The notes beneath the pieces are model-generated. The model worked only from the letters and a program-made list of their open reading frames with translations, ran no database searches and was not told where the DNA came from. This document shows positions 1 through 36,045 of a DNA stretch of 36,045 nucleotides, one piece after another. The stretch covers positions 1 to 36,045 of the forward strand of contig JAUSMW010000057.1 in the NCBI GenBank assembly GCA_030645815.1, read 5' to 3'. The position numbers and the translations under genes are program-made. This stretch comes from Candidatus Saccharimonadota bacterium (GTDB taxonomy: Bacteria; Patescibacteriota; Saccharimonadia; Saccharimonadales; Saccharimonadaceae). Every line of letters starts with the position of its first letter. Position 1 is the first letter of the stretch.

Positions 1-84
1 AAGATGTGCTGCGGTAGAACACCACTGGAAACATTGCTTGATGGAAAACGGATTTGGGCGGAGAAAAATTTAGCTCAAATCTAA
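1..84 (+). pseudogene. 3' end of an IS481-family transposase (cut by window edge)
   Basis: The first 84 bases read in frame as 27 codons ending in TAA. The peptide begins KMCCGRTPLETLLDGK and ends KNLAQI. This is the C-terminal end I associate with IS481-type DDE transposases, where a KMCCGRTP-like stretch follows the last catalytic region. Only this tail is in the window, so I cannot tell whether the element is intact upstream. The family call rests on motif memory; another IS3-like integrase is the main alternative. Confidence 0.75.
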
Positions 85-141
85 TCTGACAGACACCTGT
101 AAAAACCGGTAACTGTCAGATCAAGTCTGAGCTAGTACACA
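85..141 (+). mobile_element. Probable right end of the IS481-type element
   Basis: Directly after the transposase stop come two related words, CTGACAG (87-93) and CTGTCAG (114-120), and the segment ends near TAGTACACA at about 133-141. IS481 elements usually run 5'-TGT...ACA-3', so the outer boundary is placed at about 139-141. The left end lies outside the window, so neither the inverted-repeat partner nor a target duplication can be shown. The boundary is approximate. Confidence 0.5.
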
Positions 142-190
142 TAAGCGCCACTTACAATGCGTCAGGTGCTATGCTTTTAGCGCTTTTACT

Positions 191-730
191 TTAGCTCCAA
201 AATTGTGACTTTATTTCGTCACCACTGCCTCTCTTTATTACATCTTCTTCAATGAGATAAGCGTGGCTCTGCCCACTGTTAACCATAAAGTACTTCGCAC
301 CCTTTTGGAACAATGTGAATCTAGAAAGATATTGCACTAAATACCCTTCCTTAAGTGAAAACACACCTTCAATTTTTTTATCTAAAAAGTACTTAAATAT
401 TGCTTGGGAAACATAATCAAACCTTTCCTCTCTACCTACACCTAAAGTAAACAATGTGTAAGCCTCAGAATCATTAAAGAGGACAAAAATTTCGATAACA
501 CTATTGTCTGATTGTCCTGTGAATATCATATTCACAACTCTTCCATTTAATTTTTTGTCACCGTCTTTGTCTAGAGTAAAAAGGTGATCCGATTCATCGT
601 TGGTGTATATAACTTGATCATTTTTTGCAATAAACATTATGTCTACTTCAGCCTCTTTTAATCTCATTCCTCCCTTGTGAATTAGATTAGTGGCTGACTG
701 TGCTTTTTTCTTTCCAAAAATATTAAACAT
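191..730 (-). CDS. Hypothetical AT-rich protein, 179 aa
   Basis: I do not recognise this protein. I chose the ATG at 730 (MFNIFGKKK) over an upstream in-frame start at 808, because an AGGAATG stretch lies just before it and the extra N-terminus would be atypical. The product is soluble-looking, charged, without signal peptide or clear membrane segment. It has alternating hydrophobic stretches suggesting a mixed alpha/beta fold, and a DKDGDKKLNG segment near residue 55 that resembles a calcium-binding loop only superficially. It sits between the IS end and a gene remnant and is AT-rich compared with later genes, which fits acquired DNA. No function is proposed. Confidence 0.6.
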   Translation of the reverse strand: MFNIFGKKKAQSATNLIHKGGMRLKEAEVDIMFIAKNDQVIYTNDESDHLFTLDKDGDKKLNGRVVNMIFTGQSDNSVIEIFVLFNDSEAYTLFTLGVGREERFDYVSQAIFKYFLDKKIEGVFSLKEGYLVQYLSRFTLFQKGAKYFMVNSGQSHAYLIEEDVIKRGSGDEIKSQFWS

Positions 731-774
731 AACTTCATTCCTATTTGTCGCTAACAGTTTATTCGACGGTCTAG

Positions 775-912
775 GCCGTACATTTACAGGAAGATGAATC
801 CCAACCAACTTTAAAAACTCTCTATAACAATATCTTAGAAAAAGACCCCAATAAAGCTGAAGATATGCGGTTCAATATATTTGGAAATATACAGCCAATT
901 AAGTTTAAGAGC
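775..912 (+). pseudogene. Possible remnant of a coding region (C-terminal fragment)
   Basis: The plus frame is open from 775 and reads, from about 790, a charged natural-looking stretch beginning EDESQPTLKTLYNNILEKD and continuing to an NIFGNIQPIKF segment. No plausible start precedes it (TAG at 772), and after about 915 the frame enters GC-rich repeat-like sequence. It could be a gene end left by the nearby IS or simple chance; it also overlaps the upstream region of the minus-strand gene that starts at 730. Low confidence. Confidence 0.25.
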
Positions 913-914
913 CG

Positions 915-1130
915 AACTTCCTCTTCGGGCACGTTGTTGCCCTTCAATCTATTGCGGTTCGTAAACTCAGTCAGCGCGACCCGCCCCGGCCTACCGTTCA
1001 TCGCCTATCCTTCGGCGGCCTGCTTCGCGAGGCGCACCCTACAAAATAAATTGGCTTGCGCGACTTTACCAGACTCTATCAGCAAAGTGCATTACAGCCT
1101 ATTACTGCCTGCCCTCACCTCCTGTTGACC
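915..1130. repeat. GC-rich, repeat-like intergenic patch
   Basis: This stretch is visibly more GC-rich than its surroundings and contains words such as CTTCGCGAGGCGCACCCTAC (1023-1042). Read on the other strand this begins GTAGGGTGCGCC, which resembles a dispersed intergenic repeat seen in many proteobacteria. An 87-codon open frame covers it, but the amino-acid composition is not convincing. No second copy was found in the window, so the call is tentative. Confidence 0.3.
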
Positions 1131-1207
1131 CACATCAAAACACTACTCGCTGCAGCTGTTTTAATAGCGCGACTATTGCAGCAAGCATCCATCCAAACGG
1201 AGTCACA

Positions 1208-1510
1208 ATGAGAGAGCGTATTTACAAAAAAATGGCGGGGACTTCTGCGGTGTTTATTCCTGCGGATTTTAACCATGCATCGCCCGTTGAGCGCGATGGT
1301 TTGGTGTGGACGGACAGTGAATTGAGTATGCCGGCTGTGCCGCAAACATTGCATTGGAAAGCGCCATTAGATAGTTCGCTGGCGCTGGAAGGTTTGGAAG
1401 AATACGACCCGCCTTCAGCGGGTGATGCGCGCTACGTTAATAAACTTGGTATTGCATTTGTGTATATCGGAAAAATTCGCGGCTGGGTTGCATTGACGGA
1501 TTTTGTTTGA
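1208..1510 (+). CDS. Hypothetical small protein, 100 aa
   Basis: I do not recognise this 100-residue protein. The ATG at 1208 has a good ribosome-binding site (GGAG, five bases upstream). The predicted product has no signal peptide. It is rich in proline, aspartate and tryptophan in its first two thirds, then has a more hydrophobic end (YVNKLGIAFVYIGKIRGWVAL) that could be a short beta-rich module. Just upstream (about 1150-1180) are inverted words GCTGCA/TGCAGC and AATAG/CTATT that could form a hairpin or an operator. It converges on the EcsC-family gene, with 21 bp between them. A real gene is likely from the start signal; function unknown. Confidence 0.55.
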   Translation: MRERIYKKMAGTSAVFIPADFNHASPVERDGLVWTDSELSMPAVPQTLHWKAPLDSSLALEGLEEYDPPSAGDARYVNKLGIAFVYIGKIRGWVALTDFV

Positions 1511-1531
1511 AGCGGAATTATCGCCATACAG

Positions 1532-2329
1532 CTACCCAAGCTTGGGGAGTTCAAGATACATGCGTTCTATTAATTCCTTACCGTGCTTTCTTTCAAGTTT
1601 CCGCACAATGAAATGCCCTCTTGCCATATCTTGAAAGTGATCAATGAATATGGTGTTAATTATTGCTCCACCCGCAGCGCCGATAGCGGGAATGGCCTGA
1701 GCGGCGGCTTTTTCGGTTACTTGAATTCCAAACCGTTGCGCGACCGTTGCAATAAATTTAAGTAATAGTGGCGCGCCTTCGTCGGCTAATCGATTGGTCG
1801 CAATAAACTCCGAGGCTGCCGCTATGGATTTTGCAAGCGTAGCTCGCACCGCATAATAACCACTCTCTGTACCATCGTCGCCCTCGCTGTTGCCACCGAG
1901 GGCAAAAACTTCCAGACAAGCAAGTTTCGTTTCCAGAGCGGAGATGGATTCACCTTCGCTTCTCGCAACGTCGGCAATTGAACGCAACATGATCGATGTA
2001 GAAATAGGTAACTCGATGGATATGGCGGCAATTCCGAAAAACCCACCTACCCCGCCACTAACAGCCACGCCCAGCTTGTGCCACATATTGGACGATTCTT
2101 CGCCGGGAATGTCTTTCATAGTGAAAATGGCAGCCTGTGATGCTTTAAGTAGCGCCGCACGCGTAACTTCACCAATATTTTTATTCCAACTATCGGGTAA
2201 TAAAGCGAGTCCTTTTTCGATAGGAGTTCCTATAAAATTTGTTACCTTTGCCGCTACGCCAGGATTTTCCAATAAATTTTTTGCCACCTGAAGTTCTTTT
2301 CTATCTTGTTCTGAAAAGCTTGAATACAT
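1532..2329 (-). CDS. EcsC family protein
   Basis: The product is 265 aa. Its central and C-terminal parts match the EcsC family pattern: a glycine/alanine-rich segment (GVAVSGGVGGFFGIAAISIELPI, about residues 88-110), then STSIMLRSIADVARSEGE, a LACLEVFALGG motif, and a final GAAGGAIINTIFIDHFQDMARGHFIVRKLER segment. EcsC was named from the Bacillus Ecs ABC transporter locus, but its biochemical role is not established. The hydrophobic glycine-rich stretches suggest membrane association. The start is supported by CGGAG seven bases before the ATG. It is the last minus-strand gene downstream of the antiporter, and the 98 bp gap leaves open whether they are co-transcribed. Confidence 0.85.
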   Translation of the reverse strand: MYSSFSEQDRKELQVAKNLLENPGVAAKVTNFIGTPIEKGLALLPDSWNKNIGEVTRAALLKASQAAIFTMKDIPGEESSNMWHKLGVAVSGGVGGFFGIAAISIELPISTSIMLRSIADVARSEGESISALETKLACLEVFALGGNSEGDDGTESGYYAVRATLAKSIAAASEFIATNRLADEGAPLLLKFIATVAQRFGIQVTEKAAAQAIPAIGAAGGAIINTIFIDHFQDMARGHFIVRKLERKHGKELIERMYLELPKLG

Positions 2330-2427
2330 AATTTTCTCCGCGTTTTACCTGAGGCAATTAATTACATCATCCGCAGGTTTGATCTCCACATTGATACTTA
2401 AGTCGACCATCCTTATTGGTAGGCAGC

Positions 2428-3717
2428 TCACTTGCGTCGCCAAAACTTTTCCATGATGGGTTTTACGCTAGTCCCGTGAAGAATAATAGAAAGCGTTACA
2501 ACAACAAGGACAAATTGAGTCAACTGCTCCGCTTGCGCTTGATCCAGCCCGTGCACTATTGCATACATCAAATAGTAGATTGAGCCAATGCCGCGCACAC
2601 CAAACCACCCGATCATGCTGCGCAGTTTCCAGGTGGTGGCAGTTCCCGCCAAGGTTATATAAACGCTCAGCGGGCGGGCGACCAGGAAAAGAAACAATGC
2701 CAAACCAACCGTTTGCCAATTCCAGAACTGAAACGCAAGCATTCCCCCCAGCAAAAACACCAATAACATTTCTGATAACCGCTCAAGGTGCGCGCCAAAC
2801 ACCAATGACTCAACGCTGATAATGGTCTGCTCAGCATCGTCTACACCAGACGCATGCGCACTCTCTTTTTGTTTTACTAGCTCAAGTTGGCGCGAGTGAC
2901 GTTTAGATAATTTTAATTCGGTTTGGCGTAGCGCGACTCCGGCAAAAAATACCGTTAAAAAGCCCCACGCATCAATCGACAAACTGATTCCGTATACCAG
3001 CGCGATTAACCCCAATCCAGCCAGATCGTCAAGAATTTCCTGCTTAAAGTCACTCCCCCTCAACTTCCACCCAATATGCGCCAGAAGCATGCCGCCTAAA
3101 ATGCCTATAGCGATAGCAGCTGAAGTCGCCCAGAGCACGTCCAGCGCAATCCATTTCCATCCCCAATCGCCCAGGTCGTGCAAGCCGAGCAGGCCTAATC
3201 CCAGCATAACAAAGGGGAATGCTGACCCGTCGTTCATGCCCGCTTCGCAGGTGAGATTAAAGCGCAAATGATCTTTATCTCCAGGATGACGCGATTGCAC
3301 ATCCGTCGCCAGCACCGGATCTGTCGGCGCTAATATCGCCCCGAGCAACACTGCTAGCCCAATCGGAAGGTTAAAAACAAAATAGGTAAAAGCAGCGACC
3401 AATACCACTGTTATGGCCATGGCCGCCCATGCGAGCAAGACGGGTCTGGTCCATTGTTTTACCGTAACCGGCACCGGCATTTTTATGCCAGCGGAAAAGA
3501 GAGAAATTAGTACCGCAACTTCCGTCAGTATCTCCAGCAGCGGCGCTTCTGCCACAGCATTGAAATGAAACAGATTTAACACCATAGGGCCCGCAATGAG
3601 CCCAACGGCGAGGTAAACAATTGAAGAGCTGAAAGGCGAACGAGTCAGAATCGTGGACGTCAAACCACGCGCTAGCATCAGCAGGCCAATTAATAAAAAC
3701 CAGGTTCCGTTTTCCAT
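2428..3717 (-). CDS. Cation:proton antiporter (CPA1 / Na+/H+ exchanger family)
   Basis: This is an integral membrane protein of 429 aa with about a dozen hydrophobic segments spread over its length. Recognisable family motifs are APTDPVLA after the fifth helix and EAGMNDGSAFPFV after the next; both carry the acidic residues that bind the exchanged cation in Na+/H+ exchangers (PF00999). The expected role is exchange of Na+ or K+ for H+ across the inner membrane, for pH and salt balance. I chose ATG 3717 (MENGTWFLL, directly before the first helix) over an in-frame GTG at 3768. A charged loop around residues 280-310 interrupts the membrane segments. Exact ion specificity cannot be told from sequence. 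Confidence 0.87.
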   Translation of the reverse strand: MENGTWFLLIGLLMLARGLTSTILTRSPFSSSIVYLAVGLIAGPMVLNLFHFNAVAEAPLLEILTEVAVLISLFSAGIKMPVPVTVKQWTRPVLLAWAAMAITVVLVAAFTYFVFNLPIGLAVLLGAILAPTDPVLATDVQSRHPGDKDHLRFNLTCEAGMNDGSAFPFVMLGLGLLGLHDLGDWGWKWIALDVLWATSAAIAIGILGGMLLAHIGWKLRGSDFKQEILDDLAGLGLIALVYGISLSIDAWGFLTVFFAGVALRQTELKLSKRHSRQLELVKQKESAHASGVDDAEQTIISVESLVFGAHLERLSEMLLVFLLGGMLAFQFWNWQTVGLALFLFLVARPLSVYITLAGTATTWKLRSMIGWFGVRGIGSIYYLMYAIVHGLDQAQAEQLTQFVLVVVTLSIILHGTSVKPIMEKFWRRK

Positions 3718-3838
3718 AGATGCTACCCACTGAATCAGGCTCAGATGTATTGAATGACCATTCTGCACGAACTACCGTTCAGCGGATGTACGCAAGCTAT
3801 CATTAGGGAAGAGAGGGATATTGATAAGATTAGGGGAG

Positions 3839-4330
3839 TTAACGATTAAACTCGCGCAAGGCAGACCTCGACGCTTTATCGACTAATGTAAACACGCGAT
3901 CGACATGACTTTTTGCACGCTGGGGCTTATGCCCCTCCACTTTAACAATTTGGAAACCGCACCTATCTATCAACTTAAAAAATTGTTGATAAAGTTCGGC
4001 ATTATGCAAACGTTTGCCATTACTCGCAAAATAATCCCGCTGCTCTAAACCATTACGCCGCGCAGGTAAGCCCACGACATTTTGTGAGTCACTATAAATC
4101 ACTACCCGCACCGTTTGTTCCGTGCTTGACAGTAGCGCATCATCTATAGCCCACAACAAAGTCTGCAATTCGAGCTTCGTTGATGAGGTATTTTCAAACT
4201 GTTTTACTTTCACGTGGGGTTTTAAATCGTCAAGAGGCAATTCCATATCCCCAACCGCAAGATAAGCACCAAAGCCGATACCTGTTTTGGTATCCACGCT
4301 GCCATCTGTAAATAATATTAAGTCAAACAC
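3839..4330 (-). CDS. Ribonuclease H family protein
   Basis: This 163-aa protein has the RNase H fold signature: beta-strand LILFTDGS with D9, E54 in TKLELQTLLWA, D81 in VVIYSDSQNV, and a last acidic D151 in LVDKASR. A GHKP segment (H134) takes the place of the flexible catalytic histidine loop. All four DEDD metal ligands appear present, so it is probably active on RNA in RNA-DNA hybrids. It is divergent from housekeeping RnhA, with an insertion around residues 88-112, so I leave the symbol empty. The start is GTG at 4330 with only a weak purine stretch upstream. It lies upstream of the antiporter on the same strand, 121 bp away. Confidence 0.8.
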   Translation of the reverse strand: MFDLILFTDGSVDTKTGIGFGAYLAVGDMELPLDDLKPHVKVKQFENTSSTKLELQTLLWAIDDALLSSTEQTVRVVIYSDSQNVVGLPARRNGLEQRDYFASNGKRLHNAELYQQFFKLIDRCGFQIVKVEGHKPQRAKSHVDRVFTLVDKASRSALREFNR

Positions 4331-4741
4331 GGGAATTCGTTCTCTGCCGGGGCGCTAGGAAATCATGAAGCATTACATAGAGTTGTTGTGAGTGCCAATG
4401 TAAAAGATTATTACCGCAGTCGCTTGTTATGCGATCATTCCTCTTCTTTTCATTTCTTGCACAAGATTTCTCGGAATGGGACGGCAGGCGCAGTTCTTTG
4501 AATGCGCCAAATGCCATTCAAGTCTTTGTTCCAATGTAGGCTTCGTAGGCATTTTATGACTGCGATGCCAGTCTGCATTCAGTTTTTTCACGGTTGGCTC
4601 AGGTCACCGTACTATTTTGCTCGGATCATCAATGCTATGAATGAGGCTACTCTTCAGAAAAGCATAATTTCTGAACTGGAGCGACATTGCTATCACGCGA
4701 TAGCGTTTCTGCGGATTACTCAGAGGGCGGGCTAAAACTAT

Positions 4742-4787
4742 CCCCGCCACCAGTTGACCGGAAATAATCCGAGACATGGTGGCGGGG
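4742..4787. other. Strong 11 bp hairpin with 24-nt loop
   Basis: CCCCGCCACCA at 4742-4752 is perfectly complementary to TGGTGGCGGGG at 4777-4787. The stem is very GC-rich. There is no long T run directly after it on either strand (CCTTCCTTT on plus, ATAGTTTT on minus), so it is at best an atypical terminator. It could also be part of a structured RNA. Confidence 0.6.
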
Positions 4788-4935
4788 CCTTCCTTTAACC
4801 TCATCAAACTCAGTGCAGTACACTTAGCACGCACCTTATTTAATGAGTATTGCCCACCTGAGTGAGAAGGTGAGCAATGGACTAGCACTTGCGGTTTAGT
4901 GGAATGACGCAAGGATGTTTACACCATTGCGTCAA

Positions 4936-4958
4936 AAATCAGAATCCATTTCTGATTT
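4936..4958 (-). terminator. Possible terminator of the BON-domain gene
   Basis: AAATCAGAA (4936-4944) pairs with TTCTGATTT (4950-4958) around a five-base loop. On the minus strand the stem runs into five T residues. It lies about 130 bases downstream of the BON-domain gene stop, with the heptamer array in between. The stem is only moderately GC-rich, so termination strength is uncertain. Confidence 0.45.
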
Positions 4959-5015
4959 AATACCACAAAATCCCTTTAATCCCTGCTCCATCGTCCCTGG
5001 TTCATCTACTCCTCT

Positions 5016-5085
5016 CCATGATCCATGATCCATGATCCATGATCCATGATCCATGATCCATGATCCATGATCCATGATCCATGAT
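5016..5085. repeat. Ten perfect tandem copies of the heptamer CCATGAT
   Basis: Positions 5016-5085 are ten uninterrupted copies of CCATGAT (70 bp). Each junction, and the last copy with its flanking C, creates a GATC, so ten Dam-type sites are spaced exactly 7 bp apart. The array ends 4 bp before the stop codon of the BON-domain gene, on its 3' side. On the minus strand the repeat has no stop codon in any frame and would encode DHGSWIM units. A 7-bp unit array of this purity is prone to slipped-strand length change. Confidence 0.97.
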
Positions 5086-5089
5086 CACA

Positions 5090-5743
5090 TTAAGCAACAA
5101 GCAGTTTGTTTTCTATTTTTGTTACGCCTGGCGCACTCCATGCGGCAAGTTTTGCATCATTCATTTCAGAAAATGAATGAACTTTTCCGGATAAAGTGAC
5201 AGTGCCGCCGTTAATCGCGACATTAATTTGCTTGGCTTCACGCAGGGCCTCTCTCTTGAGAGCGTCTTCAATTTTTTGTTTAACGACGCCCGCCTGAACC
5301 TCTCTTGTTTTTAAAATAATATTATTTGACACCCCTTTTACGCCGGTTAGGCTGCGAACCAATTTTTCAGCTGCATTGCGCTGATAATTCCATTCAACTT
5401 CACCCGTCAGTTTAACCCACCCATTCTCAACACTGACCTTAATCAATTTATCTGGAATTTCTACATTCCAAAGGAATGAGTTAAGAACCGCCTCCGCAAT
5501 ATCCAGATCATCCTTTTCATACAAACTGGGTAACTTAACCTCTATCTTTTCAACCACTGCTTTAACTCCCGCCACGCGTTGAGCCGCGCGCTCCGCAGCA
5601 GATTTTTCAATGTAGCTTGGAATAGTACCTGAGAGGGCGACTATTCCATCAGTAACTGCAACACCAATGTGTTCATGCGACACGCGCGGATCCCATATCA
5701 ACTCTTGCATAACATCTGCTTGAATTTGTGAATCTGTTTTCAT
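5090..5743 (-). CDS. OsmY-like protein with three BON domains
   Basis: This 217-aa protein holds three consecutive BON domains, at about residues 5-70, 75-140 and 150-217. Each has the typical pattern of a helix followed by V.NGWVKLTGEV- or GGTVTLSGKV-type strands with the conserved glycine. BON domains are thought to bind phospholipid, as in E. coli OsmY. No signal peptide is evident at the chosen start ATG 5743 (MKTDSQIQADV), which has AAGGAG eight bases upstream, so this version is probably cytoplasmic. Three-BON proteins are usually stress-induced. The upstream region carries two imperfect direct copies of TTGA-GAACCAAT (5784-5795 and 5805-5817), candidates for a regulator site. The heptamer array follows its stop. 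Confidence 0.88.
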   Translation of the reverse strand: MKTDSQIQADVMQELIWDPRVSHEHIGVAVTDGIVALSGTIPSYIEKSAAERAAQRVAGVKAVVEKIEVKLPSLYEKDDLDIAEAVLNSFLWNVEIPDKLIKVSVENGWVKLTGEVEWNYQRNAAEKLVRSLTGVKGVSNNIILKTREVQAGVVKQKIEDALKREALREAKQINVAINGGTVTLSGKVHSFSEMNDAKLAAWSAPGVTKIENKLLVA

Positions 5744-6259
5744 GACAAAACTCCTTCCCGGTTTAGGATAAAAGCTCTCAGGATTGAGAACCAATCATGC
5801 AAATTTGATGAACCAATTTTGGCCATGAAAAATGGTTTTGTCTGTCGGATATCGAACTAAATTCAGGGTATTTAGGCACATTAATAAATTTCAATTACCT
5901 ACATAAAAAATGGATTTTGTAAATTATTACGCTTGCTTTTAATTCTTTGGAAGTAACAAATTAATGGCTTATGACATAATTTATTTATGTACATCCTCGT
6001 AAATACAAGGATGTTATCGATAGATAAAATCGCATGATATGCTGGTCATCACGCGGGGATTATTCTTGTCCCGTGCAATACTGAGAGCCTATTTACCGGG
6101 TATTTATTTTTCAGCCTGTTTTCAAATTCCTGCTTACCTAAAACACATCGCATAAAAAACCTTGGTCTTATCCATCGCCATTAACAACAGTATTATTTGA
6201 GCCCGAACGGCACCTGTAACAACAAAGCAAGTGAAAGTAGTTTCGGAAAAAGGAGTCAA
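5744..6259. promoter_or_regulatory. Divergent intergenic region with repeated TTGA-GAACCAAT words
   Basis: This 516 bp gap separates the minus-strand BON gene from the plus-strand kinase fusion, so it must hold both promoters. GATTGAGAACCAATC (5782-5796) is an inverted repeat of GATTG/CAATC. A second related word, TTGATGAACCAAT, starts at 5805, giving a direct repeat with about two helical turns between starts. AT-rich sequence fills 5880-6010. I could not identify a sigma factor motif with confidence. Confidence 0.35.
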
Positions 6260-6334
6260 ATGAACGTTCAATTTGATCAAAGGCACTATCGATATGAGCG
6301 ACTCAAAACCACCCATAATTTCGGCTCTACTTGA
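6260..6334 (+). CDS. Possible 24-aa leader ORF overlapping the kinase-fusion start
   Basis: ATG 6260 is preceded by AGGAG with four bases between, the best ribosome-binding site in this area, and opens a 24-codon frame ending at TGA 6334. It overlaps the first 41 bases of the downstream gene (ATG 6294) in another frame. This arrangement suggests a leader peptide or translational coupling. It may also be chance; the peptide itself has no recognisable feature. Confidence 0.35.
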   Translation: MNVQFDQRHYRYERLKTTHNFGST

Positions 6335-7823
6335 GCCCTGGCGCTATCCTGAACCGGCAGCGAATGTTGAGCTCATGGAAACACACGCTTCGTGGGTGTT
6401 ACTGGCCGGTAAATTCGCCTACAAGATCAAGAAACCGATTACGCTTCCATTTTTGGATTACGGAACATTAGCGCGACGACTGGCCTGCTGCCAGACAGAG
6501 CTGCGTTTGAATCGACGATTTGCTTCAGATTTATATCTCGGCTTGGTGGAGATTTCAGGTACGCCGGAGCAACCAATAATTGGGGCGCTGGATCAGGTAA
6601 CAGGGAATGCAATCGAGTATGCAGTGAAAATGAAACGGTTTGAAGAATCGGCGCGACTTGACCACGTGTGTAGTCGCGGTGAGCTGATACCCGATAAGAT
6701 TTCACAATTGGCTAATGCGATTATTAACTTTCACCAAATCGCGGCAATCGCACCCACTATGTCACGCTTTGGATCTGCAGAGATATTGCTAGCCCCCGCA
6801 CTGGAAAATATCAATACGCTACGAGCATTACTGCCCACACCGGCAGATCGGCACCAGCTCGATCAGGTGGGAAGCTGGACCCAGTCAGAACATAAACGCC
6901 TAATACCACAATTTACAGCACGCAAAGCCGAGGGCCGTATACGAGAGTGTCATGGAGATTTGCATCTCGGCAATCTCGTAATAATCAATAACCAGGTAAC
7001 ATTATTTGATTGTATTGATTTCAATGAAGAGTTCCGCTGGATCGATGTCGCCAGCGAGATAACATTTCCATACATCGACTTACTGGATCATAACCAACCT
7101 GGTTTAGCCTGCTGGTTGTTGAATCAATGGCTAAGTAGATCAGGCGACTATGAATCTGTGCCCGTTCTGCGATTTTATGCAGTTTATCGTGCTTTAGTGC
7201 GAGCCAAAGTGGCTGCAATTCTAGCCGCGCAACATGAAAACAATTTTACTGCAACCAAGGTTTATCTCAACTTGGCGCAAGATTTAGCAGTGCCGCCCAA
7301 GCCAAGCCTAACGATTACCCATGGCCTTGCTGGTTGCGGAAAAACTACCGCAGCAAAGCAGCAGCTACTCGCGGATAGGAATGGCGCGACCTTATGCCTG
7401 CGCTCAGATATAGAGAGAAAGCGTCTATTCGGTTTAACGGAAAATGCCTCAAGCAATTCATCCTTCAGTGAAGGAATATACAATACCGATGCCAACAAGC
7501 TAACTTACCATCGGCTGCTTGATCTGACCGCCCGGCTACTGAATGCAGGTTGGTCAGTGATAGTAGATGCAGCATTTTTGCTTCATGCGGAGCGTGATAA
7601 TTTCCGTAGATTAGCCGAGCAGTCAGGCGTGGATTTTTTTATTCTTGCGCCACAAGCGTCCAATGACCAGATGATGGAACGTATTAGACTGAGGCTAGCG
7701 GAAGGTCAAGATGCGTCTGAAGCGACGCAAGATGTGCTAAAAATGCAAAAGAAAATTATCGAGCCTTTGGATAATAATGAACGTAAATGTATTCGCAATG
7801 CAGATGGTGAGGCAGCAGGATAA
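6294..7823 (+). CDS. Fused APH-like phosphotransferase / P-loop kinase protein
   Basis: This 509-aa protein has two parts. The N-terminal ~330 residues are aminoglycoside-phosphotransferase-like, with the catalytic loop CHGDLHLGN around H220 and the metal-binding DCIDF at 239-243. The C-terminal part is an AAA/zeta-toxin-like P-loop kinase domain with Walker A GLAGCGKT at 344-351. It is a known bacterial fusion, often found in stress clusters with USP and phosphoribosyltransferase genes, and its substrate is unknown. The conserved ETH.SWVLL and YKIKKP motifs place the start near ATG 6294; an in-frame TTG at 6273 is the alternative. The start itself has only a weak AGG, while a short overlapping ORF upstream has the good one. 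Confidence 0.85.
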   Translation: MSDSKPPIISALLEPWRYPEPAANVELMETHASWVLLAGKFAYKIKKPITLPFLDYGTLARRLACCQTELRLNRRFASDLYLGLVEISGTPEQPIIGALDQVTGNAIEYAVKMKRFEESARLDHVCSRGELIPDKISQLANAIINFHQIAAIAPTMSRFGSAEILLAPALENINTLRALLPTPADRHQLDQVGSWTQSEHKRLIPQFTARKAEGRIRECHGDLHLGNLVIINNQVTLFDCIDFNEEFRWIDVASEITFPYIDLLDHNQPGLACWLLNQWLSRSGDYESVPVLRFYAVYRALVRAKVAAILAAQHENNFTATKVYLNLAQDLAVPPKPSLTITHGLAGCGKTTAAKQQLLADRNGATLCLRSDIERKRLFGLTENASSNSSFSEGIYNTDANKLTYHRLLDLTARLLNAGWSVIVDAAFLLHAERDNFRRLAEQSGVDFFILAPQASNDQMMERIRLRLAEGQDASEATQDVLKMQKKIIEPLDNNERKCIRNADGEAAG

Positions 7824-7931
7824 ATTAACTAAAGCGACGCACTGGAATGTACAGCCAACATACCAAGAAGGATTTTCGTCTGCTTTACAGAAACATGAGA
7901 AAAAATGTACCAAAATATATTTGTTAAAGAA

Positions 7932-8044
7932 TACGGACAAAAGTCATACAACCATCCCTGCCATGGCTAATTACAGCCATCATATGAAATTTGTCCGTAC
8001 GTGGCTAGCGCTTCCCTCTAGCCGCGCAAAAAACATTTTTGCGC
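7932..8044. other. Cluster of nested and adjacent hairpins
   Basis: TACGGACAAA (7932-7941) is complementary to TTTGTCCGTA (7990-7999), enclosing ATGGCT-N6-AGCCAT at about 7964-7981. Next come GGCTAG (8003-8008) with CTAGCC (8018-8023), and immediately after it GCGCAAAAA with TTTTTGCGC (8024-8044, three-base loop). Four perfect stems in 113 bp is far more than expected by chance. It could be a structured RNA, a small palindromic element, or a protein-binding array. There is no T run after the last stem, so it is not a standard terminator. Confidence 0.6.
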
Positions 8045-8154
8045 ATAGACGAGCTTTCGCCCGCAGTCCAAATATAGAAATAGCCATTGTAGGCGTCTGT
8101 TCGCAACCGAACACTCTTCGCATTAAATGTTAACCCAATTCATTTTTAAAATTG

Positions 8155-8262
8155 CTAGTTAATAAAAATACTATGCGTATCGATAGGCCTCTTAAATAAA
8201 TCCTCTGAAAAACTATGAGAGTTGATATTGAAATCAGCCTCATTGATATTAATTTTATCCAT
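8155..8262 (-). CDS. Possible 35-aa small protein
   Basis: ATG 8262 has AGGAG ten bases upstream and opens 35 codons to TAG 8155. The peptide starts MDKININEADFNINSHS, is acidic and asparagine-rich, and has no membrane segment. It is unrecognised. The AT-rich context makes a chance ORF quite possible. Confidence 0.25.
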   Translation of the reverse strand: MDKININEADFNINSHSFSEDLFKRPIDTHSIFIN

Positions 8263-8327
8263 TATTAGTTCGCTCCTGAACAGACAACACTAAAATACAT
8301 CAGTACCATTTTTCAACACACTTCATT

Positions 8328-8362
8328 ATTAACCACACCTTATTATTAACAGTGTGGTTAAT
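8328..8362. promoter_or_regulatory. Perfect 11 bp inverted repeat upstream of the phosphoribosyltransferase
   Basis: ATTAACCACAC (8328-8338) is perfectly complementary to GTGTGGTTAAT (8352-8362), with a 13 bp spacer. It ends 96 bp before the chosen GTG start at 8459. It could be an operator for a dimeric regulator or a leader hairpin. Its presence also argues against the in-frame GTG at 8354, which would fall inside the right arm. Confidence 0.6.
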
Positions 8363-8458
8363 CAGAATAGATCAGTAGCTGATTATCAAATAGTTTTATA
8401 TAGCGTCAAGATATCGACCTGCTCATATTCTTGGCCTGTCTTTTACGGGGGTTCGCTC

Positions 8459-9124
8459 GTGAGAAATACGGTGGTAACCGAGCACAGACTTAGCAATCGA
8501 ACGCTGGCAGGGCGCGCACTTGCTGCAGAGCTTATTAAGCTTGAACATCGCAATGATCTCATAGTGCTGGCCCTACCACGTGGTGGAGTACCTGTTGCTT
8601 ATGAAATCGCTATGGCGTTGCATGCGCCACTCGATGTTTTGGTCGTGCGCAAACTTGGCATACCTCACCACGAAGAATACGCGATGGGTGCGATTGCTCA
8701 AGGTGGAACTCGCATTTTAAATGAAGATGTCATAAATTTTTATCACATCAGTACCCAAGCAATTCAACAAGTGGTGGATCGTGAACTAGAGGAATTGTAT
8801 CGACGTGAAAAAGTCTACCGCGGCAATCGCCCTTGGCCAAATTTAAAAGATAAATGTGTAATTTTGGTAGACGATGGCTTAGCCACCGGCGCCACAATGC
8901 ATGCAGCTATAAAGACTGTAAAGCAACAGGAAGTAGGAAAAATTATTATGGCAGTTCCGGTAGCGTCTGCGCAGGCATTAAATGAATTAGAAGATTACGT
9001 AGATGAAGCTGTGTGTTTAATGGTTCCTGAGCCATTTTATTCGGTAGGACAATGGTATCTGGAATTTAACCAGACGAGTGATCGCGAAGTACTGCAGCTA
9101 TTGGAACTTGCACGAGCGCATTAG
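8459..9124 (+). CDS. Phosphoribosyltransferase family protein
   Basis: This 221-aa protein has the type I PRTase fold. An early LIVLALPRGGVPVAYEIA strand-loop is followed by the PRPP-binding signature VILVDDGLATGATM in the second half, with the expected DD pair. The hood part carries VRKLGIPHHEEYAMGAIAQGG, typical of the stress-cluster PRTases often placed near erythromycin-esterase and USP genes. The acceptor base is unknown, so no symbol is given. I chose GTG 8459, preceded by ACGGGGG, because the upstream extension to 8354 is unlike the family and runs through an inverted repeat. It is followed after 77 bp by the esterase-like gene on the same strand, a likely shared transcript. Confidence 0.83.
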   Translation: MRNTVVTEHRLSNRTLAGRALAAELIKLEHRNDLIVLALPRGGVPVAYEIAMALHAPLDVLVVRKLGIPHHEEYAMGAIAQGGTRILNEDVINFYHISTQAIQQVVDRELEELYRREKVYRGNRPWPNLKDKCVILVDDGLATGATMHAAIKTVKQQEVGKIIMAVPVASAQALNELEDYVDEAVCLMVPEPFYSVGQWYLEFNQTSDREVLQLLELARAH

Positions 9125-9201
9125 TTTAGTAACGGAATATAGCCTCAACTTGTGTCACTTTAATTAATTGTGCAATTGATGATACTGATCGGGAGGATCC
9201 A

Positions 9202-10533
9202 ATGCTTGGCACAAAGAAGGATATTGTTGCACTTGTTCAAAAATCCGCGCATAAACTTGAAAAATCCTCTGAAGATTATTCGTCTTTAGTAAACCTGTGT
9301 GCCAATAAAACCTTTATTCTACTGGGCGAGGCAACTCATGGAACTCAGGAGTTTTATCAAGCGCGATGCGAAATTACCAAGCAATTAATTCTTCATCATG
9401 GATTAAATCTCATCGCTATTGAAGGCGATTGGCCTTCGGCGTATCGCGTTAATCGTTATGTACGCGGACAGGGAACTGATGCGAATGCGAATGAGGCCTT
9501 AGGTGATTTCAAACGCTTTCCGCTGTGGATGTGGCGCAACACGGTGGTGTTAGAATTTGTAGAGTGGCTGCAAAAGTATAACGAAAATTTGCCGGTAGCT
9601 GAGCAAGTAGGTTTTTATGGGCTGGACATGTACAGCCTGTATGAGTCTGTTGCTGCAGTGCTGGAATATCTTGATCAGGTTGACCCGGAGGCAGGCCTTA
9701 AAGCGCGTGAATACTATAGCTGCCTGGATCACATTGGTAATCGCGGTCACTATGGCTATGCATTTGAATCTACTCATCAATCATCGTGCAAAAACGACGT
9801 AATACGGGTACTAGTCAACCTGCGTGAACGGTCCCTTGTATATGCAAATGAGCGCGATGCCTTGTCCGAGGACGAGCAGTTTCAGGCCGAACAAAATGCC
9901 CGTCTGATCCAAAGTGCGGAGGGCTATTATCGTCAAATGCTGGATAGCCGAGTGAATACCTGGAATTTACGCGATAGCCATATGTTCGAAACTCTCGATA
10001 ACCTCTATCACTATGTTTCGAACCGGCTAAAGTCTCCCGCAAAAATTGCGGTGTGGGAACATAACTCCCATATCGGTGATGCTCGGGCAACTTACATGTA
10101 TTCAATTGGGCAACACAATGTTGGGCAACTTGTTCGGCAAGATTATGGCGACGACTGCAGACTCATTGGATTCACAACCTGGTCGGGGACAGTCACAGCT
10201 GCTTCCAATTGGGATGGCCCTGCCGAACGTAAAACAGTTCGCAAATCCTTACCCAATAGTATTGAAGATATTTTTCACCGCACCCACTTGGATCGCTTTC
10301 TATTACCCATGCGAGGCAATATCGCACGCGCATTTCAAGAACTCTATATTGAGCGCGCTATTGGCGTTCTCTATTTACCCCACTCAGAGCGTACAAGTCA
10401 TTACTTCCCTTGTCGTTTAGCGATCCAATTTGACGCAATACTGCATTTTGATGAAACAACTGCAATTGAACCACTGGACTCCACATCTGAATGGATTGCA
10501 GGTGAGGCAGATACTTTTCCATTTGGCGTATAG
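9202..10533 (+). CDS. Erythromycin esterase family protein
   Basis: This 443-aa protein matches the erythromycin esterase family (PF05139) over its full length. FILLGEATHGTQEFYQARCEITKQLI near residues 34-60 has the conserved GE-THG motif, with IAIEGDWPSAYRVNRYV next. GFYGLDMYSLYESV follows, and VWEHNSHIGDAR holds the conserved histidine region. Members include macrolide-opening EreA/EreB, but most chromosomal relatives have no proven macrolide activity. A stress or detoxification hydrolase is equally likely, so resistance should not be assumed. A strong GGGAGG lies six bases before the ATG. It is cytoplasmic, as no signal peptide is seen, and probably co-transcribed with the phosphoribosyltransferase. 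Confidence 0.88.
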   Translation: MLGTKKDIVALVQKSAHKLEKSSEDYSSLVNLCANKTFILLGEATHGTQEFYQARCEITKQLILHHGLNLIAIEGDWPSAYRVNRYVRGQGTDANANEALGDFKRFPLWMWRNTVVLEFVEWLQKYNENLPVAEQVGFYGLDMYSLYESVAAVLEYLDQVDPEAGLKAREYYSCLDHIGNRGHYGYAFESTHQSSCKNDVIRVLVNLRERSLVYANERDALSEDEQFQAEQNARLIQSAEGYYRQMLDSRVNTWNLRDSHMFETLDNLYHYVSNRLKSPAKIAVWEHNSHIGDARATYMYSIGQHNVGQLVRQDYGDDCRLIGFTTWSGTVTAASNWDGPAERKTVRKSLPNSIEDIFHRTHLDRFLLPMRGNIARAFQELYIERAIGVLYLPHSERTSHYFPCRLAIQFDAILHFDETTAIEPLDSTSEWIAGEADTFPFGV

Positions 10534-10569
10534 TCAACTGAATTAGCGGTGAATGTGCCAGGTGGATAT

Positions 10570-10686
10570 ATGAAAGAAGATAAAAAATATTCTTTTATTG
10601 ATATTGTGCTTTGGGGGTTTTTACATCACTTTTTCTGGAAACATTTCATTACTGCTGACAAAATGGATACTACAAGAAACAGTTAA
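10570..10686 (+). CDS. Possible 38-aa membrane peptide
   Basis: ATG 10570 has AGGTGG four bases upstream and opens 38 codons to TAA 10686. The peptide starts with a charged MKEDKK, then an aromatic hydrophobic run FIDIVLWGFLHHFFWKHF that could sit in or on a membrane. It lies between the esterase-like and L,D-transpeptidase genes, 26 bp before the latter, as a small operon member might. No family is recognised. Confidence 0.35.
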   Translation: MKEDKKYSFIDIVLWGFLHHFFWKHFITADKMDTTRNS

Positions 10687-10712
10687 CGCCGAACCTATAT
10701 CGAGAGTATTTG

Positions 10713-11657
10713 ATGAAATATTTTATAGGTTTGTTGATGTTATTTTGTCTAAGCAGCCGTACGTTGGCGAGTGTTTTTGATTTACCGGACGGTACTTCCA
10801 GACTAATTGGTAAACCTGACTTTACTTTCACCAAAGCCGGAGATACCTTGGTAGATGTAGCTCGCGCTAATGATTTAGGTTTTGATGAAATTATTGCTGC
10901 AAATATTGGTGTAGATGCATGGCTGCCAGAAGAAGGATCGATAATTATATTGCCCTATAGAAATTTATTGCCAGATGCGCCTCGCAAGGGGATTGTGATT
11001 AATGTTGCGGAAATGCGGTTGTATTACTTCCCAAAACCTAAAGATCACCAACAGCCTACAGTTGTAACCTTCCCTGTCAGCGTTGGGCGAAATGATTGGA
11101 ATACACCGCTTATTACAACCAAGGTTATAAAAAAAATAGCCAATCCAGTTTGGCACCCACCAAAATCAATACGTGAAGAACATGCCAGCGAGGGAGACTA
11201 TCTACCTGATTTCGTGGAATCCGGGGCGGACAATCCGCTTGGGCTTTACGCTTTATATCTTGGTGCTCGTTCTTATTTAATTCATGGCACCAATAAAGAA
11301 TTCGGTATCGGAATGTCAGTTACCCATGGTTGCATACGTCTTTATCCCGAAGATATTCAATATCTCTATGAAAACGTGAAAATTGGCACCTTGGTACATA
11401 TTGTGAACCAACCTTACAAGGTGGGCTGGGCTGATGGCGTTTTGTACCTTGAGGTTCATCAAAGACCGGAAGCTATATCAACCAACAATGATGAAGATAA
11501 AAAACAATTTTTAGCACTTATTCAATCCGCACTGAAGGACTACCCAAATTATCCGATTGATTTGCGGGCTGCAGAACTTATTAAAATTGAAGCAAATGGA
11601 CTTCCTCAACCGATTGGACCACCTGTTGTGGTTAATACCCTATTGCCACCAGATTAA
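10713..11657 (+). CDS. L,D-transpeptidase (YkuD family)
   Basis: This 314-aa protein begins with a signal peptide (about residues 1-20, ending TLAS). A LysM-like segment follows at about 35-85 (GDTLVDVARANDLGFDEI through a LPEEGSIIILP), then a YkuD domain at about 90-235. The catalytic motif is intact: H191 in IHGTNKEFG, then VTHGCIRL with the nucleophile C207. Such enzymes act in the periplasm, making 3-3 peptidoglycan cross-links or attaching Braun-type lipoprotein. The neighbouring convergent gene encodes an Lpp-like lipoprotein, which makes an anchoring role attractive but unproven. An additional ~80-residue C-terminal tail resembles that of ErfK/YbiS types. The start is ATG 10713, not the in-frame TTG just before. 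Confidence 0.9.
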   Translation: MKYFIGLLMLFCLSSRTLASVFDLPDGTSRLIGKPDFTFTKAGDTLVDVARANDLGFDEIIAANIGVDAWLPEEGSIIILPYRNLLPDAPRKGIVINVAEMRLYYFPKPKDHQQPTVVTFPVSVGRNDWNTPLITTKVIKKIANPVWHPPKSIREEHASEGDYLPDFVESGADNPLGLYALYLGARSYLIHGTNKEFGIGMSVTHGCIRLYPEDIQYLYENVKIGTLVHIVNQPYKVGWADGVLYLEVHQRPEAISTNNDEDKKQFLALIQSALKDYPNYPIDLRAAELIKIEANGLPQPIGPPVVVNTLLPPD

Positions 11658-11658
11658 C

Positions 11659-11705
11659 CGGGAGCCACTGCTGTAAAAATACGGCTTTGACTCCCGTGGT
11701 TTTCA
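11659..11705. terminator. Possible bidirectional terminator between convergent genes
   Basis: CGGGAG (11659-11664) pairs with CTCCCG (11691-11696), with partly complementary flanks (ACC / TGGT) and a 26-base loop. TTTTCA follows on the plus strand. It sits exactly between the convergent transpeptidase and lipoprotein stops. The long loop makes it a moderate candidate. Confidence 0.4.
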
Positions 11706-11987
11706 TCATTTTCGCATGGATTTTCGGAAAACTTGATCCATTTTTAAATTGGTTGCATCGGATGATTGTTTAGCTGCATCTGCAGATAGCTTTGCCTCTT
11801 CTGCCGCTTTTTTTGCTGCTTCTGCAGCAAGAAGAGCAGCATGTGCAGACTTTTTTGCTTCATTGGCGGTTTTTTGGGCCGCCTCCGCTTGCTCTCTCGC
11901 AAACTCAACGTCAGATGTTGAAGCGCAACCAGAAAATAAAAAAATGGTCGCAGCCAAAAGAAATGCTTTTATGAAATGAGTGCTCAT
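11706..11987 (-). CDS. Small Lpp-like alanine-zipper lipoprotein
   Basis: This 93-aa protein has a lipoprotein signal (MSTHFIKAFLLAATIFLFSGC) with lipobox FSGC and C at about residue 21. The mature part is a heptad-patterned helix rich in Ala, Glu and Lys (about residues 27-80), as in Braun-type and OprI-type lipoproteins that form trimeric coiled coils between outer membrane and peptidoglycan. It ends in FRKSMRK, with the C-terminal lysine used by Lpp for linkage to peptidoglycan; whether that happens here is inference. The start ATG 11987 has AAGGAG seven bases upstream. The L,D-transpeptidase next door could be the linking enzyme. Confidence 0.83.
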   Translation of the reverse strand: MSTHFIKAFLLAATIFLFSGCASTSDVEFAREQAEAAQKTANEAKKSAHAALLAAEAAKKAAEEAKLSADAAKQSSDATNLKMDQVFRKSMRK

Positions 11988-12092
11988 AATTAACTCCTTA
12001 ATAACCCACATTTAGTTTCGAAAACACTACCAACAACGCTCACCAAAAAAATCATCATGCAAACACCTGAGGAAAATCTGAAATATTTAGTT

Positions 12093-12183
12093 TCGTCATA
12101 CCCGCGAACGCGGGTATCCATAAAAATCAACAGCTTGGATTAGCTGCGCTAGTCTACGACTCCTGCTTTCGTAGGAATGACGA
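12093..12183 (+). repeat. Dispersed ~90 bp repeat, copy 1 (MITE-like)
   Basis: The segment starts TCGTCATACC and ends GGAATGACGA, near-perfect terminal inverted repeats. An internal hairpin CCCGCGAACGCGGG lies near its left end. A related copy occurs at 29425-29504 in the opposite orientation, sharing ACCCGCGAA-GCGGGTAT, GGATTAGCTGCGCT and the terminal GGAATGAC. It carries no gene and lies between the lipoprotein and the diguanylate cyclase stop. It is probably a non-autonomous mobile or structured intergenic repeat. Confidence 0.75.
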
Positions 12184-12262
12184 ATAACTCAGAGACTCCA
12201 TAAAATATTTTTTAGTTAATTCTATTTTTAATAATGGAAATATAGCTCCTATAACAACCGGC

Positions 12263-14023
12263 CTATATTTCCCTTTCACCAAACTCTTCATTGAATAGAA
12301 ATATTGAATTCTTCCCATTTTTTTTAGCGCAATACATTGCGCTGTCGGCTTGCTTAAGGAGCTCCGCTTGGGGTTTTGCATTATCAATAAACAGGCTTAT
12401 GCCAATACTGGCAGAACAAGTATGTTTCACACAAAACTTCAACTTATCTTCTTTTTCCTGCGTTAAACAATAGGGTCTAATCAAGACCCGCTGAATTTTT
12501 TTTGCAACTTTCATGGCTCGTTTAATAGATTCAGTCTTATCTGCGCTCAGCTCATTGAGAATTATCACAAATTCATCGCCACCAAAACGCGAAACCGTAT
12601 CTATCTCGCGCACACACTTTTTTAGGCGTTGTGCCACTTCCATTAGCAGCAAGTCGCCCATTGAGTGCCCATGAGAGTCGTTTAATGGTTTAAAATTATC
12701 CAGATCGAGAAATAGCAAAGCGCCATAACAATGACTACGTTCACTTGCACTCAAAGCCTGACTCAAGCGATCCTCAAGTAGATGTCGGTTTGGCAAATGC
12801 GTCAGTGCATCATAAAAAGCATGCTGCCGTACTTGCTCTTCCATTTCTTTGATCGCACTAATGTCGTACATGACTGTACGTGTACTTAAAAAGTTTCCCT
12901 GGCCATCTTTAATAATACTTGCGGATACGCTAACCCATCTTGTAATGCCGGATTTTGGTACTAGCTGAAATTGTATATTTTCTATGTGCTCTTCCGCCTT
13001 GAGTTGCGGGAATAACCGTGTAAACATTTCTTTTCCTTCAGGGGTAAAAAAGTCGGTTGGCTTCATTTTCCCAACCACCTCTTCACGAGTTACTCCCAAC
13101 CAGTCCAGTTCCGTTGCGTTAATTTTTTGGAATGTGCCATCCGCACCAATTGAGTGATAACCGCAGGGCGCATTATCATAGAGATCTTCCAACTCATTAC
13201 TCACCGCAAGCAGCTTTAAATCCATTTCTCTTTTTTGGGTAATATCTATTAGCATAACTAACACATCAATCTTATAGGGCTCTAATAGCTCCGCATGAAA
13301 TGCAAACCAGATAAGACTTCCGTCTTTTTTAACGAGTTGAAGTTCTGCTCGATAGACCTGCCCCTTATCTAATGCATCAAAAGCCGCTTTTCCAGCCTCA
13401 ACATAATCCTGATCACTGCGATAACAAATGCGAGTGGATTGCCCTATTAGCTCATTAGAGGAATAGCCTAATAAAGACTCATAGGCATGGTTAACCCATA
13501 TAAATTTCCTGTCTCTTATTTTCGCGATACCCACGATGTGGCTATCAAGCATTGCTTTTTGCTCACTGAGCAACCGATGATAATGCTGCTCAATTAACAC
13601 TCGCCGCGTAATTTTTTCAAAGATGACAAAACAATGGGCTGGCTTAGGACTAAACATCTGCACCGAAAACCATTCTTTCATGGCTTTTAAATAAATTTTA
13701 AAATGCTTGGGAGGAGCGCCTGCGGATACATGCGTCAGTTGGGTGAGCAATTCAGGATTAGAATCGTAAATATCGGGGAAAAGCTCACTTGCCCGCTGCC
13801 CATTAATTGCTGGCCGGCCTAGTTGCTTTTGGAAGGCCGGATTGATGTAGAGGAAAATAAAATCGTAAGGCACACCATTGTGATGCAATATTTTCCCATA
13901 CGCGACACCACTGAGCATGTATTTGAAGACGTGGGTGAAAAATGCATCATCGAAGGGTTTTCTGCTCATAGCAGATAATTGTGCTGGTATGTGCACACGT
14001 AGATTGGTGTTGATATTATCCAT
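12263..14023 (-). CDS. PAS-domain diguanylate cyclase (GGDEF)
   Basis: This 586-aa protein has three PAS-type sensor segments (about residues 25-140, 155-270 and 280-400; the first is the most divergent). A C-terminal GGDEF domain follows (about 405-570). The catalytic motif is intact, FGGDEF with GGDEF at 481-485, preceded by DLDNFKPLND. The inhibitory I-site RxxD (REID) stands exactly five residues before GGDEF. It should therefore make cyclic di-GMP from two GTP and be feedback-inhibited. No membrane segment or signal peptide is seen, so sensing is probably cytoplasmic. No EAL domain is present. I prefer ATG 14023 with a TGAGG upstream; ATG 14056 is an alternative. A PilZ receptor gene lies just upstream. 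Confidence 0.9.
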   Translation of the reverse strand: MDNINTNLRVHIPAQLSAMSRKPFDDAFFTHVFKYMLSGVAYGKILHHNGVPYDFIFLYINPAFQKQLGRPAINGQRASELFPDIYDSNPELLTQLTHVSAGAPPKHFKIYLKAMKEWFSVQMFSPKPAHCFVIFEKITRRVLIEQHYHRLLSEQKAMLDSHIVGIAKIRDRKFIWVNHAYESLLGYSSNELIGQSTRICYRSDQDYVEAGKAAFDALDKGQVYRAELQLVKKDGSLIWFAFHAELLEPYKIDVLVMLIDITQKREMDLKLLAVSNELEDLYDNAPCGYHSIGADGTFQKINATELDWLGVTREEVVGKMKPTDFFTPEGKEMFTRLFPQLKAEEHIENIQFQLVPKSGITRWVSVSASIIKDGQGNFLSTRTVMYDISAIKEMEEQVRQHAFYDALTHLPNRHLLEDRLSQALSASERSHCYGALLFLDLDNFKPLNDSHGHSMGDLLLMEVAQRLKKCVREIDTVSRFGGDEFVIILNELSADKTESIKRAMKVAKKIQRVLIRPYCLTQEKEDKLKFCVKHTCSASIGISLFIDNAKPQAELLKQADSAMYCAKKNGKNSIFLFNEEFGEREI

Positions 14024-14144
14024 ATCACGAATTACCTCAACCTTTCCAAAGTGCATGCGAGCCCAATGATATATTTTAAATCTTACGGGAAATTATTTCG
14101 TTCCCCTTACTTACATTAATAAGCTAGTTATTTCCATTGAGAGG

Positions 14145-14510
14145 TTAGTGACCCACCGCAACAGAGCAAATCTCCCTATTTTCCTGCTGTAAGGGCGCAC
14201 CTTTAAAATAAGAGAAAAATAATTCAATGTGTTCTGCAATAGGAATATCCATTTCGGCTCCGAATCCATTTTTAGTTATATGAACCACTAAAACATCGAT
14301 AAATATTTTGTCGCCGCTGCTGCCAAGCTTGTCTAATATAATTTCAAACTTTAACTGCTGCGTTAAATGAATATCTTTATAATCAGTTTCAACCAGCATT
14401 CCCTGCGAACTGAAATTCTTGATTCGACCAAACGCTATAGGATTACCGTGCCTATAAATCAGTACTTTAATATCGCACTGGTGTCTCGCCGTGGTATGTC
14501 TATGCTCCAT
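14145..14510 (-). CDS. PilZ domain protein
   Basis: This 121-aa single-domain protein matches PilZ. An N-terminal arginine pair (R4 HTTA R9, a slightly longer spacing than the usual RxxxR) precedes the second motif NFSSQG (N32, S34, G37), followed by MLVETD and a beta-barrel pattern ending in GFGAEM. Both halves of the c-di-GMP binding site are present. It is a likely effector for the diguanylate cyclase encoded downstream on the same strand, 121 bp away. The start has AGAGGA six bases before the ATG. What it controls is unknown; motility or exopolysaccharide are common for the family. Confidence 0.82.
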   Translation of the reverse strand: MEHRHTTARHQCDIKVLIYRHGNPIAFGRIKNFSSQGMLVETDYKDIHLTQQLKFEIILDKLGSSGDKIFIDVLVVHITKNGFGAEMDIPIAEHIELFFSYFKGAPLQQENREICSVAVGH

Positions 14511-14724
14511 GAATTCCTCTTTTGATTAAAATTGCAAGGCGAGCCTCTAACACAACCAAGGGCTGAATGGAAATGTGCATTTAGTTATCCTTTTCCCTGA
14601 TTCTATTCTCCCTACCCTAAACGCACACTCCCTTTTCCTGCCCGCAGGCTCCTTATCCAAAACGCACTATCCCTATGCTATGGTTCTGGATTGCCTTGAC
14701 ACATGCCCACAGCCATTTGGATTT

Positions 14725-15165
14725 TTAGTCAATTTTAATTTCTATATTTTTGTGGGCACTTTGCGCCGTTTTAGGAATATGCAATTGCAGTACACCATTC
14801 TTAAATGAAGCTTCAATTTTCGCTTCATTTACATAAGATGGTAATGTGAAGCTACGGCTGAAATTTCCATAATACCGTTCAATTCGGTGGTATTTTTTAC
14901 CGCTCTCTTCTCGCTCTTGCTTTTTTTCTCCTTGAATCGTGAGCACACCTTCCTCGACGCTGACTTTGACATCCTCTTTTTTCACGTCAGGAATATCGGC
15001 TTTAATAACCAACTCACTGTCAGTTTCGCTTATATCCACGCGCGGTGCCCAATCATCTTTTGAAATTAGTTCTTGATCGCCATTTAAAGGCCATCCAAGT
15101 GATCTGGCATAGTTATCGAACATATTTTCAATATTGTTTAATGGTGCCCATTTAACGAGTGACAT
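14725..15165 (-). CDS. Hsp20 / alpha-crystallin family small heat-shock protein
   Basis: This 146-aa protein has the alpha-crystallin domain at about residues 40-140. It contains PRVDISETDSELVIKADIPD, V.V.EGVLTIQGEK, the ERYYGNFSRSFTLP stretch and the A.F.NGVL.L.IPK motif close to the end. Such proteins hold unfolding proteins in a refoldable state as ATP-independent oligomeric chaperones in the cytoplasm. The ATG at 15165 has AGGAG seven bases upstream. A hairpin lies about 30-60 bases upstream in the transcript and can form an alternative pairing with the ribosome-binding site, a possible thermosensor. It is next to the universal stress protein gene. Confidence 0.92.
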   Translation of the reverse strand: MSLVKWAPLNNIENMFDNYARSLGWPLNGDQELISKDDWAPRVDISETDSELVIKADIPDVKKEDVKVSVEEGVLTIQGEKKQEREESGKKYHRIERYYGNFSRSFTLPSYVNEAKIEASFKNGVLQLHIPKTAQSAHKNIEIKID

Positions 15166-15170
15166 AACAA

Positions 15171-15222
15171 TTCTCCTGTAAGACGGGATTTGTATCCTTA
15201 ACAGGGTATTGCCTGTTTAAGG
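15171..15222 (-). promoter_or_regulatory. Hairpin in the hsp20 leader that may alternate with RBS pairing
   Basis: In the transcript, CCTTAAACAGG (15222-15212) pairs with CCTGTTAAGG (15205-15196) around a six-base loop with one bulge. The same CCTGTTAAG arm can instead pair with CTTACAGG, which contains most of the AGGAG ribosome-binding site (15173-15181), again with one bulge. These two pairings exclude each other, as in a simple RNA switch or thermometer. This is inferred from base pairing only. Confidence 0.4.
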
Positions 15223-15358
15223 CACTCTTACTTGTAAAGCCGCTGGCGAAGCTCCCGCATTAACTCCGCCATAAATTTAACCAGTATAATTTTACTCACC
15301 TAACTCCCGGTTTTCTGTTCGTCATCCGGCTAACATTGCGATAAATAACAAAACAAAG

Positions 15359-15799
15359 TCATGTTGTAGTTGCTACACGCACAGCCAGAACATCACATTT
15401 ACTGCCATGCAAAACACCATTGGCGGTTGAACCTAGTAGTAATGAAAAACCGCTGCGACCATGGCTTCCCACCACAATCAGATCAGCACAAAGATCATCT
15501 GCAAGTTCATGAATTTTTTTAGCGGAGGAACCTAGCAATAAATGCTGATGTGTTTCCAGAACTTGAAAACGATTGCCAAATGTTTTCAGTTGAAGTTTTG
15601 CATGCCGTTCAGATTCGAGCTCCAAACTGGCCAGGTCCACCACTATATTTTCATTGTAGGGAAAATAAAACGGCTCAACGACGTGAACGATATGGAGGTT
15701 GCTGTTGTGCGTTTTGCTAATACTCTGGGCACGCTCGATTACTTCATTTGATTCTTTGGTAAGGTCTATTGCCACAAGGATAGTGTGGTATGTTTTCAT
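15359..15799 (-). CDS. Universal stress protein (UspA family)
   Basis: This 146-aa single-domain protein starts with the typical HTILVAIDLTKES strand-loop. It ends with the ATP-binding pattern G-2x-G-9x-G-S, visible as GSHGRSGFSLLLGSTANGVL, followed by the last strand DVLAVRV. It therefore belongs to the ATP-binding UspA-type group. The role is a cytoplasmic stress protein, and the exact mechanism is not known for the family. GGGAG lies eight bases upstream of the ATG. Its neighbours are hsp20 downstream and acetate kinase upstream, a grouping seen in low-oxygen or dormancy clusters of other bacteria. Confidence 0.9.
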   Translation of the reverse strand: MKTYHTILVAIDLTKESNEVIERAQSISKTHNSNLHIVHVVEPFYFPYNENIVVDLASLELESERHAKLQLKTFGNRFQVLETHQHLLLGSSAKKIHELADDLCADLIVVGSHGRSGFSLLLGSTANGVLHGSKCDVLAVRVATTT

Positions 15800-15863
15800 G
15801 GCTATGCTCCCGGATCAGCGATTGAAATAAATCGCGGTTAATTAATATTTCACTATTGGTAGA

Positions 15864-15880
15864 ACCAAAAACTATTTGGT
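15864..15880. other. Small palindrome between usp and ackA
   Basis: ACCAAA (15864-15869) and TTTGGT (15875-15880) flank a five-base centre. It lies 65 bp upstream of the usp start and just after the acetate kinase stop. It could be an operator for usp or a weak stem at the end of the gnd-ackA transcript; sequence alone does not decide. Confidence 0.3.
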
Positions 15881-15909
15881 GCAGGCTATTTATGCTCGCG
15901 AGTTACCCA

Positions 15910-17175
15910 CTATGGTAATTCTCTCGAATCGGAACACCTAACCGGGAGCATTTGCGCCACCGATCGTGCAATCATTAGTTCCTCATTGGTGTGAATAACA
16001 TAAACTTTAACCCTGCTGCCAACCGCTGATATGAGCGACTCATTTTTGGCATTCGACGCTTTATTCAGTTTTATACCGAGAAATTCAAGCCCTTCACACA
16101 TGCGCGCACGAATCACTGGTGCATGCTCACCAATGCCACCGGTGAAGACTACTGTATCAAGGCCACCCAGAGCAGCAGCATAAGCTCCCAGGTATTTCTT
16201 GGCCTGATAACAAAACATCGCAACGGCTTCTGCTGCGCGCGGATCAGTAGTTTCATTCTCCAGCAGCACGCGCATATCAGAACTGGTTTCCGAAACCCCG
16301 AGTAGACCCGACTCATAGTTGACCATATGGCGCAATTGAATACCGGTCATCTTTTTATTTTGCATAAGATAGCTAATTAAACCCGGATCAAGATCGCCAC
16401 TGCGAGTACTCATGGGAATACCGCTCGCGGGCGTAAAACACATACTTGTATCAATACTCTTGCCATTGAGCACCGCAGCCATACTCGCACCGTTTCCAAG
16501 ATGAGCGAGAATCACCCGCCCCTCCGTTGCCGCAATCTCACCCAGAGATTCGAGCTCCTGCATTAAATAGGCATAGGAAAGCCCATGAAAGCCATAACGC
16601 TGCGCACCGTTTTCAGTAAACCGGCGAGGAATGGGTAACAGTTTTGCAACTCGTGGAATGCTTCGGTGAAATGCCGTATCAAAACACGCCACTTGTATCA
16701 GCGTGGGGTGACGCCAAAACAAGGTTTCAATAATTTCAATCTCTTGGGGTAAGTGATCAGGATCGAAGGGGCTAATGTGATGCAACTCGGTAAGAAGCGA
16801 TTGCGATACCTGTTCTGGTGCAGTGTGATGCATACCGTGAACTACACGATGACCAACGGTTTTAATGGAACTAAAACAATCTTGTTGTTCGAACCAGTGA
16901 ATCAAAAAATTAATAATCGATTTTCGATCAGTGGCTGTCAAATCGCGTTGATCGAGTATTTCTCCCTGGGCATTTTTTACTACGAAGGGACTAGTCTTGC
17001 CCCCTAGTTTTTCGATTTCTCCTTGTAATAGGAGCTGCAGCGGCTCTGCGTGCTGATACAACGCAAACTTAATACTGGAAGAACCCGCATTAAATACTAA
17101 GATCGACTGGGCAGAACTCGATTCACGTATAAGCGTATTTACATCATTCGCGTGAATAGCTTTTGAATTGCTCAT
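15910..17175 (-). CDS. ackA: Acetate kinase
   Basis: This 421-aa protein has all the acetokinase family signatures: NAGSSSIKFALY near the N-terminus, HRVVHG, FDTAFHRSIP, ILAHLGNGASMAAV, TRSGDLDPG and FTGGIGEHAPVIR. It converts acetyl phosphate and ADP to acetate and ATP in the cytoplasm. ATG 17175 overlaps the stop of the upstream 6PGDH-like gene as ATGA, so the two are translationally coupled. In this setting it should serve the acetyl phosphate made by the phosphoketolase encoded at 22456-24855, rather than phosphotransacetylase. No pta gene is present in the window. The N-terminus before SILVFNAG is about 25 residues longer than in typical AckA. Confidence 0.93.
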   Translation of the reverse strand: MSNSKAIHANDVNTLIRESSSAQSILVFNAGSSSIKFALYQHAEPLQLLLQGEIEKLGGKTSPFVVKNAQGEILDQRDLTATDRKSIINFLIHWFEQQDCFSSIKTVGHRVVHGMHHTAPEQVSQSLLTELHHISPFDPDHLPQEIEIIETLFWRHPTLIQVACFDTAFHRSIPRVAKLLPIPRRFTENGAQRYGFHGLSYAYLMQELESLGEIAATEGRVILAHLGNGASMAAVLNGKSIDTSMCFTPASGIPMSTRSGDLDPGLISYLMQNKKMTGIQLRHMVNYESGLLGVSETSSDMRVLLENETTDPRAAEAVAMFCYQAKKYLGAYAAALGGLDTVVFTGGIGEHAPVIRARMCEGLEFLGIKLNKASNAKNESLISAVGSRVKVYVIHTNEELMIARSVAQMLPVRCSDSRELP

Positions 17176-18260
17176 TGATTCAACACCGACTGATAATCCG
17201 GGCATACTTTCTGGTAGCCATGCTTCATTAGTCGCTCTAGCACATTGCTGTCGCTCTGCGCTTCGTCATAATCATTGTATTCGCGGCACATCGCGGATAG
17301 CATTTTATCGGTGAAGGCAGCCACTTCCCTGCTTGCACTATATCGATCGTAATTTGACTCATGGGATTGAATTCGCCAGTTTCTTTTTAAACCACGATAG
17401 GCAGCTTCTTTTTTTGTGGTGTGGGGTGTTGGCGATATAACCGCATTCTTATCAACCGGAAGGACAAATATTTTTTGTTCGGACTCTTTTAACAACGCAG
17501 TGGCCATTAAATCCAAATGCCTGCTGCCCCGATTCCAGATTTTGGCAATTGTGCGCAGCCCTAGTGAATGGAAACTTGCACCCTGCTGCACATCGGACTG
17601 CTCCACGCGCGACTTGATTTTCACCCGCTTTAGATCTTTCATCCCCTCGGCGTAAGCGCCCATCAGGCCATACTCAATCGCATTGCGAATCATTTTTACA
17701 AAGTGTCCTGCACCGTTAGGGCCACAATGCAAATAGCCAGGTTGGGCCCCATTGGCAGAGCGAATACTTTCAACTGACTCATGTCCGGCCGTCGTTTTTC
17801 CCTGACTGAGGGTGTCGAATATATCGGTAAGTTTTTCCACAATTTTGTGGTCACCACCGATCAACAGGCGATAGCCGTGCAGCAACCCCAACTGACCACC
17901 ACATGCACAACAATCCAGATAATGGACCCCATTTCTCCCGAGCTTTTTAGCTCGCACTATATCGTCCATGTAATAAGAGTTGCCGCCATCAACAAGTATG
18001 TCGCCCGCACTGAGGTGAGGAGCCAAATCTATCAGCAGCTGATCCATAAGTGCTTCCGGAGCGGTGATCCAGATAATTCGTGGCGCTGGTAGCTGTTGAA
18101 TAAATTTTTCCAACGAGAAGGTAATCATGGCGTTTTCTTCCGCCAAGGCTTCCACGGCAATGGGAGAGCTATTTAGAACAACGCATTCATGATTACCGCG
18201 TAACAACTTGCGGGTAAGGTGCGTACCCATATTGCCAAAACCGATCATTCCAAGCCGCAT
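17172..18260 (-). CDS. 6-phosphogluconate dehydrogenase-like protein (short, NAD-type)
   Basis: This 362-aa protein has the short 6PGDH layout: an N-terminal Rossmann GMIGFGNMG, then ILVDGGNSYY, a substrate loop, and GPNGAGHFVKMIRNAIEYG. The family makes ribulose 5-phosphate and CO2 from 6-phosphogluconate. Two sites differ from what I expect: the usual SGG of the substrate loop is CGG (ACGGQLG), and the KMVHNGIEYG motif has R for H and A for G. The C-terminal third lacks the expected DSGEGRW stretch, although FTDKMLSAM near the end is recognisable. It may be active with altered specificity or be decaying. ATG 18260 has GGGG six bases upstream. It is coupled to ackA by a 4 bp overlap. Confidence 0.82.
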   Translation of the reverse strand: MRLGMIGFGNMGTHLTRKLLRGNHECVVLNSSPIAVEALAEENAMITFSLEKFIQQLPAPRIIWITAPEALMDQLLIDLAPHLSAGDILVDGGNSYYMDDIVRAKKLGRNGVHYLDCCACGGQLGLLHGYRLLIGGDHKIVEKLTDIFDTLSQGKTTAGHESVESIRSANGAQPGYLHCGPNGAGHFVKMIRNAIEYGLMGAYAEGMKDLKRVKIKSRVEQSDVQQGASFHSLGLRTIAKIWNRGSRHLDLMATALLKESEQKIFVLPVDKNAVISPTPHTTKKEAAYRGLKRNWRIQSHESNYDRYSASREVAAFTDKMLSAMCREYNDYDEAQSDSNVLERLMKHGYQKVCPDYQSVLNQ

Positions 18261-18266
18261 AACCAT

Positions 18267-18662
18267 CCCCTTTAACCGGAGCGAATACCAATGTGTGATG
18301 AGGTACTTCAGAGCAATTAATGGTGCGGAACTATTATTGTGTTTGTCTGTTCGTGGACGAACACACTTTGCACTAAATACAAGCTGATAGGATTTTTAAC
18401 ACGGGAGGTTTTTGCTTTGCATGGCCTTGGTCGGCGGGATTATTAGAATAAGCAAATATAGACACGACGAAAAAGCCACGAGGATTAAAAATAAAATACG
18501 AGTTTTGATTTGATAAAAAAATCTTCGGTGCTACAAGCCACCTTAAATATTGAAATAACAATGATAATCAGTATCAATATAAGCGAGTAATTTAATTCAG
18601 ATTATCGTCGTCGGTTGTATATTTTCGGGTTATAAAACCGCTTTATGTAATATATAAAAATA
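18267..18662. promoter_or_regulatory. Upstream region of the 6PGDH-ackA pair with a 16 bp palindrome
   Basis: TGTTCGT-GG-ACGAACA (18348-18363) is a perfect palindrome with 7 bp arms, 88 bp upstream of the 6PGDH-like start. This is a good size and place for an operator of a dimeric regulator. It does not match the FNR/ANR consensus TTGAT-N4-ATCAA. The remaining sequence up to the stop of the first Crp/Fnr gene is AT-rich; a 62-codon open frame there has no convincing start or composition. Confidence 0.5.
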
Positions 18663-19544
18663 TTACTCAGGCTCTGACATGACACATTTTTTCGTCGCTT
18701 GAATTAAATTTTGTTTTAAATAGATGCATGATCCATATCTGAAACAATAGACGCATTTTGGATCAATTAAACTATTCGGCCTTGCAGCATACGCACTGGC
18801 AACCGGCAAGGTTATTGATAATAACGGAATTAATCTGCTCGCTTCACGCGCTAGAATTCGATAGCACTCGCAGGCGAGTTTCTCAAGCTTGGTGCGATCA
18901 AGCACAGTAATGTGTCCACGATGATAGTCAATTACGCCAAGCACTTGCAGTTTAACAGCAGCCTCAGAGACCCCCTCTCGACGAACACCCAGCATGATTG
19001 ACGCCAGCTCCTGAGTTAATGTGAGGTTATTACAGGGTAGACGATCTAGTGATAGCAGGAGTAATTTACAAAATTGCTGCTCGATTGTGTGATGACGATT
19101 ACAGGCTGCTGCCATAGATGCCTGAGTCATAAGTGTTTGAATGTAGCGAAGAAATAATAACAAAGTATGTTTATTCGAATGGAATACATCTTGAACGGCT
19201 TGCTTGGGTAACCGATATGCGACACCGGCATTCATCACATATGCTTTGGTGCTAGCGTTTTCACCGCTTAACAGATTCAATACACCTACTAATCCGTCAT
19301 TACCTACCACTGCAACTTCTGTTATTGAGCCAGTGGTGCCTACAAATATCAAAGAAACAATTGAATCAATTGGAAAATAGACAAACTCTAACGGCACATT
19401 GATATCAATTAGAATATCGCCTCGCTTCAGCGAGACAGGTTCAGCCAAAGCAACCAAACGCTCCTTGATACTTTCAGACAAGGCGGAAAATAAATGATTT
19501 TGATCATGCAGGGGGAGCTGTTCCCTAACCAAATTTTTTTTCAT
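18663..19544 (-). CDS. Crp/Fnr family regulator with C-terminal cysteine tail (paralogue 1)
   Basis: This 293-aa protein has an N-terminal cyclic-nucleotide-binding-like domain (about 15-135, with AVVGNDGLVGVLNLLSG in place of a cAMP pocket). A Crp-type winged helix follows (about 150-230): LTLTQELASIMLGVRREGVSEA is the recognition HTH, and RGHITVLDR-LEKLACECY ends it. The usual family member stops soon after CECY. Here about 60 further residues follow, containing C264, C267, C273 and C287 spaced C-X2-C-X5-C-X13-C, a pattern able to hold a metal or Fe-S cluster. The ligand is unknown. A palindrome lies just upstream (GCCAGA-ATC-TCTGGC, 19572-19586). Paralogue 2 lies immediately upstream. Confidence 0.88.
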   Translation of the reverse strand: MKKNLVREQLPLHDQNHLFSALSESIKERLVALAEPVSLKRGDILIDINVPLEFVYFPIDSIVSLIFVGTTGSITEVAVVGNDGLVGVLNLLSGENASTKAYVMNAGVAYRLPKQAVQDVFHSNKHTLLLFLRYIQTLMTQASMAAACNRHHTIEQQFCKLLLLSLDRLPCNNLTLTQELASIMLGVRREGVSEAAVKLQVLGVIDYHRGHITVLDRTKLEKLACECYRILAREASRLIPLLSITLPVASAYAARPNSLIDPKCVYCFRYGSCIYLKQNLIQATKKCVMSEPE

Positions 19545-19884
19545 AAATATCTATCCCAGAATTTTTATATAGCCAGAATCTCTGGCCTTCATTAGCATCG
19601 CAAAAACATTTACAAAATAAGCAAAAATAAAAGGAGGTGGGAAGGTGGGAAGGTGGGAAATTTATTGATTAAACAATCTGGAGCACCGCGACACAAGCAT
19701 GCATAGTATAGGAGATGTCACCTATTAACTCAGATCAAATTCCTATTAAGAAACCACATTATATAGCAGCTTAAGGCAAGTGAAAAAATGTAACCGGAAT
19801 CAAATTTAATAACCGAAAGATTACTTTGATCTGTAATTCGTTATCTCAATTTTCGTACGACAAAACATTCTGTGGCACATTAAG
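19545..19884. promoter_or_regulatory. Gap between the two Crp/Fnr genes: palindrome and G-rich triplet repeat
   Basis: GCCAGA-ATC-TCTGGC at 19572-19586 is a perfect 15 bp palindrome, 28 bp before the first Crp/Fnr start. It is well placed for an operator, perhaps autoregulatory. At 19636-19659 there are three perfect direct copies of GGTGGGAA. With the preceding GGA these give enough G runs for a G-quadruplex on the plus strand. Nothing else is recognised. Confidence 0.5.
19636..19659 (+). repeat. Three tandem copies of GGTGGGAA
   Basis: The octamer GGTGGGAA occurs three times without a break, preceded by AAAGGA. The G runs on the plus strand are opposite to the transcribed direction of both flanking Crp/Fnr genes. 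Short pure arrays of this kind can change length or fold into a quadruplex. Confidence 0.9.
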
Positions 19885-20769
19885 CTATTGTTCGAGTTCT
19901 GATCTGACGCATTTTTTCGTCGCTTGAATTAAATTTTGTTTTAAATAGATACATGAGCCGTATCGGAAACAATAGACGCATTTGGGATCAATTAAACTAT
20001 TCGGTCGCGCCGCATAAGCAGCGGCAACCGGTATGTTAATTGGCGATGAGGGGGGAGGGCAACTCGTTTCATTCGCTAATATCGCGTAACACTCGCAGCT
20101 TAGCTTTTGAAGTTTAGGCCGATGAAGTACCGTAATGTGGCCGCGGTGGTAATCAATAACCCCAAGGCCTTGTAGTTTTACAGCAGCCTCAGAGATACCT
20201 TCCCGACGAACACCGAGCATGGTTGACGCCACTTCTTGGGTGAGCATGAGATTATTGCAAGGTAAACGGTCTAGCGCGAGTAGCAGCAACTTGCAAAATT
20301 GCTGCTCGATTGTGTGGTGACGGATGCAGGCTGCGGTTACCGATGTCTGGGTTATAAGTGTTTGAATATAACGCAGGAATAAAAACAACGTATTGTCGTC
20401 TGAATGGAATTCATCATGAACGGGTTGCTTTGGTATCCGATAAGCGAAGCCAGCGCTCATCACAAATGCTTTGGTGCAGGTATTTTCACCACTTAACAAA
20501 CTAACTGCACCCACCAATCCATCATTACCTACCACCGCGACTTCTGTTGACGCTCCACTATTAACCACAAACAGCAATGACACTATTGCATCAATTGGAA
20601 AATAGACATATTCCAGTGGGGTGTCGTATTCAATCAATATTTCATCCCGTTTTAACCAAACAGGCTCGGCCAAAATACGCAAACGCTCTTTAGTCTCTTC
20701 GGGCAGGGCAGCAAATAAGTGATTTTGATCATGCAGAGGGAGCTGCGCCTTGGCCGAAGTCTTTTTCAT
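19885..20769 (-). CDS. Crp/Fnr family regulator with C-terminal cysteine tail (paralogue 2)
   Basis: This 294-aa protein is a tandem paralogue of the gene at 18663-19544. It is collinear without gaps and mostly identical in both the sensor part and the HTH (LMLTQEVASTMLGVRREGISEA). The linker at about 232-250 has diverged freely (a PPPSSP stretch here). By contrast residues 251-288 are identical in both proteins, including all four cysteines at 264, 267, 273 and 287. That contrast points to strong selection on the tail or to recent gene conversion at the 3' end. A Crp-type DNA-binding regulator with an unknown signal is the best description. It could control the surrounding stress genes and its paralogue. 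Confidence 0.88.
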   Translation of the reverse strand: MKKTSAKAQLPLHDQNHLFAALPEETKERLRILAEPVWLKRDEILIEYDTPLEYVYFPIDAIVSLLFVVNSGASTEVAVVGNDGLVGAVSLLSGENTCTKAFVMSAGFAYRIPKQPVHDEFHSDDNTLFLFLRYIQTLITQTSVTAACIRHHTIEQQFCKLLLLALDRLPCNNLMLTQEVASTMLGVRREGISEAAVKLQGLGVIDYHRGHITVLHRPKLQKLSCECYAILANETSCPPPSSPINIPVAAAYAARPNSLIDPKCVYCFRYGSCIYLKQNLIQATKKCVRSELEQ

Positions 20770-21162
20770 AAATATCTACCCTAATATTTTATCGAAATCC
20801 AAGTCAGTTAGTTAAAGCAGCTTCACTGAAAAGCGCTAATTAATTCGTAAATTTTTTATATAATTATGGGAAAGCAGAAAAAGAGAATAATTGTTATCCG
20901 AACCGAAAGATGGGAGGGCACAATTTTCGACGGATAATCATATAGCAATAATTTACCTCTCGAGTAATACCATATTGTAATAAAAATGCGGCTTTTAGCG
21001 ACAAGATTGGCTAAGCACTGCGTGAGAAGGATTGATGAATGAAAATCACTGCGGTGAGGAAATTGAGACGCGGAGTTTTAAATCCCATGGAGAGAGTGGT
21101 TTTATCTACTAAAATCGACTCATCGGGCCATGGGAACCTGGCAAATAATAAGTGTCCAGCAT
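20770..21162. other. 393 bp intergenic region, little recognised
   Basis: This holds the presumed promoter of the second Crp/Fnr gene; a long AT-rich tract lies at 20840-20870. TCCCATGG (21083-21090) and CCATGGGA (21128-21135) form an 8 bp inverted repeat with a 37 bp loop, close to the end of the frameshifted DUF883 gene. It may be that gene's terminator, but no T run follows. Overlapping open frames of 66-78 codons here look like chance. Confidence 0.4.
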
Positions 21163-21406
21163 TTAACGTTTTTTGCTGTTTGTTTTGGTCGCTAACAACA
21201 ACCCGCGGACAACGCCAAGTGCAACCCCGGCACCTATAATTGGCCAAGGCCGCTCATGAATGTAATTATTAGTTTGCATGCTGGTGTCATGCAATTTATA
21301 CAGGATTGATTTTTTCTTATCCCCAAAGAATTCGCTCGCCACTCTCTTCTTGCACATTGCTATTGGTGGGTTCTTTAGATGGTTCAATATCTGTTGTTGT
21401 CTGCAT
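21163..21406 (-). pseudogene. DUF883 (ElaB/YqjD-like) gene with a frameshift
   Basis: The C-terminal end reads TNNYIHERPWPIIGAGVALG, then a short hydrophobic run and KTNSKKR. This is the hallmark of DUF883 proteins such as YqjD/ElaB, which anchor to the inner membrane by this tail and bind ribosomes in stationary phase. The best start is ATG 21406, with AGGAG six bases upstream. It reads MQTTTDIEPSKEPTNSNVQE and stops after 29 codons. Removing one base from the C4 run at 21321-21324 (G4 in the transcript) joins it to the conserved tail, giving about 80 aa. An ATG at 21411 gives an unbroken 82-codon frame with an implausible N-terminus. Even repaired it is shorter than the usual ~100 aa. Confidence 0.6.
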
Positions 21407-21669
21407 ACCATGCTCCTATGAAATGTAATTAGAATGCCAGGAAAATATAACCTTAACTAATCAGCCCCATTTGCAATGGCACGCAGGAAAAGTCAGCGGT
21501 GGCAATTTAGCAGTCTATGTGCAATTGAACTAATTTCCTTTAACCTTGCAAATAATGACCGAGTTTGACCGGTAACGAACAGTAAATTATCACTGAAATT
21601 TGGTATTTTTATTTAACTCGTAGGCTATGAGTTATGTGAATTACAAACTGTTTAATTATTGGAGGCGCT

Positions 21670-21858
21670 ATGAAGCGAAATTTCAAGCACTACTCAGCTG
21701 AAGCGACGCATACCACTAACAAGCACACTAAAACCGGCAGCCATGACGTTAACGGGGAGGAATATTTATTCAACTCGGAAACATATGGAGATGGAAAGAA
21801 CCGCAAAAGGTATGATCGTAACGAACAGAAAAGGCTGTATTTGCATAGGCTGCATTAA
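21670..21858 (+). CDS. Small hydrophilic protein, 62 aa, unknown
   Basis: ATG 21670 has a near-perfect TGGAGG five bases upstream. The product is very polar, rich in His, Lys, Asn and Tyr (SAEATHTTNKHTKTGSHD then NGEEYLFNSETYGDG), and ends in a basic EQKRLYLHRLH. It has no signal peptide or membrane segment and is not recognised. An intrinsically disordered small stress protein is imaginable but not shown. A second unknown gene follows after 101 bp on the same strand. These two are the only plus-strand genes inside the otherwise minus-strand stress block. Confidence 0.5.
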   Translation: MKRNFKHYSAEATHTTNKHTKTGSHDVNGEEYLFNSETYGDGKNRKRYDRNEQKRLYLHRLH

Positions 21859-21959
21859 TCAGCGTGTTGAAGCTCTTGACTGTAGCTGCGGGCAGCTAAA
21901 AAACTACCGCCCATTAAAGACAAGTAATTTCTGGCTTTACTTGAGCAAGGAGAAATACG

Positions 21960-22385
21960 TTGACGCCGGTTTGCTGCACAAGCACATTTGATCCCAGAAA
22001 TAAATATATTGCCATAGTGACTATTGCTATGGCGATTGAATTTGGGCATGGAAGCGTGGCGATAGATTCTCGCTACTTTAGGGATTTTCAAAAAATCGCT
22101 GCCTTCTTTTCCGATTGCTCAAAGATAACGGTGTTATTCGAAGAGTATGAGATGGGCAACGAAGCATTTATTGACAACCCTCTGGCTCAGCTACGATTTA
22201 AAAATATAGCTAACTATTTATTCGATAATTTCGATATTTGCCCAGGTCTATTCTACCCAATGGATGCGGATGATTTTACATCCACTGAAATGTACGGCGA
22301 CGATTTGGATTCGCGCGATCATTACCAGGTTAAATTCCTTTTCAGCTACCAGCACATTCCCGTAAGCCACTATGCGGTTTGTTAG
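21960..22385 (+). CDS. Hypothetical protein, 141 aa, TTG start
   Basis: The frame starts at TTG 21960, which has AAGGAG eight bases upstream; no ATG further in has a comparable signal (the first is 22029). The stop TAG (22383-22385) lies inside the left arm of a good intrinsic terminator, strong support for a real transcript end. The product has a hydrophobic stretch YIAIVTIAMAIEF, then a soluble acidic half (FFSDCSKITVLFEEYEMGNEAF, YPMDADDFTSTEMYGDDLD) and ends HIPVSHYAVC. It is not recognised as a known family. It converges with the phosphoketolase gene. Confidence 0.6.
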   Translation: MTPVCCTSTFDPRNKYIAIVTIAMAIEFGHGSVAIDSRYFRDFQKIAAFFSDCSKITVLFEEYEMGNEAFIDNPLAQLRFKNIANYLFDNFDICPGLFYPMDADDFTSTEMYGDDLDSRDHYQVKFLFSYQHIPVSHYAVC

Positions 22386-22413
22386 CAGGATATCCCTAAC
22401 CTGCTATTTTTTT
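22383..22413 (+). terminator. Intrinsic terminator overlapping the stop codon
   Basis: TAGCAGG (22383-22389) pairs with CCTGCTA (22400-22406) around a ten-base loop and is followed by seven T residues. The stop codon of the 141-aa gene forms the start of the stem. It terminates plus-strand transcription before the convergent phosphoketolase gene. Confidence 0.8.
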
Positions 22414-22455
22414 GATCACTGCCTTTTGCCTGGGAAATAAACGCGAGCAAAAAAT

Positions 22456-24855
22456 TCACTCCATTTTCCATTTCCAGTTGCGAATCTCTGGCATATCTTG
22501 CCCATATTTATTGATATACAAGCGGTGCTCTACCAGCTTTTCTTGCAACTGTTGCTTGAGATAAACACCTTTCTCGCCAGTTTGTGGAAGGCGCTCAATG
22601 GCTGCTATCACCAAATGAAAACGATCCATTTCATTTAATACCGTCAAATCAAACGGCGTGGTGATGGTGCCCTCTTCTTTGTAGCCATGCACATGGATAT
22701 TGGTGTGGTTAGTGCGCCTGTATGTGAGCTTATGTATAAGCGATGGGTAACCATGAAACGCAAAAATGATGGCCTTATCGCGAGTAAATAATTGATCGAA
22801 ATCACTCTCGCTTAAACCGTGCGGATGTGCGCTTTGCGGTTGCAAGCGCATAAGATCGACAACGTTAACCACACGAACAATAAGCGCGGGCAAGTGCTCG
22901 CGCAAAATCATTACCGCTGCCAGTGTTTCCAGCGTGGGCACATCACCACAGCAGGCCATAACTACGTCGGGTGCGACTGATTCATCATTGCTTGCCCATG
23001 GCCAAATCCCCACTCCTGCAGCGCAATGTTTTGCAGCAGCATCCATGTTTAGCCATTGCGGCGCAGGGTGTTTACCCGCAACGACGACATTCACATAGTG
23101 GCGACTACGCAAACAGTGATCCATTACCGAGAGCAAACAATTTGCATCCGGTGGAAGATACACGCGCACGACCTCGGCTTTTTTATTGACGACATGATCA
23201 ATAAAGCCAGGGTCCTGATGAGTGAAACCATTGTGATCCTGCCGCCAAACATGGGATGTCAGTAAATAATTCAGCGAGGCGATTTTGCCTCTCCAAGGAA
23301 TCTGTGCCGCCATCTTTAACCATTTGGCGTGTTGATTAAACATCGAGTCAACAATGTGAATAAAAGCTTCATAGCAATTGAATAAGCCGTGGCGGCCAGT
23401 GAGCAGATATCCTTCCAGCCAGCCCTGACATTGATGTTCACTGAGCATTGAATCCAACACGCGACCACTCGGCGCTAACCACTGATCATCCTTATTAATG
23501 TTTGCATCCCATTGTCGATCCGTAGCATCAAATACTGCACCCAAACCGTTGGATAGGGTTTCGTCCGGGCTAAAAATGCGGAAGTTGCGCTCATTCTGGT
23601 TTTTGGCCACAAGATCGCGCAAAAAGGTTCCCAGCACGCGGGTGTCACCTATGCCCTGCGTGCCTGGTGCAGGCACATCGGCGGCGTAAATTCGGTAATC
23701 AGGCAAGCGCAAATCGCGCAGCAGTAAACCGCCGTTCGCATGAAGGTTCGCACCCATACGGCGTAAACCTTGAGGTGCCAGATCAGCAAGGTCTGCGACC
23801 AGACGACCTCTTTCATCAAAAAGCTCTTCCGGCCTATAACTTTTGAGCCAATCCTCAATCATCTGTAGGTGTTCCGGGTGGCCGACGGGTGACGATACGG
23901 GTACTTGATGTGCGCGAAAGGTACCTTCCACAGGCAACCCATCTACCATCTTAGGGCCAGTCCAACCTTTTGGTGAGCGCAACACAATCACCGGCCACCG
24001 TGGGCGTTCCATGTGGTGATGCATCGACTTGGGAATCAACGCTTCCTGTTTAATATCGTTAATTTGTTCGATGGCACTATTAAGCGCACTCGCCATGGCC
24101 TGATGCATCAGCTCCGGGTCGTCACCTTCGACGAAATAAGGCGTCCAGCCATAACCACGCAACAACTGATCTAACTCTTCATGAGTAATGCGAGCTAACA
24201 GCGTGGGGTTTGCAATTTTGTAACCATTGAGATGAAGAATGGGCAACACCACACCATCGCTAATCGGGTTCAGAAATTTATTGGAATGCCAAGCTGTCGA
24301 CAGTGGCCCCGTTTCCGCTTCCCCATCGCCAATAACGCACGCGACGATTAAATCCGGATTATCAAACGCAGCGCCGAACGCATGGCTGAGTGAATAGCCG
24401 AGCTCGCCTCCTTCGTGAATCGAGCCGGGGCATTCGGGCGAGGCGTGGCTGGGAATTCCACCGGGAAAAGAGAACTGTAAAAAGAGCCGTTGCAAACCCG
24501 CTTCATCCCGGCTGATATTGGGATAAACCTCACTGTAGGTTCCTTCTAAATAAGTGTTAGCAACCACCGCTGGACCGCCGTGACCTGGCCCGCAGATGTA
24601 AATCATATTCAGGTCATATTGCTTGATGATGCGATTCAAGTGGACGTAAATAAAATTTTGTCCGGGAGTGGTTCCCCAGTGCCCCAAAAGCATGGGCTTG
24701 ATGTCTCTGATGCTCAACGGTCGTTTCAGTAATGGGTTATCGAATAAATAAATTTGCCCGACCGATAGATAATTGGCAGCGCGCCAATAAGCGTCCATCT
24801 TGCGCAATAACTCCGGGGACAGCGGTAATTCATGAGAAACCCTTAGCGTATGCAT
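22456..24855 (-). CDS. xfp: Xylulose-5-phosphate/fructose-6-phosphate phosphoketolase
   Basis: This 799-aa protein is full length for the family. The thiamine-diphosphate enzyme signatures are clear: [16 protein letters not shown], the phosphoketolase box [12 protein letters not shown] near residue 148, [10 protein letters not shown] for the ThDP/Mg site, and PKGWTGP. The C-terminal half carries [40 protein letters not shown] and [13 protein letters not shown]. It cleaves xylulose 5-phosphate (and often fructose 6-phosphate) with phosphate to acetyl phosphate plus glyceraldehyde 3-phosphate (or erythrose 4-phosphate). AckA, encoded about 5 kb downstream on the same strand, can then make ATP. 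AGGA lies seven bases before ATG 24855. The symbol follows general usage; the substrate range is not proven. Confidence 0.95.
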
Positions 24856-25206
24856 ATTTTGATCCTATTAAAAAACTTATGTTGTGACAGTTGCCATAGG
24901 AGATTTGCTGGACATGATCAAGCCAAAAAATGGGGGGCGACGATTAGTTACGTCTTGATTTTATGCAAAAGCTGGCTTCACATCTGTTCGATACCCAGCG
25001 GAAAACACACAATCTCATCAGCGCATGTCATATTTAATAATCTAAAATCCCCGCAAGTGTGATCGACGCCGAACAGACGCCGCATAATTTTTTTTGGTAT
25101 ATAGAATTGAGCGGTTAGTTACAAAGAATTAAATATCGACATCCATTGATTATTGAATGGCGCCTGTTAGTGCCTATCGGTTTTATACTTTTCCGTTGGA
25201 GACGTT
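24856..25206. promoter_or_regulatory. Divergent promoter region, xfp and mla
   Basis: This 351 bp region separates two divergent operons, so both promoters lie here. I see an AT-rich stretch before the mla start (about 25080-25140) but no sigma-70 pair I would defend and no FNR-type TTGAT-N4-ATCAA site. GACGCCG occurs twice at about 25065-25083, eleven bases apart. The significance is unknown. Confidence 0.35.
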
Positions 25207-26052
25207 ATGACGACAACTGAAGGTGAGAACTTAATTGAGATTCGGAAATTACGTTTTCAGTTCGGAAATAGATGGATTTTTAACGACGTCGATATAGATA
25301 TTGCGCGCGGAAAGATAACGGCTTTTATGGGGCCGAGTGGCACCGGAAAAACAACACTCTTAAGACTGATTGGCGGGCAACTGCATCCAGACAGTGGCTC
25401 CATAAAAATCAACAACAGAAATATCCCCGAACTCAGCCGGTCCGATTTATTTGAGGTAAGACGTGACATGGGCATGTTATTTCAGAGCGGCGCCCTCTTC
25501 ACCGATATTTCCATCTACGAAAATGTTGCATTTCCACTTCGGGTGCATACACGTTTACCTGAAACAATGATTCATGACTTGGTGCTAATGAAGCTGCAAG
25601 CGGTAGGGTTGCGTGGTGCACGCCATTTAATGCCCAGTGAATTGTCGGGCGGAATGGCTCGTCGCGCCGCGCTGGCACGAGCAATTGCGCTCGATCCAAA
25701 ATTAATCCTGTATGACGAGCCTTTTGTTGGACAAGATCCCATATCAAAAGGTGCTCTGGTTCATTTAATTCGAATGTTAAATAAAACATTAGGCTTAACT
25801 AATATCATCGTTTCTCACGATGTTGAGGAAACAGCAAGTATTGCGGATCACATCTATGTGTTAGCGGGCGGAAAAATAATTGGAAGCGGAACTCCCTCGG
25901 AAATCGTCAATAGCGAAGACCCGCAGGTACACCAATTTATTCATGGATCGCTAGAAGGCCCGGTGAAGTTTAATTATCCAGCAATTGAATATGTTCAAGA
26001 CTTGGGTTTGGGAAGAGAAATTAATGCGACCAGAGTGACTGGGCAATGCTGA
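25207..26052 (+). CDS. mlaF: Phospholipid ABC transporter ATP-binding protein MlaF
   Basis: This 281-aa ABC ATPase has Walker [10 protein letters not shown] at 42-50, the Q-loop in LFQSGALF near 93, signature LSGGM at 146-150, Walker B LILYDEP at 166-172 and the switch histidine in VSHD. The [15 protein letters not shown] form and the QSGALF loop are typical of MlaF rather than other importers. It powers lipid movement between outer and inner membrane by the MlaFEDB complex, helping keep outer-membrane asymmetry. It is first in a five-gene plus-strand operon in the E. coli order F-E-D-C-B. Its stop overlaps the mlaE start by seven bases. The C-terminal ~25 residues are longer than in E. coli. 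Confidence 0.94.
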
Positions 26053-26828
26053 ATTTTTTACAGCGGCTGGGTGCAGCAGGCCTGAATACATTAAGCACAC
26101 TAGGGCGTGCAACGATATTCTGGTGGCAAGCGATAGTCGGCTTACCCGATTGGCGCAATGGGCCAGGTTTGTTAATTCGTCAGCTCTATTTTGTCGGCGT
26201 TTACTCGCTCATTATTATTGTCGTTTCCGGCCTCTTCATAGGAATGGTGTTGGCACTGCAAGGCTATACGGTGTTAGTTCGCTTCGGTGCTGGCGAGGCG
26301 CTTGGTCAACTTGTTTCGCTTTCCCTCTTGCGCGAATTGGGCCCCGTTGTTGCTGCGCTGTTATTTGCAGGGCGCGCAGGTTCAGCGCTAACCGCAGAAA
26401 TTGGCTTGATGAAAACAACCGAGCAGTTAGCATCATTGGAAATGATCGGTGTGGATCCGCTTAAGCGGGTCATTCGTCCACGCTTATGGGCTGGCATGAT
26501 CGCCATGCCCGTACTCGCGCTCATTTTTAATATGGTGGCGATTGGTGGCGCAGTTGCGGTTGGGGTTTTCTGGCTGCAGGTGGATTCTGGTTCATTCTGG
26601 TCGAACATGCAGCATGCAGTTGAATTTCAGGAAGACGTTGTCAATGGAATAATTAAATCAATTGTGTTTGGTGCGGTAATTACCTGGATTGCGGTATTTC
26701 AAGGTTACGACGTCATTCCAACATCAGAAGGAATTAGCGCTGCAACGACACGCACTGTGGTCTATTCATCTTTAGCAGTGCTGGCAATGGATTTTTTACT
26801 CACCGCCACTATGTTTGGAGTCGGTTAA
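26046..26828 (+). CDS. mlaE: Phospholipid ABC transporter permease MlaE
   Basis: This 260-aa protein has the MlaE permease pattern: an amphipathic N-terminus, then five or six membrane segments. These include [42 protein letters not shown] (the conserved EL-P-V-A-LL-AGR segment facing the ATPase) and [24 protein letters not shown], the EQ-AL-MG-DP-type coupling region. It forms the inner-membrane core of the MlaFEDB complex. It overlaps mlaF by seven bases and is followed after two bases by mlaD, so the genes are tightly coupled. Confidence 0.94.
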
Positions 26829-26830
26829 TT

Positions 26831-27301
26831 ATGCGAACTCGTATTATTGAGATAAGCGTAGGTACTTTTATGTTGATCGGAATATTGGCAACAGCCTTTC
26901 TTGCTATTCAAGTTAGCGGAATCAATATAAACGATAGCAGAAGCGAGACATATAAAGTGTCGGCCCACTTTAACAATGTTTCAGGTCTCGCTGTGCGCGC
27001 CCAAATTACTATTGCCGGTGTAATGGTGGGAAGAGTGAGTGCCATTAATCTCGACCCTAACGATAATCGCGCCAAGGTTGAAATGGCCATTCATAAAAAT
27101 GTGGATTTTATAACCTCGGATAGTATTGCCGCAATTCAAACCGAGGGCGTACTTGGAGAAAAATATATTTCGATTTCGGTTGGAGGTAGCACTGATATCC
27201 TTAAAGAAGGTGATGAAATAGTGGATACGCAGTCGGCACTGATTCTTGAAGACTTGATCAGCAAAATGCTGGTTAGTATCGCGGGAAAAAAGGAGGAATA
27301 A
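26831..27301 (+). CDS. mlaD: MCE-domain protein MlaD
   Basis: This 156-aa protein has one N-terminal membrane helix (about 8-28, VGTFMLIGILATAFLAIQV) and one MCE domain (about 38-118), with the family pattern AHFNNVSGLAVRAQITIAGVMVGRVSAI and TEGVLGEKYISIS. The C-terminal helix (LILEDLISKMLVSIA) matches the part of MlaD that forms the central hydrophobic pore helix in the hexamer. It is anchored in the inner membrane facing the periplasm and passes phospholipid to or from MlaC. It is slightly shorter than the E. coli protein. Confidence 0.93.
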   Translation: MRTRIIEISVGTFMLIGILATAFLAIQVSGININDSRSETYKVSAHFNNVSGLAVRAQITIAGVMVGRVSAINLDPNDNRAKVEMAIHKNVDFITSDSIAAIQTEGVLGEKYISISVGGSTDILKEGDEIVDTQSALILEDLISKMLVSIAGKKEE

Positions 27302-27302
27302 C

Positions 27303-28013
27303 ATGCGTTTATTTATACGGCATCTTTTATTGATCTCACTATTGTGCTGCGTAACGGCAATGACCTTCGCCGATGCGCAGCACAAAGAACCTCGTCAAGT
27401 TGTTCAAAAAACGACTGAGCAGGTATTGGCCATCATTAAAAATGCAAAAAGCTATTCAAGCAGTGCCCCGGAGCGATTCAATGCGGAAATAACTCCCATT
27501 CTGGAAAATGTCATTGATTTCGATGATTTCGCAAGAAGCGTTATGGGTGTTTACGCAAGCGGAAAGCTATACAAAGCACTGATCTCAGACGCCGACAAGA
27601 CCGCCTTTCGGGAACGCACTCAAAGATTCAGCGCCACATTTAAGGAGAGCCTTATTAATACTTACGCTAGCAGCATGTTGAATTTTAATGGTGAAAGTGT
27701 TGCCACATTACCCCTACAAAAAGGCGATGATTTATCTGATGGCATGGCGACCGTCATACAACATATTTTTAACGAAGTAGATAAGCCCTACGTGGTTCAA
27801 TACAGTATGCGCCGAAATAAAGACGGGGATTGGAAAGTAAGAAATTTGATTATTGAAGGTATTAATATCGGCTTGACCTATCGTAGTCAATTCGCCACGG
27901 CCACCGAAAAATATCAAGGTGATATTGATAAGGTAATCGATAATTGGAGGATTGACCAAGTGAATGCAGACACTAGTAAAACTGAAGCTTTCGCCCCAGA
28001 GGCAGAAAGATAA
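27303..28013 (+). CDS. mlaC: Periplasmic phospholipid-binding protein MlaC
   Basis: This 236-aa protein has a Sec signal peptide (about 1-24, ending TFADA) and the MlaC/Ttg2D domain (PF05494). Visible family features are VVQKTTEQVLAIIKN, VIDFDDFARSVMGVYA, FRERTQRFSATFKESLINTYASSM and WKVRNLIIEGINIGLTYRSQF. It shuttles phospholipids across the periplasm between the outer-membrane MlaA complex and MlaFEDB. AGGAGG-like sequence inside the end of mlaD provides its ribosome-binding site. Its stop TAA shares one base with the ATG of mlaB. No mlaA is present in the window. Confidence 0.93.
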   Translation: MRLFIRHLLLISLLCCVTAMTFADAQHKEPRQVVQKTTEQVLAIIKNAKSYSSSAPERFNAEITPILENVIDFDDFARSVMGVYASGKLYKALISDADKTAFRERTQRFSATFKESLINTYASSMLNFNGESVATLPLQKGDDLSDGMATVIQHIFNEVDKPYVVQYSMRRNKDGDWKVRNLIIEGINIGLTYRSQFATATEKYQGDIDKVIDNWRIDQVNADTSKTEAFAPEAER

Positions 28014-28327
28014 TGGACTCTAAAATTAATGTCAGCATTAATGACTGCGTAATGACATTGTCTGGTGTACTCGACCATCAATCGGTGCTTGATGTAACCC
28101 AGCAGGGGCAATTGTGGCTAAGCAATTCAACAGCACAAGATTGCCTTCTGGACCTCGGTTCGGTTACCTATAGTAATAGTGCAGGAATTGCGCTGTTGTT
28201 AAGTTGGTTGCGCACGGCTCGCAAGTATAAAAAAAACCTACAAATTATATCGCTACCCAAAAATATATTAACCTTGGCGCAAGTGAGCGGGTTAGATGAG
28301 CTGCTTAAGCAACAAATAAAATCATAA
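28013..28327 (+). CDS. mlaB: STAS-domain protein MlaB
   Basis: This 104-aa single STAS domain has a core strand DCLLDLGSVTYSNSAGIALLLSWLRTARK and the usual D-x-x-G-A pattern with serines at the regulatory position. In E. coli MlaB binds MlaF and is needed for complex stability and ATPase activity. It is the last gene of the operon; its start overlaps the mlaC stop by one base. A strong terminator follows about 50 bp downstream. Confidence 0.9.
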   Translation: MDSKINVSINDCVMTLSGVLDHQSVLDVTQQGQLWLSNSTAQDCLLDLGSVTYSNSAGIALLLSWLRTARKYKKNLQIISLPKNILTLAQVSGLDELLKQQIKS

Positions 28328-28725
28328 GGGCGACCCACTTAACTCATAGAGGGCGGCGATGTTAACCTCAGTTTTCCAATTAAGCAGGACATCTACATAA
28401 CCTGCAAGGGTTGCTGGCCTGCTTAATTTTTCGATTGATGCTTAAGTTAAGTCGAGTAACCATACAATAATAAAAAGGTAAAAAAATACCATTTTGTTTA
28501 ACTACATGATTTATATAAATAAGAAGGTGCTTGGTATGAAATATGCCTTGATGTGTAGGCTTGCAGAAATTACGAAATCAAGGGTCACAACACTAACATC
28601 TGGGTATCGCATTAAATCGATGTCGTAAAAATACCTATTCAAAAATGAATTATTTTTCATTTAAAAGGAAATTTATTTTTACCTGATTAATTTTTAATGT
28701 CACTCATTATTTCATGAGATATTTT
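28328..28725. other. Intergenic region after the mla operon
   Basis: This 398 bp region contains the mla terminator (28378-28431). Beyond it is AT-rich sequence (28440-28720) without a recognisable gene; the PEP-CTERM gene promoter must be here. No repeat or palindrome other than the terminator stands out. Confidence 0.5.
28378..28431 (+). terminator. Terminator of the mla operon
   Basis: AATTAAGCAGG (28378-28388) is perfectly complementary to CCTGCTTAATT (28418-28428). The 29-base loop may hold a smaller stem (CCTGCA / TTGCTGG region). Five T residues end the element (28427-28431). It lies about 50 bases after the mlaB stop. Confidence 0.75.
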
Positions 28726-29418
28726 ATGAATTCACTAAATCGTTATTTATTGGCTGCATCAGTAAGTTTAGGATCTTTGCTTGTGAGTAGTTCGGCGGGA
28801 GCAATACAAATCTTCAAGTTTAACGGAGTATTGGATGACGGCGACCGATTCAACCTCACGTTAGAAACCAGTGATATTCTCACTATTATAGATGCGCCAG
28901 CCCATACCAATGTGCTGGCAGGCCTTACTTCCCCTGCGTACACATTTGAAGGCTATTTAATTACCGATGTTTCCGGTTACTGGTTTGAGAAAGACGATTT
29001 AACTACACCACTCGAAATTCTGGATTTACTGCCAGCGGGTTCAATAATCGAGAATAGTAAGAGGAATGATCCCCCAGGTCTCGACACCATAGCGCACTCC
29101 CCCACAGACAATCTATTTAATCCCAACAAAGGTTTTGGACCTTCCTTTAGTGGGTTGGGCGGAAAGTTTTCTTATGGGGGTATTCAATTTACCGTTGCCG
29201 CTTCCGAGTCATCGTATGGACCGTATCAACATGAATATCAACTCTACACAGATCCAAAATCACTTGGCTATGCGGGCTGTCCCGGATCATGTGTTGGCGT
29301 AACAGAAGTGCCAGCCCCGGCGTCATTGCCATTGTTGGGTATGGGTCTTGTGCTTATTTGGTCGCGCCGCATCCTTCACACATTTTCAAATGCAAAAATA
29401 GCTTTAGGGAAGCTCTAA
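28726..29418 (+). CDS. PEP-CTERM sorting domain protein
   Basis: This 230-aa protein starts with a signal peptide (about 1-25, LLAASVSLGSLLVSSSAGA). It ends in the PEP-CTERM pattern VPAPASLPLLGMGLVLIWSRR: the Pro-Ala sorting motif, a hydrophobic helix and arginines. Such proteins are cut and sorted at the outer surface by an exosortase and are often linked to exopolysaccharide; no exosortase is in the window. The middle domain is beta-rich with aromatic glycine motifs and unrecognised function. A 14-residue tail after the RR is longer than usual. Of two close ATGs (28714 and 28726) I prefer 28726, since the upstream one lacks any ribosome-binding sequence. Confidence 0.82.
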   Translation: MNSLNRYLLAASVSLGSLLVSSSAGAIQIFKFNGVLDDGDRFNLTLETSDILTIIDAPAHTNVLAGLTSPAYTFEGYLITDVSGYWFEKDDLTTPLEILDLLPAGSIIENSKRNDPPGLDTIAHSPTDNLFNPNKGFGPSFSGLGGKFSYGGIQFTVAASESSYGPYQHEYQLYTDPKSLGYAGCPGSCVGVTEVPAPASLPLLGMGLVLIWSRRILHTFSNAKIALGKL

Positions 29419-29807
29419 ATTATTGTCATTCCCGTGAAAGGAGGAGCTGCAGATCAGCGCAGCTAATCCAGATTACTAGGCATACCCGCATTCGCGGGTG
29501 TGCCGGAAAATATATTTCTCAGCAGTTTTTTAAATGTATTAAATTAGCACACGTTAGTTTAATCTGATTTTTAAATTTCTTGATTTACACTTTTTATTTC
29601 CACGACTAAAAAGCCTTATTTGAGCTGTGAGCGGGCTTTGACGCAGCCTGGGCACCAACACGATCTTCGGCCGCTTCGGCTTTGACTCCTGCGTCACTCT
29701 ACCTACAGCATCCATACAGCCGCGCTTCACAAACCGTCCTACCCGCACCTAATCTATCTTTTAATTTGCGATAAACCTATTGCACGGAATTACAAAGTGT
29801 AAAAACA
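29419..29807. other. 389 bp intergenic region with the second dispersed repeat and a GC-rich patch
   Basis: The dispersed repeat copy 2 occupies 29425-29504. At 29639-29700 a GC-rich patch contains GACGCAG and CTGCGTC as an inverted pair. On the minus strand a short frame (28 or so codons, ending KPAHSSNKAF) looks coding-like but has no start. It may be a remnant or part of another repeat family. No convincing gene. Confidence 0.4.
29425..29504 (-). repeat. Dispersed ~85 bp repeat, copy 2 (MITE-like, inverted)
   Basis: On the minus strand this copy matches 12095-12181: ACCCGCGAATGCGGGTAT, then GGATTAGCTGCGCT, then a CTCCT-CTTTC stretch and terminal GGAATGAC. The copies differ at many positions and by short indels, so neither is recent. 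It lies just after the PEP-CTERM gene stop, in intergenic DNA like copy 1, and could contribute a hairpin to transcript ends. Confidence 0.75.
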
Positions 29808-30257
29808 CTACACTTTTCGCCAAAGATAAAACCCAAGCACCACAAATCCACAAGAAAATAACAATCCCACTAAATGGCCTTTAGCAAAACCAACAGCTAA
29901 TACTGACGTTGCATGGTTTTTGGGATCGACATACACCTTGATGCTATCGCCGATACGCAAAACTGAAGCGGGTTTGTTAATGCCGTAGCCGACAGTGGTA
30001 TTGCGGTATTCGTTGCCGTTGATTTCGTATTTATATTCCAACCAGCGGTTAGTGACATTGTATGGTGTTGCCAGAATGCGGCTCATATCCTCGCTGCCGT
30101 TGGTGACAATTCCTTGATGCGTCTCCCAACTGGCGGCTGCGACACTGTTAATAATATTTTTCAGGGTTGTCAGCAGTAGCAATGCCGCAGCGAGTATGCA
30201 CAAGCCGAAGAATATATTGCGAAAGCGTTTGTATTTTTGTTCCACTTCATTGTTCAT
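29808..30257 (-). CDS. DUF3592 membrane protein
   Basis: This 149-aa protein has a membrane helix near each end (FFGLCILAAALLLLTTL at about 15-31, and LVGLLFSCGFVVLGFYLW close to the C-terminus). A periplasmic or extracellular beta-rich domain lies between them: WETHQGIVT, LEYKYEINGNEYRNTTVGYG, GDSIKVYVDPKNHATSVL. This is the DUF3592 pattern, where V.VDP..P..SVL is characteristic. Function unknown. The gene lies downstream of the LysR-type regulator on the same strand, with 25 bp between them, so co-transcription is possible. Confidence 0.78.
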   Translation of the reverse strand: MNNEVEQKYKRFRNIFFGLCILAAALLLLTTLKNIINSVAAASWETHQGIVTNGSEDMSRILATPYNVTNRWLEYKYEINGNEYRNTTVGYGINKPASVLRIGDSIKVYVDPKNHATSVLAVGFAKGHLVGLLFSCGFVVLGFYLWRKV

Positions 30258-30282
30258 TCTATTTTCCTGTCGTAGATATTAT

Positions 30283-31173
30283 CTACCACGATGTATTTTC
30301 AAACCGCTTTACTAGAAAATCCAAAAATGCGCGCAAGGCGGCCGGTAAATGGCGACGCGATGGATAAAGTGCGTTGATCGCCAATTCAGGCACCGACCAT
30401 TCCGGCAATACTGCTACCAGTTTACCGGCGGCGATATAATCACTTGCCATATAAGTGGGTTGTAAACTGATTCCACTGCCAGCCAAGGCGGCGTGAAGCA
30501 ATATCGTAGCTTCATTCGCGGAAAAATGGCTTTTTATTTCTACTTTTACAGTTTCACCTGCGCGCGTAAATTGCCATAAATATTTACCGGCGATGGTGTG
30601 CGTCATGCAGCGGTGATGCACGAGTGAATCCGGTAATTCCGGCGTGCCATATTGTTTAAGGTACGCCGGGGATGCAACCAACACGGAGGCACAACTGGCG
30701 AGGCGCCGTGCAATTAACATGGGGTCGGGATTGTTGCTAATGCGAATAGCGAGATCGACACGGGCATCCACCAAATTAATACTGGTATCACTCACATTCA
30801 TATCAATTTTTAATTTTGGATGCAGCGCTAAAAAATCTGCGATAGCACTCGCCATTTGTGCATAACCAAATGATGCACCGCAAGTAAGGCGCAATTGCCC
30901 TCGCAATTCACTGTTGTGATTCGCCGTCTCCTCTACGACCTCATCGGTTAACTCCAGAATTTGCTGGCAGCGACGCAAAAACTGTTCGCCTGCATCCGTT
31001 AAGGTCACTTTGCGGGTGGTGCGCTGCAATAGACGTGCATTGAGCCAATCCTCCAACTCGCTAATGTACCGGGTCACCATCGCCCGCGATAACTCAAGCT
31101 GATCGGCAGTGGCACTAAAGCTGCCGCTGGTGGCGACTTGGGTAAACACCCTCATGGCTGTCAGTTTATCCAT
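30283..31173 (-). CDS. LysR family transcriptional regulator
   Basis: This 296-aa protein has an N-terminal winged helix-turn-helix (residues 1-60, MDKLTAMRVFTQVATSGSFS through ARLLQRTTRKVTLTDAG) and a C-terminal substrate-binding domain (about 90-290). The latter has LRLTCGASFGYAQMASAIADFL and a VDLAIRISNNPDPMLIARRL stretch typical of the family. It is divergent from an MBL-fold gene, 131 bp apart, the classic arrangement in which a LysR regulator controls its neighbour and itself. Its co-inducer is unknown. I saw no unambiguous T-N11-A palindrome in the shared promoter region. Confidence 0.92.
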   Translation of the reverse strand: MDKLTAMRVFTQVATSGSFSATADQLELSRAMVTRYISELEDWLNARLLQRTTRKVTLTDAGEQFLRRCQQILELTDEVVEETANHNSELRGQLRLTCGASFGYAQMASAIADFLALHPKLKIDMNVSDTSINLVDARVDLAIRISNNPDPMLIARRLASCASVLVASPAYLKQYGTPELPDSLVHHRCMTHTIAGKYLWQFTRAGETVKVEIKSHFSANEATILLHAALAGSGISLQPTYMASDYIAAGKLVAVLPEWSVPELAINALYPSRRHLPAALRAFLDFLVKRFENTSW

Positions 31174-31304
31174 GGTATTTGCTCCATTTTTGAAACAGTG
31201 TTGTCACTTAATGGCTATATATGCTTTAAAAATGAAATATTACACTGATCTCCAGTTAGTCGACAGCTCTACTTACAGCTCAATACCTACTTGGAGAACA
31301 GATC

Positions 31305-32168
31305 ATGCTCAGTACACTTAAAACCTCTCTCGTCGCCGCCAGCCTGTTGGTCGGTGCTGCCGCGGCTAACGCCAGCGAATTGAAAGTCACCAGCTACAAC
31401 CCGGCAAATAAAGGTATTTTCCCGGTGTCATCCTCTTTGGTGACGGGCGATAAAGAAGCAATTCTGGTGGATGCGCAATTTGGCGTTGGTGATGGCAAGG
31501 CATTAGTTGAGTTGATCCGCGCGAGCGGCAAAACGCTGACTACTATTTATATCAGCGGTGGCGATCCGGATTTTTATTTTGGTTTAGAGCCGATTGTTGC
31601 GGCCTTCCCTACTGCAAACGTTATTGCGAGCAGTGCCGTCGTGGATCACATCGAAAAAACAAAAGAAGCAAAATTAAAATACTGGGGCCCGATATTGGGT
31701 GAGCAAGCACCGAAAAAAATCATCGTGCCAACCGTTTCAGATGAAACCAGCTTAGCCTTGGAAGGCAAGATTATTGAAGTGCATGAAATTAATACACATC
31801 AAGCCTATTTGTGGGCGCCATCCATTAAAACGGCGTTTGGTGGCGTATTAGTCAGTAGCGGAATTCATTTGTGGACCGCCGACAGCCAAACCACACAAGC
31901 GCGAACCGAATGGATTGCTGCACTTGATCGTTTATCTGCACTTAAACCAACAACTGTAATTCCAGGTCATTATCTAGGTGATGCACCCGCAGGCGATAAA
32001 GCAGTCGTGTTCAGCCGCGACTATCTGCTAACTTACGAAAAATTACTCAGTAAAAAACCAACGTCAGCGCAATTAATTGAGGGATTGAAAAAAGCCTATC
32101 CAACATTACCGATAGACGATGGCATTGCAATTAGTACCAAGGTTAATACTGGCGAAATGAAGTGGTAA
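31305..32168 (+). CDS. MBL-fold protein with degenerate metal site, exported
   Basis: This 287-aa protein begins with a signal peptide (about 1-23, ending ANAS). The metallo-beta-lactamase fold follows: SSSLVTGDKEAILVDAQFG, then ISGGDPDFYFGLEPI, GKIIEVHEINTH and VIPGHYLG. The HxHxDH motif is replaced by GGDPDF at residues 85-90: both early histidines and the last one are missing, and only the aspartates remain. The late histidine in PGHYLG is kept. It may bind metal in an unusual way or be a non-enzymatic or altered hydrolase. Likely periplasmic. GGAG lies nine bases before ATG 31305. Probable target of the divergent LysR regulator. Confidence 0.82.
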   Translation: MLSTLKTSLVAASLLVGAAAANASELKVTSYNPANKGIFPVSSSLVTGDKEAILVDAQFGVGDGKALVELIRASGKTLTTIYISGGDPDFYFGLEPIVAAFPTANVIASSAVVDHIEKTKEAKLKYWGPILGEQAPKKIIVPTVSDETSLALEGKIIEVHEINTHQAYLWAPSIKTAFGGVLVSSGIHLWTADSQTTQARTEWIAALDRLSALKPTTVIPGHYLGDAPAGDKAVVFSRDYLLTYEKLLSKKPTSAQLIEGLKKAYPTLPIDDGIAISTKVNTGEMKW

Positions 32169-32218
32169 AAATATGAATAACCAACTGCACTGCATTCATG
32201 ATTGCGTTGCAGTTGGTG

Positions 32219-32824
32219 TTAGATCTTATCGCGCGTCCATTCAAACTCCATTTGCCGCGCGGTGCGCTCCGCCAATTGCATTCCGGCAATACGTGAAACC
32301 AGATGCAAACTCATATCAATACCCGCCGATATTCCGGCAGATGTCACTACAGACCTCTCATCCACCCAGCGCACATTGTTGATAACGTTGAGCAAGGGAA
32401 ATGCATTTTTGAGATCCTCTATATCCTCCCAATGCGTAGTCGCTGTGTGCGATGAAAGCACACCGGCTTTAGCTAACAGAAAAGCGCCAGTGCAAACAGA
32501 CGCGGTGATAGTCGTTGAGGCGTTGCTGCGACCTATCCAATCGATAACATGAGATTTTTCCAATTCTGCACTAACCACACCACCGGGAATAATTAGCAGA
32601 TCAATTGGCGGGTGAGCATCGAATGAAAAATCCGGAACAAATTGCAGACCAGCGCGAGCGCGTACTGCTTGCATCGTTTCGGCAATAGAGAAAACTGAAA
32701 AGACCGGTTCTTGGTGCGGGTTCTGCCGAGCAGCAACACGTGTGGCAGTGGTGAAGACTTCATAGGGGCCGGCAAAATCCAGCACTTCAATTTCAGGGAA
32801 CAGAAAAATTCCAACATTGCGCAT
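32219..32824 (-). CDS. DJ-1/PfpI family protein
   Basis: This 201-aa protein has the class I glutamine-amidotransferase-like fold of DJ-1/PfpI. The N-terminal VGIFLFPEIEVLDFAGPYEVF is typical of the isonitrile hydratase / GlxA-like branch. The nucleophile elbow follows as C111 in SVCTGAFLLAKAG, then LSSHTATTHWEDIEDL and VTSAGISAGIDMSLHL. The AraC-type DNA-binding domain found in GlxA regulators is absent, so a small enzyme is more likely. The substrate is unknown. It converges with the MBL-fold gene, with 50 bp between stops. Confidence 0.86.
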   Translation of the reverse strand: MRNVGIFLFPEIEVLDFAGPYEVFTTATRVAARQNPHQEPVFSVFSIAETMQAVRARAGLQFVPDFSFDAHPPIDLLIIPGGVVSAELEKSHVIDWIGRSNASTTITASVCTGAFLLAKAGVLSSHTATTHWEDIEDLKNAFPLLNVINNVRWVDERSVVTSAGISAGIDMSLHLVSRIAGMQLAERTARQMEFEWTRDKI

Positions 32825-32859
32825 AACGACTGAACTCCCGTTGTATTTAGTAGGTAATA

Positions 32860-32890
32860 AAAAACCGCCACAGTTGCCTGGGCGGTTTTT
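32860..32890 (-). terminator. Terminator of the cold-shock gene
   Basis: AAAAACCGCC (32860-32869) and GGCGGTTTTT (32881-32890) form a perfect 10 bp stem around an 11-base loop. On the minus strand it ends in a six-T run, about 30 bases after the cold-shock gene stop and before the DJ-1/PfpI start. It is a clear intrinsic terminator, so the two minus-strand genes are transcribed separately. Confidence 0.85.
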
Positions 32891-32918
32891 CCATCGCTAA
32901 CGGGAGGGCGACACCCGA

Positions 32919-33125
32919 TTAGAGACCAATTACGTTTTCAGCCTGCGGACCTTTTTGGCCTGGCTTAACATCAAACTCTACTTTTTGGCCTTCAGCCAAG
33001 GTTTTAAAACCGGCGCCGGTGATAGCGCTGTAGTGTACAAATACGTCTTGACCCGCTTCACTTGCGATGAAACCAAAACCTTTGGATTCGTTGAACCATT
33101 TAACGGTACCAGTGCTTCTAGCCAT
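32919..33125 (-). CDS. Cold-shock protein (CspA family)
   Basis: This 68-aa protein is a single cold-shock domain: [16 protein letters not shown] with RNP1 (KGFGFI), then DVFVHYSAI with RNP2, and [17 protein letters not shown] at the end. It is full length for the family. Such proteins bind single-stranded RNA or DNA, keep mRNA unfolded in the cold or regulate transcripts. There are many paralogues per genome, so I do not assign a letter. The presence of a long upstream untranscribed or leader region (next gene 328 bp away) allows a long 5' leader like cspA but does not prove it. Confidence 0.95.
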
Positions 33126-33453
33126 AATAAACCTCGATGTTCTTTGTAAATAAAAATGAAAACCCCAAGTGGAGCTGTGCTGGCGGATTCAGATGTTACT
33201 TATGAAGAACATAACGTGGTGCTAATAGATGTACTGCTAGAACAACGCGGTGACTTACCATAAATAATGCTGTGAATAGACCAGCAGCCCAAATATATTC
33301 CCGCTCTTGTTTTGTGTAAAGTCTTTGTTGTAGCGGGAAGTTGCGCAAAATGCGACTTTCGGTACAGTCCGCCTACACCCTTACTATTCCAATTGCGTTT
33401 AGAATGCGCTCGGGCAAAGTAGCGCCACCAATAACAGGTAAAGGAAGCAATCC
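33126..33453. promoter_or_regulatory. Divergent region between the cold-shock gene and the MFS-acyltransferase fusion
   Basis: This 328 bp gap holds promoters for two divergent genes. The cold-shock side may include a long 5' leader. The only open frames are chance ones. No clear palindrome or repeat stands out. AAGGAAG at 33440-33447 is the ribosome-binding site of the plus-strand gene. Confidence 0.4.
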
Positions 33454-36045
33454 ATGCAACAAGTTCATAAGGTCACTGGGGCCATCCCCTTTTTTATCGC
33501 TGTATTTCTCAATGCCTTTGTCGATCTGGGCCATAAGATCGTTATCCAAAATACCGTCTTTAAACTTTACGATGGCAACGAGCAAATTTTACTCACCGCT
33601 GTTGTAAACGCGATGATGCTACTGCCGTTTATCCTTCTACTCAGCCCGGCCGGTTTTTTATCGGATGTGATGCGTAAAACCCGGGTGATGCGCGCAATGG
33701 CCTGGTCTGCCTTGGCCCTGACGCTCTTGATTACCCTCTTCTACTACCTCGGCTGGTTTTGGGCCGCCTTTGGTATGACCTTGTTGCTCGCGGCACAAGC
33801 GGCGATTTATTCGCCGGCCAAGTTTGGCTACATCAAAGAATTGTTTGGTAAAGAAAAGCTGGCCCAAGCGAATGGTGCGGTAGGCGCTCTTTCCATGATC
33901 GCCATTCTTTCGGGCATCGCGGTATTTTCTATTTTCTTTGAAATGTATTACCCCAAGGGGGCAGGTTCAGAGAAAGAAGTGATTCAAGCTATTGCCCCTC
34001 TAGGTTGGTTGCTGGTGATAAGTGCAATTATCGAAGTGGTGATGATTTATCGTCTACCCGAACAAGTAGCACCGCAAACCACCGCGACCTTTTCAACCAA
34101 AGCCTATTTGACTGGCAAATTATTTGCCGAAGATATGGCGCCCGTTATACGTCGCCGAGTGATCCGTTTATCTGTCGTTGGTCTTGCGATTTTCTGGGGC
34201 GTGGGCCAAGTAATGTTGGCCGCCTTCCCTGCATTTATCAAAGAAGAATTGCAGATGGATAACGCCATGATCGTGCAAGGCATTCTCGCCTGCAGCGGGA
34301 TTGGTATTGCGCTGGGTTCGATTGTCGCTGGGCGCTTCTCGCGCAATTATATTGAAACTGGATTATTACCTCTGGGAGCATTGGGTTTTGCATTAGGCTT
34401 ATTGTGTTTACCACATTTGCATTCCTATACCGCATTTGTGCTCGCCTTTTTGTTTATCGGTTTTAGCGGCGGCGTATTTACAGTACCCCTTAATGCCCTG
34501 ATCCAATTTCACGCCGGTGAGCACGAATTAGGCCGCACCCTCGCCGCCAACAATTGGGTACAAAATGTGGTGATGCTGGTTTTTCTCGGCGTAACCGTTG
34601 GCTTCTCGTATATTGGATTCAGCAGCAAAACTCTGTTAGAAATTATTGCAGTTATTACCTTGATTGGTTGTTGCTACACCATTTACGAATTGCCCCAAAG
34701 TCTGGTGCGTTTTGTTTTCTCACGCGTTGTTTCACAGCGCTATCGTGTGTTGGTACAGGGCATGAAAAATATTCCTGCCAAAGGTGGCGTATTGTTGTTA
34801 GGTAATCACGTGAGCTGGATTGACTGGGCGGTATTGCAACTCGCCAGCCCACGTCCGGTCCGTTTTGTAATGCTGCGGGCGATTTACCAACGCTGGTATT
34901 TGAAATGGTTTTTCGATTTGTTTGGTTGTATTCCAATCGAATCCGGTGCACAGAGTCGCAACGCATTGGATACGGTGGCAGAAAGCTTAAATAAAGGCGA
35001 AGTAGTCTGTTTATTCCCTGAAGGCGCAATCAGCCGTACCGGTCATTTGGGCGAATTCCGTCGCGGTTACGAACGCGCCTGCGAGAAAGCCAATGATGAT
35101 GTAGTGATTGTGCCCTTTTATTTGCGCGGTTTATGGGGCAGTCAATTTTCACGTTCATCTGCCTACTTAAAAAATAAAAACCGTCCTTTATTAAAGCGCG
35201 ATTTGATTGTTGCTTTCGGAAGATCACTCCCTAAAGAAACCAAAGCTGATGTATTAAAACGCCGCGTTTTGGACTTATCCATTCATTCCTGGCAAGAGTA
35301 TGTGGATGGTTTGGATACGATTGGCCGCTGCTGGATTGATGCTGCTAAAAAAATGGGCAATCAATTGGCTATTATCGACACCATGGGTACTGAGTTGAGC
35401 GCACACCGCGCATTGGCTGGTGCAAGTGCTATTGCCAGTCGTATCGCCATATTACCTGACCAGAATATCGGTGTACTTTTGCCGACAAGTGCTGCAGGTG
35501 TGCTCACCAACCTCGCGGTAATTTTGACGGGCAAAACGCTAATCAATTTAAATTACACTGCCAGCCAAAGCGCTTTTGCATCGGCACTTGAACAAGCGAA
35601 TATTAAAACGGTATTTACTTCAGCGCGCTTTCTAAAAAAGCTGGAAGACAAAGGCATTCCTGCCACCAGCTTATTGCAAGGCGTTAATGTGATTGCGATG
35701 GAAGATTTTGTGGGCAGCATTTCTACCACCGAAAAAATTGCACGTCTGTTGTTAATTAAGATCTTACCTGCAGCTGCGTTAAAAGCCCTCTGGACACGTA
35801 AACAGAAAGCGGATGATATCGCCGTGATTTTATTCTCCAGCGGCAGTGAAGGCATTCCCAAAGGTGTACAAATCAGCCACAAAAATATTATCGCCAATGT
35901 TAAACAAATTACCGATGTATTAAACGTCGAAGAAAAAGATGTGGTAATGGCTAACCTGCCACTGTTCCATGCGTTTGGTTTAACGGTAACGCAGTTTATG
36001 CCACTACTCGAAGCCGTGCCTATGGTGTGCCATGCCGACCCAACT
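33454..36045 (+). CDS. MFS - acyltransferase (PlsC) - AMP-ligase fusion, partial
   Basis: The frame opens at ATG 33454 (AAGGAAG seven bases upstream) and runs to the window edge, 864 codons. Residues 1 to ~410 form an MFS transporter with about twelve membrane helices. A PlsC-type acyltransferase follows (about 430-630), with the HX4D motif NHVSWIDW (H452, D457) and FPEGAISR (E523). The third part is an AMP-binding ligase: ALAGASAIASRIA, the P-loop SSGSEGIPKG (795-804) and the start of the next motif NLPLFHAFG. The combination resembles the LplT transporter plus Aas acyl-ACP synthetase/acyltransferase of E. coli joined in one chain. It suggests uptake and re-acylation of lysophospholipids. 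The C-terminus is missing. Confidence 0.9.
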   Translation, partial: MQQVHKVTGAIPFFIAVFLNAFVDLGHKIVIQNTVFKLYDGNEQILLTAVVNAMMLLPFILLLSPAGFLSDVMRKTRVMRAMAWSALALTLLITLFYYLGWFWAAFGMTLLLAAQAAIYSPAKFGYIKELFGKEKLAQANGAVGALSMIAILSGIAVFSIFFEMYYPKGAGSEKEVIQAIAPLGWLLVISAIIEVVMIYRLPEQVAPQTTATFSTKAYLTGKLFAEDMAPVIRRRVIRLSVVGLAIFWGVGQVMLAAFPAFIKEELQMDNAMIVQGILACSGIGIALGSIVAGRFSRNYIETGLLPLGALGFALGLLCLPHLHSYTAFVLAFLFIGFSGGVFTVPLNALIQFHAGEHELGRTLAANNWVQNVVMLVFLGVTVGFSYIGFSSKTLLEIIAVITLIGCCYTIYELPQSLVRFVFSRVVSQRYRVLVQGMKNIPAKGGVLLLGNHVSWIDWAVLQLASPRPVRFVMLRAIYQRWYLKWFFDLFGCIPIESGAQSRNALDTVAESLNKGEVVCLFPEGAISRTGHLGEFRRGYERACEKANDDVVIVPFYLRGLWGSQFSRSSAYLKNKNRPLLKRDLIVAFGRSLPKETKADVLKRRVLDLSIHSWQEYVDGLDTIGRCWIDAAKKMGNQLAIIDTMGTELSAHRALAGASAIASRIAILPDQNIGVLLPTSAAGVLTNLAVILTGKTLINLNYTASQSAFASALEQANIKTVFTSARFLKKLEDKGIPATSLLQGVNVIAMEDFVGSISTTEKIARLLLIKILPAAALKALWTRKQKADDIAVILFSSGSEGIPKGVQISHKNIIANVKQITDVLNVEEKDVVMANLPLFHAFGLTVTQFMPLLEAVPMVCHADPT

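Follow-up and report, generated by a model that had tools for sequence, protein, structure and literature searches.

A cysteine tail after the DNA-binding domain of tandem Crp/Fnr regulators, a candidate metal site

The regulator pair and its neighborhood

The window (the whole 36,045-nucleotide stretch analyzed here, contig JAUSMW010000057.1 of assembly GCA_030645815.1) encoded two Crp/Fnr regulators, A and B, and both open reading frames were present where the original prediction had placed them. The pair and its surroundings are listed below, with the basis of each assignment or its conservation in parentheses.

22456..24855, minus strand: phosphoketolase, upstream neighbor of the pair (gene annotation)
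19885..20769, minus strand: Crp/Fnr regulator A, 294 aa, with cysteine tail (ORF, Pfam, alignment)
19906..20019, minus strand: tail of A, residues 251-288, C264-X2-C267-X5-C273-X13-C287 (alignment, dN/dS counts)
18663..19544, minus strand: Crp/Fnr regulator B, 293 aa, with cysteine tail (ORF, Pfam, alignment)
18681..18794, minus strand: tail of B, residues 251-288, same protein sequence as the tail of A (alignment, dN/dS counts)
17172..18266, minus strand: 6-phosphogluconate dehydrogenase (6PGD)-like gene, next downstream of the pair (order conserved in UBA8526)
15910..17205, minus strand: acetate kinase (order conserved in UBA8526)
15359..15799, minus strand: universal stress protein, Usp (order conserved in UBA8526)
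14725..15165, minus strand: Hsp20 family chaperone (order conserved in UBA8526)
5090-5794: BON protein, elsewhere in the window

A and B were encoded in tandem and 76% identical as proteins. Their only Pfam matches above the cut-off were cNMP_binding (PF00027) and HTH_Crp_2 (PF13545), the cNMP-binding domain and Crp-type HTH by which the Crp/Fnr superfamily is recognized. The HTH match stopped at residue 223, and the remainder of both proteins had no Pfam match. A sequence search found no close solved structure for the regulators. Structural matches of the body were best to CRP folds and also included the A. fischeri FNR (5cvr), and AlphaFold2 (86 sequences) modeled the body confidently as a CRP fold. 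The body also held a set of conserved cysteines and histidines: in an alignment of relatives that were nearly all tail-less, C148, H152, C225, and C227 occurred in 85/85 rows with a residue at the position, C159 in 83, and H151 in 82. These six residues could form a further metal or redox site, common to the entire subfamily.

The MAG UBA8526, labeled Cellvibrio sp., had the same gene order as the window: the regulator pair, 6PGD-like gene, acetate kinase, Usp, Hsp20, PilZ, and GGDEF. Its regulator copy 1 was split over two contigs. Its second regulator (copy 2, L028:3-1234) was broken by an assembly gap, and the extreme C-terminus of this copy differed past the position of the fourth cysteine. 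The claim that the regulators sit among fermentative ATP genes and stress proteins was borne out by the 6PGD-like gene, acetate kinase, Usp, Hsp20, and phosphoketolase. This setting fits oxygen limitation and a low-oxygen or stress-type cluster, which is circumstantial evidence.

A scan for FNR boxes returned 6 matches against 2.8 expected, and no convincing, conserved FNR-type operator. A weak FNR-like palindrome, TTGATCTGAGTTAA, lies upstream of B on the minus strand at 19725-19738; we claim no operator there, and an assembly gap occupies the counterpart in UBA8526. Also upstream of B, at 19635-19659, a perfect 8-base direct repeat (AGGTGGGA on the plus strand) occurs three times and is possibly regulatory. 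A similar repeat, TTCCCATT, occurs three times at the same place in UBA8526.

The contig carries Mla, LysR, phosphoketolase, and PAS-GGDEF genes and matches UBA8526, and it is therefore probably gammaproteobacterial and binned by mistake into a small-genome MAG. The source assembly is 1.46 Mb with 6% contamination, and its listed relatives are ~0.5–1.2 Mb. Its other contigs carry genes that we take to be patescibacterial in look. A third Crp paralogue, on contig C133 (L003) of the source assembly, grouped with a UBA8526 protein. The best explanation for A and B is that they are paralogous one-component Crp-like regulators of the local fermentation/stress cluster, from a gammaproteobacterial source.

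Sequence, selection, and distribution of the tail

Residues 251-288 (38 residues) were identical in A and B, with cysteines at 264, 267, 273, and 287, in the C-X2-C-X5-C-X13-C pattern that the original prediction gave. Close tail-less proteobacterial Crp-like regulators had bodies up to 57% identical and shared the CECY motif (residues 225-228) and the core cysteines, but ended 12–37 residues past CECY without the cysteine tail. The added piece is therefore ~45–50 residues long; the extension past the normal end of the family was real, and the earlier figure of about 60 residues was somewhat generous. Searches with the tail alone, which the original prediction had proposed, gave no Pfam match at E up to 10 and a single chance match among solved structures (E 1.2), and neither a plasmid collection nor viral contigs contained a match. 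Other carriers were found among the genomes searched, not all of which had the fourth cysteine.

The linker before the tail had drifted as proposed, with dN ~0.4–0.5 between paralogues for residues 233-249 (0.54 for A vs B) compared with 0.02 for A vs B in the tail (residues 250-288). Between B and UBA8526 copy 1, the tail had silent differences at 19 of 23.2 sites and replacement differences at 1 of 93.8, and the tail protein is therefore under strong purifying selection. A DNA or RNA element was rejected as the reason for the conservation, since silent sites varied freely in the same comparison. Chance was excluded as the source of the A/B tail identity.

Gene conversion between the tandem copies is a further way to account for that identity. 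The two tails shared an identical DNA run of 41 bases, a length that arose in 21 of 10,000 random draws, and the tail of A had 11 silent differences from B and 22 from its own UBA8526 counterpart. The run and the greater nearness of A to B suggest conversion, and since the A vs B tail dS was 0.71 while that of the HTH was ~3, partial conversion probably explains part of the identity. Judged from these counts, A-vs-B identity by itself overstates constraint, and the clean evidence is the comparison of B with UBA8526 copy 1. That the identity is mostly a by-product of conversion, with little bearing on function, is nonetheless highly improbable: the comparison with UBA8526 copy 1, with silent sites saturated and that single replacement, largely refutes conversion as a full explanation, and three of the cysteines persisted in the diverged carrier described next.

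Whole-genome searches covered ~1,750 genomes, 100 of them relatives of the MAG and the rest proteobacterial (relatives, plus draws at order and class level centered on UBA8526, G150, and a Nitrosomonas genome). Across these, the tail was seen only in the window, in UBA8526, and, diverged, in genome G150 (protein L038), and tail-less relatives were many; presence was judged from match ranges with residue-level inspection of fetched loci (98 distinct proteins), so that a very diverged tail may be missed. By this sampling the tail appears rare and lineage-restricted. L038 was ~48% identical overall to the window regulators. Its tail read KCSSCFKATVC against KCVYCFRYGSC in the window, keeping three cysteines and their spacing within a common pattern, K-C-X2-C-F-[RK]-X3-C-X-Y-X-K, and lacking the fourth cysteine. 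A similarity this high was matched in 1 of 5,000 shuffles.

The CX2CX5C spacing was present in all carriers seen, which are three genomes and sample covariation thinly. Free loss of the cysteines in homologues, named earlier as evidence against a ligand set, did not extend to this core and did affect the fourth position, in L038. Since L038 keeps C-X2-C-X5-C without the fourth cysteine, the likely core is three cysteines and not four, with the fourth outside the shared part. In a tree built from the body only, with the tail left out, the carriers formed one clade with support of 96/99 and one change of state, although L038 sat on a long branch and the bootstrap was not fully settled. A quick tree agreed. 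The evidence for a single origin of the tail is good, though not conclusive.

What the tail may bind

Selection on the tail, together with the retention of C-X2-C-X5-C by a diverged relative, gives good support to a ligand-type cysteine tail C-terminal to the DNA-binding domain. The expectation of an Fe-S-type ligand set at this position stood as to placement and selection, and fell as to a four-cysteine set in every carrier. Metal binding by the tail is likely. AlphaFold2 gave the tail a pLDDT of ~50–65, mostly helical with no confident site, and such a model supports neither the presence nor the absence of a metal site.

From the observed tail, the selection on it, its single origin in the tree, and its three-cysteine core, we infer a metal, a cluster type, oxygen sensing, and target genes as follows. 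Each regulator would have gained a metal site C-terminal to its DNA-binding domain, where C264, C267, and C273 would hold an oxygen-labile [4Fe-4S] cluster and the fourth ligand would be C287 or another residue. Because the fourth cysteine is absent from L038, a fourth ligand there would come from elsewhere. Oxygen or an oxidant would cause loss of the cluster, the DNA-binding end would shift, and regulation would change. Between A and B the HTH domain and tail were conserved, whereas the linker and the N-terminal sensing domain diverged. The two regulators therefore probably share their DNA sites and the signal read by the tail and differ in their N-terminal input. Our main reading is C-terminal cluster sensing in a lineage-restricted variant of the Bacillus Fnr design, with [4Fe-4S] as the putative cofactor, and we give it a probability of about 0.5. 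The sharp prediction is that the three named cysteines are needed and the fourth is optional.

A small structural zinc knuckle that stabilizes the dimer or the C-terminal end and plays no part in redox sensing would give an identical sequence pattern. Cysteine quartets also serve as zinc sites, and conservation this strong and uniform would suit a structural role as well. Common zinc ribbons have a second CX2C pair, however, which the tail lacks, the fourth cysteine was not kept in L038, and the CX2CX5C precedents that we found, RseC and AhbD, are Fe-S; we consider zinc rather unlikely.

Two readings would dispense with a metal, and both are doubtful. The cysteines could act as a thiol/disulfide switch like that of FixK2, a Crp/Fnr protein that loses activity when a single cysteine close to its DNA-binding region is oxidized (PMC12937710), and the further conserved cysteines C148, C159, C225, and C227 in the body would be compatible with such control. 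A disulfide needs just one or two cysteines, though, and a CX2CX5C spacing fixed over large divergence is typical of metal ligands, which leaves the switch rather improbable. Alternatively, the tail could be a peptide that binds a partner or docks at a membrane, its cysteines having no ligand role. Conservation between close copies reaches beyond the cysteines to nearly all of the 38 residues, and AlphaFold2 predicts helices in this stretch, but in diverged L038 the cysteines stay and most other residues change, and we hold this reading to be quite improbable.

Comparison with known systems

The window regulators share superfamily and fold with classical FNR of the E. coli type but lack its N-terminal cluster cysteines. 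The first cysteine is residue 98 in A and 148 in B, so that residues 1-97 are cysteine-free in both and there is no classical N-terminal FNR site. The original prediction had drawn its comparison with this type alone and had missed a precedent that makes C-terminal placement not unprecedented: Fnr of B. subtilis and B. cereus has a C-terminal CX2CX4C with an oxygen-labile [4Fe-4S] cluster and Asp141 as the fourth ligand (PMC3520743; PMC12937710). When the literature was searched by exact phrase for Crp/Fnr proteins with C-terminal cysteine extensions, the Bacillus Fnr papers were all that turned up.

Like Bacillus Fnr, A and B are Crp/Fnr proteins with cysteines, here putative ligands, C-terminal to the HTH, a likeness of position only. 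Bacillus Fnr has CX2CX4C, whereas the window tail has CX2CX5C, followed after 13 residues by another cysteine; the window tail is also longer, sits behind a drifted linker, and is attached to a body from a proteobacterial Crp-like subfamily. CX2CX5C triads completed by a variable fourth ligand are known to bind Fe-S clusters. The three-cysteine spacing of the window tail is identical to that of RseC, whose CX2CX5C forms an oxygen-sensitive [4Fe-4S] cluster as demonstrated by reconstitution (PMC11729352), and of AhbD, whose C-terminal CX2CX5CX20-38C is assigned an auxiliary [4Fe-4S] cluster (PMC10452713). Both proteins are unrelated to the window regulators, and the spacing is a resemblance rather than homology. 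At the level of gene clusters, the low-oxygen-activated lxa locus of Burkholderia cenocepacia includes Usp, heat-shock, and BON proteins (PMC6127331), and such genes occur together there as in the window, a resemblance in gene content only.

A more elaborate proposal is convergence with Bacillus Fnr, in which a Crp-like lineage would have acquired, on its own, a [4Fe-4S] sensor with C-terminal CX2CX5C; with the cysteine/histidine set already present in the body, this would turn the duplicated regulators of a low-oxygen cluster into redox sensors with two sites. We offer this proposal tentatively, as a possibility with the odds against it. If an oxygen-labile cluster does sit in the tail, C-terminal oxygen sensing would have arisen not only in Bacillus but also on a proteobacterial body, and comparison with the close tail-less sisters would offer a natural control for the effect of an added cluster on a regulator.
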